64,000 bases of DNA from Armatimonadota bacterium. GTDB lineage: Bacteria; Armatimonadota; Fimbriimonadia; Fimbriimonadales; Fimbriimonadaceae. The notes below the pieces were generated by a model that saw only the letters and a list, made by a program, of their open reading frames with translations, was not told the DNA's origin and ran no database searches. Positions within the stretch are counted from its first letter, which is position 1. The number at the start of each line of letters is the position of its first letter. The DNA lies in the NCBI GenBank assembly GCA_037138755.1, contig JBAXHT010000002.1, forward strand, positions 62,001 through 126,000. Direction: 5' to 3'. Position numbers and translations under genes: made by a program. Shown here in pieces: positions 1-64,000 of the stretch.

Positions 1-185
1 GAGACTCCGTAAAGCAACTAACCAAACTCTGCGAAGCCGCCAACCAGATGTTCCTCGACCAAGTAGGAAAAGTCGGAGTCGACGCCTACTGGCTCAAAGA
101 CAACGTTTTCAAACGTCTAGAACTCGGCGATCCCGGTACGGATCATCCCAACTTCGCCGCTATGTCCAATTGTATTGCTAACTAG
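1..185 (+). CDS. C-terminal fragment of an unrecognised protein (cut by window edge)
   Basis: A frame beginning at base 3 is open from the window edge to TAG at 183-185, so only the last 60 residues are visible. The visible part is mixed polar and ends in SNCIAN; it shows no motif I can assign. The stop lies four bases from the stop of the convergent dehydrogenase, which fits a genuine gene end. Function unknown; the upstream sequence would be needed to identify it. Confidence 0.5.
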   Translation, partial: DSVKQLTKLCEAANQMFLDQVGKVGVDAYWLKDNVFKRLELGDPGTDHPNFAAMSNCIAN

Positions 186-189
186 CCCC

Positions 190-1284
190 TCAAGCCTCGA
201 TAATCACCTTCAAAGCATGAGTCTTCGACGCCTGCCCAAAGGTCTCGTAAGCCGAAACAATATCCGCCAACTTAAAGTGGTGGGTGATCAGAAGAGAAGG
301 ATCAATCTTCCCACTCTTAACAATCGCGAGCAGCATCCGAGTGCTCTCAGTATCAACCAGGCCCGTGGTGATCGAGATATTCCGATCCCAAAGCCGATTC
401 AGCTCAAGATCAACCTTCTCGCCGTGAACGCCAATATTGGCAATCACTCCACCAACGCCAATCACCGCCTGACAAGTCTCAAACGAAGCCGCCATCCCAA
501 CCGCCTCAATCGCCGTATCAACTCCCAGTCCATTGGTCAAAGCCATCACCTTCGCCACCGCCTGCCCGTCGCGATTATTAATCACATCCGTTGCCCCCAG
601 CCGAGTCGCCGCCGCAAGCCGATTGTCATCCATGTCAATCACAATAATCTTCGCCGGCGAAAAGAACTGCGCCGTCAGAACAACTCCCAGCCCAATCGGC
701 CCCGCGCCAATAATTGCAACCGTCCCGCCCGGCTTCACCTTCCCGTTCAAAACCCCCTTCTCAAACCCGGTCGGAATAATGTCACTCAACATGACCAGTG
801 CCTCCTCATCAACCCCGACCGGAGCATGGTAAAGGCTATTGTCAGCATAAGGAATCCGCACAAACTCCGCCTGAGTCCCGTCAATCGTATTCCCCAAAAT
901 CCACCCGCCCGTCGTACAGTGCGAATACATCTGCCGACGACAGAAATCACACTTCCCGCACGACGTAATGCAGGAGATCAAAACGTGGTCGCCGACCTTA
1001 AACTGCGAAACGCCCGAGCCAATTGACTCAACAATCCCAACCCCCTCATGTCCCAAAATCCGCCCCGGAGCACAGGACGGAATATCGCCCTTCATGATGT
1101 GCAAGTCCGTTCCGCAAATGGTCGTCTTCACCATCTTCACCACCGCATCACTAGGCTCCATGACCCTCGCCCGTGGCCGATTCTCAAGTTTCATCTGTCC
1201 CGGCGCAAGGTACACCAGCGCTTTCATCAGCCCCGTGCTGGCCAGTTCGTTTCGGACGGATGATTCTCGTTCCATTTGCTTCAT
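190..1284 (-). CDS. Zinc-dependent alcohol dehydrogenase (MDR family)
   Basis: Medium-chain NAD(P)-dependent alcohol dehydrogenase, 364 aa as given. Catalytic zinc ligands are visible at Cys57 (CGTDLH) and His79-Glu80 (GHEGVG). The structural zinc site is complete with Cys109, 112, 115 and 123. The Rossmann loop GAGPIG is at 193-198. The zinc sites and length match the family that oxidises short alcohols or polyols; substrate cannot be read from sequence. Start is uncertain: an AAGGAG lies 2 bases before the first ATG (1284) but 11 bases before the fourth codon (ATG at 1275), and the family usually begins near Met20 (1227, MKALVYLAPG). Monocistronic, convergent with the partial gene on its left. 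Confidence 0.9.
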   Translation of the reverse strand: MKQMERESSVRNELASTGLMKALVYLAPGQMKLENRPRARVMEPSDAVVKMVKTTICGTDLHIMKGDIPSCAPGRILGHEGVGIVESIGSGVSQFKVGDHVLISCITSCGKCDFCRRQMYSHCTTGGWILGNTIDGTQAEFVRIPYADNSLYHAPVGVDEEALVMLSDIIPTGFEKGVLNGKVKPGGTVAIIGAGPIGLGVVLTAQFFSPAKIIVIDMDDNRLAAATRLGATDVINNRDGQAVAKVMALTNGLGVDTAIEAVGMAASFETCQAVIGVGGVIANIGVHGEKVDLELNRLWDRNISITTGLVDTESTRMLLAIVKSGKIDPSLLITHHFKLADIVSAYETFGQASKTHALKVIIEA

Positions 1285-1495
1285 AACTCCTTAAGTCTGC
1301 GGCTCGGGAACGCCATATTCACAGTCGCAATAATTCAGTCCCCAAAACCCCTGTCAATCAAAACTAACCTCAGATATCGCATCCATGTCAAAATGCACCG
1401 CCAACTAGATCCGGGGATCGAAACTCCCAATTCACCAAACCCAACTGTCCAACCCAAGCCACACGCAACCAGATTAAGCTTCCGTTAAACCCCAC

Positions 1496-1524
1496 TTGCC
1501 ACCAAAACAGATCACTGATACAAT
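1496..1524 (+). promoter_or_regulatory. Promoter of the PEP-CTERM gene, leaderless
   Basis: TTGCCA (1496-1501) and TACAAT (1519-1524) are separated by 17 bases, each matching 5 of 6 positions of the sigma-70 consensus. The -10 ends 7 bases before ATG 1532, so transcription would begin at or next to the start codon. No Shine-Dalgarno sequence is present. Confidence 0.6.
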
Positions 1525-1531
1525 GCCAACT

Positions 1532-2188
1532 ATGAAACCTGCATTGTTTCTAGGATTGCTTGGGCTTGCAACTCTCGGCTATGGCCAGAACCTCCTCCTC
1601 AACCCCGGATTCGAAGCCGTGCCCGACAACAGCCAAGGCCAGGGCTACTTGCCAAACGATTGGATCACAATTTCGTCATCACCAGACACCTACACCAACG
1701 ACGGCTCTTACGGCCTTGCCCCCACCGCCTTCGGAAACTTCACCGGGATCACTGCCCACAGCGGTAATGCCTGGGTCGCCGGCTGGTCCGCCGGACCCGA
1801 GGCCTTCGGCCAAACCCTCGCCGCTCCGCTTACCGGCAACCAAACCTACACCCTCTCCGGCTGGCTCCATCAAGCCGTCCGAGGAGACCTCGATAACCCT
1901 GGCGGCTACCAAATCAGCCTCCTCAACTCGTCCGACTCCAGTTTCGTGGTTCTCACCAACCTCGGCGACACCGTCTCCGTAGCCCAAGGTTGGCGCTTCT
2001 ATAGCTCGACCTTCGTCGCCCCATCGAATACCGCAAACTTCGACACAGTCGTTTTCTCACCCACCACCGCGGGTGGCGGCTCCTACCCCGGCATCGACGA
2101 CGTCTCGCTCACCCCCGTCCCCGAACCCGCAAGCATTGGGGCCATCACAATCGGCCTCGCCGTTCTCGCTCGTCGCCGGCGAAAATAG
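1532..2188 (+). CDS. PEP-CTERM sorting domain protein
   Basis: Secreted surface protein of 218 aa with an N-terminal signal peptide (MKPALFLGLLGLATLGYGQ). The C-terminus has the canonical tripartite signal: VPEPAS, a hydrophobic segment and RRRRK. The middle begins LLLNPGFEAVPDN and resembles the beta-sandwich (carbohydrate-binding-like) region common in these proteins. PEP-CTERM proteins are processed by exosortase and usually go to the cell surface or extracellular matrix; no exosortase gene is in this window. ATG 1532 is chosen because it starts the signal peptide and follows a strong promoter; an in-frame TTG at 1496 would lie in the -35 element. Confidence 0.88.
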   Translation: MKPALFLGLLGLATLGYGQNLLLNPGFEAVPDNSQGQGYLPNDWITISSSPDTYTNDGSYGLAPTAFGNFTGITAHSGNAWVAGWSAGPEAFGQTLAAPLTGNQTYTLSGWLHQAVRGDLDNPGGYQISLLNSSDSSFVVLTNLGDTVSVAQGWRFYSSTFVAPSNTANFDTVVFSPTTAGGGSYPGIDDVSLTPVPEPASIGAITIGLAVLARRRRK

Positions 2189-2240
2189 CTAACCCGGATG
2201 TCCGCAAATCTGTCGACACCGAAACACGTCAGCCAAAAAA

Positions 2241-2267
2241 CTCCTCGCCCATTCGCAAGGCGAGGAG
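2241..2267 (+). promoter_or_regulatory. Perfect hairpin covering the ribosome-binding site of the DUF6544 gene
   Basis: CTCCTCGCC (2241-2249) and GGCGAGGAG (2259-2267) form a perfect 9-bp stem with a 9-base loop. The right arm contains GAGGAG, the only Shine-Dalgarno-like sequence before GTG 2280. There is no T-run on the plus side, so it is not a plus-strand terminator; read on the minus strand the stem is followed by TTTTTT, so a minus-strand terminator is the alternative. Confidence 0.5.
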
Positions 2268-2279
2268 TATCAATAGGAT

Positions 2280-3017
2280 GTGAACGTCCTCGAAAACCTC
2301 TGGAACATCGAATCGCCAACGCCCCAGGTCTTCGACCCGTTCATGACGGAGAACTTGCCCATTGCCGCCCGAAACTACATCACTCGAGCCATCGCCGCCG
2401 GAACCCCCATCGCCAGCGCCGTTCGCCTCGAAATGAAAGGCGAGATCAAGCTAAACAACCAATGGCTCCCCTTCGAAGCGACCCAAGTCGTTCGCAACAA
2501 TCATGGCTTCGTCTGGCGAGCCCACGTGATTCGAGGAATGGCTGGAATCTCCGGTTACGATCGCCTCATCGACGGCGAAGGCGAAATGAAGTGGAAAGTG
2601 CTTGGTCTGATCCCCGTAATGACCGCCCACGGCCCCGACATCACCCGCTCCACCGCCGGACGAATGGCGACCGAATACACACTGCTCCCCTCTGCCCAGC
2701 TCGATCCCAAAATTCTTTGGAAGGAACTCTCTGAGACGTCCGTTTCCCTCCGTCGAGAAATCGCCGGCATCGAAACCGACCTCACCCTCGAAATCGAAAA
2801 GTCCGGTACCCTCAAATCCGCATCGCTCAACCGCTGGGGAAACCCCGACGGAAACGAGTTCCAAAACACTCCGTTCGGCGCCGAACTATCCGAAGAGGTC
2901 ACCTACGGCGGCTACACCATCCCGACGAAAATTTGCGCCGGTTGGCAGTACGGAACAAGCCACTTCGACGAAGGCGAATTTTTTCGCGCGGAAATCACGT
3001 CCGGTGAGTTCAAGTGA
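2280..3017 (+). CDS. DUF6544 family protein
   Basis: Cytoplasmic protein of 245 aa without signal peptide. It follows the DUF6544 pattern: an N-terminal ARNYITRAIAAGTPIASAVR segment, KGEIKLNNQWLPFEA, GFVWRAHVIRG, SGYDRLIDGEGEMKWK and the signature LGLIPVMTAHGPDITRSTAG. The family is widespread but has no established function. The GTG start has GAGGAG 12 bases upstream, held in a hairpin; ATG 2343 is an alternative start. It follows the PEP-CTERM gene by 91 bases and may share its transcript. Confidence 0.8.
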   Translation: MNVLENLWNIESPTPQVFDPFMTENLPIAARNYITRAIAAGTPIASAVRLEMKGEIKLNNQWLPFEATQVVRNNHGFVWRAHVIRGMAGISGYDRLIDGEGEMKWKVLGLIPVMTAHGPDITRSTAGRMATEYTLLPSAQLDPKILWKELSETSVSLRREIAGIETDLTLEIEKSGTLKSASLNRWGNPDGNEFQNTPFGAELSEEVTYGGYTIPTKICAGWQYGTSHFDEGEFFRAEITSGEFK

Positions 3018-3020
3018 CCA

Positions 3021-3479
3021 CTAAATCCGAACCGGCTTCCCATCGGGAGCCGGGATCTTCCGCATCTCCGCGACGAAGTCTCGGAAGACTCGCCAGAACT
3101 CTCCACCTTTATTCAAGCCTTCCCAGACGGGTTCGTTATCATCGATCTGGATAGCATAGAACCCGAACATGTAGTGCGCCACATCCGGCTTGATTAGGCC
3201 AGAATTCACCAGCAAAGCAACCTCCTCGAAGAAGGCAATAAAGTTCCGCCGATCCTGGATCGGCTCGGTCGCGATCGAAGGGTCGCCTTCAAAAATCATC
3301 GTCAACAGCCGCCGGAAAATCGCGTCTTCGAGGAACCGACGCCGCATCTGAATAAACTGGTTCGCCCGAGCCGCATGGTTCTGCCGCGCGTACTGAAAAA
3401 GTCCTTGCCATAAGGTGATGAATGCAATGACTCCGGCAACGATGATCGAGAGATCTTTGAAGAGGTCAATCCTGGTCAT
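3021..3479 (-). CDS. Membrane-anchored protein, third gene of the MNT/HEPN operon
   Basis: 152 aa with one N-terminal membrane segment (about residues 8-27, LSIIVAGVIAFITLWQG) followed by a charged helical cytoplasmic part (RANQFIQMRRRFLEDAIFRR, then FFEEVALLVNSGLIKPDVAH). The fold resembles DUF4760-type small membrane proteins, a weak call. ATG 3479 lies inside the last codons of the HEPN gene (14-base overlap), so translation is probably coupled; an in-frame TTG at 3506 is less likely. Its gene order suggests it belongs to the MNT/HEPN module. Confidence 0.65.
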   Translation of the reverse strand: MTRIDLFKDLSIIVAGVIAFITLWQGLFQYARQNHAARANQFIQMRRRFLEDAIFRRLLTMIFEGDPSIATEPIQDRRNFIAFFEEVALLVNSGLIKPDVAHYMFGFYAIQIDDNEPVWEGLNKGGEFWRVFRDFVAEMRKIPAPDGKPVRI

Positions 3480-3870
3480 TGTTTTTCGCCAGATAGGTTT
3501 GAGCAAACGTCAGAAATTTTCTCGCGTCGGCAATAAACGGTCCAAGCGCGACGGCTAGAACTGCTCGGGCCATCTCCTCGTCGTAAACATGAGAAGCCTT
3601 GTTACGAGTATCAGCATAGTCGATCCATTCGCGTGGATTGTCGATATAGCCCGCCGCGGCAGCAGTTCTAAACGTGAGATTCACTCCGAATGTCGGATTT
3701 CCACCATCGGCCAGCATTGCCCGCATCAACTTGCCGCAGAGTTCAAACGTGAACTCAAATCGCTGAATCTGGGAGTCAAGGTGTACCTCGTCATCAGGAA
3801 AATGACTCGACTCTTCAAACTTGAGCATTGCCCGCTCCAAGGAGGACAACACATCACGCGACTTGCTCAT
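3466..3870 (-). CDS. HEPN protein, HI0074-type nucleotidyltransferase partner (probable toxin)
   Basis: 134-aa helical protein of the HI0074 'nucleotidyltransferase substrate-binding' family, now grouped with HEPN. The R-x4-H motif is visible as RNKASH near residue 89, followed by VYDEEMA as usual in the family. In studied MNT-HEPN pairs the HEPN protein is an RNase toxin neutralised by adenylylation from the MNT partner. It overlaps the upstream MNT gene by 17 bases and the downstream membrane gene by 14, so the three are almost certainly cotranscribed. Confidence 0.85.
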   Translation of the reverse strand: MSKSRDVLSSLERAMLKFEESSHFPDDEVHLDSQIQRFEFTFELCGKLMRAMLADGGNPTFGVNLTFRTAAAAGYIDNPREWIDYADTRNKASHVYDEEMARAVLAVALGPFIADARKFLTFAQTYLAKNNDQD

Positions 3871-4201
3871 TCACTTCTCCCAGGAAGAAACGTGTCCGTA
3901 GTGCAATCTCGCGAAATCGATCTCCCATATCTTCAACCTCCACTAGATCAACGATATAAGGAAAATTGGATTGTTCAAATGCTTCTTCCAAGTTCGTCCT
4001 CTCCAATGACGAGAGCGATCTCCCGTCGACACCGAGATCTACGTCGGAAAACCGAGCGGCATGGTTCTGAGCCCGACTCCCGAACACAAAAAACTCACGA
4101 CCTTCTGTCGAAATCGTCGACGAAATCAGCCGCCAAAGCTCGGCTTTTTCTTCCTCCGTCAACCCATATCCGGCACCAGACACAGTGAAATGATACAACA
4201 T
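3854..4201 (-). CDS. MNT-type minimal nucleotidyltransferase (probable antitoxin)
   Basis: 115-aa nucleotidyltransferase of the HI0073/MNT type. The active-site signature is complete: GSRA (FGSRAQNHA) followed by SDVDLGVDG, which supplies the metal-binding aspartates, with a third acidic candidate in IVDLVEVED. MNT antitoxins transfer AMP to their HEPN partner. It is the first gene of a minus-strand operon MNT-HEPN-membrane protein, divergent from nuoB with 42 bases between starts. Confidence 0.87.
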   Translation of the reverse strand: MLYHFTVSGAGYGLTEEEKAELWRLISSTISTEGREFFVFGSRAQNHAARFSDVDLGVDGRSLSSLERTNLEEAFEQSNFPYIVDLVEVEDMGDRFREIALRTRFFLGEVNEQVA

Positions 4202-4243
4202 GGCGACGAACCTGATTCAGCTTCGGTAGAATCTAATTAGCTC

Positions 4244-4834
4244 ATGCCAAAGCGCGTTGAATCAGTAGTCCTCCACGACAGCTCAACTCCGGTCATCGGA
4301 GACGCTCAGCGTGCGGGGAGCGTGGTGGTCACCTCGCTCGAATCGCTCATTTCCCAGGCAAGGGCGCACTCGCTTTGGCCGGTCACCTTTGGCCTCGCCT
4401 GCTGCGCAATCGAAATGATGGGCGCCGCCGGACCCAAGTTCGACATCGCCCGCTTCGGCTCCGAAGCATTTCGAGCGACGCCGAGACAAGGTGACGTCAT
4501 GATTATCGCCGGAAGGGTCAGCAAGAAAATGGCTCCTGTCCTTCGCCAAATCTACGACCAAATGCCTGAGCCCAAGTGGGTCATCAGCATGGGCGCGTGC
4601 GCTTCTTCAGGCGGAGTCTATAACAACTACGCCATCGTCCAAGGCGCTGACCAAATCGTCCCCGTCGATGTCTACGTACCCGGTTGTCCGCCATCGCCCG
4701 ATGCCTTGATCTACGGAATCATGAAGCTTCAAGAAAAAATCAAACGCGGTCGAGCCACCACAATGTCCGACCTAAGGCTCATCGAAGTCAACTCAAGAGA
4801 CATCCAAGAAATCGAAGACAAGGTGACTGCGTAA
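4244..4834 (+). CDS. nuoB: NADH-quinone oxidoreductase subunit B
   Basis: NuoB of respiratory complex I, 196 aa, holding the N2 iron-sulfur cluster that passes electrons to quinone. Cluster ligands are visible: the paired cysteines in [18 protein letters not shown], and VPGCPPSPD. Length is normal with a short N-terminal extension. TAGAAT 14 bases before ATG is a possible -10, but I see no good -35. The stop overlaps the nuoI start (TAATG), so the two are translated together. No other complex I subunit lies nearby. Confidence 0.95.
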
Positions 4835-5295
4835 TGGCCATCCTCGACAAAATCGTCAAACCCATGATCGCCGGACTCGGCATCACCTCCAAGCGACTCG
4901 GACACAGCCGCCCAACGGTCATGTACCCCGAAGACAAGCGCGAGCAGTTCCCAAGAACCCGCTGGCGACACGTTCTCACTCGCCACGACGACGGCCTCGA
5001 AAAGTGTATTGGCTGCTCCCTCTGCGCCGGAGCCTGCCCCGCTCGCTGCATCTACGTTGATGCTGGCGAGAACACCGAAGAAAACCGCCTCTCCCCTGGC
5101 GAGCGCCACGCCGTCCGCTACGAAATCAACATGCTCCGCTGCATATTCTGCGGCTACTGCCAAGACGCCTGCCCAACGGGGGCGATTGTATTGCGGAAGG
5201 ATTTTGAGTTGGCGAACTATGATCGCGAAGATTTCATCTTCACGAAGGAAATGCTGCTAGAGCCAGCTCTCTCCGAGCGTTCAAAGCTCATCTAA
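4834..5295 (+). CDS. nuoI: NADH-quinone oxidoreductase subunit I
   Basis: NuoI of complex I, 153 aa, with two 4Fe-4S motifs: [12 protein letters not shown] and [12 protein letters not shown], which carry clusters N6a and N6b. ATG 4834 overlaps the TAA of nuoB and begins [11 protein letters not shown], typical of the family. The frame is open further upstream to 4684, but that part lies antisense-free inside nuoB in another frame and is not NuoI-like. Usual subunits between B and I (C, D, E, F, G, H) are absent, so this is a rearranged pair. Confidence 0.94.
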
Positions 5296-5362
5296 GTAAG
5301 GGAGTAGTTGTGCTTTCTCTCTCGCCGTTACTGGGCGTAGCCGACGGAGAATAGACGTCAGC

Positions 5363-5962
5363 TTACTTTGCATAGTACTGACAGCAGTCCCGAGTCGACG
5401 GTATCAGGAAGTCACTGATGGTAATCAGAAACGACGGATTCTGAACAACATAGGATTTGATTGAGTTCCAGGTTCGCTTGGTCTCACCTTTGTAGGTCCA
5501 AGGTGAAGCCTGCTCATGAGTTCCATGCGCGTAGAACCACAGGTTCTGGAAGACAAGGCTAGCGCTGCTCGATTTGCGAGTATCCGCAATAACGAAGGAA
5601 TAGTATAATTCCAGCGCAATGTACGATAAGACATCGGTCTGTATCTGAGATATTTGTGGATTCCCTTTTGCACAGTAGGCCCGCACAACATCATTAAAAC
5701 TGGGTTTCTTGTGTGATTTCAGAACGGAGTAAATGCTATCGAATCGCGTGGACTGTAGTTTATTGAGCCTTATCTGCCAAACAACTCCGCTTCCTCTAGA
5801 AGGCGTTTTGTCTAAGCTCTCATCCAGAACTGTCCTGCTTTGATAAATGAGCTCGGTAACCAAGGCAGTGCTCAGAGTCTGCTCTGCCTGAAGATCAAGC
5901 AACGACGATTTTGGCGAAGAATGATCAACCATACAGTGACCGATGAAGGCGGCGGCGAACAT
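5363..5962 (-). CDS. Hypothetical protein
   Basis: 199-aa protein with no family I recognise. It is hydrophilic and helical at the N-terminus (SSLLDLQAEQTLSTALVTELIY) and aromatic-rich in the second half (LELYYSFVIADTRK, NLWFYAHGTHEQASPWTYKGETKRTW). It has no clear membrane segment. It stands alone, with 67 bases to the nuoI stop on one side and 82 to the next gene. Its A/T-richer composition than the neighbouring nuo genes could indicate recent acquisition. Confidence 0.6.
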   Translation of the reverse strand: MFAAAFIGHCMVDHSSPKSSLLDLQAEQTLSTALVTELIYQSRTVLDESLDKTPSRGSGVVWQIRLNKLQSTRFDSIYSVLKSHKKPSFNDVVRAYCAKGNPQISQIQTDVLSYIALELYYSFVIADTRKSSSASLVFQNLWFYAHGTHEQASPWTYKGETKRTWNSIKSYVVQNPSFLITISDFLIPSTRDCCQYYAK

Positions 5963-6044
5963 GTTTACTGACCCAGCATAGCATTGAAGAGCATAATGGT
6001 TAGCAAATAACGGCCCTGTTCTAGCCCAAGTTGGTACATAGCCA

Positions 6045-6482
6045 TCACTTCACCCGATCAATCGCGATCCCTTGAGCCTTGGCGATCAGACTCAAGAACA
6101 CCCGCCCTTCATGGCAAGCCTCGAACCCAATCCGTCTGCCGTTACCGTAACTCAGGAATAGAGTTTTTCCCCCTTCACCGTCAGGCGAGTCCCCAAGACC
6201 ATCAATGTCGCTCAGCGAGACGACCTTCTCGATCCCGTTCCTGCGGAGCAAGAGCCGACCCTCCGCAAACTCCATCTCGTTCCAGTATTCAAGCTTAGCG
6301 AGGGCATACCAAGCAATCGCAAAGCAGGCCGCTGCCATACCCATTCCGCCGATACAGACCAGAAACTGTCTTTCCAACCCAGCCCCGATGGAAATCGCCA
6401 AGACAAGCACCCCGACTACGACGAACGACCAACCCGCTCCGCGCTCATATCCCTGCTCAGGCCGAAAGACCATTCGACTCAA
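6045..6482 (-). CDS. Two-helix membrane protein with C-terminal PH-like domain
   Basis: 145 aa. Two membrane segments (WSFVVVGVLVLAISIGAGL and LVCIGGMGMAAACFAIAWYAL) are followed by a beta-rich cytoplasmic part (EFAEGRLLLRRNGIEKVVSLSDIDGL) that looks like the bacterial PH domain of small membrane proteins. The PH call is tentative. No operon partner. Confidence 0.65.
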   Translation of the reverse strand: MSRMVFRPEQGYERGAGWSFVVVGVLVLAISIGAGLERQFLVCIGGMGMAAACFAIAWYALAKLEYWNEMEFAEGRLLLRRNGIEKVVSLSDIDGLGDSPDGEGGKTLFLSYGNGRRIGFEACHEGRVFLSLIAKAQGIAIDRVK

Positions 6483-6563
6483 TTGTACAGTAGCCAGCTT
6501 GTGAGTAAACAGCTAACCTTAAAGCCGAACCTTCGCTAAAAACTATGAACCTGAGGCAGCCTT

Positions 6564-7085
6564 GTGGACTCGAAGGTAACCTCAAAGGGCTCGATGACGC
6601 CCGGCAGTAACTCCGCGAATCGTACGATTCTCATTGTAATCTTCTCCTGCCTCGCCTTTTGTTGTGTAGGTGGCGGGCTCTTAGCCCTCTTCGGCTATCG
6701 ATCGGGCACGGCAGCCGCGAAAGAAGATGGCAAGTTCATCGAAACCGCGTTCCGTGCACTCAGCGATGATGGTTATGTCTTCAAAGATTCGCAGAGGTTT
6801 TTTGCGCCTGTCGGAAGCGAGATCAAGCAAAAGCAGAACCAAATCGCCCTCGACGCAATCCGCGAGAAGCTCGGCAAGTTCGTCTCTATCGGGGACGTGA
6901 AGGGGTTCTACATGAAGACCGGAACCGGTGGGTCCAGCCACCGTGTGACCTACGAGATCAAGTTCGAGAAAGGTGACGGAACCCTCCAAGCCGTCATCAC
7001 GAATCCGGGGACTCCCGAGCAAAAAATCTACTCCTGGTACATCGGTAGCTCGGTGTTTGAGAACAAGGCAACGCCGACCAAGTAG
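6564..7085 (+). CDS. Membrane-anchored exported protein, unknown
   Basis: 173 aa: a short polar N-terminus, one membrane segment (TILIVIFSCLAFCCVGGGLLALFGY, about residues 21-45), then an extracytoplasmic alpha/beta domain with LGKFVSIGDVKGFYMKTG and a beta-hairpin-rich end (THRV..YEIKFEKGDGTLQAV). The layout resembles small exported domains of the DUF4019 kind, but I do not claim the family. GTG 6564 is the longest start; ATG 6594 (MTPGSNSANRT) is equally possible. Confidence 0.65.
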   Translation: MDSKVTSKGSMTPGSNSANRTILIVIFSCLAFCCVGGGLLALFGYRSGTAAAKEDGKFIETAFRALSDDGYVFKDSQRFFAPVGSEIKQKQNQIALDAIREKLGKFVSIGDVKGFYMKTGTGGSSHRVTYEIKFEKGDGTLQAVITNPGTPEQKIYSWYIGSSVFENKATPTK

Positions 7086-7224
7086 GCAGGTAGTTGATGG
7101 CATAGGCTTGGTAAGTCTCGGTGACACTTTCAAGCGACCATCCATCCTGTCTCAACGAAAGCGATTGATCCTGAAAATTTTTGGTGAGTACTGTCTGACA
7201 AGATCAGACGAAAACCCGTTGCGA

Positions 7225-7638
7225 TCAGCCTAGAAAAGTCGCGACTAACTGGAGCAGACAGGCCAACGAGAAAAGGGCACCTCCGGTGGTTAGTAGCCCT
7301 CTCCTGAACGTTTCATCATCGCTCAAGTGCTTCACAAGGGCCGGAATCCAAACCGATTTCAATTGCTTGTAAAAGAGAACTTTCGGAATCAAGACAACCG
7401 AACTAAACAGCAATGCTAATCCGAGTCGATGGAACCAGTGGATCCCTTCTCGAAACGCCATAGACCAAGCGATGCCGATCACACCTAAGGTGACCAACGT
7501 AAAGATAGAGGTTGAGAAGAAGGCGGTTAGCCGATGTCCCAGCACCCTCATGCGATTCGCTCCTAGGATTTCAGGAGCGAGAAGCCAAAACGAAATGAAC
7601 TGGAGAAATATCCCCGCTCGATCCAACCAAAGGTTCAC
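7225..7638 (-). CDS. Four-helix membrane protein, unknown
   Basis: 137 aa, four hydrophobic segments: IFLQFISFWLLAPEIL, TSIFTLVTLGVIGIAWSM, LGLALLFSSVVLIPKVLFY and LTTGGALFSLACLLQLVATF. No motif points to a function. ATG 7638 overlaps the stop of the polysaccharide deacetylase gene (ATGA), so the two are translationally coupled and this protein may act with the deacetylase at the membrane. Confidence 0.7.
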   Translation of the reverse strand: MNLWLDRAGIFLQFISFWLLAPEILGANRMRVLGHRLTAFFSTSIFTLVTLGVIGIAWSMAFREGIHWFHRLGLALLFSSVVLIPKVLFYKQLKSVWIPALVKHLSDDETFRRGLLTTGGALFSLACLLQLVATFLG

Positions 7639-8495
7639 CGAGAGACACCGCGATCTAGTTCAGAAACAGAAACAAACCGATACCCCTGCTTCTTTGCGTA
7701 CTGGATGATCTGAGGCAACATCTGTAACGTCTGATCCACACCATCGTGAAGCAAAATAACTCCGCCATTGCTGAGTTTCGAAAGGGTTCGTTGCTCGATA
7801 ACATTCCCCCCTGGACTCGCGTAATCTCCCGGATCATCTGTCCACAACACGGTTTTGAGCTTCTCGGCGGAAGCCGCAGCTATGACGTCGGCATCGTAGT
7901 CGCCCCCCGGGGGCCGACAGTACTTCATCCGCTTGTTAGTGATCTTCTCGACCAGTTCATTATTCGCCCGATACTCCGTCACAATCTCTTCATAAGGAAT
8001 CTTCGTCAGGGTGACGTGACTAAAAGTGTGGTTAGCAACCTCCATTCCCGCGTCGTCAAGCGCCTTGACGAGTTCGGGATGCTTTTCTACCATCTTCCCG
8101 ATAACAAAGAACGTCGCTACAACGTTCTCCGCTTTCAAAATCTCAAGGAGTTTCAGGGTGAATTCCGGATGCGGACCATCATCAAATGTTAACGCGAGCA
8201 CTTTCTCGCGAGGGTTCCCTCTCGAGAGCTTTGCCAGTGTTAGTCCACGTCTCTTCTCCCGCACATCCTGCGCCTCAAGTTCTTCCGGAGAGCGATAAAC
8301 CTCCTGCTGTGCCCGAATCCAATAAGGGTCTTGCCGCTCGGGAACGGCGGTGTTGACCGAAGGAGTCCTCTGGAGAGACTGATTACGCGAGTCGGTCCCT
8401 GTCGCCTTTCCTGCTCCGTCATTTCCGCTAAATCCACACCCAAGGCTCAGGAGAAAGATGAAAAGCAAACCGGAAAGCTTGGTCAGAATTCGCAC
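7635..8495 (-). CDS. Polysaccharide deacetylase lipoprotein (NodB/CE4 family)
   Basis: 286 aa. A lipoprotein signal (LLFIFLLSLGCGFSGN, lipobox LSLGC) precedes a linker and a NodB homology domain. Motif 1 is LALTFDDGPHPE with the catalytic base and metal Asp; motif 2 is HTFSHVTL with both zinc histidines; motif 3 is RPPGGDYD; motif 5 is LLHDG. CE4 enzymes remove acetyl groups from peptidoglycan or other glycans. The conserved residues suggest an active enzyme anchored outside the membrane. Coupled by ATGA to the downstream membrane gene. Confidence 0.93.
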   Translation of the reverse strand: MRILTKLSGLLFIFLLSLGCGFSGNDGAGKATGTDSRNQSLQRTPSVNTAVPERQDPYWIRAQQEVYRSPEELEAQDVREKRRGLTLAKLSRGNPREKVLALTFDDGPHPEFTLKLLEILKAENVVATFFVIGKMVEKHPELVKALDDAGMEVANHTFSHVTLTKIPYEEIVTEYRANNELVEKITNKRMKYCRPPGGDYDADVIAAASAEKLKTVLWTDDPGDYASPGGNVIEQRTLSKLSNGGVILLHDGVDQTLQMLPQIIQYAKKQGYRFVSVSELDRGVSR

Positions 8496-8631
8496 GACTA
8501 AGTCTACACAGAGAACGACGGCTAGCTACGTGCGTTGGCAGGGTAAGCAAGAGGAAACCCGGGTGTGACAGACAAGCGACCATCTCCACCGCACTCCCAT
8601 CCTTTAAATTCGCCCTCTCAGCGAACCGCCA

Positions 8632-9216
8632 CTAACCTTTTCCGAACGTGATCTTCAAGCAAGGCATCAACCGAACCGTCTCCCCGAACGGCTTATCTCC
8701 TGCCTTCGGTCGTGAGCCGAGGAATCCGATTCCATCTACTGTCACCACATCACTGTGCTCAGACGTTTCGGTTTTTGGGTGGTAGCGTCGCTCTAGAGTG
8801 GTGCGAGCATCTCGCATCTTTTTCAGGAAAGGGCTTCCTTTGCACTCTGCAATCTCCGCGATTTCAATAACGGCTTGGGCACCGGTTTTTCCCGCCACCA
8901 CAAAGCTAATGTCCCCCTCGTTATCAAGTCGAATGCTCTTGAGCGTTCCCGTGATGCGATAAACCGACGTCTCGAACGGAGCAAATCGGATGTCGTGATA
9001 CTTCACAAAGTCCATAGCGGCGCACGACTTATCCCTGAGGGCAATCAGATCTTCAACCGTGATCTCGACTGGTGTAAGGTTCACCTTCTTAATGCTCGCA
9101 TCAGTGCCGTACTCAACCAACTTGCGGGCAGGAGTTGTGGCTTGCTGCGGGTAGTGAACCGCCGAGCCCATAGAAATGATCGCGAGCCCAAGCATCCATG
9201 ACCCAACTCGCCTCAT
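8632..9216 (-). CDS. Exported protein of unknown function, coupled to a prepilin gene
   Basis: 194 aa with a signal peptide ([21 protein letters not shown]). The mature part has short acidic helices ([19 protein letters not shown]) and a beta-rich region ([25 protein letters not shown]) that may be an OB-like fold. Start ATG 9216 overlaps the stop of the prepilin gene (ATGA) and begins the signal peptide; the longer frame to 9324 only reads antiparallel-free sequence of the prepilin gene in another frame. Function unknown, probably exported with the pseudopilin. Confidence 0.7.
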
Positions 9217-9968
9217 GGCCACACGAAGCTGGCGCACACATTGGGCTGACCGGGGGCAGTGCTTGGAGACGTCACCGTCGGCGGATTCAAGCCGATGAAC
9301 GGAAAACTGAAAATGAGTTGGCAACCGGTCAAGTCTTTGCTTGCTCGAACCGCAGAACCTGTTTTTGACTTAGCATGGCCATCAAAGAACACCGCATTCA
9401 TCTGCAGCGAGTGGCGATCCGCCGCCTTAAATGTACGCTTGGAGTCGTGTGAGTCGACCGAAAAGTCTCCGTTGTATGGCTCAATCCAAGAGTCGCTGAC
9501 CAAACCGTTAAAGTCTCGCCCCCACTTCTCGGTGACCACTGGCGTATCGACAACGTTCTCGATACTTGTTGCTACAAGGCTCTCAGCCGGAAAAATCGCG
9601 ATGAACGAGCGAAGGATGCTGTTCGCGCCATTGACGTCTCGACTTGGGCTCGGGTCGCTGTCGGAGGGACAGCGAAAGATGTCCGTGTTTTTCAGATAGG
9701 GGACAAGCAGGTTCCACCAACGATTGGCATTCACTGTCGCTATCAATCCCGAACGCGAATTTGCCGAGCCTGATCGATAGAACATTCGATCGTCGTTGTC
9801 GCCCAAATACAGCTGAACTCCGAGACCAATTTGCTTCATATTCGAAAGGCAAGAGGTCTTTTTGGCCGCTTCCTTAGCCTGGGCAAACACAGGGAACAAA
9901 ATCGCCGCCAAAATTGCAATAACTGCAATCACAACCAGGAGCTCGATAAGAGTAAATGCACGCTTCAT
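9213..9968 (-). CDS. DUF1559-type prepilin-like protein
   Basis: 251 aa. The N-terminus is a type IV prepilin signal: short basic leader MKRA, then [20 protein letters not shown], cleaved and N-methylated by a prepilin peptidase. It continues [24 protein letters not shown], as in the large DUF1559/H-X9-DG group of planctomycetes and armatimonads. The C-terminal FFDGHAKS matches the H-x9-DG element in reduced form. These pseudopilins are numerous in such genomes and their individual roles are unknown. Confidence 0.88.
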
Positions 9969-10394
9969 AACGATGGCTACACGCTATCAGACCGATGTTA
10001 AGATGCGACTAAGGTGCAAATTTCATCCTTTCAACCTAGTAACTCAGGTCCACCTGGTTGATAAATCCCTCTTTTCTCGACCTAACAGTTGATGACTACA
10101 GGGAACCACAACCGCCAAGGAAGCCGTGCACCAACTTTCTCCCAACTCGGTACAAACAGGTTCATCACTGTTCACCAACTTCACCGAACTTTGGGCCGCG
10201 TCAACACCCTGTTGGACCATTATTCACCGACTTCCCCGACTGCCCCATACAGCCCATCAAAAAGCGATAAGAGCCTAGTCCTTGAATCTAAGTTGCCCAA
10301 TAATCTCTACACACGCGCACTAAACCATCTGCGCCGCAAACTTCCCTCTCAGAGTCACCATCGGCAAACCCGCACCCGGCTGAACCGAGCCGCC
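9969..10394. other. 426-base intergenic region, nothing recognised
   Basis: Lies upstream of the DUF1559 gene and downstream of the second prepilin gene. The plus strand is C-rich and holds only weak frames (for example 10089-10460) without homology-like patterning. I see no RNA gene, repeat or terminator in it; it should contain the promoter of the 9968 gene. Confidence 0.4.
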
Positions 10395-10883
10395 TCACCA
10401 CTCGCGATAAGGGCGACCGTCCGACCCAACCTTCGTCGAAGGATAACTGTAGTAGCTTGAATTGTAAGACTGCCTCGACTCGTGTGTCCAGGCCACCGCA
10501 GAATTGTTGGTCTGCCCGACGGTATAGGTGTTGTTTCGAGAAAAGTCGTTAAAAGGAACTGCCTGCAAGTAGGGTCCTCTCCAAGTTGATGCGTCCAAAT
10601 TGACCGTTGGCCAAGTTGTATTCATAGCTTGGCGCCGCCATCCAGTAGCCGGGGCGGTCGATTGTGCCAAAGCCGAAACTGGAAAGGTCAAGCCCGTATC
10701 CGCCTCAGCCCGGTCACCAGCTTCGCGAATCAGCTTCAAATTTGCTCGTAATGCCGCCTCCCGCGATCGCAGCGCGGAGTCGCTGAACCTGGGGATTGCA
10801 ATCGCGGCCAACACGGCGATCAGAACGATCACCACCAGGAGTTCGACCAGCGTGAACGCTTTCAGTGCCAATCGTACCCCCAT
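10395..10883 (-). CDS. Prepilin-like protein, GspG type
   Basis: 162 aa. Prepilin signal with FTLVELLVVIVLIAVLAAIA and IPRF directly after it, as in major pseudopilin GspG. The mature part continues REAALRANLKLIREAGDRAE and WRGPYLQAVPFNDFSRNN, which resembles the GspG C-terminal region (W-GPYL...P.DPWG). It could belong to a type II secretion or type IV pilus-like machine; no assembly genes are nearby. Ends in YREW. Confidence 0.8.
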   Translation of the reverse strand: MGVRLALKAFTLVELLVVIVLIAVLAAIAIPRFSDSALRSREAALRANLKLIREAGDRAEADTGLTFPVSALAQSTAPATGWRRQAMNTTWPTVNLDASTWRGPYLQAVPFNDFSRNNTYTVGQTNNSAVAWTHESRQSYNSSYYSYPSTKVGSDGRPYREW

Positions 10884-11026
10884 CTTTGAGTTATCGGTTA
10901 GACGTATTCGAACCCTTACGGAACTCGTTCTTTGTTAATAATTGTTTCTGAATGAATCCATAAATTCGCCCCTCTCGGGAGTTCTCAGCTAACGACAATC
11001 GAGCACCAAGCGGCGTAAACATAAGG

Positions 11027-12085
11027 GTGCCAAACCCGTTCGACTCGCTTACTCCTTCGCACGGCCCTGCCTGGAAGAACCGCATCACCCTTGCTCCGAT
11101 GACAAATCACCAGAGCAACCCCGATGGGACCCTGACGGATGACGAGCAGAACTGGCTCGTGATGCGCGCAAAAGGAGGATTCGCATTGACGATGACTTGC
11201 GCGTCGCACGTTCAGGCCCAAGGACAGGGGTTTCCTGGGCAGTTGGGGTGTTGGTCAGATGAGCATATTCCGGGGCTCACTCGGCTAGCGTCAGCTATTC
11301 GCGAGGCGGGATCGGTTTCGAGCATTCAGTTGCACCACGCGGGGTTTCGGTCGCCGAAGGATTTGATAAAGGGTCAACCGGTTGGGCCTTCACAAGATGA
11401 GAAGACGGGTTCTCGTGCACTGACGACAACCGAAGTTGAGCAGTTGCGAAATGAGTTCATTCGCGCCGCCCAAAGGGCTGATGAAGCGGGGTTTGACGGC
11501 GTTGAGATTCATGGGGCGCACAGCTACATCATCTGTTCTTTTCTGAGCGTGGGCGAGAATCAGCGAGAGGACCAGTACGGTGGCAACGCCGATAATCGCG
11601 CACGCCTGCTTATGGAGATTCTGGCTGGGATTCGGGCCAGCTGTCGGGATGACTTTCAAGTTGGAATCCGGCTTTCGCCTGACAAGTACGGGATCGAGCC
11701 GCAGGACATCATCGACCTAGCGGGCAAGCTGTTGGTGGATGACCGGGTGGACTATCTGGACATCTCAATGTGGGACTACCGGCGGGAGTATGAAGGCGAG
11801 AACTTCTTTAGCAAGTTCTCATCACTCCCTCGTGGGAAGACTTTGCTCGGAGTTGCGGGCAAGATCTACTCTCGTGAGGATGTAAACATTGCTCTTGGAC
11901 TGGGAGCAGACTTTGTGGCGATTGGGAAAGCTGGGATTCTTCACCACAACTTCCCCACACTGATCGAAGAGGAACCTGCGTTTCAAATGACGTCGCCGCC
12001 AGTCACCGAGGATTACTTGAGGAGCGAAGGATTGGGAGAGGCGTTTGTGCAATACATGAAACGATGGGAAGGATTCGTGGCGTAA
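11027..12085 (+). CDS. NADH:flavin oxidoreductase, old yellow enzyme family
   Basis: 352-aa TIM-barrel FMN enzyme. Family landmarks are in order: KNRITLAPMTNHQSNPDG at the N-terminus, QLHHAGFRS (FMN contact), FDGVEIHGAHSYI, ENQREDQYGGNADNRARLLMEI, and the phosphate-binding end LGADFVAIGKAGI. The pair H-x-A-H of EIHGAH corresponds to the substrate-anchoring H/N-H position. These enzymes reduce activated C=C bonds with NAD(P)H. Start GTG 11027 has AAGG directly before it, so the start is not firm. Monocistronic. Confidence 0.92.
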   Translation: MPNPFDSLTPSHGPAWKNRITLAPMTNHQSNPDGTLTDDEQNWLVMRAKGGFALTMTCASHVQAQGQGFPGQLGCWSDEHIPGLTRLASAIREAGSVSSIQLHHAGFRSPKDLIKGQPVGPSQDEKTGSRALTTTEVEQLRNEFIRAAQRADEAGFDGVEIHGAHSYIICSFLSVGENQREDQYGGNADNRARLLMEILAGIRASCRDDFQVGIRLSPDKYGIEPQDIIDLAGKLLVDDRVDYLDISMWDYRREYEGENFFSKFSSLPRGKTLLGVAGKIYSREDVNIALGLGADFVAIGKAGILHHNFPTLIEEEPAFQMTSPPVTEDYLRSEGLGEAFVQYMKRWEGFVA

Positions 12086-12124
12086 CTGTGCACAATTGGG
12101 GCCGACCTCGCGTAGCATAAAGCC

Positions 12125-12808
12125 ATGATGATCGCCGCGGCTCTTTTGCTGTTCCAAACGTACAAGCCTGAGTACGTCAAAATGGACGACCACGATCCCA
12201 ACGGGATCGGATATAGCTATATGGGGCGAGAGATGGCGAACTACATGAGCCACGAAGCCGCACCCTGGCTAGATCGTCCTGAGCGATACAAAGAAGAAGC
12301 TCCGCAACTCTTGCTCGATGCGCTGAACCTCAAGAACGGGATGGTGGTGGCCGACATCGGAGCAGGCAGCGGTTATTTGAGTTTCCCAATGGCAGCCAAG
12401 GTTGCGCCGAAAGGAAAGGTGATTGCTGAAGAGATTCAGACCGAGATGCTTCAGATCATCGAAGAAAAAGCTCGAAAGAACAAAATAACAAACGTTGAAC
12501 GTCTTCTAGGAACCACTGAGGATCCAAAATTACCGACCTCGTCAGTCGATTTGGCGATCATGGTTGATGTTTATCACGAATTTGATAAACCTTACGAGAT
12601 GATGGCGAACATTTTGAAGGGCATCAAGAAGGGTGGGCAGGTTGTTTTCGTGGAGTACCGCAAGGAGGATCCAAGGGTTCCCATCAAAGAGCTTCACAAA
12701 ATGAGCGAAGCTCAGGTGAAGAAGGAAATGGCAATTTTTCCTGTTCGGTGGACGCGGACGAGCAATGTCCTACCTCGGCAGCACATCATCTTTTTTGAAA
12801 AGTTGTAG
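12125..12808 (+). CDS. Class I SAM-dependent methyltransferase, probably exported or membrane-tethered
   Basis: 227 aa. The SAM-binding motif I is VVADIGAGSGYLSFPMA, followed by the acidic motif (KVIAEEIQTEM) and motif DLAIMVDVYHEF. It resembles methyltransferases that in armatimonads and planctomycetes carry an N-terminal hydrophobic stretch, here MMIAAALLLFQTY, so either a signal peptide or a membrane anchor is possible. An exported SAM enzyme would be odd because SAM is cytoplasmic; a mis-set start is an alternative. Substrate unknown. Confidence 0.85.
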   Translation: MMIAAALLLFQTYKPEYVKMDDHDPNGIGYSYMGREMANYMSHEAAPWLDRPERYKEEAPQLLLDALNLKNGMVVADIGAGSGYLSFPMAAKVAPKGKVIAEEIQTEMLQIIEEKARKNKITNVERLLGTTEDPKLPTSSVDLAIMVDVYHEFDKPYEMMANILKGIKKGGQVVFVEYRKEDPRVPIKELHKMSEAQVKKEMAIFPVRWTRTSNVLPRQHIIFFEKL

Positions 12809-12890
12809 GCTTTTGCTTTCGCCCACCCCTGGGGAGAAAAAACTCATGCCCAGACCGAATGATTTTTGACAAACAGAGAGCTTCGGCCTC

Positions 12891-13820
12891 TCAGCGAATT
12901 GCCTCGGTTAGCGCCAAAACCTTCTTGATATCGGCGACAGTTAGTCCAAGTTCTTTCAGGAGTACTTTGCTTGCCGATGTGCCCGGCCCAATTCCAACGC
13001 TTTCAAATGCTTCTTCTGGTAGCTTCCCCTGTTCGCATATGAGCAGAACCGCTTGAATCGACCTAACGCGGTTTACAAACTCATGAAATCCTTGCCCCGT
13101 CTTGGCTTTGAAAGTTCTTGAGAAGTGATAGACGGAGTACCCGCATTTCGCGGCCGCCTCGGGGACGCTCCATGGGTCCCTAGGCGACGCAATCACGTCA
13201 TGGCACAGCTTATCGAAAGCGGAGTCTAACTGAGGCAGCCGGTAAAGGGTACGAGCCTCGCTAGCGGCGGAACCGATCCGCTCGAGTATGTCCATAAGCA
13301 GCGACGATAGCCGAAAAAACGGCTCTCGCTGGGGGCAATTTTTAATCGACTCCACTTTTTGTAGAATCGGGTCACGCCCAAGTTCGATCGTCGTGTGAGG
13401 GACTCGGCTCCTGTTCGCCGCGAGAAATGGCTCGATCTCGGGCAGCGCAGCGCGATCAGCCAAAAGGAAAATCGTTTCGGAGCTACTCTTACCAAAAATG
13501 ACGGAATACGAGCCAGCCGAAAGCAAGTAGGTTGTACCTGGTTGGATCAAGATAGTGGCCCGAGCGGAATGTGACGTAAGGATGGAAGTACCCGAGAGGC
13601 GAACAGCCGCACTGATCGCACCGACAGGGACTCGAAAGTTAAAAACATGCGGTTTATCGTTACTCCGGACACTTCGCAGAGCGGAAATCGATGGATTGGT
13701 TGAGTAAAGCTCCGTAACGTCGATTCCACAACCCGGAGTCATGATCGCGGATTTGAAACTCGTAACGATATTTGCTTGTTCCACTGAGTATATCCCCATC
13801 CGCTTGCTCTGGCTCTTCAC
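12891..13820 (-). CDS. AraC-family transcriptional regulator
   Basis: 309 aa. An N-terminal beta-rich sensing region is followed by the C-terminal AraC DNA-binding domain: PWSVPEAAAKCGYSVYHFS RTFKAKTGQGFHEFVNRVR is the usual first helix-turn-helix and linker helix. The second HTH (FESVGIGPGTSASKVLLKEL) is atypical and lacks the common GF.D.S.F pattern. The effector is unknown. Start is GTG 13820. It faces the methyltransferase gene convergently and lies upstream of argG's end. Confidence 0.82.
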   Translation of the reverse strand: MKSQSKRMGIYSVEQANIVTSFKSAIMTPGCGIDVTELYSTNPSISALRSVRSNDKPHVFNFRVPVGAISAAVRLSGTSILTSHSARATILIQPGTTYLLSAGSYSVIFGKSSSETIFLLADRAALPEIEPFLAANRSRVPHTTIELGRDPILQKVESIKNCPQREPFFRLSSLLMDILERIGSAASEARTLYRLPQLDSAFDKLCHDVIASPRDPWSVPEAAAKCGYSVYHFSRTFKAKTGQGFHEFVNRVRSIQAVLLICEQGKLPEEAFESVGIGPGTSASKVLLKELGLTVADIKKVLALTEAIR

Positions 13821-13936
13821 ACCAAGAATGCAACCAAATCTGCGTTACCGTAACTAAATCCCAGGTTAGCCCATCACGCTCAAATATCGATAGGTTTTGT
13901 TGATATATCGTGCATTTATATCCTCGAGGAATCTAA

Positions 13937-15265
<1,329 letters not shown>

Positions 15266-15280
15266 TTACCGTCTGCGAGC

Positions 15281-15706
15281 CTACTCCGACGGCATGGTAC
15301 TCGCTAGCCGAGCACCCATGTTCCGAGCCAAAAGCATGAAGTGCTCAACGACAACCTCGTTAGGTGCAGTATCTCTAAGGGTTTTCTCGAACAGCTCCAG
15401 CCACTGCGGAACCATCCATGCCCTTGCCTGCTCAACTCCAGCATGAACCTCCATGAGCTTCCCCTGGTACCCAGCGCTCCGCAAGGCGACGCCTTCCCAA
15501 AACAGCTTCATCTTTGCTAAGTGCGGTGGCCAGTCCTTGATCTTCGAAGCAAAAATCGGACCCAGCACCTCGTGGTGCTGAATCCGATCATAAAACGTGT
15601 CCACCAGCAAGCTGATGTACTCCTCACTTACCCCAATCTCGCGTGAAGACCGTTGTAGCTCAGCACGCTTCTTCAGCACCAGATCAGAGGCAAGTTCAAC
15701 GCGCAT
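15281..15706 (-). CDS. Group III truncated hemoglobin
   Basis: 141-aa truncated (2/2) globin. Group III features are visible: VDTFYDRIQHHEVLGPIF, then DWPPHLAKMKLFWEGVALR and YQGKLMEVHAGV, where the last His is the expected proximal haem ligand, and WLELFEKTL. Members bind O2 or NO and are linked to detoxification or redox roles. It stands 24 bases upstream of argG on the same strand, so cotranscription with argG is likely. Confidence 0.88.
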   Translation of the reverse strand: MRVELASDLVLKKRAELQRSSREIGVSEEYISLLVDTFYDRIQHHEVLGPIFASKIKDWPPHLAKMKLFWEGVALRSAGYQGKLMEVHAGVEQARAWMVPQWLELFEKTLRDTAPNEVVVEHFMLLARNMGARLASTMPSE

Positions 15707-15790
15707 CTGGTTCGTTTTACGCTATTCGATCTCCGATTGTCGCTAGAATCCGCGTCCTAAATCGATAAACGAATAATGAGAAGCGATCTC

Positions 15791-15922
15791 CTACTCGTCG
15801 CCACCAGCTTGCTTCATCATCCCCGCTTCCTTCTGGGATCGGGTTTCGACGCTTGCATCAGGCTTCGCTCCACAACCGACGAGGAGAACAGCAATGACGG
15901 CGAGCAGAATCGTAGGTCGCAT
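15791..15922 (-). CDS. Very small lipoprotein
   Basis: A 43-aa frame reads a clean lipoprotein signal MRPTILLAVIAVLLVGCGAK (lipobox LVGC) followed by a short charged tail (PDASVETRSQKEAGMMKQAG, GDE). Too short for most ORF callers. It is the only sensible frame in the 15707-16192 gap and reads in the same direction as the globin gene 84 bases downstream. No clear Shine-Dalgarno. Small lipoproteins of this kind are common in planctomycete- and armatimonad-type genomes; function unknown. Confidence 0.6.
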   Translation of the reverse strand: MRPTILLAVIAVLLVGCGAKPDASVETRSQKEAGMMKQAGGDE

Positions 15923-16158
15923 GCTCTTTATGACGAGGATCAAATGTCAATCGGTTCGATTTATCGTTAGGAAGTCGTTCACTTCCACCGAAGTGAGTTT
16001 TTCCTCGCGTCTCGCCAACTCCGGAACCCAGCGCGGACGCCGAGAATTGTGCACGGCTATCATCCGGAGTAATTCCTCAGACTCGACTTTAACAGAGTTC
16101 GCGGTTCTGTAGCAAGAACCGGGAGAACTTCCTACGATGGTCCAGTACGGAGGACACG

Positions 16159-16186
16159 TTGCGATGCACCATTTTCCCGGTATATT
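16159..16186 (+). promoter_or_regulatory. Leaderless promoter
   Basis: TTGCGA (16159-16164), 16-base spacer, TATATT (16181-16186). The -10 ends 6 bases before ATG 16193 and no Shine-Dalgarno is present, so the mRNA should start at the ATG. Confidence 0.55.
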
Positions 16187-16192
16187 GGACTA

Positions 16193-16939
16193 ATGATTGC
16201 TTCATTGGCGATATTATCTCTTTCCCCAGTTACATTGACAAATCAGGATTTGGAACGTACTAACGACCCGACGCCTGTCGCGACAGGAGCTGTGGCAACG
16301 CTTCAAATCAGTTCAGCCTGGATCAAAGTTGATGGAAAATGGAATGAACTGCCGGACGGCTACTATCCGACTAACAAGACGATTGGCGGTAAGTCCTATA
16401 AGGCTCGCGGATCCAACTTAAGATTCACGGCCACTGGGTTCAAGTTTGGATCGAGAAAGTTCGCGACGCTAAACCTTCTTTCGTACGATGATATCTACAT
16501 ACCTAAGAGCGGAGGATGGGTTCTCGACGCCCCAACAGTAAAGCTACTCTCCATTGTCTCTGTTGGTCCGATTGCTAAGCCGCCTGCTTTATGGAATCAA
16601 GCACAGAACTGGGCAATCCCATCGATAGCAACCAGAGCGTTGGACTTTGACGCTTTTGCAGATTACTGGGAAGCCTACAAAGGGTCGACTTTCGTTGCAG
16701 TTGATAATTACATTAAGAAATCCACTTGTACCTTGTACACTTCATTTATGAATAAGTTGCCGGAAACCATCGTGTGGCCAGTCTTTCCGGCGAAACCCAA
16801 AGCTGGACCGGTAGTCCGTATTCAACTGCCAACAGAGGCGGGAGTTGAGGGCGACCAGGGCTGGGATAAGTTCTACGTCGAAGTCAAACCTGCTGAGTGG
16901 GACACGTTCACATCAAAATTCAGGGCGATGGTAGAGTAG
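16193..16939 (+). CDS. Exported protein of unknown function
   Basis: 248 aa with a short N-terminal hydrophobic signal (MIASLAILSLSPVTL). The rest is beta-rich, with IKVDGKWNELPDGYYPTNK, KSYKARGSNLRFTATGFKFG and paired aromatic strands. No family recognised. It follows a leaderless promoter and is followed after 67 bases by another exported gene on the same strand with its own -10 element. Confidence 0.65.
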   Translation: MIASLAILSLSPVTLTNQDLERTNDPTPVATGAVATLQISSAWIKVDGKWNELPDGYYPTNKTIGGKSYKARGSNLRFTATGFKFGSRKFATLNLLSYDDIYIPKSGGWVLDAPTVKLLSIVSVGPIAKPPALWNQAQNWAIPSIATRALDFDAFADYWEAYKGSTFVAVDNYIKKSTCTLYTSFMNKLPETIVWPVFPAKPKAGPVVRIQLPTEAGVEGDQGWDKFYVEVKPAEWDTFTSKFRAMVE

Positions 16940-16992
16940 TCATTTTCAAATAAGCCGCTTCCTTTGGATCATCAGCTTCCCCCAAAGCGGGA

Positions 16993-16998
16993 TATAAT
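16993..16998 (+). promoter_or_regulatory. Perfect -10 box (TATAAT) of the coiled-coil gene, leaderless
   Basis: TATAAT ends 8 bases before ATG 17007. I see no TTGACA-like -35 at 16-18 bases upstream. Absence of a ribosome-binding site fits a leaderless transcript. Confidence 0.5.
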
Positions 16999-17006
16999 CG
17001 TCTCAA

Positions 17007-17594
17007 ATGAAACGTGAACGAATTTTAGTAGTTGTTGCGTCGGTACTGTTTGGAACGCTGGGTTATTTCTTGGGGTTGAGTCAGGGCAAGTCAGTATCTT
17101 TGGATGAAGCGGTTGTAAAACGCCTCACCTCGGATAGGGCAATCACTGATAGTGAACTAATTAAAACAAAATCCTTGATAGCTGCTAATAAGGATAGGTT
17201 GGAATTGCTCGACTCGTTCAACTCGAAAGTAGAAAAGGCACGTAACGATCTTGCTACTGCCGAGAAGCTGAAGAAGGAGGCAGATCAGCAGATGGTCAAT
17301 AAAAAGTCAGAGTTATCCGAAAAGCAACGTGAGTGGAATCGGCTTACTCAAAAAATAGAACGGAAACTTGCTGAGCCGACTGAATTACCAGCAGGGAGAT
17401 TCACTGTTGGCTCCGACATTCAAGGTGGGCGGTACCGCGTCACTGGCAGTAGCAACTTCGTCGTACGAACCTCTGACGGAGATTTGAAAGTGAACACTAT
17501 TCTTGGAGATAGCGGGAACGATAGCTATGTTTGCCGCCTTGATGATGGCGATGAGATTCAAGCAGAAAGCCGCATTCTGCTCTACCCGCTATAG
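17007..17594 (+). CDS. Membrane-anchored coiled-coil protein with C-terminal beta domain
   Basis: 195 aa. One N-terminal membrane anchor (ILVVVASVLFGTLGYFLGL) is followed by a long coiled coil (about residues 50-115, KVEKARNDLATAEKLKKEAD and neighbours). The C-terminal domain (LPAGRFTVGSDIQGGRYRVT, then DGDEIQAESRILLYP) matches the small beta domain found at the end of many extracellular Gram-positive proteins (AGTYTVG.DIPAG.Y.V). Function unknown; likely a surface or periplasmic structural protein. Terminated by the hairpin at 17759-17781. Confidence 0.7.
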   Translation: MKRERILVVVASVLFGTLGYFLGLSQGKSVSLDEAVVKRLTSDRAITDSELIKTKSLIAANKDRLELLDSFNSKVEKARNDLATAEKLKKEADQQMVNKKSELSEKQREWNRLTQKIERKLAEPTELPAGRFTVGSDIQGGRYRVTGSSNFVVRTSDGDLKVNTILGDSGNDSYVCRLDDGDEIQAESRILLYPL

Positions 17595-17639
17595 TCTGCG
17601 AGTTTGAGATCGTAGCCCTTCTGGAAACATGGTCGATGA

Positions 17640-17781
17640 CCCCAGAATTTGGGAGGACAGTGAGTCCCGATTCGTTCGGGAGGAACTGGTGGGGGCTGTT
17701 GTCACTGCTTAAGCCTTTAACATTTACAACAGCCCCACCGGTTCGCTTCGCATACCGACTCCCCAATTCTGGGGAGTTTTT
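17640..17781. repeat. Intergenic repeat, long imperfect inverted arms
   Basis: The arms 17640-17702 and 17726-17776 are imperfect reverse complements: the right arm begins ACAACAGCCCCACCGG and the left arm ends in the complement. A second, single-armed copy of the right arm lies at 30914-30971 with the same start and the same CTCCCC/GGGGAG tail. It sits between convergent genes and includes the terminator 17759-17781. Probably a non-autonomous dispersed repeat. Confidence 0.65.
17759..17781 (+). terminator. Rho-independent terminator
   Basis: CTCCCC, loop AATTCT, GGGGAG, then TTTTT. It lies 165 bases after the stop of the 17007 gene and is part of the dispersed repeat. Confidence 0.65.
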
Positions 17782-17783
17782 GG

Positions 17784-18788
17784 TTACACCCGCTTCAACA
17801 AGGTGATTCTTCCTTGAGGGACCCACTCCGCTACTACGATGTCCGTCTTGTTAATCCAAGCTGCGCCGTGGGGATGGATGAATTTGCCGGGTTGGAATTT
17901 GTCTTTGGATTGGCCTCTTAGTTTGGTGGGGTGGCCGTCGCCGAGTTGGGCGACGGGTTTGTTGTCGACGCCAAGGATGGTGATTCGGCTTTCGAGGTCG
18001 GGGATGAGCATGAGGCCGCTGTTGAAGTGGATGTGGCACGGCATTCGGACGCCTTCGGTGACGAAGCCTTTGTGTTTGCCGTCGAGGTCGAACATTTGGA
18101 GGCGGCGGTTGCCTCGGTCGGCGACGACGAGTTGGGGTTGGCCGGGGGTGCGTTGGTCGATCCAGAGACCGTGGGGGCAGTTGACTTGACCGGCGTCTTT
18201 TCCGGGGCCGATGATGGTGCGGACGTAGGTGCCGTCTTTCGTGTACTCGTGGATGTAGCTGCTACCGTAGCCGTCTCCGATGAGGATGTTTCCTGAGGGG
18301 AGGAAGGCGACGTTGGTGGGGTTCCATTGGTCGCGATTCTTGTACTTGCCGGACTCCTTGGGATAATCGATCTCCCAGATGACTCGGCCGTTGAGGTCGG
18401 TTTTGGCGACGACTCGGCGGTTGACATCGCAGATGTACAGAAATTCGTCGCGACCTTCTTTTCTAAGGTCGAGGCCATGAGCGCCGCCTGCCCATTCGGA
18501 GCCGAAGGATTTGACGAAGGTGCCTTTCGGATCGAAGACGCAGATCGTGTCTTTGCTGATGCTGTTTGAGCCGACGGTATGGGCGATGTAGATGAAGCCG
18601 TTTTTGTCGGTTGTGACGCCGTGAGTATCGCCCCAGGCGAGGTTTTTGGGTGGGACCAGCCAGTCGTGGTATGCCTCATAGGTGTGGGCTTTTTCACCCA
18701 GGATGGGTCGAGGCGTGGTTTGGTTGGCTTGGCTCATGGTTGCTAGTCCGACTCCAGCGGCTCCGGCGAGAAGGTCGCGGCGTGTCAT
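17784..18788 (-). CDS. Tat-exported NHL-type beta-propeller protein
   Basis: 334 aa. N-terminal twin-arginine signal MTRRDLLAGAAGVGLATM. The mature part is a six-bladed propeller with NHL repeats: HGVTTDKNGFIYIAH, HGLDLRKEG, PTNVAFLPSGNILIGDGYG, PHGLWIDQRTPG and VADRGNRRLQMFDLDG. This resembles the peptidyl-amidoglycolate lyase-like and DUF-type propellers of the Planctomycetes group. It is six bases downstream of the GH2 gene and almost certainly in its operon, which suggests a role in extracellular glycan use. Confidence 0.85.
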   Translation of the reverse strand: MTRRDLLAGAAGVGLATMSQANQTTPRPILGEKAHTYEAYHDWLVPPKNLAWGDTHGVTTDKNGFIYIAHTVGSNSISKDTICVFDPKGTFVKSFGSEWAGGAHGLDLRKEGRDEFLYICDVNRRVVAKTDLNGRVIWEIDYPKESGKYKNRDQWNPTNVAFLPSGNILIGDGYGSSYIHEYTKDGTYVRTIIGPGKDAGQVNCPHGLWIDQRTPGQPQLVVADRGNRRLQMFDLDGKHKGFVTEGVRMPCHIHFNSGLMLIPDLESRITILGVDNKPVAQLGDGHPTKLRGQSKDKFQPGKFIHPHGAAWINKTDIVVAEWVPQGRITLLKRV

Positions 18789-18794
18789 TGAGGT

Positions 18795-21587
18795 TTAGTT
18801 TCGTCCTTTGGGGGTCGTTGTGTCAATGGTGATCTTCGTGAACTGGAAGCCGGATCGCGCGCGAAGTTCGATTCGCCCCGGCTGACCGGTGCTTTGAACG
18901 ATGACTTGAGCAAGGCCGTTGTAGAGCGACCGGGTCCAGGTCGGAGCTTTTGCAAGGCCGCCAATGCTTCCACCTCGGCTGAATCCGCCGGCTCCACCGT
19001 TGTTTTTGACGATTACCAGAATCTCGTTTTCGCCTTGCTTGAGCTTGCCTTTGATATCTGCGATGTGGGGCTTATTCCACTCGTCGGTGGTGCTAACCAG
19101 TTCGCCGTTAAGATAGACCCAGCCGTTGTCGTCCGTGGGTCCCAGGTTGAGGGATGACCAGGTGTCAGGTTCATCGACCGTAAGAACTCGCCGGAAGGCA
19201 GCGAAGCTGTTTGACGGCATATTCTGGTTCTCTTTGACCTGCGTGGCTTTCCACTTTGTAGGGTCGGGCTTGGAGTTTTGGGTGGCGATCATTTGCCATG
19301 ACCAACCATCAGAGATGTCTTGGTAGCTGGGCTTGGTGATATATTGATCGGGTTCGTGGCAGTTGGGGTCGCCGTTGCCGACTCCGATGATGCGTCCGGG
19401 GCCGTCGATTTCGAACGTGACGTTCTCGTTCGCCAGAGGATTGAGAAACCCGTCGGTGTCGAGACCTTTAACGGTGATGACCGAGAGGTCTTTGGCATCG
19501 GCGGCAATGCTGGTCCGATCAGGCTCAAGCCTGAGTTGACCCGTTGCTCCAGTCGTTTTGACGGTGACGACGTTTTTGAGGTCGCCCTTGGTTCCAACAG
19601 CTGTGAGCTCCCCCGGTTGGTATTCCAATTCCCAGTTAAGGTGTCCGCCGACGGGCATCTTCTTACTTCCAAGCGACTTTCCGTTGAGCTTGAGCTCGAC
19701 GGTTTCGAAGTTGCTAAAGACCCAGACGTCGACCTTCTTGCCTTCCCTGCCTGCCCAGTTCCAGTGGGGAAGGATGTGGAGAACAGGTTTGGTGGACCAC
19801 CAGGATTGGTAGTAGTAGAAGACGTCTTTGGCGAAGCCACAGGTGTCCATGATCCCGAAGTGGCTGCTAATGGTTGGCCAGCTGTGCGGGGTTGGCTCGC
19901 CACGGTAGTCAAAGCCGGTCCAGACGAAGCCGCCGGAGAACCAGGGGCGCTGTAGCTTCCAGGTCCACCATTCTTCGGATCCTTCGCCCCAATCGACCTT
20001 TCTGTAGTCGTAGGAGTCCATGACGTTTTTGCCGTCGTTGGACTTGTACTCGCCTCGGGTAGAAAGCATGCTGGCGACTTCGCTGCCGTGGATGGGCTGT
20101 TTGGGATGGTTTTTGTGATAGCTGTCGGCGCCGAAGAGGTTGTAGTTGAAACCTCGGTTGTCAACGACCTTGTTTGAACCTTCCCAGACGTCGCCAGAGT
20201 TAACGGCTTGGGTGATAGTCCTTGTTGGGTCAAGTTTTTTGGTGAGGTCATAAAGTGCCTGGGAGATCTGCTCTCCAGCTTTTGAGGTTTGGACGCCCCA
20301 TTCTTCATTACCGAGGGACCACATGAAGACGCTGGGGTGGTTACGGTCGCGCTTGACGAGCCGCTCCATCTGGCTCAGACCTTCGGGTCCTGCGCTGAAC
20401 AGCCGGTTCTCATCTTGGACGAGGATTCCGAGTTTGTCGCAAGCGTCGAGGAGTTCGGGGGTTGGCGGGTTGTGGCTAGTTCGCAGCGCGTTGCAGCCCA
20501 TTTCTTTTAGCCGTTCGATGCGCCATTCATTGAGGCGATCAGGGACGGCTGCACCAACACCGGCGTGGTCCTGGTGGTTACAAACTCCCTTGATTTCAGT
20601 GTACTTCCCGTTGATGAAGAGTCCTTTATCGGGGTCGAATACGACACTTTTAAACCCGATACTGGTTTCATACCTGTCGAGGACAGTTTGTCCATCGAGA
20701 AGAAGGACGTGGGACCGGTAGAGGTTGGGCGTGTCTGGAGACCAGAGTTTAGGTTTGGTCACTTTTGTTTTGAGCGTGTTCTGATCCCCTTTGAGTTTGG
20801 TGACGGGTGACTCGGCGACGACTTTTCCTTCATTGTCGGTGATTTGGAGCTTTGCGGTTCGAGCCTTGGTAGTACGAGTGGTGATCTCGGCGGTCACGTT
20901 GCCGTTCACTTCCGGCTTGATGAACTGCTCATCTTCGACAAGATAGTCTTGATTGGTTTTGTTGAGCCAGACGTGGCGATAGATTCCGGCACCTTCGTAG
21001 AACCAGCCTTCGTAGACGCTGGCATCGACGCGGACGGCGATGACGTTTCGGGCTCCGGTTTCAACGACTTTGGTGACATCAACGGTGAAGCCCATATAGC
21101 CGCTTGTGTTGCGGGTGATGTACTGGCCATTGACCCAGACTTGTGCATCTCGGAAGATGCCGTCGAACTTGAGGACGAAGCGCTTACCTGCATCCTCTTT
21201 GGGGAGTTCGAAGCTTTTGCGGTACCAACCGATCGAGTTTTCGGGGAAGCGTCGGCCAATGGCTTTGAAGCCGTGCATGAGATCACCTTTCTGGTCGAAT
21301 GGGAGTTCGACACACCAATCATGGGGGATTTGAACAGTTCGCCAAGCGGTGTCACCAAAGCCACGACCCATTGCGCCGTCTTCGATTCCGGCTTTCGCAA
21401 AAGTCCCGAAGGAATCGTTTCCGTAGTTGAAGTCCTTCGAAGGATCGGCAGCATGTCCCAATGAGAACTTCCAGTCGTTGTCTAGTGAGACGATTTGGCG
21501 ACCTGAGGCTTGGTAGAGGGCGGCGGCGGCGATAGCGGACAGCACTTTCTGAGCATACACAAAATTGCCCTTGATTTCATGGATCAT
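18795..21587 (-). CDS. Glycoside hydrolase family 2 (beta-galactosidase type)
   Basis: 930-aa exported GH2 enzyme. Order: signal region (VYAQKVLSAIAAAALYQASG), sugar-binding domain (DWKFSLG ... GWYRKSFELP ... WVNGQYI), immunoglobulin-like domain, then the TIM barrel with GVCNHQDHAGVG, NALRTSHNPPTPELLDACD, the acid/base motif SLGNEEWG and the nucleophile region IHGSEVASMLS. After it come DUF4982-like and C-terminal carbohydrate-binding regions. ATG 21587 has no ribosome site; GTG 21560 is preceded by AAGGG and would give a cleaner signal peptide. Operon with the propeller gene. Confidence 0.92.
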   Translation of the reverse strand: MIHEIKGNFVYAQKVLSAIAAAALYQASGRQIVSLDNDWKFSLGHAADPSKDFNYGNDSFGTFAKAGIEDGAMGRGFGDTAWRTVQIPHDWCVELPFDQKGDLMHGFKAIGRRFPENSIGWYRKSFELPKEDAGKRFVLKFDGIFRDAQVWVNGQYITRNTSGYMGFTVDVTKVVETGARNVIAVRVDASVYEGWFYEGAGIYRHVWLNKTNQDYLVEDEQFIKPEVNGNVTAEITTRTTKARTAKLQITDNEGKVVAESPVTKLKGDQNTLKTKVTKPKLWSPDTPNLYRSHVLLLDGQTVLDRYETSIGFKSVVFDPDKGLFINGKYTEIKGVCNHQDHAGVGAAVPDRLNEWRIERLKEMGCNALRTSHNPPTPELLDACDKLGILVQDENRLFSAGPEGLSQMERLVKRDRNHPSVFMWSLGNEEWGVQTSKAGEQISQALYDLTKKLDPTRTITQAVNSGDVWEGSNKVVDNRGFNYNLFGADSYHKNHPKQPIHGSEVASMLSTRGEYKSNDGKNVMDSYDYRKVDWGEGSEEWWTWKLQRPWFSGGFVWTGFDYRGEPTPHSWPTISSHFGIMDTCGFAKDVFYYYQSWWSTKPVLHILPHWNWAGREGKKVDVWVFSNFETVELKLNGKSLGSKKMPVGGHLNWELEYQPGELTAVGTKGDLKNVVTVKTTGATGQLRLEPDRTSIAADAKDLSVITVKGLDTDGFLNPLANENVTFEIDGPGRIIGVGNGDPNCHEPDQYITKPSYQDISDGWSWQMIATQNSKPDPTKWKATQVKENQNMPSNSFAAFRRVLTVDEPDTWSSLNLGPTDDNGWVYLNGELVSTTDEWNKPHIADIKGKLKQGENEILVIVKNNGGAGGFSRGGSIGGLAKAPTWTRSLYNGLAQVIVQSTGQPGRIELRARSGFQFTKITIDTTTPKGRN

Positions 21588-21599
21588 TTAACAGATAAT
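21571..21599 (+). promoter_or_regulatory. imuB promoter inside a 20-base divergent gap
   Basis: TTGATT (21571-21576), 17-base spacer, GATAAT (21594-21599). The -10 ends 8 bases before imuB ATG 21608, so the transcript is probably leaderless. The -35 lies within the first codons of the divergent GH2 gene. No GAAC-N4-GTTC or CTG-N10-CAG LexA-type operator is visible. Confidence 0.55.
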
Positions 21600-21607
21600 G
21601 TAGAACT

Positions 21608-22738
21608 ATGTCTACTCTTTTTATCGAAGTCGCGGGCTTGTACTTGGCGTGCCATGAGCCGGTTTCGCCAGCGGTGGTAGTTCGGGAGAAGGTGGTGGTG
21701 GATGCTTGTCCGGTCTCTTTGACGGCGGGGATTAAGGTTGGAATGGGGGCGGGGCAGGCTCGGGCGATTTTGCATGAGCTGATGTGTTTTGAGTTTTCTT
21801 CTTCGTTATATGAAGAGGCTTCTTGTTGTTGGTTGAATCGGTTGTGTGCAGTTTCGGATTCGGTGGAGGTGGTGGCTCCGCATCAGGCTTTTGTGGATAT
21901 GAGTGGGCATCCTGATCCTTATTTGACGGCTTTGGAGGTCTGCTATCTGTTGCCATTTGAGTATCGGGGGGCGGTTTCGGGTTGTCGGTGGGTCGCTCGA
22001 GCTTTGGCTCCTTCGTCGGGGCTGTTGCATTTTCCTCGTCCATTTGAGGCTTTGGCTCCTTATGGGTTGGATCGGCTGGAGGTGATTGAGATGGCGGTTC
22101 GGGAACGTTTGGCGTTTTTGGGATACCGGACGATTGGGGAGGTTCAGGGGCTGAGTTTGGCGACTTTGAAGTCGCAGTTTGGGCTGTACGGGCTGACGAT
22201 TCGGCAGGCGGCGATGGGGATGTTGCACGAGCCGGTGGTTGGGAATTATCCGCCTAGCGCGGTTTCTCGTCGGTTGGCTTTTGATGGTTTGTGTTCGGAT
22301 TCTTCGGTGGTTTCTTTAGGGTTGGAGAAGTTGGCGGGGGAGCTTGCTTGGGCTTTGAGCGAGGGGGATTTGGAGGCGAAGGGGTTGGAGCTATTTGTTG
22401 AGGGGGAATCGGGTGAACAGTCGTTGCGTCGGCAGTTTGGGCGAGCTTTGAACTCAGCTTTGCGGATTCGGATGGCCTTGCTGCAGTTGTGGGCGGATAT
22501 GGCGGTGACTTCGGGGGTTGTTCGCCTTCGGGCGGTGTTGCATGAGGTGGGGGCGGCTTCGCGGCGTCAAGTTTGCTTGTCGGGGTTGGTTTCGGATGCT
22601 TCGGAGTTGCCGTCGGAGGCGGTGGATCGGTTATCGCGGAAGTATGGGTCGACGGTGGTGGTGGCGGGGTCGTCAGTGAAGGTTCCTCGCCGGAAGGAGG
22701 TGTTGCGTGTGCTTCGGGCGACTACCGGATGGTACTGA
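21608..22738 (+). CDS. imuB: ImuB-like Y-family DNA polymerase homologue
   Basis: 376 aa, Y-family polymerase fold with ImuB features. The first motif reads LFIEVAGLYLACHEP where active polymerases have D-x-D-x-F-x-x-x-E; the second motif AFVDMSGHPDPYLTA lacks the catalytic SxDE. The DPO4-like landmarks CPVSLTAGIKVGMGAGQARA and FLGYRTIGEVQGLSLATL (helix-hairpin-helix) are intact. ImuB is inactive itself and recruits DnaE2 to the sliding clamp. It overlaps the dnaE2 frame by 32 bases. No imuA or lexA is nearby. Codon use is very G-rich. Confidence 0.85.
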   Translation: MSTLFIEVAGLYLACHEPVSPAVVVREKVVVDACPVSLTAGIKVGMGAGQARAILHELMCFEFSSSLYEEASCCWLNRLCAVSDSVEVVAPHQAFVDMSGHPDPYLTALEVCYLLPFEYRGAVSGCRWVARALAPSSGLLHFPRPFEALAPYGLDRLEVIEMAVRERLAFLGYRTIGEVQGLSLATLKSQFGLYGLTIRQAAMGMLHEPVVGNYPPSAVSRRLAFDGLCSDSSVVSLGLEKLAGELAWALSEGDLEAKGLELFVEGESGEQSLRRQFGRALNSALRIRMALLQLWADMAVTSGVVRLRAVLHEVGAASRRQVCLSGLVSDASELPSEAVDRLSRKYGSTVVVAGSSVKVPRRKEVLRVLRATTGWY

Positions 22739-25700
22739 CCTCTCCGCGCGGTGGCGCGAGGCTGGGGAGTGGTGGGATGGCGAATCGGCTCAGGAGTGGA
22801 TACGTTATGTGGCGGCGGGGTCCCGGCGGGAGGAGTCGTTTGATTTAGGGTTTCGGCACTTGCCGTTTGTGTCTGGTTCTTCGGAGGTTTCTGTGGATTA
22901 TTCGGAGGATTGGTCTTTGCGGGCTCGGAAACTGAGGGATGGGAAGATGAAACATCCGTTTGTTTCGGAGCCGCCACGGATGTATTCGGCATTGGCTTCT
23001 GGTTCTTGTGATGCTCCTTATGTGCCGTTGCATATTGCGTCTGGTTATGATTTTGGGCGCGGGGTGATGCTGCCGGAGGAGGCAGTTCAGTTTGCGGTGA
23101 TGAACGGGTTGCCGGGGCTTTGTATTGCTGATCGGTATTCATTAGTGGGAGCAGTGGAGCTGGCTCGGGGGTGCCGTCAGTCGGGATTGCATCCGCTTAT
23201 TGGTGCTTCATTTGAACTGGAGACGGGAGGGGAGATAGTTTTGATTGCTCAGACGACTCGGGGTTATGTCGGGTTATCTTCTTTGATTACTCGTTGTCAT
23301 TTAGATGAGGAACGACTACTGCCGATACTTCGGTTGTCTAATTTGTGGGATTCTTGTGATGATTTGATTTGTTTGATGGGTGGATCGCATGGGCCATTAC
23401 TGCCCTTGCTGCTTCGCGGTTGTTTTTCCTCGGCTTCGGAATTAGTTGGGCAGTTCCGGGAGCGATTTGGGCGGGATCGATTGTATTTGGAAGCAGATGT
23501 GGCGTACCAACCTTGGGACATCGCACATCTTCGGGGGCTGCGTCGGTTGTCTTCGGAGATGGAGGTTCCTTTGGTGGCGGGAGGGCTGGTGACTCATGCG
23601 CGGCCGCACCATTTTCCGGTTCAGGAGGTGATTGGGTGCGCGCACAATTTGAGTTTAATTCACGAGGTGAAGGGGCGAAAGCCGCGCTTTCATGAGGATG
23701 GCTTCCCTTTTCGGGCAATCAATGCGGAGCGGTTTCTTCGGACGCCATTCGAGATGCGTGAGCTGTATTCGGAGATGCCTGAGTTAGTGTCGAATACGCT
23801 TGACATCCTTACGAAGTGCGACAAGGATGTGATGCCTTCGCGTACTACTTTACCCAAGTTGTTTGATGATCCTGAAAACGCTTTACGAGAGGTGACCTAC
23901 GCGGGGGCTCATCAAAAGTATCCGCTGATGACGACGGGAATTCGGCGGCGAATTGATAAAGAGCTTGATCGTATTTGTCGTTTGAAATATGCGGATCACT
24001 TTTTGACGATTTGGGATGCTTGCCGGTGGGCTTCTCATCAGGGGTATCAATTTAGTGGGCGAGGATCAGTTGTAGATTCGGTGGTGGCTTATTGTCTCGA
24101 TCTGAGCCGAATTGATGCTTATCGACACCGTTTACACTTTGATCGGTTTTTGCCGGCGGATGGGACGAAACGACCGGATATTGATATTGATTTTCCGGCG
24201 AAGCGGCGGAATGAGGTGCGGTCTTACATGACGCAGAAGTACGGCGAGGATCGGGTGGCGACGGTGGCGGCGGTTGGGGCTTACTGCACGCGGGGGATCA
24301 TTCGGGAGGTTGGCAAGGTGTTTGGGTTGCCAGATTCGACGATTAGCTTTTTGTCGAAGCGGGTTCATGGGGGGATTGCGCCGGATAAGTTGGAGGCGGC
24401 TTTGGAGAAAAGACCAGAGTTGCGGGGGAGCAGTATTCCGAAGGAGCGATTTCGGTGGGTTTTGAGCTTAGCGGAGCGGATGATGGATATTCCGAGGAAT
24501 ATGCGGGCGCACTCTTCGGGGGTGGTGATTTCTTCGCGGCCTCTTTGTGAGACAGTGCCATTGATGTGGTCAGCGGGTGAGGATCCGGCGGGTGGTCATT
24601 TGAAGATCATCCAGTGGGATAAGCGGTCGGCGAAGCACTACTTCGACAAGTTCGATATCTTGTGCCTTCGGGGGCAGGATGTTTTGGAGGGGACTCAGGA
24701 CCGGGTGGTGGTGCGGGATCGGTCGTTTGACGTGGCTTCCATTCCCTCGGATGATCCGGATGTTTATGCGACGATGCGGTCGGGGGAGCTGATAGGGATT
24801 CCGCAGTCGGCTTCGCCAGCAATGAGGCAGGCGCATATTCGGCTGAAGACGAAGAACCTCGAAGATGCCTCACTTGTTCAGGCGGGGATTCGGCCGGGCG
24901 TTGGCGGGGCGGTGAAGCTGAATGAGATGATTGCGCGGCGGCACGGGAAGCCGTTTACGTTTTCGCATCCTGACCTGGAGGAGATTTTGGGGATTACTTA
25001 CGGGATCATCGTTTTTCAGGAGCAGGTTGACCTGTTGTTGCAGAAGTTTGCAGGGTACTCGGGCGGAGAGGCGGAAGATACTCGGGAGCAGATTCATAAG
25101 CGGCGGCGGGAGGATTTTGGGCGGGAGATTCGCGAACGGGTCCTTCAAAGGATTCAGGCGAATGGATACGGGTTGCAGGTTGCCGAAGAAGTCTTTGAGC
25201 TGATCGCGGGATTCAAAGGTTATGGCTTTGCCCAGGGGCACGCGCTGGCGTTTGCCGAGATTTCGGTGCGGTCGATCTATTGCCAGCAACACTATCCAGC
25301 GGAGTACTTCGCTTCCCTACTCGATGCTCAGCCAGCTGGTTACTACGGGCCATGTACGTTGGTGAACGAAGCTCGGAACCGGGGGGTGGCGGTTTTGCCG
25401 GTGGACGTGAATTTGAGCGAGGTGGGGTTTGCGGTGGAGGATGTGAAGTCGGTGATGGATCCACATATCGTGGTTCCGAATGGGGGGATTCGGGTGGCTT
25501 TGTCGCAGATTTCGGGCTTAAATCGGGATTTGGCTTTACGGATTGTGTTAGCTCGGCCTTATGAGAGTGTGTTTGATTTTGCGATGAAAACGAATCCTTC
25601 GCGGGATGATTTGGAGCGGTTGATATTGGTGGGGGCGTTTGATTCGTTGCATGCGAATCGGCGGCAGTTGTTGTGGGCGTTGCCGGCGATTTTGGATTAT

Positions 25701-26273
25701 GCCAGGGCGTTTAATACTCCGGGGACGTTGCCGCTGGGGGCGCCGATTCCGGTGTTGCCTTCTGATATTGCGGATTTTAACCAGGCCGAACGGGCGATTC
25801 ATGAGCGTCGGTATCTAGATTTGGATATTGACCATCACCTCATGAGCTTCGAGCGGGAGCGGGTGGCAAGCCGGGGCGGGGTGACTTCTGCGGTGGCTCG
25901 TCGGCTTGCGCATGGGCGGAAGGCGATTGTGGTGGGGAATCCGATTCGGCTGCGTTTTCCGCCGACGCCAAGTGGGCGGCGGGTGGTGTTTTTTGATTTG
26001 GAGGATGAGTCGGGGCTGCTGAACGTGACTTGTTTTGACGAGACCTATCAGCGGGATGGGCACGCGATTGTTTGCTCGCCTTATGTGACGATCATCGGGG
26101 AAGCACAGGTTCGAGATGATCATGTGGCTTTTCTGGCGTCGCGGGTTTTTCCTTATCGGCCGTTGATTACTTCTCTGTTAGGGGTTCCGGGAGCGGCGGC
26201 GACGGGTTCGAGCGACATGGGCTGGGGGCACTCGCCGTTGCCGATTGTCACTGCGGATTTTCTGGTGGGATGA
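22707..26273 (+). CDS. dnaE2: Error-prone DNA polymerase III alpha, DnaE2, with DUF6504-like leader
   Basis: Up to 1188 aa, translesion C-family polymerase. The palm motif PDIDIDFPAKRRNEV supplies two catalytic aspartates and KFDILCLRGQDVLEG the third. SGRGSVVDSVVAYCL, GYGFAQGHALAFAEIS and the C-terminal OB part follow. The PHP domain is degenerate (YVPLHIASGYDFGRG for LHCHS.YS), implying no PHP nuclease activity. Residues 5-50 (WREAGEWWDGE, then RYVAAG) resemble DUF6504, normally a separate or ImuB-terminal module. Whether translation begins at GTG 22707 or at ATG 22947 (GAGGGATGGG upstream) is unclear. Acts with ImuB. Confidence 0.9.
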   Translation: MCFGRLPDGTDLSARWREAGEWWDGESAQEWIRYVAAGSRREESFDLGFRHLPFVSGSSEVSVDYSEDWSLRARKLRDGKMKHPFVSEPPRMYSALASGSCDAPYVPLHIASGYDFGRGVMLPEEAVQFAVMNGLPGLCIADRYSLVGAVELARGCRQSGLHPLIGASFELETGGEIVLIAQTTRGYVGLSSLITRCHLDEERLLPILRLSNLWDSCDDLICLMGGSHGPLLPLLLRGCFSSASELVGQFRERFGRDRLYLEADVAYQPWDIAHLRGLRRLSSEMEVPLVAGGLVTHARPHHFPVQEVIGCAHNLSLIHEVKGRKPRFHEDGFPFRAINAERFLRTPFEMRELYSEMPELVSNTLDILTKCDKDVMPSRTTLPKLFDDPENALREVTYAGAHQKYPLMTTGIRRRIDKELDRICRLKYADHFLTIWDACRWASHQGYQFSGRGSVVDSVVAYCLDLSRIDAYRHRLHFDRFLPADGTKRPDIDIDFPAKRRNEVRSYMTQKYGEDRVATVAAVGAYCTRGIIREVGKVFGLPDSTISFLSKRVHGGIAPDKLEAALEKRPELRGSSIPKERFRWVLSLAERMMDIPRNMRAHSSGVVISSRPLCETVPLMWSAGEDPAGGHLKIIQWDKRSAKHYFDKFDILCLRGQDVLEGTQDRVVVRDRSFDVASIPSDDPDVYATMRSGELIGIPQSASPAMRQAHIRLKTKNLEDASLVQAGIRPGVGGAVKLNEMIARRHGKPFTFSHPDLEEILGITYGIIVFQEQVDLLLQKFAGYSGGEAEDTREQIHKRRREDFGREIRERVLQRIQANGYGLQVAEEVFELIAGFKGYGFAQGHALAFAEISVRSIYCQQHYPAEYFASLLDAQPAGYYGPCTLVNEARNRGVAVLPVDVNLSEVGFAVEDVKSVMDPHIVVPNGGIRVALSQISGLNRDLALRIVLARPYESVFDFAMKTNPSRDDLERLILVGAFDSLHANRRQLLWALPAILDYARAFNTPGTLPLGAPIPVLPSDIADFNQAERAIHERRYLDLDIDHHLMSFERERVASRGGVTSAVARRLAHGRKAIVVGNPIRLRFPPTPSGRRVVFFDLEDESGLLNVTCFDETYQRDGHAIVCSPYVTIIGEAQVRDDHVAFLASRVFPYRPLITSLLGVPGAAATGSSDMGWGHSPLPIVTADFLVG

Positions 26274-26344
26274 TGAAACGGCGTTGAAACGACCGTTCTG
26301 TACTATCCAGCTCTAAACAGTGCTTGTGAAACTGTAGGAAAATC

Positions 26345-26971
26345 ATGAAAACTAGAACAACCCTCGCACTCGTCGTTGGCGCTTTTTGCCTCAGTTCGGT
26401 CTCCTTCGCCGGTCCAGGAGATGGAGATCTGCTGAATCTACTTCGATCTGAAGGAAGCCGATCCTCGTTAGCCATCTCCGATGATGTGATGCAGAACATC
26501 AACAAGGTGATAGGCGAGCTAGATCGCCGCGTGGCAGAGATGCTCAACAAGGCTCGGCCAGATGTTAAGGTCGGAGGCTTCTCGATCGGCAAGGCCCCGG
26601 ACGTTTTCAACGTGGTCGACAAACTACAAGGCGAGTTTCGGATGCAAATCGTGAAGATGCTGAATCCGGCTCAGTTGGCCTCAGCCTTAAAGCTTGGCAT
26701 CAAGGCCGAGGGGAATTTTGCCTTCTTGATGCCAGAGGTTGCGCAAGAAATCAAGTTGGACAAGAAGGTTTTCAAGTCGATTGATGGATATCGAGGCGAC
26801 TATACGAAACTCGCTCGTGACCTTGCCAAGCAAGTTAAGAACGGAAAGATTCCGGATGTGGATCGGGTCCGGTTGCTCGGCGAGAAGGATACGGAACTTC
26901 AGGCGATGATCGCAAAGCTCGTGACTCCGGAGCAACTTGCGCAGCTTGCGGCGATGGCAAAAGATCAGTAA
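26345..26971 (+). CDS. Exported helical protein of unknown function
   Basis: 208 aa with a clear signal peptide (MKTRTTLALVVGAFCLSSVSFA). The mature protein is helix-rich with repeated segments (LQGEFRMQIVKMLNPAQLA and KDTELQAMIAKLVTPEQLA) that look like Spy/CpxP-like or LTXXQ-type periplasmic helices, a weak analogy. GGA lies 7 bases before ATG. Ended by the strong terminator at 26981. Confidence 0.7.
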   Translation: MKTRTTLALVVGAFCLSSVSFAGPGDGDLLNLLRSEGSRSSLAISDDVMQNINKVIGELDRRVAEMLNKARPDVKVGGFSIGKAPDVFNVVDKLQGEFRMQIVKMLNPAQLASALKLGIKAEGNFAFLMPEVAQEIKLDKKVFKSIDGYRGDYTKLARDLAKQVKNGKIPDVDRVRLLGEKDTELQAMIAKLVTPEQLAQLAAMAKDQ

Positions 26972-26980
26972 GCAGACAGA

Positions 26981-27016
26981 AAAATTCCCCGCTCGGAATA
27001 CCGAGCGGGGAATTTT
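26981..27016. terminator. Bidirectional terminator between convergent genes
   Basis: A perfect 16-bp stem AAAATTCCCCGCTCGG / CCGAGCGGGGAATTTT with loop AATA, followed by T on the plus side and preceded by A on the minus side. It serves both the 26345 gene (+) and the 27022 gene (-), whose stop is 5 bases away. Confidence 0.9.
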
Positions 27017-27021
27017 TTGTG

Positions 27022-27858
27022 TTACTTCTTGAGAGTTCCGTTCAATGTGAATGATCCTGTTGCCGAAGTATCGCTCTCTGCGACGAGGTTCACATTATTG
27101 AACTGCAACTCAAAGGTGCTCGCAGTTCTGGAGACAACTGTAGCGGTTCCAGATGTCGCGCGCCACGACTTTGTGTTTCCTTCGCCGTAGAGCATCACAT
27201 TGAATGTCGATTGAACAGTGCCATAAGTGAAGGTCGTACCCGGCGTCGCCGTCGACCCGAGCATCAGGGTGAAAGTCCTTGCGTTTCCGCCACCTGGAGG
27301 TGCAACGACGATTGACATTGATTCACCAACTGAGGAAGTGAGAATGAACGGATTCGCGGGGTAGGCGCTTAGGTCGGCGTTTGTTCCGGATCCGTTTGAG
27401 AACGTCAAGGCTCCTGTGTTTCCGGTGCTTGCGGCACTGATTGTCGCGGTGTAAGTCACCCCGCCGGCGATGACATTCAGCGTTCCACTTCCCCCGCTAC
27501 TAATCTGGCCGCCAACGGTAAAGGTGCCGGCTCCGGTACCTGTATCGGTTCCGGTGATGTTGATCGTTCCATCGGAACCAACGGAACCGGAGACGTTGTG
27601 GGTTCCGATGGAGAACGAGAAGCCGCTTGACGCACCACGGCTTGGAGTAGCGGCTGGAGCAGTGACGGTGAGGGTTCCCGTGGCATCGCCGGTTGACGAT
27701 ACATTGAGGGCGAGAGTTGCGGGCTTGTTACCGTCGAGTTTGAGCGAGCTTGTGTAGTTTCCAGTAAAAGGATTGGTCGCGGAGTTTGCTCCCGATCCTC
27801 CACAGCCTACGACGGTGATTGCGATTGCGAGTGTTGATACGAGTTGCTTTGAGTTCAT
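27022..27858 (-). CDS. Ser/Thr/Gly-rich lipoprotein of unknown function
   Basis: 278 aa. Lipoprotein signal MNSKQLVSTLAIAITVVGCG (lipobox VVGC). The mature part is low-complexity beta-strand material rich in Gly, Thr and Ser (GTLTVTAPA, GTINITGTDTGTGAGTF), and ends in NLVAESDTSATGSFTLNGTL. It looks like an outer-surface adhesin-like protein; no specific family. Shares the terminator with the convergent gene. Confidence 0.75.
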   Translation of the reverse strand: MNSKQLVSTLAIAITVVGCGGSGANSATNPFTGNYTSSLKLDGNKPATLALNVSSTGDATGTLTVTAPAATPSRGASSGFSFSIGTHNVSGSVGSDGTINITGTDTGTGAGTFTVGGQISSGGSGTLNVIAGGVTYTATISAASTGNTGALTFSNGSGTNADLSAYPANPFILTSSVGESMSIVVAPPGGGNARTFTLMLGSTATPGTTFTYGTVQSTFNVMLYGEGNTKSWRATSGTATVVSRTASTFELQFNNVNLVAESDTSATGSFTLNGTLKK

Positions 27859-27935
27859 TTGATCCTTCGCCCTGAGAGGTGTGACTATCGCGCCGCACTC
27901 TCAGCAGGGCAGGATCAAGGTATCTGCTCACCGTT

Positions 27936-30509
27936 TCAGAGGTGTTTCAAGGTTTGGCGAGCAAGGGCGTACCAATAGCTCCTTGGCTGAGGATTTGTGG
28001 TTGGGCTAGAGATAGTGAGAGATTTCAGGAGTACCGGGAGTCGGTCGGTTGTGATTCCTGGCGCGAATTGGGCGGCGTTGGAGGGTTGACCGAGCCGAGT
28101 AAACCCTTCGTACAACGTTCCGCAAAGGGTGCTTGGCTCGGGAAGCTGATCAAGGAAGAGTTGGGCCCAGTGCTGCATCATCGCACGATCCTGCTCCGTG
28201 GCGGCGACAAGAGTAAGGAGCATGTACAACTCCAAGATGTGGTGCCACTGGCGGATTGACTCAAAGCCATCGAGAGCGAGCAGCCCCGAGGTTTTGGCGA
28301 GTTGGGTGCGGTTGAGCAAAAATTCGACCTCTGCTCGTCTTTGAAGGCAAAGAGCTTCGTAGGAAGGGAGCGATTCTGATTCGCCCAATACGCTTTGGGC
28401 TTGGCTTACCGCGTCTAGGGCATCGTTGAACCTCTGAAGGAGACAGTAACTGCTTGCCAGGTTGATGAGCCGGCCACAGAGTCTTCGGGGGTGGGTCGTT
28501 TCTGCAACGGATTCCTTGAGCAACTTGACGGCGGTCTCCGGCTGGCCGGTGCTCATTGCGATGAGGGCAAGGTTTGCTTTCGCTACCGACTGTAGGTCTG
28601 GGTCAGATGTTGCTTGAAGTTTCTGAAAGCAAATCTGGGCTGCTTCGAAGTTTCTCTGGAGGTAGTGAGTGCTCCCGAGGAGGTTCAGCCAATTCGGTTG
28701 CTCGTGCGAGTCGACGAGTTTTGCGATTCGGGTGAGAAATCTCTCCACTCGTCCGTAGCGATGAGCGGTTACCTGGAGGCCGACGAGGAGGGCACCTTGC
28801 ACTTGAGGCGGGTCTTGATCGCTGGCGAACTCAAATGTCGCAATATCAGCTTGATAGCGTTCGGCAACTTCGCTGACGGCGGCGTACTCAGCCGGGTAGT
28901 TTCGGGTGATTTCCGTGACGATCCATGACTTGATGGTTTGTCTTGCTTCTTCAACTTGCTCAGGCTCTCGATAATTCAAGAAGTTCCGGACTGGTGGAAG
29001 AAGTCGGTAAACGCCTTCCGAGACTGGCTCGGTGATCCAGTTCGAGCTGATCAGAGTTTGAAGAACCTTGGGTTCGATAGTGAGTGGTTGGAGAATGTTT
29101 TCGTCAAAGTCCTCTTCGATCGCACTGAGCGAGATCGCGGCTCGCTGGGCATCTTTGGTCAGTAAGTCAAAGCTCCAAAGTAGAGTGGCTTCCAGAGAAA
29201 GGTGGCGGTTAGGGACACCTTCACTTCCCGGGCCAAACTTGAGATCCATGACCCGACTACGGAGGGAATCGGCAAGTTCGCTGAGAGGGCGTTGCCGAGC
29301 TTCGGAGCCGATCATTGCAAGGGCGAGCGGGACTCCACCGCTTTGCTCGGCAAGGGTTTGATACGCGATTTTGTTGGTTTCGGAGAGCGGCTTTCCGGAA
29401 AGAAACGTCAGGAGGTTGATGGCTTCTGACTGCTGAATCTGGTCGAACGTGCTTCCTCTTGGGAGCGAGAGGGGCTGAACCGTGATGCTCCGCTCGATTT
29501 CAGGGTGGTTGTTCTGTGCGGTGACGAGGGCTCGAAGTCCGCAGCCAGGTTGACCGAAGTGCTTTAGGAAGTGGAGCGGGGCTTCGTCCGCGTTGTCGAG
29601 GATGAGGAGGATTGAACTGATCTCAAGGGGGTCATTGGCTTCCTCCGGAGTAAGCGAGAGGGTTTCGGAAATAGCCGCTTGAACTTTGGCTTTGACTTGC
29701 TCCTCGGTAGTGACTCCAGCGAGGCTGACCCAGGCGACGGGGATGTCTTCCGTGGGGGCGAGTGAGGCGAGCTCGGCGGCGAGGCGGGTTTTGCCCATCC
29801 CTCCGACGCCATTGAGCTGGATGGCGGCGGGCTCCTGGTTGCCAAGAAGGGCTTCGGCGAGATTGGCGAGCTCGCGGAGGCGTCCTACAAAGTCAGAGCG
29901 GATTTGGGTCCTGGTCGTTTGGCTTAACTCAGCCGGGCAGTTTCGACCGAGGTTGAGGCGGGCAAAACTGGCGACAACGTTGGCGGCGGTGCGACTTCCC
30001 TGCTTGATGTAGTGGTCGAATAGGTCATGGTAGAGCGATGGCTCGCCGGGGTCCGTGCTGATCAGGTAAGCGAGGCTGTTGGCGCGGTCGGTGGTGGTTT
30101 CCAGTTGGCTGAGCGTGGAAAGCTGCTGACGTGCTTCACCGCTGGCGGCGATGAGGTCGAGCCACTCGACTTCATGACCGGGCATGAGCCGCCAGTCGGG
30201 CGGCAGATTCAGGAGGTCGGCTTCGTTGAAGTCAACTTCGATGTCTTTGACTTTGACGAGGTCACCATCGGACTCAAGATGGTCTTTGATGACGCCTCTG
30301 ATCGAGTGGAGCGCCAGGCGGAGTTTCTGGCGTACGGCATGGTCGTCGTCTTCAGGCCAGATTTGCTCGATCAGCTCGGTTCTGGCGATCCAACGGGTTT
30401 GGTGGAGGGCGAGAAAGACGAGGAGTTCTTCGGTCTTTCGCGTACGGAGTCGTCGGACGACATCGGTCTCAGTTTCGATGCTGAACTGGTTGATGATGTT
30501 CAGGCGCAT
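27936..30509 (-). CDS. SARP/BTAD-type STAND transcriptional regulator
   Basis: 857 aa. N-terminal winged helix (RLRTRKTEELLVFLALHQTR ... WPEDDDHAVRQKLRLALHSIR) then a BTAD-like tetratricopeptide region, an NB-ARC-type ATPase with Walker A GVGGMGKT (234-241) and Walker B ILLILDNAD, and C-terminal TPR helices (LLGSTHYLQRNFEAAQICF and later repeats). STAND regulators switch from ADP- to ATP-bound oligomer on sensing a signal. Target genes are unknown; nearest same-strand gene is a small membrane protein three bases upstream, so they form an operon. Confidence 0.85.
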   Translation of the reverse strand: MRLNIINQFSIETETDVVRRLRTRKTEELLVFLALHQTRWIARTELIEQIWPEDDDHAVRQKLRLALHSIRGVIKDHLESDGDLVKVKDIEVDFNEADLLNLPPDWRLMPGHEVEWLDLIAASGEARQQLSTLSQLETTTDRANSLAYLISTDPGEPSLYHDLFDHYIKQGSRTAANVVASFARLNLGRNCPAELSQTTRTQIRSDFVGRLRELANLAEALLGNQEPAAIQLNGVGGMGKTRLAAELASLAPTEDIPVAWVSLAGVTTEEQVKAKVQAAISETLSLTPEEANDPLEISSILLILDNADEAPLHFLKHFGQPGCGLRALVTAQNNHPEIERSITVQPLSLPRGSTFDQIQQSEAINLLTFLSGKPLSETNKIAYQTLAEQSGGVPLALAMIGSEARQRPLSELADSLRSRVMDLKFGPGSEGVPNRHLSLEATLLWSFDLLTKDAQRAAISLSAIEEDFDENILQPLTIEPKVLQTLISSNWITEPVSEGVYRLLPPVRNFLNYREPEQVEEARQTIKSWIVTEITRNYPAEYAAVSEVAERYQADIATFEFASDQDPPQVQGALLVGLQVTAHRYGRVERFLTRIAKLVDSHEQPNWLNLLGSTHYLQRNFEAAQICFQKLQATSDPDLQSVAKANLALIAMSTGQPETAVKLLKESVAETTHPRRLCGRLINLASSYCLLQRFNDALDAVSQAQSVLGESESLPSYEALCLQRRAEVEFLLNRTQLAKTSGLLALDGFESIRQWHHILELYMLLTLVAATEQDRAMMQHWAQLFLDQLPEPSTLCGTLYEGFTRLGQPSNAAQFAPGITTDRLPVLLKSLTISSPTTNPQPRSYWYALARQTLKHL

Positions 30510-30512
30510 GCT

Positions 30513-30878
30513 TTAGCTCGCAGGTCCGCGGAGTTCGGTTCGGTGGTTTAAGAAGTTCATGGATGCATCGCATGAACAGATCGCGCCAAGCCACAGAAGT
30601 GTTGATTCTTTCGCGAACTGATTTGCGAAGACAAAGATCACAATCGCAAATGCTATGCTCGTCAGTGCGAATGCCAAAACCTTCGGACGAGGTTTTGGCG
30701 GATCTGCTCTGAATAAGAGCCATACAGAAGCACTGTGAAAGCTCACGAACGCGGCGAGGAGCCACCAGAGGTGCGTTGAGTGCCATAGCATTCCCCCGGA
30801 AAGAGCGACGAAAACCAAGCCAAACCAAAACATTGACCCGCTTAGTACCGAACTCTGCTTCAACAACACTTTCCTCAT
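30513..30878 (-). CDS. Small four-helix membrane protein, cotranscribed with the SARP/STAND gene
   Basis: 121 aa from ATG 30878 (an in-frame TTG at 30905 adds nine residues). Hydrophobic segments: MFWFGLVFVALSGGMLWH, LLAAFVSFHSASVWLLF and LAFALTSIAFAIVIFVFANQF, then a fourth shorter one. Its TAA is three bases before the regulator's ATG, so it could be the membrane partner that feeds the STAND sensor. No family recognised. Confidence 0.65.
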   Translation of the reverse strand: MRKVLLKQSSVLSGSMFWFGLVFVALSGGMLWHSTHLWWLLAAFVSFHSASVWLLFRADPPKPRPKVLAFALTSIAFAIVIFVFANQFAKESTLLWLGAICSCDASMNFLNHRTELRGPAS

Positions 30879-30913
30879 TTTAGCGATAAGTGCTTCGAAG
30901 ATCAACCGAAGCT

Positions 30914-30971
30914 ACAACAGCCCCACCGGTGCGCTTCGCTCACCGACTCCCCAACAAGTGGGGAGTTTTTT
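30914..30971. repeat. Second copy of the dispersed intergenic repeat
   Basis: Starts ACAACAGCCCCACCGG and continues CGCTTCGC, ACCGACTCCCC, then GGGGAGTTTTTT, matching the right arm at 17726-17781 at most positions. Here only one arm is present and the loop differs. It lies between two minus-strand genes, so the plus-strand terminator shape has no gene to serve. Confidence 0.65.
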
Positions 30972-30978
30972 CAATCGA

Positions 30979-32295
30979 TTACGTCAGACCCAGTACGCCT
31001 TGGCCGCAGTGGTCTTTGTTCCCAAAGGTCGTGATGTTGTGTCCGAAGCCGTGGGCTAGTTCCATGAGCAGGCGGTTGTGGGGGACGCCTCTGAAGTCTA
31101 GGTAGCGGCCAGTTTTGAAGCCGAGGCCGCCGCCGACGAGGACCCAGGGGATGTTTTCTAGGGTGTGGCTGTTACCTTGGCCCAGCTCGTTGGTCCAGAT
31201 GACGGTAGTGTTGTCGATGAGAAATCCGCTACCGTCGGGCTCCTTGGTCTCGCTGAGCTTCTTCAGCAGATACGCCATCTGCTCGGCGTACCACTTGTTG
31301 ATCCGGGTGAGCTTTTCTTGGGCGGTTGCGTTGCTGTCCGGCTCGTGCGAGAGGTCGTGCTGACCTTCGGTGATTCCGAGCCAAGTGAAGCGGGGTTGGC
31401 CGACGGAGTTCGTGTACTGGAGCGTGGCGACGCGGCAAGAATCGGCGATGAACGAGCTGACCATGAGGTCGATCTGCAGTTTGCTGATCTTTGGCATGTT
31501 GTCGTTGTCGCGCCTTACCCCGGGCTCGAGTTGTGGAACCGGGTGGTTGAGGGTCTCGTTCTTGTGACTGGAGATGTCCTTCTCCATCTCGCGGACAAGT
31601 TGCATATGATCGTCCAGGAGCCGTTGATCGTCTTTGGATATCTGTGACCGAACCTTGTCCATGTCCGTTTTCAGATCATCCAACACCGACTTCAGAAGTT
31701 CACGATCTTTAGACTGACCGTAGAGCTTGTTGAACATCTGGTACGGGTCGTCGATCGGCGCGATGGGCTTATTTGGCCCGGCGTAGCACATGCGGGTCCA
31801 GGTGTCGGCGTGCTCGGGAACCATGACTCCGAACTCGAGCGACCCGAAGCGCGTCTTTGTGGCTTGGCTCTTTTGGAGATAGTTCTTGATCTCTTGGTCA
31901 ATCGAGATTCCGCTCGACCAGCCAGCAGGAGTGTCGGAGCCGCCTTGGACGTTTCCTGGGAAGAGTTCTACGCCGGTGAGCAAGCAGCCGATGCCGCGCA
32001 TGTGGTTATCGCCATCGCCTTTGACTCGCTCGCAGACCCCCTTCAGGATCAGCATTTTTTCTCGGTAGTTTGCCAGAGGTTTCAAAGATTCTTTGAAGAT
32101 GAACCCGGTGCCGGGCGTATCTGGCCAGAAGGTGCTCGGCACGACGCCATCGGGGCTAAACAGAATCACTAGCCGCTGTTTGCGAGTCGGAGCAGGATTA
32201 CCGAACGCAAAGCTAGGGAGGCCCATCAGGAAAGGCATTGCGGCGGCGCTCACTCCTAATGTTCTCAGAAAATCTCTTCTTGTTGAATCGTTCAT
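30979..32295 (-). CDS. DUF1552 family Tat-exported protein
   Basis: 438 aa. Twin-arginine signal [20 protein letters not shown]. The family core follows: [48 protein letters not shown], and near the C-terminus [20 protein letters not shown] and [18 protein letters not shown]1552 proteins are usually encoded next to DUF1592 proteins in planctomycetes and relatives and are thought to be secreted redox- or sulfatase-like partners. ATG 32295 overlaps the DUF1592 stop by four bases. Confidence 0.92.
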
Positions 32296-34586
32296 TGTGC
32301 ATTCCCAGTTGCCGTCATCATCACGTTGACGATCAGGCTTCGGATGTTGTAATTGTCTTTCTTAAACTGTGCTACGAGATTTGGGAGGGCATCCTTCCCG
32401 TAGGCTCGAATTGGCTGCTTCGTGAAGTATTGGAACAGTTTTTCCACAAACGCGGTGTGACTGTCCGGGCTGCTTGCAATGTAACTTGCCAGGTCGCTTG
32501 CATCATTGAACTTAACGATTTGCCCTTGGGAGTCAACGTAGCTACCAGAGGTATCGACCGGTTTATTGTTGTCAATCAGGCGGAGTTTGCCGATAGCGTC
32601 GTACTTCTCCAAGGTGAATCCCAGCGGGTTGATGCGGTTATGACAGCCGCTGCACGCCTCGGGCTTCGTCTGCTGCGCGATTCGCTCTCTTGTCGTGAGA
32701 TTTGGGTGAAGCGAGGCGGGTTCGGGTGCGAAGGCACTTGGCGGCGGAGCCAGAATGCGTCCCATCATGTTGCGGATAATGAGGACGCCGCGGTGGATCG
32801 GCGACGTTCCCTCATTGTAGGCAAGCCTTGAAAGTAGGTACGGATGGGTCAGAACTCCCGCGCGGTCGGTTGAGTTCACTTGCTGGAAGCTCGCATACGG
32901 GTCAAGATTTCCACCGTAAAGCTTGCTGAGCCGTCCGTTCAGGAACTGATTCTTGCTGGTCATGAGCTTGGTAAAGGAGCCATCGGGAGCCCAGACCGCG
33001 TCTTTGAGGAACAGGTCGAGCGATGTGCGGAGGTCGTTGACGGTTGCCTGATCGAACTGCGGGAAGGCTTTAGCGTTTTTGACGATGTCAGGGATTTCGT
33101 CGACCTTGAGCCAGCTCATCAAGAACTCTCGGAGCTTGGTGTAGGTTCGTGAGTCGTTGACAAGGCGTTGGATGTTATTGCGACGACCGTCATCGGTTTT
33201 GAGCTCTCCCCGGCCCGCGGCTTGGAGGAGCTGAGTGTCGGGAATCGAATCCCATAGTCCAAAACTGAGTTCGGATGCTGTTTGGAACGGGTCTTTTCTC
33301 GAACCAATCTCTCGATAAAGGAAGCGAGGGGACTTGAGCCCGAGAACAATCACCTTTTTGAGCGCGGTCTCGGGATTGGGTGCCGAGGCAAAGGGCTTTT
33401 CGAGATAGAGTTGCTCCTGCTCAGGGGTTAGCGGCTGACGAAATGCTTTCGTCAGAAACAGCTTTGCGCCTTCTTTGAGTTTGGCAGGCCGATTGGCGTC
33501 GGTTGGTTTGGTCCCGCTAAGGCGATCCAGATTGGAGACCACATAGTCAGCGGTTTCGAGCGCGGCACGAGTAGTGGCCTCGTCCCAGTCTTTGCTGACT
33601 GCGTTTCCTCGGTCATAGCCGATGCTACGGTCGTCGGCGGGCAGTGGCGTGTCGCAGATGTAGGTGTTCTGGTTCCAGCCCTGGCTAAGGAATTGCGAGG
33701 GAATCACCTCGGTAGCCATTTTGGGACGCTTCCAGAGGAGCTTCACGAAGGCCGAAGAAGGGGGAGTTTTCTTCTTTTTCTCTTCGTCGTTCACTCCGGC
33801 GGTTTGTTTTGAGAACTCAAGAAAGAACGGATAGTTTCGACCGGCGATGAGATAGATTGAGTTTCGAAACTCTGTTTCGTTCAGGCTTCTCACCCGGTTA
33901 TCAATGAGAGGACGCTCTCCATTAAGTTGCAGCCTGACGTTTTGGTTGGACTGTATGATGAACTCATATTCGCCCGTCTCGGGGGCAATGATTGAGCCGG
34001 TCCAGACGGCGGAGAAGTTCCAAAGGTCGAAGGCCGCGTCGCTGGGACCCTTTGTTCCGAAGTCGTAGTCGATGCTTGTATCTTTGCGTTGGATGAGTCG
34101 GTTTTTGTCGTCCCACGGGTTCTTCTTATAGTAGTTTCCGTTCGTTCCCCCAGGATCGCCGGATAGCGCCTGGTGGTCAGGGCCGATGAGGTCAGCAAGA
34201 GCGTTCCGGAACTGCTTAACCGTTAGCCGTTGCAGTGTGACACGCGGCGGGCGAATTCTCTCCTGAGCGACCGGCGAGTAAAACGCTTCATACATATATT
34301 TGGCGATTTCGTTTGCTTGAGCGGGCGGAGTTTTGCCCCCAGGCGGCATCGATTTTGCGATGTAAGTCCCGAGATCGGCAGTGCTTTTATTGCCTGCCAA
34401 AGGTTTCGGGTATCCGCCTCCACCGACGCCTTTTTGTCCGTGGCAAGAGGCGCAATTTTTGGCAAAAAGCTGTTCGCCGGAAGGAGCAGGCGCGGATGGT
34501 TTGGCCGGGGCCTGGAGGGCGACCAGAAGCGGCAGTGACGACGACGTCAGCAGAAGCAGATGAGCCTTTCTCACTCTTACTTCCAT
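32292..34586 (-). CDS. DUF1592/1587/1588/1585 secreted cytochrome-type protein
   Basis: 764 aa. After a signal ([18 protein letters not shown]) comes a cytochrome-c domain with haem motif CASCHG (about residue 50) and a methionine-containing end. Then DUF1587 ([15 protein letters not shown]), a PA14-like part ([19 protein letters not shown]), DUF1592, DUF1588 ([20 protein letters not shown]) and DUF1585, with a second CSGCH before it. The family is thought to act in extracellular electron transfer or polymer breakdown, but no activity is proven. ATG 34586 lacks a ribosome site; GTG 34574 with GGAAG upstream is an alternative start. Confidence 0.93.
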
Positions 34587-34597
34587 GTTACAACGGG

Positions 34598-34650
34598 TAG
34601 GGTCAGTTCTGGCTCCAATGATCGTTAAATCACTGGAATCACTGACCCTA
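34598..34650 (-). promoter_or_regulatory. Long structured hairpin upstream of the DUF1592 gene
   Basis: On the minus strand TAGGGTCAGT and ACTGACCCTA form a perfect 10-bp stem 33 bases apart. Inside, TCCAGTGAT and ATCATTGGA form 9 more pairs (one G-U) around the loop TTAACG. It ends 11 bases before ATG 34586 and has no T-run, so it is not an ordinary terminator. Either a 5' leader structure or a relic of a small repeat. Confidence 0.5.
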
Positions 34651-34672
34651 TCTAGTGGTTTTGGAGGGGTAG

Positions 34673-35392
34673 TTACTCACCCCAAGAAGTTGTGCAAAGA
34701 TTTTTCACTTTGCCGTTCTTGAACTGCTTGAGTTTAGTATCCGTGCCCCAAGGGTCTTCGAAGGTGTAGATGAATTCTCGGGTGCCATTACCGTCGAAAT
34801 CGCCAACTCCGTAAACTCGGCCGTGGAATGGGCCGCGCATGTAGCCCCAAATTCCGTTGAATTCTAGGGTGGTGGTCACAACTTTGCTTCCGGACATATG
34901 CCGGAGGACGATCGCGCAGAATCCGCTTTCCTTTTTAACGCTTGCATCGGTGGCGATCACCAGGAGAGCTTCTTGGCGACCGTCTCCGTCGAGGTCAGCG
35001 AGAAATCCGGCTTCGATCCCAGGAACCGCTTTGCGGCCGCGAGACTTACCATATTCAACGGCAATCTTTTTGTATTCCGGGTTTTCGGGGCTGATCCGGG
35101 TGACCGGCGCAAACTTGGGGTTTCCGGAGACGGAGAGAATGTCCTTATCCGGTAACTCGATTCCCTTGATGTGCACCGACTCCATCGGCGGTCCCTCGTC
35201 GTACTCGATTTCTCCATCAAAGCCAGCAACGGTGCTGTCGAGCCTCCAGCTCTTCAAGTTCACCTTTTGACCATGAAGGTTCTTCTCCGGCGACCTCCAG
35301 CCTTTCGAGGTCTTCTCGGCGACGACGGTATCACCGACGACGATGACCGTGGGCTGAGCAATGGCTAGGGCGAGGGCAGCAGATAGGATCAT
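34673..35392 (-). CDS. Exported FG-GAP-like protein, unknown function
   Basis: 239 aa with a short signal (MILSAALALAIAQ). Two calcium-type beta-propeller motifs are visible, FLADLDGDGRQEALL and GVGDFDGNGTREFIYTF, the DxDxDG pattern of VCBS/FG-GAP repeats. The N-terminal part has no recognised fold. Stands between the DUF1592 gene and the FMN-reductase pseudogene; own promoter likely. Confidence 0.7.
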   Translation of the reverse strand: MILSAALALAIAQPTVIVVGDTVVAEKTSKGWRSPEKNLHGQKVNLKSWRLDSTVAGFDGEIEYDEGPPMESVHIKGIELPDKDILSVSGNPKFAPVTRISPENPEYKKIAVEYGKSRGRKAVPGIEAGFLADLDGDGRQEALLVIATDASVKKESGFCAIVLRHMSGSKVVTTTLEFNGIWGYMRGPFHGRVYGVGDFDGNGTREFIYTFEDPWGTDTKLKQFKNGKVKNLCTTSWGE

Positions 35393-35447
35393 TGATTCTC
35401 CAAGGAGTAGACGGCTTCAAAACTCTGGGATTTCATCTCGTGTTAAG

Positions 35448-35939
35448 TTACCCGACACGATTGGCGATGGTGTCTGACAGAGATTGTAGTTCTGTGGCAA
35501 AGTTTTGCTCAATCTCAGTCAGGGTGCACCGATTGGTCATGAGTGGGACGCAAGCTTGGTGGACCTCGGCTTCCATTACTTCGAGAGTGTGGCAAAGTTG
35601 CTAGTGGGCGATGTTAGCTCGGCCAGAACAGTTGATGACGAATACCGGCTTGTTCGACCAGGCACCCGTATCCACGGTCCAGTCGAGCGCGGACTTGACA
35701 ACGCTGCTGACGCCGTGGATGTATTCAGGGCTTGCAACCAGGATTGCAGTCGCCTCAAGTATTTCGTTGGAAAGAGTCTCAACGGCTTGAGGGCGGTTAG
35801 CGAGAAGATCCGGGTTAAAGATCGGTAGTTCGGCAACAGCCCGACTAATACTCAATTCTGGCAGACTTTTCTGAAGACTTTGGAGCACGAGTCGATTCAC
35901 CGAGTTGGCCCGGAGGCTCCCGCAGATCGCGAGGATCAA
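35448..35939 (-). pseudogene. NADPH-dependent FMN reductase with an in-frame TAG
   Basis: Reading from TTG 35939, ILAICGSLRANSVNRLVLQS, LPIFNPDLL and ASPEYIHGVSSVVKSALDW are hallmarks of the flavodoxin-like FMN reductase family. At 35601-35603 the frame hits TAG after NCSGRANIAH, exactly where relatives continue. The same frame then reads on (LCHTLEVMEAEVHQACVPLM) to TAA at 35448-35450, which supplies the missing C-terminal third. One base change would restore it, so this is a recent nonsense mutation or a sequencing error. The TTG start overlaps the DUF4253 stop (TTGA). Confidence 0.8.
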
Positions 35940-36706
35940 TCCCACCAGAAGTACCAAACGTGCGCGCCGAGGATTGAGTTGGCGAGGGTCTCGGTGGATT
36001 CAGTGCCTTCGTCGATGATGTCCGGACATAGCGAGAACATTTCTAAGGCGAGGTCGGCAGCTTGCTCGGGGTCCGTTACTGGGCGATCCAGCCAGAGTTC
36101 GAGTTGACCGGCCCCGATGAGCGCGGGCGTGGCACCGTACTTCTCGTACCACGACTTGAGGTGCGCGGTGACGATGTCGTCGTCAGTGATGCGCTCCCAG
36201 CTTCCGAATGCGGCAGTGGCGGGAACCTTCCAAGGTTCTTTAACAGGGACGACACCGAGGTAAGTGGTTGCCTGAGTTCCCTTCAAGGAAAAGAACTCTT
36301 TGGCCGGTTCCGGGTTCGTCAGTGAAGCCGGAGAGGGTCGGTGGCGGGCGAAGTCCTTGGCGTCAAGTGACTCCTTGTGGGTTGCCAGGATTGCGGTGTA
36401 GTCAGGATGCTCGGCTTGAGTAGGCTGAGCATGAGCTTCCGGCTCACGGAGTTCGCTGTGCTCCTCGATGTCGGCGAAGATGATGAGCGAGCCATTAACC
36501 TTTGCGCGAAGCCCGAGCCACTGGGTCTGCGCTTGATTGTGGGGGAATTCTTTGAGCGCGAGGTGCCCTGTGAGCATGTTGACCATGCGAACTTTTTGGA
36601 CGGGGAGAGGTGTACTGGGCTGTTGAGCGGGGCGGGTGACGGCGTGGGTCATCTTTTCGCGAGACCCCTCGATTCTCTCCTTCCTCCCCTGCAGCCATTT
36701 CAGCAT
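35936..36706 (-). CDS. DUF4253 domain protein
   Basis: 256 aa. The C-terminal 100 residues match DUF4253: PWKVPATAAFGSWERITDDD, LKSWYEKYGATPALIG, LELWLDRPVTDPEQAADLAL, CPDIIDEG and the terminal VWYFWWD. The N-terminal half is a variable region with a basic start. The domain is frequent in actinobacteria and other free-living bacteria without an assigned activity. TGA overlaps the TTG start of the FMN reductase, so the two were translated together. Confidence 0.85.
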   Translation of the reverse strand: MLKWLQGRKERIEGSREKMTHAVTRPAQQPSTPLPVQKVRMVNMLTGHLALKEFPHNQAQTQWLGLRAKVNGSLIIFADIEEHSELREPEAHAQPTQAEHPDYTAILATHKESLDAKDFARHRPSPASLTNPEPAKEFFSLKGTQATTYLGVVPVKEPWKVPATAAFGSWERITDDDIVTAHLKSWYEKYGATPALIGAGQLELWLDRPVTDPEQAADLALEMFSLCPDIIDEGTESTETLANSILGAHVWYFWWD

Positions 36707-36801
36707 TGCTTTAGCATAACATCCGAGAAGGGATGGTGAGTAGGGTGAATTGAGGGTTTTCGATTAAGGACCTGCCGTGACGCAGAAAAGCTGATCGTAA
36801 A

Positions 36802-37212
36802 ATGTCTTTTGTGGAATTAAGAGGATTCAAGCCATTTCTTACTGCGATTGGTTATTCGGTAGTGATTTACGCCGTGATCTTCACGCTTATGCATGTTATT
36901 GGCGCTGATCTGATTAAGACGCCTCGAACTCAGCGATTTTTCAGTCCAAAGCCAGACTGGATAGCCTGCGCAACTCTCGGAGGCTGGTTGGGCTTAGTTA
37001 CTAGGAGCCGTTTGATCGTGGTGGCGGTTCTCGCTTTGCTTTGGGCATTGACAGCACCGGTCCTGATGTGGAGTGGCCCAACTGAGGAGGGAAACATCGC
37101 AAGTTCCCTGGTGTCACTTTTGGGTCAGTTCTACCTGGCGGGCTTCGTCGCCTACGCCGCACTAATTTTCAGGCTACTACCTCGGTACCAAACCCTACCG
37201 GTCTCTCATTAA
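36802..37212 (+). CDS. Four-helix membrane protein, unknown
   Basis: 136 aa; membrane segments FLTAIGYSVVIYAVIFTLM, WIACATLGGWLGLVT, LIVVAVLALLWALTAPVLMW and FYLAGFVAYAALIF. No motif. Single gene, divergent from DUF4253 and upstream of the tRNA. Confidence 0.6.
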   Translation: MSFVELRGFKPFLTAIGYSVVIYAVIFTLMHVIGADLIKTPRTQRFFSPKPDWIACATLGGWLGLVTRSRLIVVAVLALLWALTAPVLMWSGPTEEGNIASSLVSLLGQFYLAGFVAYAALIFRLLPRYQTLPVSH

Positions 37213-37252
37213 CATCTCATCGGGCACTAACGCCGCGACAGCTTAGAAAACC

Positions 37253-37327
37253 TGGAGCCGATGATGGGAATCGAACCCGCGACCTAATCTTTACGAAAGA
37301 CTTGCTCTGCCACTGAGCTACATCGGC
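37253..37327 (-). tRNA. tRNA-Thr (anticodon CGT)
   Basis: 75 bases including an encoded CCA end. The acceptor arms GCCGATG and CATCGGC pair fully. The D-arm is GCTC / GAGC. The anticodon arm AGTCT-TTCGTAA-AGATT gives anticodon CGT for ACG codons. The T-arm GCGGG-TTCGATT-CCCAT has the conserved TTCGA loop but its outer two pairs are a G-U and a C-A mismatch, which is unusual. Confidence 0.9.
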
Positions 37328-37443
37328 TTTTCGGTAGAAGAGGATACCTCGAATTGGTTGAGAGTTTGGAGTGGGGAGTTGGGCGGGCACTTTGGTGCGC
37401 CCGCACGTGTGGCCAAACGCTCGTGAACCCGGTCACGGATGTC

Positions 37444-37489
37444 TAGCCTTGCCTTGCTAGCAAGGGGAGCAAGTCTGGCGCAATCCCAG
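37444..37489. repeat. Dispersed repeat, copy 1 (TAGCCT...ATCCCAG)
   Basis: Begins TAGCCTTGCCTTGCTAGCAA and ends GCGCAATCCCAG. A diverged copy lies at 44081-44126. It contains the palindrome CCTTGCTAGCAAGG and lies between the tRNA and the peroxiredoxin stop. Confidence 0.5.
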
Positions 37490-37491
37490 CG

Positions 37492-38076
37492 TTACAGCGC
37501 GGCGAGGAGGGCGTTGGCCTTGAGGCGGACTCGATAGTCGGGGTTTGAGTAGCTGAATTTGATCGTGCCTTTGGCATCGATCACGTACACACTCGGAACC
37601 GGGAGGATGTGGTGGTTTTCGCCCGACCACTTTTCTAGATCCAGCTTGTACTTCTCTTTGTAGGTAGTGAAGGTGAGGCCGTCAACCTTGAAAGCTATTC
37701 CGAACTTACGAAGCGCCTCGGCTTTGGCGTCGGAGTACAGCGGATATTCCAGCTTGTTTTTCCCAATCGTAGCTTTAAGGTTGGCCGGGAGGTCCGGAGA
37801 TATCCCGATCAAGTTGTAGCCTTTCGCTTGGATTGCCGCCATGTTTTGTCCGAGTTCGGCGAGTTGAGCGTTGCAGAACGGGCACCAGCCACCGCGATAG
37901 AAGACAACGACGGTCGGCTTTCCGGAGAGAATGGACTTGAGATCCCTGCTCTTTCCGTCGATATCGTTCAGCTTGACCATCGGAGCTTTGGCGCCATTCT
38001 GCAGAGGCTTCGCGGCGTCTGCGCTCATCGCAACTCCGGTCTGAGTGAGGATAAGGGTGGCGAGAGTGGTTACCAT
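37492..38076 (-). CDS. Exported peroxiredoxin-like redoxin
   Basis: 194 aa. Signal peptide (MVTTLATLILTQTGVAMSADA) then a thioredoxin fold of the AhpC/TSA group. The active-site region is VVVFYRGGWCPFCNAQLAEL with a CPFC pair, typical of the peroxiredoxin-like (PrxQ-related) family. LPVPSVYVIDAKGTIKFSYS and NPDYRVRL follow, as in close relatives. Likely reduces hydroperoxides in the periplasm or envelope. No operon partner. Confidence 0.88.
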   Translation of the reverse strand: MVTTLATLILTQTGVAMSADAAKPLQNGAKAPMVKLNDIDGKSRDLKSILSGKPTVVVFYRGGWCPFCNAQLAELGQNMAAIQAKGYNLIGISPDLPANLKATIGKNKLEYPLYSDAKAEALRKFGIAFKVDGLTFTTYKEKYKLDLEKWSGENHHILPVPSVYVIDAKGTIKFSYSNPDYRVRLKANALLAAL

Positions 38077-38195
38077 ACAAATGAGGGTATTCGCGCAGAT
38101 TCAGATTCGTTCCAAGATTTTGGGGCACAAAATCTGGATTAGTGTCGTCTTAATGTTGTCACGGATCTTAGCATTGGGGACGAGGGGAAGGAGTC

Positions 38196-39461
38196 ATGGA
38201 TCAGGAACAGCGGACATTAGCGTCGATCATGTTTACCGACGTGGTCGGGTTTAGCAAGCTGACCGCGATCAATGAGGAGCGCACGATGCGAGCCCTTCAT
38301 CGCGATTTTGACCTCATTTTCCGCTCGGTTGGAGCGTTTAAGGGCGAAGTTCTCAACACCATGGGCGACGGGATGATGGTGTACTTCTCTTCTGCTACCC
38401 AGTGTATGCTGTGTGCGCTCGACATCCAGCAGACGCTCCATGCGCTGAAGATGAGCAATCCACCGGACGGGATTTTGTCTCACCGGATCGGACTCAACAT
38501 CGGCGATATTCACCTGAACGGCCGGAATACGATGGGCGACGGCGTGAATCAGGCTGCGCGGATTCAGTCGATGGCGAAGCCGGATTCGATCAAGATGTCG
38601 GCGGAGTTTTATAAGCTTGTCAAAGACAAAGTCAAGATGGACGCCAAGTACGTGCCGGGGCAAATGGCGAAGAATATTCCCGCCCCGATTCCGACCTATG
38701 AGGTAGCGGCGATCGACGAAATGTTGAAGCTTCAGGCTGCTGAAGCCCTATTTACTCCTCCGACGGCAGCGGACGGTCCCGCCGGAGCGACGGGTCGCCG
38801 AGCTGTTTTGATGCTTGTACTTACGCTGATTATGATCGGAGTCGCGGCCGTGCCGGTCTACATGATCAGCCAGGCTCAGAAGAACTCTAAGACGGGGATG
38901 AACGCGGTTCCTAAAGGCAGAGGAGATAAGTTCAACCTCAAGAAGTTCGGCGACCAGAAGGCTACACCTGAGGTTAGCAAGACGCCTACATCGCCCCAAG
39001 ATACCAATACTCCACAGGCACCGGTTGCTTTCACGCTAACCCCCGCCGAGATAACGGAACTCGAAGGACTGAGGAATTCTTACGACTTTGACGGTGCCGT
39101 CGCTCTGTTACAGAAAAACCCAAACATCTCCGCGGCCGATGGCCAAAAAATGCTGTCGGATTACCAAGGACTGGCGGCTATGAAAACTTGGTTGTCGAAG
39201 GAGATTGACGTTACGACTCAAGAGAAACCGTTAGCGGCATTGCTGAAAGGAAGCCAAGCGGACATTTACTCTGCGACGGGTGGCGTGGTCATTGCTACGG
39301 GCGGACAAGTGACCGATCCGAAGCCGCTTTGGGAACTGAAGCCAGAGACAATAGACAGCTTGGGAATCGCTTGTGCAGCCTTGCCGCCCTCAGGTACGCC
39401 TGCTCCAACTGAAGTTACCTACTGGCTGTCCGTTTTTCGGACCGTGTTTCGACTCACCTAA
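38196..39461 (+). CDS. Membrane adenylate/guanylate cyclase-domain protein
   Basis: 421 aa. N-terminal class III cyclase domain: ASIMFTDVVGFSKLTAINEE carries the first metal Asp, GEVLNTMGDGMMVYF the second, and GLNIGDIHLNG and GVNQAARIQSMAKPDSI the ribose and transition-state regions. One membrane segment follows (MLVLTLIMIGVAAVPVYMIS, about residues 200-220), then a Pro/Thr-rich extracytoplasmic tail. A cyclase N-terminal to a single membrane helix is common in this group of bacteria. AAGGAG two bases before ATG. Its stop overlaps the pirin stop by 4 bases (convergent). Confidence 0.88.
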   Translation: MDQEQRTLASIMFTDVVGFSKLTAINEERTMRALHRDFDLIFRSVGAFKGEVLNTMGDGMMVYFSSATQCMLCALDIQQTLHALKMSNPPDGILSHRIGLNIGDIHLNGRNTMGDGVNQAARIQSMAKPDSIKMSAEFYKLVKDKVKMDAKYVPGQMAKNIPAPIPTYEVAAIDEMLKLQAAEALFTPPTAADGPAGATGRRAVLMLVLTLIMIGVAAVPVYMISQAQKNSKTGMNAVPKGRGDKFNLKKFGDQKATPEVSKTPTSPQDTNTPQAPVAFTLTPAEITELEGLRNSYDFDGAVALLQKNPNISAADGQKMLSDYQGLAAMKTWLSKEIDVTTQEKPLAALLKGSQADIYSATGGVVIATGGQVTDPKPLWELKPETIDSLGIACAALPPSGTPAPTEVTYWLSVFRTVFRLT

Positions 39462-40279
39462 CGCGGTAACAGTTCGCCCATTTCTCCACGCCCGAATCGA
39501 CGGCGAGTCTCTTCCAGTTGCTCGTTGGTTGTGGCAACGTACGGGCCACCGTAGACGATAGGCTCATTGTGCGGTACCCCGCCGGCGACGAGGAACTGGC
39601 AGAACTCGGTTGCAAAGGTTTCGATTTGGCTTGGGTGAGGATCGAAAATCGCGAGGTCCGATGTTGAGAGGAGTTTGTCCGAAACATCCAGTTGGCCATG
39701 GACGACGTAGATGAAGGCCGTTTCTGGGAGATCAAAAGTTAGTTCGTCGCCGGGAGATGCTCTGACATGGTAGAGCTGGACCGCCGTGATAGGTTGTAAT
39801 GGCGAGGCAGTCCCGTTGTGCTCGCCGAGAACGACTCGTAGCGTAGCGTCGCCAAGCTGAACGGTGGGAATCTCATCTGGCATCGCATGAATCGCTTTGG
39901 GTTCGACCCAGCGGTTGGCATCAGAATGGTTGATCCAGATTTGCATCCCGTGGCAGTTGACGTTTTCCATAATGGGAGTTTCATCATGCTGAATTCCCTT
40001 TCCAGCTTGGGTGATGTGAGCACCACCTGGAAGGATTTGCGAGTCGTCTCCCCGACTATCTCGATTTCTAAATCCACCCGGACTGTCGGGGAACATATAG
40101 GTTAAGACGGAGACTCCAGCGTGGGGGTGAGGTCCAAAAATCTGCCGATCCATATTGAACTCGGTGAACACCAGAAACGGCTCGATTGAAATTTCATGAG
40201 CGAAGTTATCGACCGACGCAAATCCCGGACGGTGTTGCGTCATCAGCTTTGAAACAACTTGGATGATCTTTCTGGACAT
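39458..40279 (-). CDS. Pirin family protein
   Basis: 273-aa double cupin. The metal site motif FGPHPHAGVSVLTYMF gives two histidines, and GKGIQHDETP and NCHGMQIWIN supply the third and the Glu. C-terminal cupin ends SDLAIFDPHPSQIETFAT and FLVAGGVPHNEPIVYGGPYV. Pirins are iron proteins; some bacterial members are quercetinases or act in redox regulation. Single gene. Confidence 0.92.
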   Translation of the reverse strand: MSRKIIQVVSKLMTQHRPGFASVDNFAHEISIEPFLVFTEFNMDRQIFGPHPHAGVSVLTYMFPDSPGGFRNRDSRGDDSQILPGGAHITQAGKGIQHDETPIMENVNCHGMQIWINHSDANRWVEPKAIHAMPDEIPTVQLGDATLRVVLGEHNGTASPLQPITAVQLYHVRASPGDELTFDLPETAFIYVVHGQLDVSDKLLSTSDLAIFDPHPSQIETFATEFCQFLVAGGVPHNEPIVYGGPYVATTNEQLEETRRRFGRGEMGELLPR

Positions 40280-40353
40280 AGCTGGTTCTTACGTCAAGTT
40301 CTAGCTAGATCATTCGAGTGTGGCTAGTAAACTGTGGGAAAGGATTTGCGACG

Positions 40354-41439
40354 ATGCAAGATAACTTCCCGATTCGAAAGGTTGACCATATTCGCCACTA
40401 CGTTGGAAACGCACGCCAGTCGGCGTTCTACTACCAGCACGTCTTCGGATTCAATATCACGGCCCGGCACGGGTTGGAGACGGGGTTGCGACACGAAGTT
40501 GACTACCTGCTTGAGCAGAACGACATTAAGTTGCTGTTCTCGGCCCCAGTCAAGCCTGGGCACCACATCGCAGAGGCTCTGGCGATCCACGGCGACTTTG
40601 TACGGGATATCGCTTTTGAAGTGGACGATGTCGATTGGGCGTTCAACGAGGCAGTTCGTCGCGGTGCGAAGGCAGCAATTGAGCCTTATTCACTCGAGAA
40701 CGAAGATGGATTTGTGCGGATCGCCTCGATTCACACTTACGGCGACACGCTCCATACGTTCATCAACCGCGACAACTTTAAGGGTCACTTCCTTCCGGGC
40801 TTTGCCGAGATGAACGAGCCGGGCGAGGGGATCGGTATCGTTGAGATTGACCACTGTGTGGGCAACGTTGAGCTGGGCCAGATGAACGTCTGGGTGAAGT
40901 GGTACGAGGACATCCTTGGTTTCAAGAACCTAATCTCGTTTGATGACAACGACATTTCGACCGAGTACACCGCACTGATGTCGAAGGTGATGGCTTCTGG
41001 AAATGGACGAGTCAAGTTCCCGATCAACGAGCCGGCGGCTGGCAAGAAGAAGAGCCAGATCGACGAGTATCTGGAGTACTTCGGCGGAGCTGGGGTTCAG
41101 CACGTCGCACTGCGCACGGACGATATTGTCGCCACCGTCTCGGCTCTCAAGGCACGTGGGATGCAGTTCTTGCGGGTTCCGAAGACCTACTATGATGTGC
41201 TCACCGACCGTGTCGGCGAGATTGATGAAGACATCGAGGTTTTGGCCGAACTGGGAATTCTGGTCGACCGAGACGATGAGGGCTATCTGCTCCAGATCTT
41301 TACCAAGCCGATCACTGACCGACCGACCTTGTTCTACGAAATCATCCACCGAAAAGGAGCGACTAGCTTCGGAAAGGGGAACTTCAAGGCGTTGTTCGAG
41401 TCGATCGAACGGGAACAGGAGCTTCGCGGAACTCTTTAG
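40354..41439 (+). CDS. hppD: 4-hydroxyphenylpyruvate dioxygenase
   Basis: HPPD, 361 aa, converts 4-hydroxyphenylpyruvate to homogentisate with O2 in tyrosine breakdown. Two vicinal-oxygen-chelate repeats. Iron ligands are visible as His in VEIDHCVGNV, His in GVQHVALRTDDI and Glu in TLFYEIIHRKG. FLRVPKTYYD and GYLLQIFTKP are C-terminal signatures. ATG 40354 is chosen: AAGGA upstream and the family start QDNFP; the frame is open to 40318. Homogentisate dioxygenase is not in the window. A terminator follows. Confidence 0.95.
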   Translation: MQDNFPIRKVDHIRHYVGNARQSAFYYQHVFGFNITARHGLETGLRHEVDYLLEQNDIKLLFSAPVKPGHHIAEALAIHGDFVRDIAFEVDDVDWAFNEAVRRGAKAAIEPYSLENEDGFVRIASIHTYGDTLHTFINRDNFKGHFLPGFAEMNEPGEGIGIVEIDHCVGNVELGQMNVWVKWYEDILGFKNLISFDDNDISTEYTALMSKVMASGNGRVKFPINEPAAGKKKSQIDEYLEYFGGAGVQHVALRTDDIVATVSALKARGMQFLRVPKTYYDVLTDRVGEIDEDIEVLAELGILVDRDDEGYLLQIFTKPITDRPTLFYEIIHRKGATSFGKGNFKALFESIEREQELRGTL

Positions 41440-41460
41440 GCGATAAACGAATAGAATATA

Positions 41461-41494
41461 AGAGGCTCTTTGGACTGCCCAAAGAGCCTCTTTT
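41461..41494 (+). terminator. Terminator or attenuator between hppD and dsbD
   Basis: AGAGGCTCTTTGG, loop ACTGC, CCAAAGAGCCTCT form a perfect 13-bp stem followed by TTTT. It lies 22 bases after the hppD stop and only 8 bases before the dsbD start codon, leaving no room for a promoter and Shine-Dalgarno between them. Confidence 0.8.
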
Positions 41495-41501
41495 GTTGAC
41501 C

Positions 41502-43337
41502 ATGAAACTCCTTTCCAGCCTTCTGTTGCTCATCCTGACCGCGCTCGGTTTCGCGGCGGGGGAGGTTTCTTGGAAGGTTTTGCGGTTGGAGGGCAAGGCA
41601 CCGGCCTTGACAGCGGTGGTTGAGGCGACCATTCAACCGGGATGGCATCTGTATTCGACCGTCGAGGTTCCGGCAGGGCCGTACCCGACCACTTTCCGAG
41701 TTGGCGAGGAGCCGATTGCTGCGAAGATCGGCGAGGAAGGACTGATCACCGAATTCGATAAGGGGTTCGGCAAGAACGTCGATTTCTTCAAGGAGAAGGG
41801 GCTGTTCTGGGTGCCTGTAAAGTCGTCTGACGCTAAGCTTGTCGTGAAGTTTCAGGTTTGTAAGGATGGTGTCTGCAAACCACCGACCGATGCCGACTTG
41901 AACTTAGCCGGTGTCGCAGTCAGCGATTCCGTGTCTCAACCGAAGCCAAAAGTTGAGGGCACAAAGCCAACTCCGACGGGAAGCTCAAGCTCCGGTGCGT
42001 CGGAAGCAGACCAGATTAAGAAGGCCCAGGAGGCGGGGATCATTCCATTCCTGCTGCTTTCCATCGCCGCTGGTGCTACTGCCTTGTTGACGCCATGCGT
42101 CTTCCCAATGATTCCGATAACCGTGTCCTTCTTCAGCAAGCGCAAAGAGGAAGGGTCAGGTGTGAAGCAGGCACTACTTTTCTCAAGCGGAATCGTGGGG
42201 ACGTTCACGTTCCTCGGAGTTTTGGTTGCTGCCGTTTTTGGCGCGACTGGCCTCAATCAGCTCGTTAACAACCCTTGGTTCAACCTGGGAATGGGTTCGC
42301 TATTCGTCATTCTTGCCCTGTCGCTGTTCGGTGTCTTTGAGATTGGCTTGCCACCTAAGCTAGTGAACAAGTTTGATGCGAGCGGCAAAAAAGGTTGGAT
42401 TGCACCGGTTCTGATGGGCCTGACGTTTAGCCTCACCTCGTTCACCTGTACGTTGCCTTTTGTCGGGGGAGTTTTGGTTTCGGCAGCAAACGGCAATTAC
42501 GTTTGGCCGATCATCGGGATGCTCGGCTTCTCCACAACGTTTTCGATTCCGTTCTTCTTGCTCGCGATCTTCCCTTCAGCGATCAGCAAGGTTCCCCGCT
42601 CGGGTGCCTGGATGGTTGTGATCAAGGCTTACATGGGATTCATCGAGCTCATCGCAGCAACGAAGTTCTTCAGCTCGTTCGATCTCGGATTTTCTTTTGG
42701 CTTCCTGACCCGCGAAGTGATGCTGTCGCTTTGGTTTGCACTTCTTCTGGGGGCCGGGCTTTACTGCTTCGGAGCAATTAAGTTGCCGAAAGTTGACGAC
42801 GGCAAGATCGGTTGGTTCCGACGAGGAGTTGGGGCTTTGACCCTGGCGTTAGGGGTCTGGGTTCTGATGGCCTTTGGCGATACCAAACTGGGCCAGCTTG
42901 AAGGGTTCTTGCCTCCATCACCTTATCCGGGTAAGGCTAGTGCCGCGACTTCCACGGGCTGGAAGAGCCTGTTTGTCGAATCATGGGAAGAGGCTAAGGC
43001 TAAGGCGAAGGAAACTGGGAAGCCGATTTTTGTGGACTTTACAGGTGTGTACTGCACGAACTGCCGTGTCGTGGAGCAGAACATTTTCACCCGTAAGGAG
43101 ACTCAGGAGAAGTTTAGGCAATTCGTTCCGGTCTCGATTTACATCGACCGGGTGAACGATCCCGTCCACGCCAAGCAGGATGCCGAGAACGCCAAGATGA
43201 TGCAGCGGATGGTGGGAACAGTCACGTTGCCAACCTATGCGATTGTTTCGCCGGACGGAGAAGTCGTGAAGACTTCTTGGGCTTTCACGGACAAGCTCGA
43301 AGAGTTTCTGGACAAGTTGGACTCTGGCCTAAAGTAG
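41502..43337 (+). CDS. dsbD: Thiol:disulfide interchange protein DsbD
   Basis: 611 aa. Signal peptide, N-terminal immunoglobulin-like domain (KVLRLEGKAPALTAVVE, cysteines in FQVCKDGVCKPP), then an eight-helix membrane domain with the redox cysteines in LLTPCVFPMIPITVS and SLTSFTCTLPFVGG, and a C-terminal thioredoxin domain with VDFTGVYCTNCRVVEQNI. It passes electrons from cytoplasmic thioredoxin to exported oxidised proteins or cytochrome maturation. Shows a PVSIYIDRVNDPVHAKQDAE extension typical of the family. Convergent with rsmE, overlapping by 9 bases. Confidence 0.95.
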   Translation: MKLLSSLLLLILTALGFAAGEVSWKVLRLEGKAPALTAVVEATIQPGWHLYSTVEVPAGPYPTTFRVGEEPIAAKIGEEGLITEFDKGFGKNVDFFKEKGLFWVPVKSSDAKLVVKFQVCKDGVCKPPTDADLNLAGVAVSDSVSQPKPKVEGTKPTPTGSSSSGASEADQIKKAQEAGIIPFLLLSIAAGATALLTPCVFPMIPITVSFFSKRKEEGSGVKQALLFSSGIVGTFTFLGVLVAAVFGATGLNQLVNNPWFNLGMGSLFVILALSLFGVFEIGLPPKLVNKFDASGKKGWIAPVLMGLTFSLTSFTCTLPFVGGVLVSAANGNYVWPIIGMLGFSTTFSIPFFLLAIFPSAISKVPRSGAWMVVIKAYMGFIELIAATKFFSSFDLGFSFGFLTREVMLSLWFALLLGAGLYCFGAIKLPKVDDGKIGWFRRGVGALTLALGVWVLMAFGDTKLGQLEGFLPPSPYPGKASAATSTGWKSLFVESWEEAKAKAKETGKPIFVDFTGVYCTNCRVVEQNIFTRKETQEKFRQFVPVSIYIDRVNDPVHAKQDAENAKMMQRMVGTVTLPTYAIVSPDGEVVKTSWAFTDKLEEFLDKLDSGLK

Positions 43338-44015
43338 GAGCCGAGCCGCTGCTGCAAACCCGGCGTGTTCGGTTCTGAGTACCCTTGGGCCAAGTGTGAC
43401 TGCGTAGGGTTTGAGGAGTTCGACTTCGCGGGGGGACCAGCCACCTTCAGGGCCGACGAGGAGAGTTGGAGGTTGGAGGTCGGAAGTTGGAAGTTGCTTG
43501 AGTTCCTTTTCTGACTCACTTAAGGCGATGAGGTTGGGTTCGCGCATGACTTCGGCGAGGGAGGCCCGGTATTCCACGAGGGGAATTTGGGTTCGGAAGG
43601 CGGTCTCGGCGGCTTCCTTGGTCAGGGCTTCAAGCCGGCGGAGTTTGTCTTGAAGCTTTTTGTCTTCCCATTTGACAATGCTTCGGTCGGAGGGAAAGAC
43701 GATGAAATGGCTGACCCCGAGTTCGGTGCAGGCTCTTACAACATCATCAAGTTTATCGCCCTTTGGGAGAGCCTGGGCGATGGTGACATGGAGGGTTGGC
43801 TCCGTGTTGGGATGATGCTTTTCCAAGGGTTTGGCGTACCGACCATCCAGCTCGCACTCCCAGAAAGTGCCGTCGTTGGGCAAGACGCCGATCCGGGCCC
43901 CGGAGCGGAGGCGAAGGACGTTGTGGAGCTTATCGAACTCGGCGCGCGGAATCTCGAACGGTGCCGCCATATCGGCTCCGGAGATGAAGATTCGAGGAAG
44001 GGCGCGGATGGACAT
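43329..44015 (-). CDS. rsmE: 16S rRNA (uracil-1498-N3)-methyltransferase
   Basis: RsmE, 228 aa, SPOUT-class enzyme that methylates U1498 of 16S rRNA. An N-terminal PUA-like domain (RIFISGADMAAPFE, LHNVLRLRSGARIGV) precedes the knotted domain with ALPKGDKLDDVVRACTELGV, LLVGPEGGWSPREVE and TLGPRVLRTEHAGFAA. Between ALSESEKELK and the PEGG motif it carries the extra QLPTSDLQPPT, encoded by a heptamer tandem repeat. Upstream lies a five-copy TTTTCAG repeat. Convergent with dsbD. Confidence 0.93.
   Translation of the reverse strand: MSIRALPRIFISGADMAAPFEIPRAEFDKLHNVLRLRSGARIGVLPNDGTFWECELDGRYAKPLEKHHPNTEPTLHVTIAQALPKGDKLDDVVRACTELGVSHFIVFPSDRSIVKWEDKKLQDKLRRLEALTKEAAETAFRTQIPLVEYRASLAEVMREPNLIALSESEKELKQLPTSDLQPPTLLVGPEGGWSPREVELLKPYAVTLGPRVLRTEHAGFAAAARLLL
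43466..43493. repeat. Heptamer tandem repeat inside rsmE
   Basis: Four heptamers on the plus strand: TTGGAGG, TTGGAGG, TCGGAAG, TTGGAAG. The same family occurs at 60947-60974 at the end of murJ. Read on the minus strand it encodes the QLPTSDLQPPT insert of RsmE without breaking the frame. Confidence 0.7.
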
Positions 44016-44021
44016 GATTAG

Positions 44022-44056
44022 TTTTCAGTTTTCAGTTTTCAGTTTTCAGTTTTCAG
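44022..44056. repeat. Five-copy TTTTCAG tandem repeat
   Basis: Five exact TTTTCAG heptamers, 7 bases upstream of the rsmE start codon (minus strand CTGAAAA). A variable-number tract so close to a start codon could affect expression of rsmE. Confidence 0.85.
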
Positions 44057-44080
44057 TTGGCGGTTTGAGGTGGGGTGTAT

Positions 44081-44126
44081 TAGCCTCGCTTCGCTCGCAA
44101 GGCAGGCGAGACGCCTGCGATCCCAG
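44081..44126. repeat. Dispersed repeat, copy 2 (TAGCCT...ATCCCAG)
   Basis: Begins TAGCCTCGCTTCGCTCGCAA, holds the perfect stem GCAGGCG-AGA-CGCCTGC and ends GCGATCCCAG. It matches 37444-37489 in order and at most positions. It lies between the DUF2752 stop and the rsmE start region. Confidence 0.55.
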
Positions 44127-44153
44127 AGGAGTTAACCCCAAATTCTCTGCTCC

Positions 44154-44627
44154 TCACCGCTTCAGCGCGGAGCTCCACATTTGCTCTTTTTGCGTTTGGT
44201 AGTTGGTGGTCATCGCCATTCGGATCGCGCCGAAGACGAAGAAGATGGCAACAAAGGTGACAAATGTTCGGTTGGCCCAGTTGGAGTCGATCAGCATTCG
44301 CAGGCCCTTGATGTTCCCGTAGAGGCAGCCGAGGGCTACGAAGGTAAAGCCGAGATACATCGGAATTCCGAGCGGATGGGCGCGCCAAGAAGTCACGAAA
44401 TCCAAGTGGAGCAACGCTGTCCATGAAGTGGTTAACCCGCAGCCGGGGCAGGGGCGGTTAAACATCAGCACGCTTGGGCAGGGGGGCAAGCCGAGTTGCT
44501 GGTGCGTTCCGTGGAGGTGCGGATCCTGCTTCAGGAACAGGCCGACGCAGGTGACTCCGAGCCACATAAAGAACCAGATTAGCTGGGCGCGGACTTTTAG
44601 TTTTGTGTCGGGCTCAAAGAGCGTCAT
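44154..44627 (-). CDS. DUF2752 membrane protein
   Basis: 157 aa. The family hallmark NRPCPGCGLTTSW is present; DUF2752 proteins have this Cys-rich motif followed by two or three membrane helices (GIPMYLGFTFVALGCLYG and FVTFVAIFFVFGAIRM). Role unknown, often near lipid or envelope genes. ATG 44627 (MTLFEPDTKLK) overlaps the truB stop by 14 bases; the longer frame to 44687 would run inside truB. Coupled to truB. Confidence 0.85.
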   Translation of the reverse strand: MTLFEPDTKLKVRAQLIWFFMWLGVTCVGLFLKQDPHLHGTHQQLGLPPCPSVLMFNRPCPGCGLTTSWTALLHLDFVTSWRAHPLGIPMYLGFTFVALGCLYGNIKGLRMLIDSNWANRTFVTFVAIFFVFGAIRMAMTTNYQTQKEQMWSSALKR

Positions 44628-45486
44628 CGAATGCCTCAGTAGGTAGAACGCATTCGGGCTGCAATACGTTGCCTTCGGCGTGTGCAACCGCCATCACTTG
44701 GCCCTTGGAGTCAACCAGCATACAGTGATGACCATCTTCGATGATCGTGTTGGCGACTGGATTACCGTTTCTCACTCGGAACAATTCAGCTTCGCTGAGC
44801 TCACGGCTGGGCATCGGCTGAAGTGCGGTCGAGAGGGGGATCAAACGGTCCAGAGTGGCTTCCTTCGGGTCCTGGGCGCCTTCGAGGATGAATTCTCCGA
44901 CTTGGGTTCGCACGAGGTTTGACAAGTAGGCGCCGCAGCCGACGGCTTGCCCGAGGTCATGGGCAATGGTACGAACGTAGGTTCCGCCGGAGCATTCGAC
45001 TTCAATCACCGCTTTGTCCTCGTTGAACTCAAGGAGATCGATGCGTTCGATGTGGATCTCTCTGGGTTTCCGTTCGATTTCGACGCCGGCTCTGGCGTGC
45101 TTGTAGAGAGGCTGACCGTTGACTTTGACCGCGCTGAACATCGGCGGGAGCTGGTCTTGGGTACCAATAAAGTTGGGAAGAGCATTAACCAAGCGGGTGA
45201 GCAAGTCTGGCGGGACTGGCTGTTCATCCACCGTTTCGCCTTCCTGGTCGTAGCTATTAGTGGTTCGTCCGAAATGAACTTCCGCGCGGTAGACCTTCGG
45301 TTCAAGCGGCAGGAACTGGAGGAACCGCGTTGCAGGACCGACTGCCACAACTAGTAGCCCGGTTGCCATTGGGTCAAGCGTTCCGGAGTGGCCGATGCGT
45401 TTGGTTTTGAAGCGTCCCCGTAAAATGGCGACGACGTCATGCGACGTCATCTCCAAAGGTTTGTCGATTAAGATGATGCCAAACAA
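44614..45486 (-). CDS. truB: tRNA pseudouridine-55 synthase
   Basis: TruB, 290 aa, makes the universal pseudouridine in the tRNA T-loop. Signatures: LIDKPLEMTSHDVV, the catalytic motif RIGHSGTLDPMATGLL (Asp of GTLDP), YRAEVHFGRTTNSYDQEGE and the RNA-contact YVRTIAHDLG. The C-terminus carries a PUA-like domain. TTG 45486 is chosen because GAGGGA lies 8 bases upstream and the family begins there; the frame continues to 45546. It overlaps the DHH gene end by 19 bases. Confidence 0.93.
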   Translation of the reverse strand: MFGIILIDKPLEMTSHDVVAILRGRFKTKRIGHSGTLDPMATGLLVVAVGPATRFLQFLPLEPKVYRAEVHFGRTTNSYDQEGETVDEQPVPPDLLTRLVNALPNFIGTQDQLPPMFSAVKVNGQPLYKHARAGVEIERKPREIHIERIDLLEFNEDKAVIEVECSGGTYVRTIAHDLGQAVGCGAYLSNLVRTQVGEFILEGAQDPKEATLDRLIPLSTALQPMPSRELSEAELFRVRNGNPVANTIIEDGHHCMLVDSKGQVMAVAHAEGNVLQPECVLPTEAFDDAL

Positions 45487-46445
45487 CGGCGCATTCCCTC
45501 GACGATTTGATCTTCCGCATCGGCTAGGTCGGTCTCGAACGTACAACCAGCGGCGTTTTTGTGGCCTCCGCCACCAAACTCCCGAGTGACGGCAGCGACA
45601 TCGTAGCCAGCTCGTGAGCGAAGCGAGCAGCGGATCTTGCCTGGCTTTGCTTCGCGCAAGATGGCCGCGACCTGGACCGTGTCGATACTCAAGAGTTCGT
45701 TGACGAATCCTTCGGTATCTTCGTCGGTGGCCTTAGCCCATTCGAAGTCGCGGTAGCTGAGGCACGACCAAGCGAGGCGCTCGTCCATGTCGAGCTTCAT
45801 TGTTTCGAGAGCATGTCCCAGCAGGCGGGCTGACGAGAGCTGTTTGCTTTGGAAGATTCTTTGGCTTGCGGTCTCGAGATCGGCTCCGTTTTCGAGCAAT
45901 ACGGCACTGGTTGCAAGGGCGTCCGGGGACGTGTTTCGGAAACGGAACGACCCAGTATCGGTGACGATACCGGTGTAGAAGCAGGTGGACATTGACGGTG
46001 TGAGGGTGCCGCCCATTTGCTGAACGAGGTGCGTCAGGATGAGGGCCGTTGCGGCGGCGGTGACATCGATAATCCGCACGTCTCCAGGGGCGTGGTGCGG
46101 AACGTGGTGGTCGATGACGGTGAGGCTCGGTAGATTCTCGAAGTAGACGCCGGTGTTGCCGAGTCGCTCGATCGAATCTAGATCAACGATGATTCCCAGA
46201 TCGTAGTCCGTTCCCTTTGGCTCTTGCTGAACGCGGTCGACGTTCGGGAGCCAGGTTAGGTTTCTGGGTGCGGAATGATGGCAGAGCACTTCGACATGTT
46301 TTCCACGTTGCTCCAGAAACTCGGCGAATCCCAGAGCCGAACCGAGGGCATCGCCGTCGGGGTTTAGGTGGGTTCCTATGAGAATCCGGTTAGCTTTGCC
46401 AAGCTGCGCCTCAAAAGCGGCGATCAGGTCGCTATCGATCCTCAC
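45468..46445 (-). CDS. DHH-family phosphoesterase (NrnA-type oligoribonuclease/pAp phosphatase)
   Basis: 325 aa. DHH motifs: RILIGTHLNPDGDALGSALG (Asp ligands), DYDLGIIVDLDSIERLG, VIDHHVPHHAPGDV (the DHH triad) and, in the DHHA1 domain, the glycine motif FGGGGHKNAAGC. NrnA-type enzymes degrade short oligoribonucleotides and pAp. The pairing with truB (overlap 19 bases) and the usual rbfA-nrnA-truB order support this role; rbfA is not seen here. Confidence 0.92.
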   Translation of the reverse strand: MRIDSDLIAAFEAQLGKANRILIGTHLNPDGDALGSALGFAEFLEQRGKHVEVLCHHSAPRNLTWLPNVDRVQQEPKGTDYDLGIIVDLDSIERLGNTGVYFENLPSLTVIDHHVPHHAPGDVRIIDVTAAATALILTHLVQQMGGTLTPSMSTCFYTGIVTDTGSFRFRNTSPDALATSAVLLENGADLETASQRIFQSKQLSSARLLGHALETMKLDMDERLAWSCLSYRDFEWAKATDEDTEGFVNELLSIDTVQVAAILREAKPGKIRCSLRSRAGYDVAAVTREFGGGGHKNAAGCTFETDLADAEDQIVEGMRRCLASS

Positions 46446-46459
46446 GAGGGTTGTATACC

Positions 46460-47569
46460 CTACTCGATGAATCTGCGGTTTGGTCCGCGCTCGATTGCGG
46501 CTTCGATTCCGTCGAGGAGTTCGCCTCGAAATCGCTCTTCCGAGAACTTTTCCGCGTGGGCTTTGAGAGCTTCTGGATCGAAGGTTTTCTTCTCCAGACG
46601 TGCGACAGCATCGACGAGTTCATCAGGGGTTTGTGCAGAAATGTGCTCACCGAACTCAGGAGTCACGGTCTCTGCGGCTCCGCCTTGGTTAAACACTACC
46701 ACGGGAAGTCCGGCGGCCATTGCTTCGACCGGCACGATTCCGAAGTCCTCATATGCGGGAAAAAGCACGCCTTTGGCTCGGCTGAGGAGTGATTTCAGAT
46801 CTTCATCTGGCAGGCGCCCTTCAAAAATGATGTTGTTGTAACCCGCCGCCATCGATTTGAGCTGAGGCTCGAAGGGACCGGAGCCGACGATGTGGAGCTT
46901 GAATCCGGCTTGCTTCGCGGCTTCAATCGCCAAGTCAAACTTTTTGTAGGGGATGAGACGACTCCACATGACGTAGCCCTCATCGTCGCTGAGTCGCGGG
47001 GTGTCGCGCCACTTTTCGGTGTTAACACATGGGTACAAGACACTGTCCAGAGGGCGCTTGTAGAACTTTTCAACTCTTGCACCCGCAGTTCGGCTGTTAG
47101 CGGTCACGTAGGTGAAGTTTTTCGCGGCTTCTAAGTCGAGTCGGCGGAGACGATCAGCAATCTTCCTTCTTAAAAAGCTCTCGCCGACTCGGCCATCAAT
47201 CTCGGGAACCCAAAGTGATCGGGCAACGGTGTGATAGTAGCCAAAGTGGGCGGCGTCTTGCCTAGCTCGCGCATGGTGAGCGAAAGTGTGTGAGACCGAG
47301 ACGACAACATCATATTCGCTGAGATCAAAGCTTCGGTAGACGTCTGCTAAAACTGGCGCATACACGTAGTGTTTGGTCTTCGAAAGCGGAAGATTCGAAA
47401 TCCAGTGAGGACGCACATCGGCCGACTGTGCCCACTTGAGCTTTTGCGCATTGTACTGAGCGACGTGGATTGGAACTGGCAGAAGCCCGTGAATGACCTT
47501 CAAAACCTCTTCTGCGCCACCCATCACGGTCATCCAGTCATGGACAATACACATCTTGTGTTTTGCCAT
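46460..47569 (-). CDS. GT4-family glycosyltransferase
   Basis: 369 aa, GT-B fold. N-terminal acceptor domain: MAKHKMCIVHDWMTVMGGAEEVLKVIHGLL (the MGGAE loop). C-terminal donor domain: YVMWSRLIPYKKFDLAIEAA, LHIVGSGPFEPQLKSMAA, GVLFPAYEDFGIVPVEAMAA (the E-x7-E element) and GLPVVVFNQGGAAETV. It transfers a sugar from a nucleotide donor to an unknown acceptor, likely for surface polysaccharide. ATG 47569 has GGAG six bases upstream; the longer frame to 47650 includes MTPNQLRAEQL. Separated by 14 bases from the DHH gene. Confidence 0.92.
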   Translation of the reverse strand: MAKHKMCIVHDWMTVMGGAEEVLKVIHGLLPVPIHVAQYNAQKLKWAQSADVRPHWISNLPLSKTKHYVYAPVLADVYRSFDLSEYDVVVSVSHTFAHHARARQDAAHFGYYHTVARSLWVPEIDGRVGESFLRRKIADRLRRLDLEAAKNFTYVTANSRTAGARVEKFYKRPLDSVLYPCVNTEKWRDTPRLSDDEGYVMWSRLIPYKKFDLAIEAAKQAGFKLHIVGSGPFEPQLKSMAAGYNNIIFEGRLPDEDLKSLLSRAKGVLFPAYEDFGIVPVEAMAAGLPVVVFNQGGAAETVTPEFGEHISAQTPDELVDAVARLEKKTFDPEALKAHAEKFSEERFRGELLDGIEAAIERGPNRRFIE

Positions 47570-47693
47570 GAGCTGCTCCGCGCGAAGTTGGTTTGGAGTC
47601 ATTTCCACCGTAAGTTTATCGGGTCGGTGGCCCTGGTTCAGCAGATTCACTCAACCTTTGTGGAGATCGACTGATGTTTCCGTAGTTAATGAT

Positions 47694-48197
47694 GTGACTG
47701 CATTAGCTGTAAAAGACCATGTAGGGTTTTCGATACGAAGCGTTGACTCGCTTGTGGACGTTGTTAACGTCCTACGAGAAGATACCGACCTCCCAGTTGG
47801 GACTGATTTGAGCCTAGAGACCGCTAGGGCGATTAAGTGCGTTTTTGATAATCTTGCCTGGAGTGATGGCGATATGAGCAAGGCTGAAGTTCAGCATTTG
47901 CTCAACATGGTTGGTCAATATGAGTGGCTTCGGAACTCTTACCTTCAAGTGGATGAAGTGGAACCTTCCGCCAGGGGGATCAACAAGATTCCTAACCTCA
48001 TCTTCCTCGCCCTCGATCATGATGAGCGAAACGGAACCCACTATGCCCCGATGCTGGTGAACAGCCTCGAAATGATCGCTTACGGTGTGATTACCGCCGA
48101 CGGAGAAGCGAACTTACAGGAGCTTGAGCGATTCCGAGAGCATCTTGTAGCGATGAGACAGTTCTTGCCGAATAAAGGCCGGAATCGGCGGTCGTAA
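47694..48197 (+). CDS. TerB-like protein
   Basis: About 167 aa from GTG 47694; the start is uncertain, since TTG 47658 and upstream ATGs are also in frame. Two helical modules resembling the TerB/tellurite-resistance fold are visible: FDNLAWSDGDMSKAEVQHLL and YGVITADGEANLQELERFRE, each with the D-G-x-x-x-x-E pattern. Function unknown; TerB-like proteins are often metal-linked stress proteins. Its 3' end overlaps the convergent CAP gene by 107 bases. Confidence 0.65.
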   Translation: MTALAVKDHVGFSIRSVDSLVDVVNVLREDTDLPVGTDLSLETARAIKCVFDNLAWSDGDMSKAEVQHLLNMVGQYEWLRNSYLQVDEVEPSARGINKIPNLIFLALDHDERNGTHYAPMLVNSLEMIAYGVITADGEANLQELERFREHLVAMRQFLPNKGRNRRS

Positions 48198-49284
48198 ACG
48201 ACCAACTGCGGCCAATATCCTTCTTTTTGTCATCAATCGCCTCGACAGTCACGCGATAGGTCGTCGAAGGGTTGAGAGGTTTCTTGGGCATGATGAAAGC
48301 CTCAGCGTCGAGGTGATCGTCGTACCCAGGAAAGTTCTCGTAAACATCTACTCTGTTTCCGTCGGGGTCAGTAAGCCTAAACGATCTGATCACGATCTTC
48401 TGGGCACCCTGGCGAACGAACATGATCGGGTAACCAACAAGTTTGGAAGTGACCGTATGGAGTCTAAACGGATCCGGAATCTCAGAGTCCTTCCAGAACG
48501 GTTGAACATTTTTCTGACCATCGGTAGGAGATACAACGGTTCTTATCTCAGAAGAAGCCTCCCCATCAATCACGACCGTTCCTCCGATGTAGCCACCGCC
48601 GACCTTGATGGGACCAGAATTGAGCATCGAAACTCGGTGGTAGGGTGCGTCAAAGAGCCTTTTCACAGCGATGTCGACGTCATCGACGCTTGGCACCAGG
48701 ACCTCCCACGAACCACCCGAGAAACCTACCCTCGCGAGTCGTTCTGCAGGCTCCCTGCCGGTAAAACCTGGCTTGGATGGTTTCTGAAGATGTCCAGCGC
48801 CTGGGTACTTCTCCAAGTAGGTTGAATGTCCGATGGCAGCAAGGCAGAGCCGCGGGTCAATGACAGTTGGTTCTAGCCCGCCAATTTCACGGATTTCGTT
48901 GAAGGAGTCAACCACAGCTCTGGACGCCTCCGTAGGGCTGGGGAGTTCCGTGTAAGCGTCGGGCAGGACGCTGAACGACCATTTTTTGTCAAACTTTGCC
49001 CACCCGTTGACAACAATTTGGGCCAGAACTTGATGTTCTCCGGGTTTGAATGGTTGCTCGGGAGTGAACAGCAGACTCTTTGCGAGCTTGCTATAGCTTG
49101 CCTTTTGTTTTTTTCCGTCGACGGAAATTGTCGCCGCGCTGACCACGTTGTCTCCATCGGGCCAAACCTGCCACACGATGGTGGGTTTGGCAACGATCAG
49201 CTCGTTCTGGGGCCCATGACCCGACATCGTTACACTGACGGCATCCGCCTTCAGCAATCCGAGTCCGAACAAGAGGGCGATCAT
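48091..49284 (-). CDS. Exported CAP-domain protein
   Basis: 397 aa. Signal peptide MIALLFGLGLLKADAVSVTM, an N-terminal beta-sandwich (TIVWQVWPDGDNVVSAATIS), then a CAP/SCP-like domain (VVDSFNEIREIGGLEPTVID, CLAAIGHSTYLEKYPGAGHL, HRVSMLNSGPIKVGGGYIGG). The family includes secreted pathogenesis-related-like proteins and often binds lipids or cell wall. ATG 49284 has AAGGA at the right distance. The last 30 residues (LYSARTVSSLQDALGIAQAP) run antisense through the TerB-like gene and are not domain-like. Confidence 0.85.
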   Translation of the reverse strand: MIALLFGLGLLKADAVSVTMSGHGPQNELIVAKPTIVWQVWPDGDNVVSAATISVDGKKQKASYSKLAKSLLFTPEQPFKPGEHQVLAQIVVNGWAKFDKKWSFSVLPDAYTELPSPTEASRAVVDSFNEIREIGGLEPTVIDPRLCLAAIGHSTYLEKYPGAGHLQKPSKPGFTGREPAERLARVGFSGGSWEVLVPSVDDVDIAVKRLFDAPYHRVSMLNSGPIKVGGGYIGGTVVIDGEASSEIRTVVSPTDGQKNVQPFWKDSEIPDPFRLHTVTSKLVGYPIMFVRQGAQKIVIRSFRLTDPDGNRVDVYENFPGYDDHLDAEAFIMPKKPLNPSTTYRVTVEAIDDKKKDIGRSWSFTTADSGLYSARTVSSLQDALGIAQAPVSSLLRRR

Positions 49285-49392
49285 GGAGAGGTCCTTATCT
49301 ATTTTACGAGTAATTGTGGGTTTCGGCACACTGAACTGGGTCTTGAACGGGCCAGAATGCCCTACAATTAATGCAGGGAAAAGCTGACTAGG

Positions 49393-51117
49393 ATGAGCGC
49401 GCAACCACAAACGCTAGGTCAGTACCAAATTATCCGGGAAATTGCACGGTCGAACGACATCGTGTACGAGGCTTACGATCCGCTGATGAATCGCCGAGTG
49501 GCGATCAAAGAGCTCTCGATGCCTGCCGGATCCACGGCGCAGCAAGTTGATGAGAGGGTGAGCCGGTTCCGCCGAGAAGCCCAGGCGGTGGGGAGCCTTA
49601 ACCACGTCAACATCATGACTGTCCACAGTTTCAGTGAAGATGCAGGGCGGTACTTCATGGCGATGGAATTCCTAGATGGGATCACGCTTCGAAAAGAGAT
49701 CGACAACAAGGGATTTCTCTCGGTTGAGCAGGCGGTTCAAATTGCTTCTGATGTGTTGGCGGGTCTATCATGCGCCCACGAAGCCGGAGTCGTCCACCGG
49801 GATATCAAGCCCGATAACGTCCAGCTCACGTCGGCAGGAGTGGTCAAGATCACCGACTTTGGAATTGCCCGTTTGACGTTTCAGCCGAACTTAACAATGG
49901 ACGGGCAGGTGTTTGGAACGCCCTCCTATATGTCTCCGGAGCAAGTAGTTGGGAAAGAAATCGACCAACGGACTGACATTTTTAGCGTCGGGGTGATGCT
50001 GTACGAGATGGTAACGGGAAACAAGCCGTTCACAGGAGATAATGTCATCGCGATCACCCACGCGATTGTGAACTCGTCGCCGACTCCGCCGAGCAACGTG
50101 CAGATGTCCCTCTGGGTCTGCATCCAGCGAGCGCTGGAGAAGACACCGGCGATGCGATATCACAATGCTAATGAGATGCGACAGGCCCTTCAAGATGCGG
50201 TTTCTGCTCATCGCGCTCCGGCTGCGCCTCCGCAACCAGTATTTGATCCCTACGCAGTTGGGCAACTTCCTCTAGCACCGATGGGACTGTCGGCACCTCC
50301 AGTGATTGATCCGTATCAGCAGCCGTACACTCCCTACGGAACTCCAAATCCATACTTTGCTCCGGGCCAAATTCCGCCGCCTCAGCCGATGTCAGGTTAC
50401 GGTCAGCCCATGCAGGGTGGCTACAACCCGTACGGATCCGCGGCACCTCCGCCGGTGATCTCTGCGCCCGTTCAGTATGGAGCATACAATCCGTACCAGC
50501 AGCCTCAGCCGGGGCAGTACCAGTTGCCTCCAGGACAGTTCTATCCGCCGCCACCGGGTCCACCCCTGATCAGCGCTCAGACGAAGGAGCGGATGCGGCA
50601 GTTGATGGTGGCGTTCGTCGTGTTTGGCTTACTTGCGGCGATACTAGTTGCGGCGTTTATTGCAGTCACTAACTCGATTCAGCAGAATCAGTCTGCGGCG
50701 AAGCGGGAGATTACCGTCCCAAAAGCATCGTCCGCTCCGGCGGCGACTCCGACCAGTTCGCAGGGGGAGCCTGCGGCTTCAGAAAGTTCCGCAACGGAGA
50801 GCTCGTCGCCGTCCGCGGCTCCCGAACAAGCTGCGCCGACCTATACTGGCCCTGACCCGAGAGAGATTTATGACGATGCCCAGAAGGCATCTGGAGCAAC
50901 CGCAAAAGCTCGGCTCCTCGTTGATGCCGGGAATGCCTATAAAGAGATGGGGCAGCTTGAGAGTGCTTACGACTGCTATTACGAGGCATACAACACCCTG
51001 AAAGCGAATAATTCTCCGAATCGCGAACTCAGGCGAACGGTTGACTTGATGATCGACGTGACACCTGCCGATTCTGACCGGCGGCAAAAGCTGACTGAGC
51101 TGCGAGCGCAGCTCTAG
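49393..51117 (+). CDS. Serine/threonine protein kinase, membrane-bound, with repeat-like C-terminus
   Basis: 574 aa. Kinase domain (1-275): the ATP loop is degenerate (YQIIREIARSNDIVYEAYD, no G-x-G-x-x-G), but VAIKEL (Lys), VVHRDIKPDN (catalytic Asp), ITDFGIAR and TPSYMSPEQ are intact. A Pro/Tyr/Gly-rich linker of about 120 residues (GQIPPPQPMSGYGQPMQ) precedes one membrane helix (LMVAFVVFGLLAAILVAAF), then a Ser/Ala-rich tail and a short TPR-like end. The architecture resembles PASTA-less Hanks kinases. Convergent with the barrel gene. Confidence 0.92.
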   Translation: MSAQPQTLGQYQIIREIARSNDIVYEAYDPLMNRRVAIKELSMPAGSTAQQVDERVSRFRREAQAVGSLNHVNIMTVHSFSEDAGRYFMAMEFLDGITLRKEIDNKGFLSVEQAVQIASDVLAGLSCAHEAGVVHRDIKPDNVQLTSAGVVKITDFGIARLTFQPNLTMDGQVFGTPSYMSPEQVVGKEIDQRTDIFSVGVMLYEMVTGNKPFTGDNVIAITHAIVNSSPTPPSNVQMSLWVCIQRALEKTPAMRYHNANEMRQALQDAVSAHRAPAAPPQPVFDPYAVGQLPLAPMGLSAPPVIDPYQQPYTPYGTPNPYFAPGQIPPPQPMSGYGQPMQGGYNPYGSAAPPPVISAPVQYGAYNPYQQPQPGQYQLPPGQFYPPPPGPPLISAQTKERMRQLMVAFVVFGLLAAILVAAFIAVTNSIQQNQSAAKREITVPKASSAPAATPTSSQGEPAASESSATESSSPSAAPEQAAPTYTGPDPREIYDDAQKASGATAKARLLVDAGNAYKEMGQLESAYDCYYEAYNTLKANNSPNRELRRTVDLMIDVTPADSDRRQKLTELRAQL

Positions 51118-51974
51118 AATTTGATTCTGAATGTCAGGCTGGACTCGACAATTTTCCCGTTTTGCGCTCGACTCAGGACCTCGATAGTGACACCATGTTT
51201 CGCATTGTATGTGCCCCCAAATCGCAACCACCTGTCTCGTCCATCGGAGACACCGAAGAGCAACTGGTTTCGCCCACCTAGGTCGTAGGTGAACGAAAGA
51301 TCGGTGAGATTGAGCTCGTCAGAGGCTTGGTTTGGTCGGCGGAGCGCTACGGACTCGTACCGCGTGGTTAATCTTCCCGCTCGCTGATTCCAATCAAACC
51401 CGAATGCTTGTTGGTAACCACTTTCTCGACCCATCCCAGGGCCGAGCGATTGGAAGAGGTTAAGTGCCGTTCCATTGATTCCCCAATGGTCACCGAGCGC
51501 AGCGCTAAAACCGTAGCCTCGGCCGCCTAACCGGCCAATCACGCCAGCTTGTCTTCCCTTCCCAGCGTCGACAAGAGCGAGACTGAGTGGCAGCCCTTCG
51601 AAGATCAAGTTTGAGTCAATTCGAGCAGCGAGGGCTGTTTCTCGCATGATTTGGCCACCTCCAAATGGCAAGTATTGTTTCCCGACTCGCCAGCTTCCGG
51701 AGTCTTCGACATAGTATTCGTCGAAGAACTCATTGTCCGCGTCATCCTGGATAAAGCTAAACCGTTGGCTCAGGAGGATGTTGAACCCGAGCGGTGACAA
51801 GGTGCTCAGCGAGATCGTCGAGTAGCGATTGAGGGGACTGATTGTCCGGAGCCCTGCGCCTTCGTTGTTGATGTAGCTCAGGCTCACATCGCCTTTGATG
51901 CGGACATCAGGCGCCTGGCTCTGGGCAGCTTGGATGCTCAGAGCCAAAAAACTTAACGCGAGGAGTTTTCGCAT
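51114..51974 (-). CDS. Outer-membrane beta-barrel-like protein
   Basis: 286 aa with a signal peptide (MRKLLALSFLALSIQAAQSQA). The mature part has alternating strands (DVRIKGDVSLSYINNEG, TISLSTLSPLGFNILLSQRF) and ends in FRIKF, a terminal aromatic typical of porin-like barrels. It resembles DcaP/porin-type proteins without a firm family. Its start lies within the last codons of hisS (overlap 22 bases), so it is coupled to hisS, an odd partner. Confidence 0.7.
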   Translation of the reverse strand: MRKLLALSFLALSIQAAQSQAPDVRIKGDVSLSYINNEGAGLRTISPLNRYSTISLSTLSPLGFNILLSQRFSFIQDDADNEFFDEYYVEDSGSWRVGKQYLPFGGGQIMRETALAARIDSNLIFEGLPLSLALVDAGKGRQAGVIGRLGGRGYGFSAALGDHWGINGTALNLFQSLGPGMGRESGYQQAFGFDWNQRAGRLTTRYESVALRRPNQASDELNLTDLSFTYDLGGRNQLLFGVSDGRDRWLRFGGTYNAKHGVTIEVLSRAQNGKIVESSLTFRIKF

Positions 51975-53212
51975 AAGAACTCGACCACTTGGTCGAAGGC
52001 TACCAGTTGCTGCTCACTGGTCTCCAGGTTTTTCACGGAAGCCTTGTTTTGCGCGAGTTCGTCGTCGCCGATGATGAGAGCGTAGATTGCTCCGGAACCA
52101 TCGGCTTGCCGCATTTGGCTCTTGAGGCTGCGGCGGTCCAGGTCAAGGCTGATGGCAATTCCGCTCGCCCGACCGCCACGTGCGATTGCTCTTGCTTGCG
52201 GTCCTGCGCTTTCGGAGGCTTGAACGACGAACGCAAGCGGCGCGGGCTGCTTTGTTTCGTGTTCTAACTTCTCTAGAACGGCTAGCAGACGCTCCATTCC
52301 GATTCCGTACCCCACACACGGAGTCGATTGACCACCCAACTGGGAAACTAGATTGTCGTACCGACCTCCTCCAAAAACGCTCAGTCCGGGCAGAGCAGGG
52401 TGCTCGTACTCGAACACGGTTTCGGTGTAGTAGTCCAGCCCTCGAACGATTTCGGGAGCGACTGTGTACGGCACTTGAGCTTCCGAGAGGAGCGACTGAA
52501 GCGAGTCGAACCTTTGCTTTGAGTCGTCTTCCAGAAACTCCAGGATGCTGGGAAGGCCCTGAAGAGCTTCCTTCTGCTTGGGGTCTTTTGAGTCCAGCAT
52601 TCCGAGCGGGTTCTTTTCGATCTTCCCTCTTGTGAGCTCGTCGGCGTCTTTTAAGTAAGCCTTGACGTGATCCAGAATCACGTCGCGAAACTTGGATCGG
52701 CACTCATTGCGGCCGATCGAGTTGACCTTGACAGGTACATCCTTGATCCCGAGTGAGTCAAAGAAGCGGATCGCAAGTTCGATCACTTCAGCATCGGCAT
52801 CCGCAGAGCTGGATCCAAGTAGCTCCGCCCCAAGTTGGTGGAGTTCTCTAAGACGGCCCGCTCCGGGGCGGCCGTAGCGATAGCAAGCGGTGGCGTACCA
52901 GAGCCGAAGGTGGGTTCCGGTTGGACAGAGGTTGTGCTCCAGAACGGCTCGAATTGCGGGTGCGGTTCCTTCAGGTTTTAGGGCGATCTCGCGATCTCCC
53001 TTGTCCCTAAACTCATACATCTCCTTGTCCACAATGTCGCTTGTTTCACCTGCGGTCCGTTTGAAGAGTTGGACGTCTTCGAATACGGGAGTCCGGATTT
53101 CGCGATAGCCGTACAGGGCGGCTATGTGATGGTATGCCGATTCGATTTCTTGCCATAGCGCCGCCTTTGCTGGGACGACGTCTTCGGTACCTCGTGGTGC
53201 TTGAATCCGCAT
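51953..53212 (-). CDS. hisS: Histidyl-tRNA synthetase
   Basis: HisRS, 419 aa, class II. Motifs: IQAPRGTEDVVPA near the N-terminus, motif 2 LKPEGTAPAIRAVLEHNL and YATACYRYGRPGAGRLRELH (the HisA-type QLGAE follows), the histidine-binding RGLDYYTETVFEYEH and motif 3 GYGIGMERLLAVLE. The C-terminal anticodon-binding domain is present. ATG 53212 gives the usual N-terminus; a GTG at 53239 would overlap the PIN-like gene stop (GTGA) and is equally possible from coupling. Confidence 0.94.
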   Translation of the reverse strand: MRIQAPRGTEDVVPAKAALWQEIESAYHHIAALYGYREIRTPVFEDVQLFKRTAGETSDIVDKEMYEFRDKGDREIALKPEGTAPAIRAVLEHNLCPTGTHLRLWYATACYRYGRPGAGRLRELHQLGAELLGSSSADADAEVIELAIRFFDSLGIKDVPVKVNSIGRNECRSKFRDVILDHVKAYLKDADELTRGKIEKNPLGMLDSKDPKQKEALQGLPSILEFLEDDSKQRFDSLQSLLSEAQVPYTVAPEIVRGLDYYTETVFEYEHPALPGLSVFGGGRYDNLVSQLGGQSTPCVGYGIGMERLLAVLEKLEHETKQPAPLAFVVQASESAGPQARAIARGGRASGIAISLDLDRRSLKSQMRQADGSGAIYALIIGDDELAQNKASVKNLETSEQQLVAFDQVVEFLCENSSR

Positions 53213-53235
53213 AACGGGAGATAGTTTACTTGGGC

Positions 53236-53601
53236 TCACCGAAGCGGCAAAGCTCGCATCGCAATGCGATCCTTCGCAATGGACATCGCAAACGACTCTA
53301 AACCTCGAATCTGAGCGGCTCTTACTCCCTGATGAACGTACGCCGCCACGTCAGGAGGGCGGAGGCCCTCGATTCTGATCCGAATGACCGATGGCGTAGC
53401 GAGAGATTCATGGGCTAGCATCGCGTGAAAGTCACTATCAGAGGTCACCACAATTGCATTTGTTTCGATGGCATTGGCGAGGATCACCTCGTCCGGAATC
53501 GCACCTTCACCCAGAGAGTTTGCATGTTTGACTTCATATCCGAGGGCAACAAACTCCGGCATAGAGTTGACCGAGATACCTTGATCAAGAAGCAACCTCA
53601 C
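53236..53601 (-). CDS. DUF5615 PIN-like protein (probable toxin)
   Basis: 121 aa. PIN-like fold of the DUF5615 group: MRLLLDQGISVNSMPEF carries the first Asp, DEVILANAIETNAIVVTSDSDF the next acidic residues. DUF5615 is thought to be a toxin RNase or nuclease, encoded after a DUF433 antitoxin. ATG 53601 overlaps the DUF433 stop by ATGA. Located inside a housekeeping cluster between the aldolase and hisS. Confidence 0.82.
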   Translation of the reverse strand: MRLLLDQGISVNSMPEFVALGYEVKHANSLGEGAIPDEVILANAIETNAIVVTSDSDFHAMLAHESLATPSVIRIRIEGLRPPDVAAYVHQGVRAAQIRGLESFAMSIAKDRIAMRALPLR

Positions 53602-53831
53602 GAGGCGACCGGAAGATCGATAATCTCAGTTGCAAGGTTCTGGGCCGCGAATGCAAGGCATTGCCGAACATCCTCTTCGGTGAGTTCAGGAAAGTCGTGA
53701 AAGAGCTCTTTTCGATCTGGATAAGTAGCGCACATATCCAACACCCTGCGCACCGTAATGCGAGTCCCTTTCACACAAGGCTGACCCTGGACCACATTTG
53801 GGATCATCGCGATTCGGTCAAATGTTTGCAT
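53598..53831 (-). CDS. DUF433 protein (probable antitoxin)
   Basis: 77 aa with the DUF433 core: VVQGQPCVKGTRITVRRVLD, YPDRKELFHDFPELTEEDVR and LAFAAQNL. DUF433 is a small winged-helix antitoxin paired with DUF5615. The gene overlaps its partner by ATGA. Starts 23 bases after the class II aldolase stop. Confidence 0.85.
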   Translation of the reverse strand: MQTFDRIAMIPNVVQGQPCVKGTRITVRRVLDMCATYPDRKELFHDFPELTEEDVRQCLAFAAQNLATEIIDLPVAS

Positions 53832-53854
53832 CTAGAACCAATTATATCGTCATT

Positions 53855-54478
53855 TCAGTCTCTCAAGGCTCTTGCCTGGTACATCACCTGAGCGAGGCGT
53901 TCGAGGGTTTCCATGCGGTTGAAGGCTTCCTCTAGGCTTGAACCGACGGTTGTGGCGCCGTGGCGAGCGAGGAGGAACGCGTTGTGATTTGGCAAGAACG
54001 GAAGGAAGCTGGCGGGGACTTCCTCCGTTCCGGGAGTTGCGTAGGGCAGCAGGGCCGGCTGTCCGACGATGAACAATCCCTCTGGGCTACTGCTAAGGTC
54101 CAGCGGGGTTTCAGCGTATGCGTAGCTCGTAGCGAACGGTGGATGCGCGTGGACGACAGCCGAGACATCGGGGCGAGCCGCATAAATTCCGAGATGCATT
54201 TTGATTTCGGAGCTTGCCTTAAGCGCCGGACTTGCTACGCCTTGGTCGCGAAAGCCCATGCGTCCCGATTGTGAACCCTGCTGATTACCGTTGGAGTCAA
54301 TCAGGACTAACTGACTTGGTTTCAAATGCCCTTTGGCGAGGCCTGAGGGAGTGCAGATGAAGAGGTTTTCTTCAAGCCTTACCGAGAGATTGCCTTCGAT
54401 CCCGCCGATTAGACCGCGAGCCCAGAGCAGGGCGGCATATTCGCAGATTTCGATTCTCAAGCGGCTTTCGTCGGGCAC
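53855..54478 (-). CDS. Class II aldolase/adducin family protein
   Basis: 207 aa from GTG 54478, 7 bases after the upstream stop (TTG 54481 also possible). Zinc ligands: Glu in SSEIKMHLGIYA, His-x-His in VVHAHPPFATSYAYAE and His in LLARHGATTVG. N-terminal IGGIEGNLSVRLEENLFICTPSG is the usual phosphate-binding part. Members include fuculose-1-phosphate and methylthioribulose-1-phosphate dehydratase-type enzymes; the substrate is not readable. Continues the minus-strand cluster. Confidence 0.9.
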   Translation of the reverse strand: MPDESRLRIEICEYAALLWARGLIGGIEGNLSVRLEENLFICTPSGLAKGHLKPSQLVLIDSNGNQQGSQSGRMGFRDQGVASPALKASSEIKMHLGIYAARPDVSAVVHAHPPFATSYAYAETPLDLSSSPEGLFIVGQPALLPYATPGTEEVPASFLPFLPNHNAFLLARHGATTVGSSLEEAFNRMETLERLAQVMYQARALRD

Positions 54479-54485
54479 CAATCTA

Positions 54486-54992
54486 TTATGAACGGGCGCG
54501 CAATTCAGCCGCGATCTGAGGACCGAGCAGGTTATCCGAAGAATCTGAAGAGCGATGTTCGAAAACAACCTCGCCATCCTGATTCAAGATGAAGACGCCG
54601 GCGAGCTGCATCGGGTCAGCGTTTGGCAATCCTTCACGATGACCAGCCCTTAGGGCATTGATGCCTCTGTTGACCACACGACGATTAACAAACTGTCCAA
54701 AGGAGGCTCGACGGAGGCCGAATTGTTGGAACAGTCCCTTGGTGGGATCTGAGATGATGGTCTGCGGGACTTCCATACGTTTCTTGAACTCGACTGTATC
54801 TTTCTGGTCGCCCATCCCTACAAGAACGATGTTATCGTCCTTAAACTCCCGAAGGCTTGCGAGTTGCTCTCGACAAAAAATGCAGCCGTAATGGCGCATA
54901 AAGACAAGTGCAAGCGGACGATCCGCGTAGAGAGAATCTAGGTTAACCGATTCGCCAGAATCGAGATTGACGATGGCATACGGCGCGCGCAC
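54486..54992 (-). CDS. AhpC/TSA-type redoxin (PRXL2-like)
   Basis: 168 aa. Thioredoxin fold with MRHYGCIFCREQLASLREFK (CIFC active site) and GLFQQFGLRR. Relatives are the AhpC-TSA_2/PRXL2 group of cytosolic peroxiredoxin-like proteins. No signal peptide. Encoded between rpoD and the aldolase, 20 bases after rpoD. Confidence 0.88.
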   Translation of the reverse strand: MRAPYAIVNLDSGESVNLDSLYADRPLALVFMRHYGCIFCREQLASLREFKDDNIVLVGMGDQKDTVEFKKRMEVPQTIISDPTKGLFQQFGLRRASFGQFVNRRVVNRGINALRAGHREGLPNADPMQLAGVFILNQDGEVVFEHRSSDSSDNLLGPQIAAELRARS

Positions 54993-55012
54993 GATTTATC
55001 TTACGCCAGACG

Positions 55013-56050
55013 CTATGCGCAGTGTGCCGAATCGTCCAACAATTCCCGGAGAGGCTTAATCCGAGAGGGATGCTTCAGTTTTTTGAGCGATTTTTGCTCA
55101 ATCTGGCGGATTCGCTCCCGAGTCACATTGAAGTGCCTGGCGACGTCTTCCAGGGTTCTGGGGTTACCATCGACGAGCCCGAAACGGAGCATAATCACTC
55201 CCTTTTCTCGCTCCGTAAGAGTATCCAGGACAGATTCGATTTGATCCCTCACAATGCTCTTGAACGCGGTTTCCATCGGGGTTTCTTCTTCTTTGTTTTG
55301 AACGAAGTCACCCAGGCCGAGGTCCTCGCTGTCTCCAACCGGCGCATCGAGTGAGATCGTGTTGACAGTAGCTCGCTGAAAGTCACTCAGACGCTCGGGA
55401 GTGATGTTGAGTTTGTTGCTCAACTCACCGAGAGTAGCATCCCGGCCCAACTCTTGCTGGAGTTGTCCGGCAACCTTCATCATTCGGTTTACGGCTTCGA
55501 GAGTATGGACCGGAACTCGGATGGTTCGACCGTGATCGCATATCGCTCGCGAAATCGCTTGTCGTATCCACCAGGTTGCATAGGTGCTGAACCGGAAGCC
55601 TCGTTCGGAGTCAAATTTCTCAACTGCCCTGATCAGCCCCATGTTGCCTTCTTGAATCAGGTCCTGGAGCGAGAGACCCCGGCCGACGAATCGCTTTGCA
55701 ACGCTAACTACCAAGCGGAGATTCGATTCAATCAGCAGCTGTTTGCAGTCGACACAACCGTCCGCTGCGTGCTGGGCGAGTTCGAGTTCCTGATCTCCTT
55801 TAAGGAGCGCGATCCGACCGATGCGCCGAAACCAGGTGTGCACAGAATCTTCAAACTCATCAGGGTGCTGTCCGAACAGCGGAACGGATTCGCCCTCTTC
55901 GTCCAGCAAAACCGGTTTTTGACGTTCCAAATTTGCTAACGCGATTCTTCGAGCTGGGCACCTTTGTGGTCTCCTCGGCTCGTTCGTCGCGATGGTAAGT
56001 TTCCCCTCTTCTCCCAACATCGCAGATGATTCCAATACGGCTACCATCAT
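55013..56050 (-). CDS. rpoD: RNA polymerase primary sigma factor, short form
   Basis: Group 1 sigma factor, 345 aa. Region 1.2 ([20 protein letters not shown]), 2.1-2.4 ([51 protein letters not shown]), region 3 and 4.2 ([20 protein letters not shown]) are complete. Region 1.1 is essentially absent: only about 60 residues precede region 1.2. It follows dnaG by 57 bases, the macromolecular-synthesis order. Met11 (56020) is another possible start. Confidence 0.94.
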
Positions 56051-56107
56051 ACGAAAAAAATGATGGCAAACAGTGAAATCTGAGGAACTTTTCTTAAAGT
56101 TTTGGCG

Positions 56108-57835
56108 TTAGTCGCCCCGACCACCCAGCCGCCGGTTCTTGATTTCCTGTTTGAGGGCCTTTAGTCGCTTCCACTCCTTGTAGATCTCAGGATCGTCGTT
56201 ACCGACTAAACGTTCTGAAACTGAGCGAATTTGCGTGTCTAGCATCGCTAAACGAAGCGAATCGATGACTTCATCCGTTCTTTCTTGCTGGGGAATGGCC
56301 GCATCTAGCTCGATCAGAATTCCTTGAATATCTTCCGGAAGATCATCGAAGCCCCCAGCTTCCTCCAGTGCGTTTGCGACAATTCTTGCCGTTCCCGTTT
56401 GCCAAAGCTCCGTCTCCTTGAGGAGAGGCTGGATGAGCACCCTACGTTCGGGCTCGAGCCAAATGACGAGAAGAATCTGCTCGGCCTTTTGGAGCGAACT
56501 CGCAGAACGTTTGATTTTAGGAGCGGATGGGAGCTCCCCGTTCTTGATTCCCTTCTGAGCCGCCCTTCGGTGCTTGTTGACTTCCCTCCTCAGGGCAGCG
56601 GCGGCGGACTGGGAGTTTGGGATAGCCGGATGCTGTCCAGCTAGGCGGAGGATGTGGCGCTCGAGGTCGAGCTCGGTGGGGGCTTTGGCAAGCACCAGCG
56701 GGATCTGCTCCCAGAATTCGTCGCTCGCAATGCCGGTTCGAGATTCAAGGAGGCGAATTTCAAAGTCGAAGGGCGTTTCTGCTTTGGTCACTGCTTCCTG
56801 AACCGCCTCAGCTCCTTTTTGCCTTAGAAGCGTGTCGGGGTCTTCGCCTTGGGGCATGAGGGCGATTCGGCACTGAAGTCCGACTTCGCCAAGGATTTCG
56901 ACAGCGCGCATCGCGGCTTTTTCGCCGGCTTTGTCGGCGTCGTAAAGGATTGTGACTTTGTCGCAGAACCGTTTGAGGAGCTTTGCGTGGTCCTCGGCGA
57001 GGGAGGTTCCGAGGCTGGCGACGGCCTCTTTAACTCCGGCTCTGTGGCAGGCAATGACGTCGAGATAGCCCTCGACGAGCACAGCATGACGCTCCTTCAT
57101 CATCCGATCGCGGGCTTTGTGGAATCCGTAGAGCACCCGACTTTTCCGATAGAGCGGAGTGTCGGAGCTGTTGATATACTTCGGCGTGCCATCGCCAAGG
57201 ACCCGGCCACCGAAACCAACAAGGTCGCCCCTATCGTCCCTGATTGGAAACATCAAACGGGAGAAGAACTTATCGCGATAGCCGGTCTGCTGGTCGCCTT
57301 GCACCAAGAAGAGCCGTTCGGCTTCGGCGAGCTGGTGTCCGTCCCTCTTGAGTTGGCTGACGAGGGCTTCCCTCACGTCGGGGGCATAGCCGAGTTCCCA
57401 TTCCTCTATGACGGATTGGGGAATATCGCGGTTTTCGCAGTACGCCTTTGCCGTAGAGGACTTGTTCAGCTCGTTGCGATAGAAAATGAGAGCCGACTGC
57501 ATTGTAGCTAGCCAGCCTTCCCTTTCGGATTTATCTTGAGCTGGACCAGAGTAGGAAGTGAGCTTGACCCCGGCTTGATCGGCGAGTAATTGCAGAGCTT
57601 CGCGGAACTCAAGACCCTGAGTCTTCATCGTCCAGGTGAAGACATCGCCCTTCTCTCCGCACGAAAAACACGTGTACCGACCCAGAGCGGGGTTGACATA
57701 AAAAGACGGGGATTTGTCGTCGTGAAACGGACAAAGCCCCGTATAGTTTTTTCCAGAACGTTTGAGACGAACGCGCTGAGAGACTAGATCGACCAAGTCG
57801 ATGCGTCGTCTTATCTCATCGCGATCGTCATTCAA
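56108..57835 (-). CDS. dnaG: DNA primase
   Basis: 575-aa primase that makes RNA primers for replication. N-terminal zinc ribbon with Cys35, His38, Cys56 and Cys59. The TOPRIM catalytic core is AVLVEGYLDVIACHRAG and LYDADKAGEKAAMRAVEI. The C-terminal part is a short DnaB-binding-type helical region. Lies seven bases after the Gly-rich gene and 57 before rpoD. Confidence 0.95.
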   Translation of the reverse strand: MNDDRDEIRRRIDLVDLVSQRVRLKRSGKNYTGLCPFHDDKSPSFYVNPALGRYTCFSCGEKGDVFTWTMKTQGLEFREALQLLADQAGVKLTSYSGPAQDKSEREGWLATMQSALIFYRNELNKSSTAKAYCENRDIPQSVIEEWELGYAPDVREALVSQLKRDGHQLAEAERLFLVQGDQQTGYRDKFFSRLMFPIRDDRGDLVGFGGRVLGDGTPKYINSSDTPLYRKSRVLYGFHKARDRMMKERHAVLVEGYLDVIACHRAGVKEAVASLGTSLAEDHAKLLKRFCDKVTILYDADKAGEKAAMRAVEILGEVGLQCRIALMPQGEDPDTLLRQKGAEAVQEAVTKAETPFDFEIRLLESRTGIASDEFWEQIPLVLAKAPTELDLERHILRLAGQHPAIPNSQSAAAALRREVNKHRRAAQKGIKNGELPSAPKIKRSASSLQKAEQILLVIWLEPERRVLIQPLLKETELWQTGTARIVANALEEAGGFDDLPEDIQGILIELDAAIPQQERTDEVIDSLRLAMLDTQIRSVSERLVGNDDPEIYKEWKRLKALKQEIKNRRLGGRGD

Positions 57836-57841
57836 CTAACC

Positions 57842-58762
57842 TTACTTCTTGCCCGCGGAGACAACGATTCCGGTGACCACGTGAGGAGTCTTTCCTCCCA
57901 GTTGGGTCAGTCGGAATGCCACTCGGCTTCGGGTGAGGAATCGGATGGTGAAGTTGTTTCCAGCGAGGTCGTAGCCATCTGGCTCGTTCGCAGGAGCGTA
58001 CTTGTTCATCACGGTTTGGAAGGTGTTTCCGAAACCGACACCGCGCTTGGTCGAGATGTTCTTGTTGACAAGACCGATTGCTTCGATTTGGAGGACTCGA
58101 TTGAACTTGTCGATGACGAAAGCTAATTTAGTTCCGTTCTTGGTGTACTGCCATCGAGTGAAGGTTGTAGTTTCAGCAGCGGTGTTCCCACCTCCGCCTC
58201 CACCTGGAGCTGCTGCTCCGTCTCCATCTTTCCCGCCGCCTGCACCTCCCGGAGGTGCATCCGGTGAAGCCATACCTTGAGCACCTCGCTGGCGGTCTGG
58301 AAGTGGGAGCCACAGATTTGCATCGCCCGTGAGGTCACCAGGGAAAATATTCGCTTGAGGGGGTGCCGCACCTCCGCGTCCTCCGCCACTACCACCGCTC
58401 GGTCGTCCACCGCGCTGTCCGGCACCTGCTCCGCCGCCACCTGGTCCACCAAATCCACCTGGAGGGCCGTCGCCACCGTCACCACCCGAGGTGGTTGTCG
58501 CCCCGACAGTGATCGATCCGATCGATTCTGGGTTGCCGTAGAGTTTTAGAACCTTGAGTCCGCTGTCGTAGAGGTTGATCCCGGCGAGCCCAGTCTCGGC
58601 ACCAGTGCCGCGAACTGCGTAGCGAACTTCGCCAGTTGACTTGCTTGCGGTTTTGCCCTTCGACTTAACCTTTGTTCCGTCGCCAGCCTGAGCTTCCTGC
58701 CCAGTTCCTAGCAACACGACCGCTAAAGCGGCAGAGAGTGCGATAAATTTCGACTGTTTCAA
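57842..58762 (-). CDS. Exported Gly-rich linker protein
   Basis: 306 aa from TTG 58762 (GGAGG 11 bases upstream; an in-frame TTG at 58780 is longer). Signal peptide [19 protein letters not shown]. Residues about 100-180 are a Gly/Pro-rich linker ([20 protein letters not shown]) between two beta domains ([20 protein letters not shown], and [20 protein letters not shown]). The C-terminal domain resembles SmpA/OmlA-like folds tentatively. Transcribed just ahead of dnaG, an unusual position for a secreted protein. Confidence 0.7.
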
Positions 58763-58928
58763 ATCTGTTCTGGCCTCCAAACCTAAAAAGACTTCGCGAA
58801 GTCCCTGGATCGGAAGTATAGACGATGCCTCCTGGCAATTGGTGACACCTCTGACGAAAAACCCTAAGATTTTGGGATTGGAAAGGTACGCTCACACGTA
58901 TTCCCTAGTGGAGATATTGAGAAATACA

Positions 58929-59255
58929 ATGGCAGCAGACCTCGCAATCAACACCGCAGCTGAGTTCCAGGAGAAGGTCCTGAACTCCGACGTTCCCGTC
59001 CTCGTGGACTTCTGGGCTCCGTGGTGCGGGCCATGCAAGATGATCGGACCTTCGGTCGAAGAGCTTGCAACCGAGTACGCCGGAAAGGCCAAGGTCTTCA
59101 AGGTTGACGTTGATGTGAACGGCGAAGTCGCCCAGAACTACGGCATCATGAGCATCCCTGCTCTTCTCGTTTTCAAGGGCGGAAAGGTTGTTGACAAGCA
59201 AGTCGGTGCGGCTCCAAAAGCAGCCCTCGCTGGTTTGATCGATCGAGCTCTCTAA
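58929..59255 (+). CDS. trxA: Thioredoxin
   Basis: TrxA, 108 aa, cytoplasmic disulfide reductase. [20 protein letters not shown] holds the CGPC site and [20 protein letters not shown] the cis-Pro. Normal length. ATG 58929 is chosen over 58839, which would add 30 residues unlike the family. Divergent from the Gly-rich gene. Electron donor for DsbD is one likely role. Confidence 0.95.
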
Positions 59256-59279
59256 GCAATCTGAATCAACGCAAGCCTG

Positions 59280-59312
59280 AAACCCCTCCGGCCTGACGGT
59301 CGTAGGGGTTTT
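59280..59312 (+). terminator. Rho-independent terminator of trxA
   Basis: AAACCCCT and AGGGGTTT form an 8-bp stem around a structured loop, followed by TTTCG. Separates trxA from murJ. Confidence 0.75.
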
Positions 59313-59354
59313 CGCTTGCTTGGGCGATCTCTGCCACAATAACAGCGAGCAGTT

Positions 59355-60977
59355 ATGAGTGAAATCCCAGCGTCACCAGTCGAAGAGTCTCCGGGTTCCG
59401 GAGTCGGGCGGGCGGGGACGATTATGGTGGCTTCGCTGCTGCTCAGCCGGGTTCTAGGGTTGGTGCGAGATTCGGTGATTAGCGGCTACTATGGGCGATC
59501 TGAATTCACCGATGCCTACAACCTAGCCTTCCAAATTCCGGACATCCTTTTCATGCTCGTCAGTGGTGGCGCGCTCAGTTCGGCGTTTATTCCGGTGTTT
59601 AGCGAGTACTGGCACACGGACCGGCGGCAGGAAGCCTGGAAGGTGTTCAGCACGGTGTTGACGATTATGTCAACTGTGGTTCTGCTGTTCATTTCGGTCT
59701 GTTTCGTTCTTGCGGTGCCGCTCACTAAGTTGGTGGCAGCCGGGAAGCTGACGATGAATCCGGAGTTGATTCCGCTCATTGCCAGGATGAGTCAGATTCT
59801 GCTTCCAGCGCAGTTTGCGTTCTTCATCGGTGGGCTAATGATGGGGACGTTGTACGCTCGTAAGGTCTTTTCAATACCGGGGCTAGGGCCAAACATTTAC
59901 AACATCGGCATCATTTTTGGTGCCTCCGTGATTGGTCACTTCTTCGGAAAGGGAGTCGAGGGGATTTGTTGGGGCGCGACCATCGGGGCAATTTTGGGGA
60001 ACCTGGTGGTTCCGTTTGTTGTGATTCGCCGGATGGGGATGGAGTTCACGCCCTCTTTTGATACATCCCATGAAGGCGTTCGGAAGGTTTTCCGGCTGAT
60101 GCTTCCGGTTATCTTGGGGCTCTCGCTTCCGAGCGTCTTTAGCATGATTATCCGATACTTCGGCTCTTTTTATCCGGACGGAACCAACTCGACCTTGGAC
60201 TACGCGAATAAGCTCATGCAGGCACCACTGGGGATCTTTGGTCAGTCGCTTGCCTTGGCGGTCTTTCCCGTTTTCACTCAGTTCTTTACTCAAGGGCGGA
60301 TGGACTTGTTCCGGAAGCAGCTTGATTCAACGATGAGAACAGTCATGTATCTCACAGTTCCGGCGAGCGTGCTGATGGCGATGCTCGCCCCGCAGATTGT
60401 GTCGGCGTTTTTCAGGCATGGCGCTTTTAAGATTGAGGATGTGCCGCCGGTTGCTCTCTGCCTTCGCTTCTTCTGCATCGGAATCTGGGCTTGGTGTTTG
60501 CATCCCGTCATCATGCGGGCGTTCTACTCGATTCAGGATACAAAGACTCCGGTGATCATCGGGACGGTGACCACTGGCATTTTCGTGTTGATCATCCTCG
60601 CTCTGAGGGGCTCGATGGGTTATCTCGCTCTGCCGCTAGCGGGTTCGATTGCTCCGATGATCATGGTTTTGATGATGGCGGTCGTTCTGACCCCGCGTAT
60701 CGGGGGGATTGACATTAAGGGGCTGGCGGTGACGCTTGGGAAGGCGTTTGTTGGTTCACTCTCGGTTGTGGCGGTCGGATTGGTGGTGGCGAATAGCTCG
60801 CTTGGTTCGTTGGAGCAGGGCAAAGTTCCGACGTTGCTGATCACGCTCGGCGCGTTCCTGATCTCGATGTGGGGCTACTATTTCATCACCAAGGCTTTGG
60901 GGATGCCTGAGTCGGCTTACGTTGAGCGGGCGATGGGAAAGATTAGTCGGAAGTTGGAAGCCGGAAGTCGGAAGTAG
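59355..60977 (+). CDS. murJ: Lipid II flippase MurJ
   Basis: 540-aa MurJ/MviN, MOP-family exporter moving lipid II to the periplasm for peptidoglycan. N-terminal SLLLSRVLGLVRDSVISGYY and FTDAYNLAFQIPDILFMLVS match the family, and LPVILGLSLPSVFSMIIRYF lies in helix 7. The last residues SRKLEAGSRK are encoded by a heptamer repeat (60947-60974). GCGAGCAG precedes ATG. First gene after the trxA terminator. Confidence 0.94.
   Translation: MSEIPASPVEESPGSGVGRAGTIMVASLLLSRVLGLVRDSVISGYYGRSEFTDAYNLAFQIPDILFMLVSGGALSSAFIPVFSEYWHTDRRQEAWKVFSTVLTIMSTVVLLFISVCFVLAVPLTKLVAAGKLTMNPELIPLIARMSQILLPAQFAFFIGGLMMGTLYARKVFSIPGLGPNIYNIGIIFGASVIGHFFGKGVEGICWGATIGAILGNLVVPFVVIRRMGMEFTPSFDTSHEGVRKVFRLMLPVILGLSLPSVFSMIIRYFGSFYPDGTNSTLDYANKLMQAPLGIFGQSLALAVFPVFTQFFTQGRMDLFRKQLDSTMRTVMYLTVPASVLMAMLAPQIVSAFFRHGAFKIEDVPPVALCLRFFCIGIWAWCLHPVIMRAFYSIQDTKTPVIIGTVTTGIFVLIILALRGSMGYLALPLAGSIAPMIMVLMMAVVLTPRIGGIDIKGLAVTLGKAFVGSLSVVAVGLVVANSSLGSLEQGKVPTLLITLGAFLISMWGYYFITKALGMPESAYVERAMGKISRKLEAGSRK
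60947..60974. repeat. Heptamer tandem repeat forming the 3' end of murJ
   Basis: TCGGAAG, TTGGAAG, CCGGAAG, TCGGAAG directly before the stop TAG. Same NNGGAAG/NNGGAGG family as 43466-43493. Encodes SRKLEAGSRK. Confidence 0.7.
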
Positions 60978-60989
60978 GTTCAGTTCAGC

Positions 60990-61018
60990 TTGCGCCCTAA
61001 ACCTTTCCGCAGTAAACT
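60990..61018 (+). promoter_or_regulatory. Leaderless promoter of the S13 peptidase gene
   Basis: TTGCGC (60990-60995), 17-base spacer, TAAACT (61013-61018), ending 6 bases before ATG 61025. No Shine-Dalgarno. Confidence 0.45.
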
Positions 61019-61024
61019 CCGAGC

Positions 61025-62260
61025 ATGATTACCGGCACGCTTGCCGCCTCGATAATCCTGGCACAAAAGGGTTGGGGAGCGGCCTTGGATGACTCCAAGC
61101 TCAAGGGGGCGATTGTTGGAGCGGTGGTGATGGACACCAGCGGGAAAGTCCTGTTTGAGCGGAATGGCACCACGAGGCTGATGCCGGCGAGTAACGAGAA
61201 GCTGGTCACCTGCGCCTTTGCGCTCAACACCTTTGGTCCGGAAAAAAAGTTCACGACACGATTCATGGTGGGGCCGATGGTAGCCGCAATCTCCGCCGAA
61301 GGCGATCCGACCCTGACTCCGGAACGATTAGCACCGATCAGGGAGATGTTTGTCAAAAACAACGTCTACACTGTCGAGCTATGGGAGGCTTACCACCTCT
61401 CTCCGCCGGACTCTTGGCAGATCGGGGATCTGCCAAATCGGTACGCACCAGTCGTGCACGCCCTGACTTTTGAGAAGGCGGGAGTGGAGGCATGGCTAGG
61501 ACCCAACGGGATCAGCTTCAAGCCTTACACACCGCGGATCGACGTAGACGAATCCGATGTGACCGATGGTCAGATAGTGCCGAAATATGCGTACAACCCC
61601 GGCCAGGGCAAAATACGGCTGAACATGCCCCGGCCAAGTGCGGACCGAGTACTCGACACGATCTCTGACCCGTCGCCCTCAGACTCCGTTCTGGACTATT
61701 TGGTAGGCAAGCTGGAGTACAAACGCATGCAAAACACAAAGCGACCCTACTTGAACCAGGCACAAGAGGTCTACCTCAATAGTCCTCCGCTGAAAGAGAT
61801 TGAGGCGACGTGCCTCCAGAAAAGCGATAACTGCCTTGCTGAGCATCTCTACGCAAATGCCAACGTGAATTCAAAGGTAAAGCTCACGGATTGGCTGAGC
61901 AGCATCGGGTGGGAAAAGAACTCATTCAAAGTCGCCGATGGCTCAGGGCTTAGCCGCAAAAACAACGTCACCACGGCCAACATGGCAAAGCTCTTGAAGT
62001 GGAGTTATGACCAGCCAACCCGGCAAATATGGCTGGATTCGTTGGCAAGACCCGGCGTTGGCACGCTTGCCAATCGGCTGAAAGGGACGACTTTTTTTGG
62101 AAAAACTGGCACACTTGACATGGTGAGTGCGCTGAGTGGTTATGTACAGTGCAAGGACGGTTCACTTAAGATCGTTTCCGTGATCGTCAACCACTACGGT
62201 TGCTCGGCAGGCGAGGCTCAGAGTTGCATTGATAGGTTTATTGAAAATGTTAGGGGATAG
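61025..62260 (+). CDS. D-alanyl-D-alanine carboxypeptidase/endopeptidase (PBP4, S13)
   Basis: 411 aa, peptidase S13/class C low-molecular-weight PBP. Catalytic motifs: SxxK at Ser56-Lys59 (PASNEKLV), SxN as KSDNCLAEHLY, and KTG as FFGKTGTLDMVSALSGY. It cleaves D-Ala-D-Ala and cross-links of peptidoglycan in the periplasm. A short N-terminal hydrophobic segment (TLAASIILAQ) probably serves as signal. Shorter than E. coli DacB (477 aa) because the domain II insertion is small. Leaderless promoter. Confidence 0.9.
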   Translation: MITGTLAASIILAQKGWGAALDDSKLKGAIVGAVVMDTSGKVLFERNGTTRLMPASNEKLVTCAFALNTFGPEKKFTTRFMVGPMVAAISAEGDPTLTPERLAPIREMFVKNNVYTVELWEAYHLSPPDSWQIGDLPNRYAPVVHALTFEKAGVEAWLGPNGISFKPYTPRIDVDESDVTDGQIVPKYAYNPGQGKIRLNMPRPSADRVLDTISDPSPSDSVLDYLVGKLEYKRMQNTKRPYLNQAQEVYLNSPPLKEIEATCLQKSDNCLAEHLYANANVNSKVKLTDWLSSIGWEKNSFKVADGSGLSRKNNVTTANMAKLLKWSYDQPTRQIWLDSLARPGVGTLANRLKGTTFFGKTGTLDMVSALSGYVQCKDGSLKIVSVIVNHYGCSAGEAQSCIDRFIENVRG

Positions 62261-62297
62261 CACACAATCGGCATGGGGTTTGCGTTTAAGGAGCGTT

Positions 62298-62600
62298 ATG
62301 ACAGTCGCGTTCCCGACCAAGAGCGTATTTCTCCTGATGAGCATCGGTTTGATTGATTTGGTTTCAACCGCCGTTCTTCACTCACAGGGAAAGATCGTTG
62401 AGCTAAACCCGCTCATGCGGGTGTTCATTACGCAGTCTGAATGGCTGTTTGCCTTCGTGAAGGGTCTTACGATCGGTATTGCTTGGGCGACCATGGCTTG
62501 GTACGCCAAGCAGAACAAGGATTTTGTGAACAAAGCTTGCACCGTGGGTTCGGCGATGTATGTGCTGATCTGGTGTACTTGGTTCTTTGGGGCGGCTTAG
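62298..62600 (+). CDS. DUF5658 membrane protein
   Basis: About 100 aa from ATG 62298, which has AAGGAG four bases upstream. Three membrane segments with the family signature IDLVSTAVLH and IVELNPLM. DUF5658 proteins are short membrane proteins of unknown role. The longer frame (62229) overlaps the peptidase end. Its stop overlaps the convergent lipoprotein-like gene by 4 bases. Confidence 0.8.
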   Translation: MTVAFPTKSVFLLMSIGLIDLVSTAVLHSQGKIVELNPLMRVFITQSEWLFAFVKGLTIGIAWATMAWYAKQNKDFVNKACTVGSAMYVLIWCTWFFGAA

Positions 62601-62932
62601 GGTTTCTGCGTGGAGACCACTTGGTAGATAAGGTTTCCCGACTTTGACTCGATTCCAATGTATTTGAAGGAGGCTTCGTACCCGTTCAAAGTCTTGAATT
62701 TTTCGCCTTTTGGCACAGAAAAGGTCTCTTCATTAGAAACTTGGGAATAGTCGCCCTTGGCGAAAATCACGATCACGCACCCGGGTTCCCGTGAAGGGTA
62801 TTCGAACGGCGGTCGGGTGATGGTGGAAGGAATCTCCGTCTTCGGGGAAGTTGGCGCTGGCAGGGAGTTTTGTTGCGAGGCTCCGACCGCAAACAGGCAT
62901 AAGGCTAACGGCAACCAACTAATTCTGGTCAT
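62597..62932 (-). CDS. Small exported protein, unknown
   Basis: 111 aa with a signal peptide (MTRISWLPLALCLFAVGASQ). The mature part is Pro-rich then a small beta domain (GCVIVIFAKGDYSQVSNEET, FKTLNGYEASFKYIGIES). No family recognised. Convergent with the DUF5658 gene and divergent from the M61 peptidase gene. Confidence 0.65.
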   Translation of the reverse strand: MTRISWLPLALCLFAVGASQQNSLPAPTSPKTEIPSTITRPPFEYPSREPGCVIVIFAKGDYSQVSNEETFSVPKGEKFKTLNGYEASFKYIGIESKSGNLIYQVVSTQKP

Positions 62933-63027
62933 TTCATTACCACGGACGCATCACGAAGGATCTTGGGTTCACAGAGTTTTTATCAAGAAGAACTATTTGA
63001 GTCTCCATTCGTCAAAATGATGTTCTC

Positions 63028-64000
63028 GTGCAACGCCTTTTGACTTCCCTATCCCTCCTCGGTGCGCTCGCTTCGCTTGGCTTCGCGGACGTGAAGTACA
63101 ACGTTCGCGTTAATCCTGCCGCCAAGAACTTAACTGTCCGAATGCAAATCGACGGCGCAAAGGAAATCGAGACGGTGCGGATTCCGGCGTGGTGTCCGGG
63201 CTTTTACTTCTTATTGGACTACGAAAAGGCCCTGTTTGACGTCAATGTCGTCAACTTAGCCGGCAAGAAGCTGGCGACCAAGAAACTCGATTCTCGAGCG
63301 ATTCAGATTTCAAACCCAAGCCGTGAGCCCGTTGTTGTCACCTACCGAATCCAAGGGCTAGATACGGGTCTTGGGTTTTTCCGGACTCACGTCCGTGCTA
63401 CGAGCGCGTTCATCAACGGTCCCTCCGCGTTTCTTTACGCCGACGATCACATGACCGAGAAGCACTCGGTGAAATTCAATGTTCCGACTGGTTGGGACAT
63501 CGGGACGGCGATGGATCACGACGGACAAGGGACTTATTCGGCCGGCGGGTACGACGAGCTTGTCGACCACCCGATCCAGCTTGGTCGATTTGTTCGACGT
63601 TCTTTCAAGGTCGAAGGGGTTCCATTTGAGGCGATTTGGGTTGGCGATCCCGCGCCGCGATGCGACGTTGATGCGGAGACCGAACGGCTGCGCCGGGGAA
63701 GCATTCCTGCGATGCGGATGATGAAGAAGGTGCCGTTCAAGAAGTACGTCTATCTCATCCACCTCGAAGTCGGCGACTTCGCCGGGGGTTTGGAGCACCG
63801 AGCTTCGACGACGATTGCCACCGGAAACGGGCAAACGGTGCACCTCGACGAACTTGCCACCCACGAGTTCTACCATTCATGGAACGTGAAGCAGATTCGC
63901 CCTAAGATTCTGGGGCCATTCGATTACACCAAGCCACAGCGGACAGTGAACCTGTGGTTCTCCGAAGGAGTCACGGACTACTATTCCAAGCTCCATGCCT
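63028..64000 (+). CDS. M61-family metallopeptidase, partial (runs off the window)
   Basis: 324 residues visible without a stop, starting at GTG 63028; an in-frame TGA at 62998 rules out a longer start, and no ribosome site is visible. A signal peptide (QRLLTSLSLLGALASLGFA) is followed by the M61 N-terminal beta domain (WCPGFYFLLDYEK) and the catalytic domain: GLEHRASTTIA, the zinc motif HEFYHSWNVKQIRP (His279, Glu280, His283) and LWFSEGVTDYYSKL with the third ligand Glu313. M61 enzymes are glycyl aminopeptidases; a PDZ domain usually follows beyond this window. Confidence 0.9.
   Translation, partial: MQRLLTSLSLLGALASLGFADVKYNVRVNPAAKNLTVRMQIDGAKEIETVRIPAWCPGFYFLLDYEKALFDVNVVNLAGKKLATKKLDSRAIQISNPSREPVVVTYRIQGLDTGLGFFRTHVRATSAFINGPSAFLYADDHMTEKHSVKFNVPTGWDIGTAMDHDGQGTYSAGGYDELVDHPIQLGRFVRRSFKVEGVPFEAIWVGDPAPRCDVDAETERLRRGSIPAMRMMKKVPFKKYVYLIHLEVGDFAGGLEHRASTTIATGNGQTVHLDELATHEFYHSWNVKQIRPKILGPFDYTKPQRTVNLWFSEGVTDYYSKLHA

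Follow-up and report, generated by a model that had tools for sequence, protein, structure and literature searches.

The locus described here lies within a 64,000-nucleotide stretch of armatimonad DNA (the window) and carries the genes imuB and dnaE2, preceded by a putative operator. The features of the locus are as follows.

21597-21618, no strand assigned: putative LexA-type operator AATGTAGAACTATGTCTACTCT (family consensus ATAGTAGACnTATGTnTACTAT), with the imuB ATG inside it
21608-22738, + strand: imuB, encoding ImuB (iPolY), a 376-amino-acid Y-family polymerase homologue that has lost its catalytic acidic residues and is without an ImuB-C domain
22568-22585, + strand: degenerate beta-clamp-like position QVCLSG of ImuB, where Q321 is invariant in alignment A5 and the hydrophobic part is not
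22613-22678, + strand: RecA-NT-like motif of ImuB (EAVDRLSRKYGSTVVVAGSSV), identified with an HMM of ImuB tails
22692-22700, + strand: Shine-Dalgarno run GGAAGGAGG for dnaE2, within imuB, with the GTG located 6 nt downstream
22707-26273, + strand: dnaE2, with a GTG start, encoding an error-prone C-family polymerase of 1188 amino acids
22737-22844, + strand: module very probably derived from ImuB-C/DUF6504, DnaE2 residues 11-46 (profile homology and AlphaFold2)
22902-22952, + strand: linker motif SEDWSLRxRKxRDxK, DnaE2 residues 66-82 (alignment A1), predicted to be disordered with pLDDT under 50
23019-23876, + strand: PHP domain with a degraded metal site (LHIAS, ADR), matching Pfam PHP at 2.7e-18 and, by Foldseek, the Pol III alpha PHP domain at 6e-21
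23880-25166, + strand: palm/thumb and finger domains (RPDIDIDF ... FDKFDILCL; Pfam DNA_pol3_alpha and DNA_pol3_finger)

The two reading frames of this Fimbriimonadaceae-type armatimonad differ, and they overlap by 32 nt (21608-22738 versus 22707-26273), as a first-pass annotation of the window had reported. Also borne out is its observation that a segment reading WREAGEWWDGE (DnaE2 residues 16-26) shares the reading frame of the polymerase without an intervening stop codon. This segment is part of approximately 100 residues that precede the PHP domain, for which the Pfam match starts at residue 108.

By Pfam, DnaE2 comprises PHP, Pol3, fingers, HhH and OB-like domains, and its polymerase active site is intact, with D491, D493 and D650 invariant in 25 sequences. 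The PHP domain carries LHIAS instead of HxHxS and ADR instead of the usual TDH, and thus the loss of the HxH motif pointed out in the first-pass annotation is genuine. However, this loss is not distinctive. The degraded metal site (LH..S, AD[R/x]) is common to the whole clade, and loss of the PHP motif is observed in most DnaE2 proteins (PMC3919608), and therefore the degradation is not special to this locus.

The ImuB protein matches Pfam IMS (1.1e-7) and, as a profile, PolIV chains (7e-33). The DE of 'SIDEAYLD' is replaced, which indicates that the Y-family catalytic acids are lost. The protein ends directly after the RecA-NT-like motif ('..ATGW*'), as do its relatives, and there is no ImuB-C domain at the C-terminus. 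When an HMM of ImuB tails is used as a query, the RecA encoded by the genome itself ranks higher than 2000 shuffles, and the aligned part of RecA is residues 20-41, which form the N-terminal oligomerization segment. The tail, with the pattern 'PRR..VL..w..aTGW', is of the type carried by iPolYs of the split layout, wherein iPolY, ImuB-C and DnaE2 are separate. A tail of this kind ('PRR..VL.eW..aTGW') was also considered as the missing first part of ImuB-C, and this was rejected because split-system iPolYs that have a complete, separate ImuB-C carry the same PRR tail (L085). Split-system armatimonads exhibit QLDLF-type motifs where the window ImuB has QVCLSG. In the genome, which is 97% complete, RecA is the sole match to the profiles NF033429 and PF00154, and no imuA was found. 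ImuA-less cassettes were already known.

Of 41 aligned loci, 38 have a 22-bp inverted repeat matching the family consensus at imuB or immediately ahead of it; at least 14 of the 22 positions match, and shuffled upstream regions reach 15 at most. In the window, an AGATAAT -10-like element abuts the operator on its upstream side, and both fall, together with the imuB start codon, in the stretch 21593-21619. Similarly, the imuB start codon of relatives often resides inside the inverted repeat, with a TATAAT-like -10 element abutting it. A start codon within the operator and an abutting -10 element suggest a leaderless mRNA under direct repression. The genome encodes LexA, the candidate protein for binding at the imuB operator, and half-sites of the form GTAGAC/TAGAC are also located ahead of lexA and recA. 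The exact sequence GTAGAN6TCTAC occurs at 3 sites in the window genome versus 5 in the control, and so is not enriched genome-wide. There are two relatives in which imuB and dnaE2 are unlinked, being located on different contigs (G006) or about 8 kb apart (G048), and each unlinked dnaE2 is immediately preceded by a GTAGAC-type box of its own. At these loci (L167, G006:C4; L168, G048:C304) the two genes would have remained in one regulon when the operon broke up.

The N-terminal module of DnaE2 is approximately 36 residues long and follows the pattern "WREaGEWW.GE..RE..R..D..G.RRE". Six of its positions (W12, E14, G16, W18, W19 and E26) are invariant in the 36 sequences of alignment A1. Changes between sister species fall mainly in third codon positions, with 17 synonymous versus 3 non-synonymous codons relative to the nearest sister. 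The invariant residues and the mainly synonymous substitutions argue that the module is not a product of chance.

DUF6504 (PF20114) is the ImuB-C domain of the literature. A Pfam scan of the N-terminal segment of the window DnaE2 gives no family at E<1, DUF6504 included. In an hhalign comparison between the module and 16 standalone DUF6504 proteins from Armatimonadota, 39 columns are aligned with a probability of 83% and P=8.6e-6. The A1 profile, searched against 291 armatimonad genomes, identifies 82 that belong to two families, and the matching open frame almost always has the size of DnaE2. Matches outside the order are to small genes or ImuB C-termini and coincide with Pfam DUF6504 in 21 genomes, the best of those at a DUF6504 locus having a value of 4.6e-11 (G219). 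On plasmid loci, the module HMM places the DUF6504 proteins of Thermaerobacter, Alicyclobacillus and D. ficus above 390 background ORFs (7e-8 to 2e-4). The D. deserti DUF6504 protein is sub-threshold, whereas the other three of these four proteins rank first. In the other armatimonads and in these three genera, ImuB-C is at the C-terminus of ImuB or has a gene to itself, frequently immediately ahead of dnaE2. There are no DUF6504 matches, and hence no standalone ImuB-C, in genome G000, where the module forms part of DnaE2 instead.

The module shares the core W..xGxWWxGE..R..R....G...E with DUF6504 by profile comparison, but it lacks the N-terminal PxxFxWRGRxYxV strands and is below Pfam detection. 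Thus, the DUF6504-like character noted in the first-pass annotation is supported by profiles, but judging from the alignments the likeness is to roughly the middle third of the domain and not to its entirety. With strand numbering taken from the alignment with DUF6504, the module would correspond to beta3-beta5 of ImuB-C. The first two strands, and probably also the last, are missing, and therefore the full binding surface may not be kept. A complete beta-barrel above the Pfam gathering score is absent from the window module; some 36 residues are kept, for which three strands are predicted. Further downstream, the linker motif, in the form (E)DWSLRxRKxRDEKVAKACG, is conserved in most family-f1 DnaE2 proteins. 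Its residues 66-82 could be what is left of the final ImuB-C strand, or they could serve as a binding peptide.

AlphaFold2 models of residues 1-400 and of full-length DnaE2, computed with relatives as the alignment, both depict the module as a three-stranded beta meander (residues 11-18, 29-36 and 39-46) at moderate confidence (pLDDT about 62-78). This is followed by a disordered linker (residues 49-100) and then by the PHP domain at high confidence. Neither model docks the module onto the PHP domain, and a Foldseek search with the DnaE2 model returns PHP and Pol III alpha matches only, with none for the module. A sequence search found no solved chains that cover ImuB-C. Likewise, neither structure searches nor PMC12926913 yielded an experimentally determined structure of a DnaE2/ImuB mutasome.

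There are two other arrangements of ImuB-C among armatimonads. Some have the canonical layout, in which ImuB ends in ImuB-C (L103-L111), and others have the split layout iPolY - ImuB-C - DnaE2 (L085, L095, L100, L118, L120, L121 and L122). The earlier statement that DUF6504 is usually separate is therefore correct for those armatimonads in which it has its own gene, but not for those that have it at the ImuB C-terminus. The seven split operons have the same gene order as the window and a near-identical style of iPolY tail (FGsqSVrlGaqLEVPRRErML). In contrast to the window, they encode a standalone full-length ImuB-C, and the DnaE2 PHP domain keeps HxH in those that were read. Two additional loci, L116 (G290) and L101 (G273), have a standalone ImuB-C and DnaE2 without a recognizable iPolY match in the stretch read.

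When the window DnaE2 is aligned to L108 and L122 by tblastn, the match runs in one frame from residue 15, inside ImuB-C, through a single stop codon and into dnaE2. This arrangement suggests that fusion needs little beyond loss of the stop codon. In a DnaE2 tree built from armatimonad sequences only, the fused proteins form one clade, with support of 100/100, relative to the canonical and split DnaE2 proteins. By these sequences, the fusion arose once, in the ancestor of two armatimonad families.

The first-pass annotation had proposed either a gene fusion or a frameshift that moved the module from the end of ImuB to DnaE2. Given the 32-nt overlap and a module located directly behind the ImuB stop codon, one might suppose that the segment is properly part of the C-terminus of ImuB and that a sequencing error or simple frameshift of one base placed it in the DnaE2 frame. 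The layout in relatives reduces the probability of this explanation to almost nil. ImuB is present in 43 of 61 related genomes, 40 loci were fetched, and DnaE2 adjoins ImuB in 37. In 36 of these 37, DnaE2 begins with the module in its own reading frame, and the exception is a 77%-complete draft (G007) in which it is in a shifted frame. The DnaE2 start lies beyond the ImuB stop codon in three relatives (L050, L060 and L069) and at that codon in another (L056). In both relatives with unlinked genes, DnaE2 begins with the module and there is no module behind ImuB, which refutes a simple frameshift. The codon-position pattern of the module also indicates selection in the DnaE2 frame. Thus, orthologues do not carry the segment at the ImuB C-terminus with one more base, and of the two proposals it is gene fusion or domain relocation that is supported. 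Programmed frameshifting within the overlap to yield an ImuB-DnaE2 fusion protein is scarcely more credible than a simple frameshift. The overlapping frames would suit such a mechanism, as would an ATG or GTG that 18 relatives share 19 nt upstream of the point where the ImuB stop codon ends. However, a strong Shine-Dalgarno sequence and a start codon are located ahead of the module, and several relatives have unlinked genes or no overlap.

Another explanation is that the N-terminal segment is a lineage-specific extension of DnaE2 unrelated to ImuB-C, wherein the W..G.WW likeness reflects convergence. The similarity spans only about 40 residues and escapes the Pfam DUF6504 model, but reciprocal profile evidence comes from many independent loci, the absence of ImuB-C from ImuB coincides precisely with the gain of the segment by DnaE2, and other armatimonads have the gene order iPolY-ImuB-C-DnaE2. 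We consequently regard convergence as very unlikely and derivation of the module from ImuB-C as highly probable, and we are nearly certain of the fusion itself. Perhaps the segment is instead a degenerate ImuB-C relic that is kept for DnaE2 translation initiation or folding, with mutasome contacts now made solely via the ImuB tail, the thumb and the PHP domain. That only about one third of ImuB-C is left and that the linker is predicted to be disordered fit this proposal. Nevertheless, we consider a relic unlikely, given that the six invariant residues persist across 36 divergent sequences, that conservation of the module is above that of the linker and that the module is kept where dnaE2 is unlinked from imuB. 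One further imuB-dnaE2 locus of the fimbriimonad type (L123) is carried by JADZEW010000023.1, which is titled 'Methanoregulaceae archaeon' and is probably a mislabelled or mis-binned MAG.

The canonical ImuA-ImuB-DnaE2 systems of Mycobacterium, Pseudomonas and Caulobacter share with the window ImuB and DnaE2 in one operon and an ImuB-C-type element. However, ImuA is absent from the window operon, and ImuB-C is shortened and has been relocated from the C-terminus of ImuB to the N-terminus of DnaE2. Known split systems (DnaE2X, the Kyrpidia tusciae operon and Deinococcus lexA-imuY-imuB-C-dnaE2) are more similar in that they also have a dead Y-family protein with a RecA-NT motif, together with ImuB-C and DnaE2 in one operon without imuA, which in the window is putatively of the SOS type. 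They differ in that ImuB-C is a separate protein rather than a truncated N-terminal part of DnaE2, and, for Deinococcus, in that lexA is outside the window operon. In Deinococcus, an unfused imuY-imuB-C-dnaE2 cassette is responsible for SOS mutagenesis (PMC8072749). Surveys from 2026 and 2019 cover split systems as well as variants without ImuA, and neither this fusion nor Armatimonadota was found in the passages searched. Literature searches also found no published account of an ImuB-C/DnaE2 fusion. Thus, the fusion of the two armatimonad families has an architecture not found in those parts of the published surveys of DnaE2 systems.

We favour, as reasonably probable with its function included, a split-ImuB (iPolY / ImuB-C / DnaE2 / RecA) mutasome whose ImuB-C has been truncated and joined to DnaE2. 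The third component of the cassette beside ImuB/iPolY and DnaE2 is most likely RecA, as the absence of ImuA and the retention of the RecA-NT motif suggest that RecA probably takes the place of ImuA. Perhaps, upon DNA damage, LexA leaves the operator and ImuB and DnaE2 are produced by coupled translation. ImuB might then bind RecA via its RecA-NT motif. The ImuB-C core, tethered in cis and held beside the PHP domain by a flexible linker of approximately 55 residues, would supply the PHP-side part of an ImuB-C/DnaE2/RecA interface that is made in trans by other mutasomes. Finally, the ImuB-RecA pair would bring the error-prone DnaE2 to the lesion and activate it. The likely role of the fusion is to keep the ImuB-C contact tethered beside the PHP domain such that ImuB and RecA can activate DnaE2. 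Weighing against this account are the shortness of the module, the lack of docking in the AlphaFold2 models, the degenerate clamp position of ImuB, the exact operator sequence that is not enriched genome-wide and the sub-threshold D. deserti match.

ImuB-C is in contact with both the PHP domain of DnaE2 and ImuA in AlphaFold models from the literature (PMC12926913). The mode of action of ImuB-C is the least understood part of the mutasome, and a fusion that keeps only the W-R-E-x-G-x-W-W core points both to the part of ImuB-C that is needed and to its site of action. It also turns a predicted protein-protein contact into one that is testable on a single polypeptide. More tentatively, ImuB-C might be reducible to a beta meander of approximately 36 residues acting in cis on DnaE2, which would make this the smallest known DnaE2 mutasome, with two encoded subunits plus RecA. 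In that case, the fusion would serve as a natural 'Rosetta-stone' for the predicted contact of ImuB-C with the PHP domain and would delimit the minimal core of that contact. We consider this reading possible, at somewhat less than even chances.

A ranking of 2042 records from a plasmid collection was sampled at 30 records spread down the list. No DnaE2 fusion was seen in this sample, and the DnaE matches start at query residue 88 or later. A cluster on the Thermomicrobium roseum plasmid NC_011961 (L163) consists of a recA-like gene, a gene for a hypothetical protein and a gene for an error-prone DNA polymerase, and it resembles an imuA3-imuB-dnaE2 cassette that carries the annotation 'recombinase A'.
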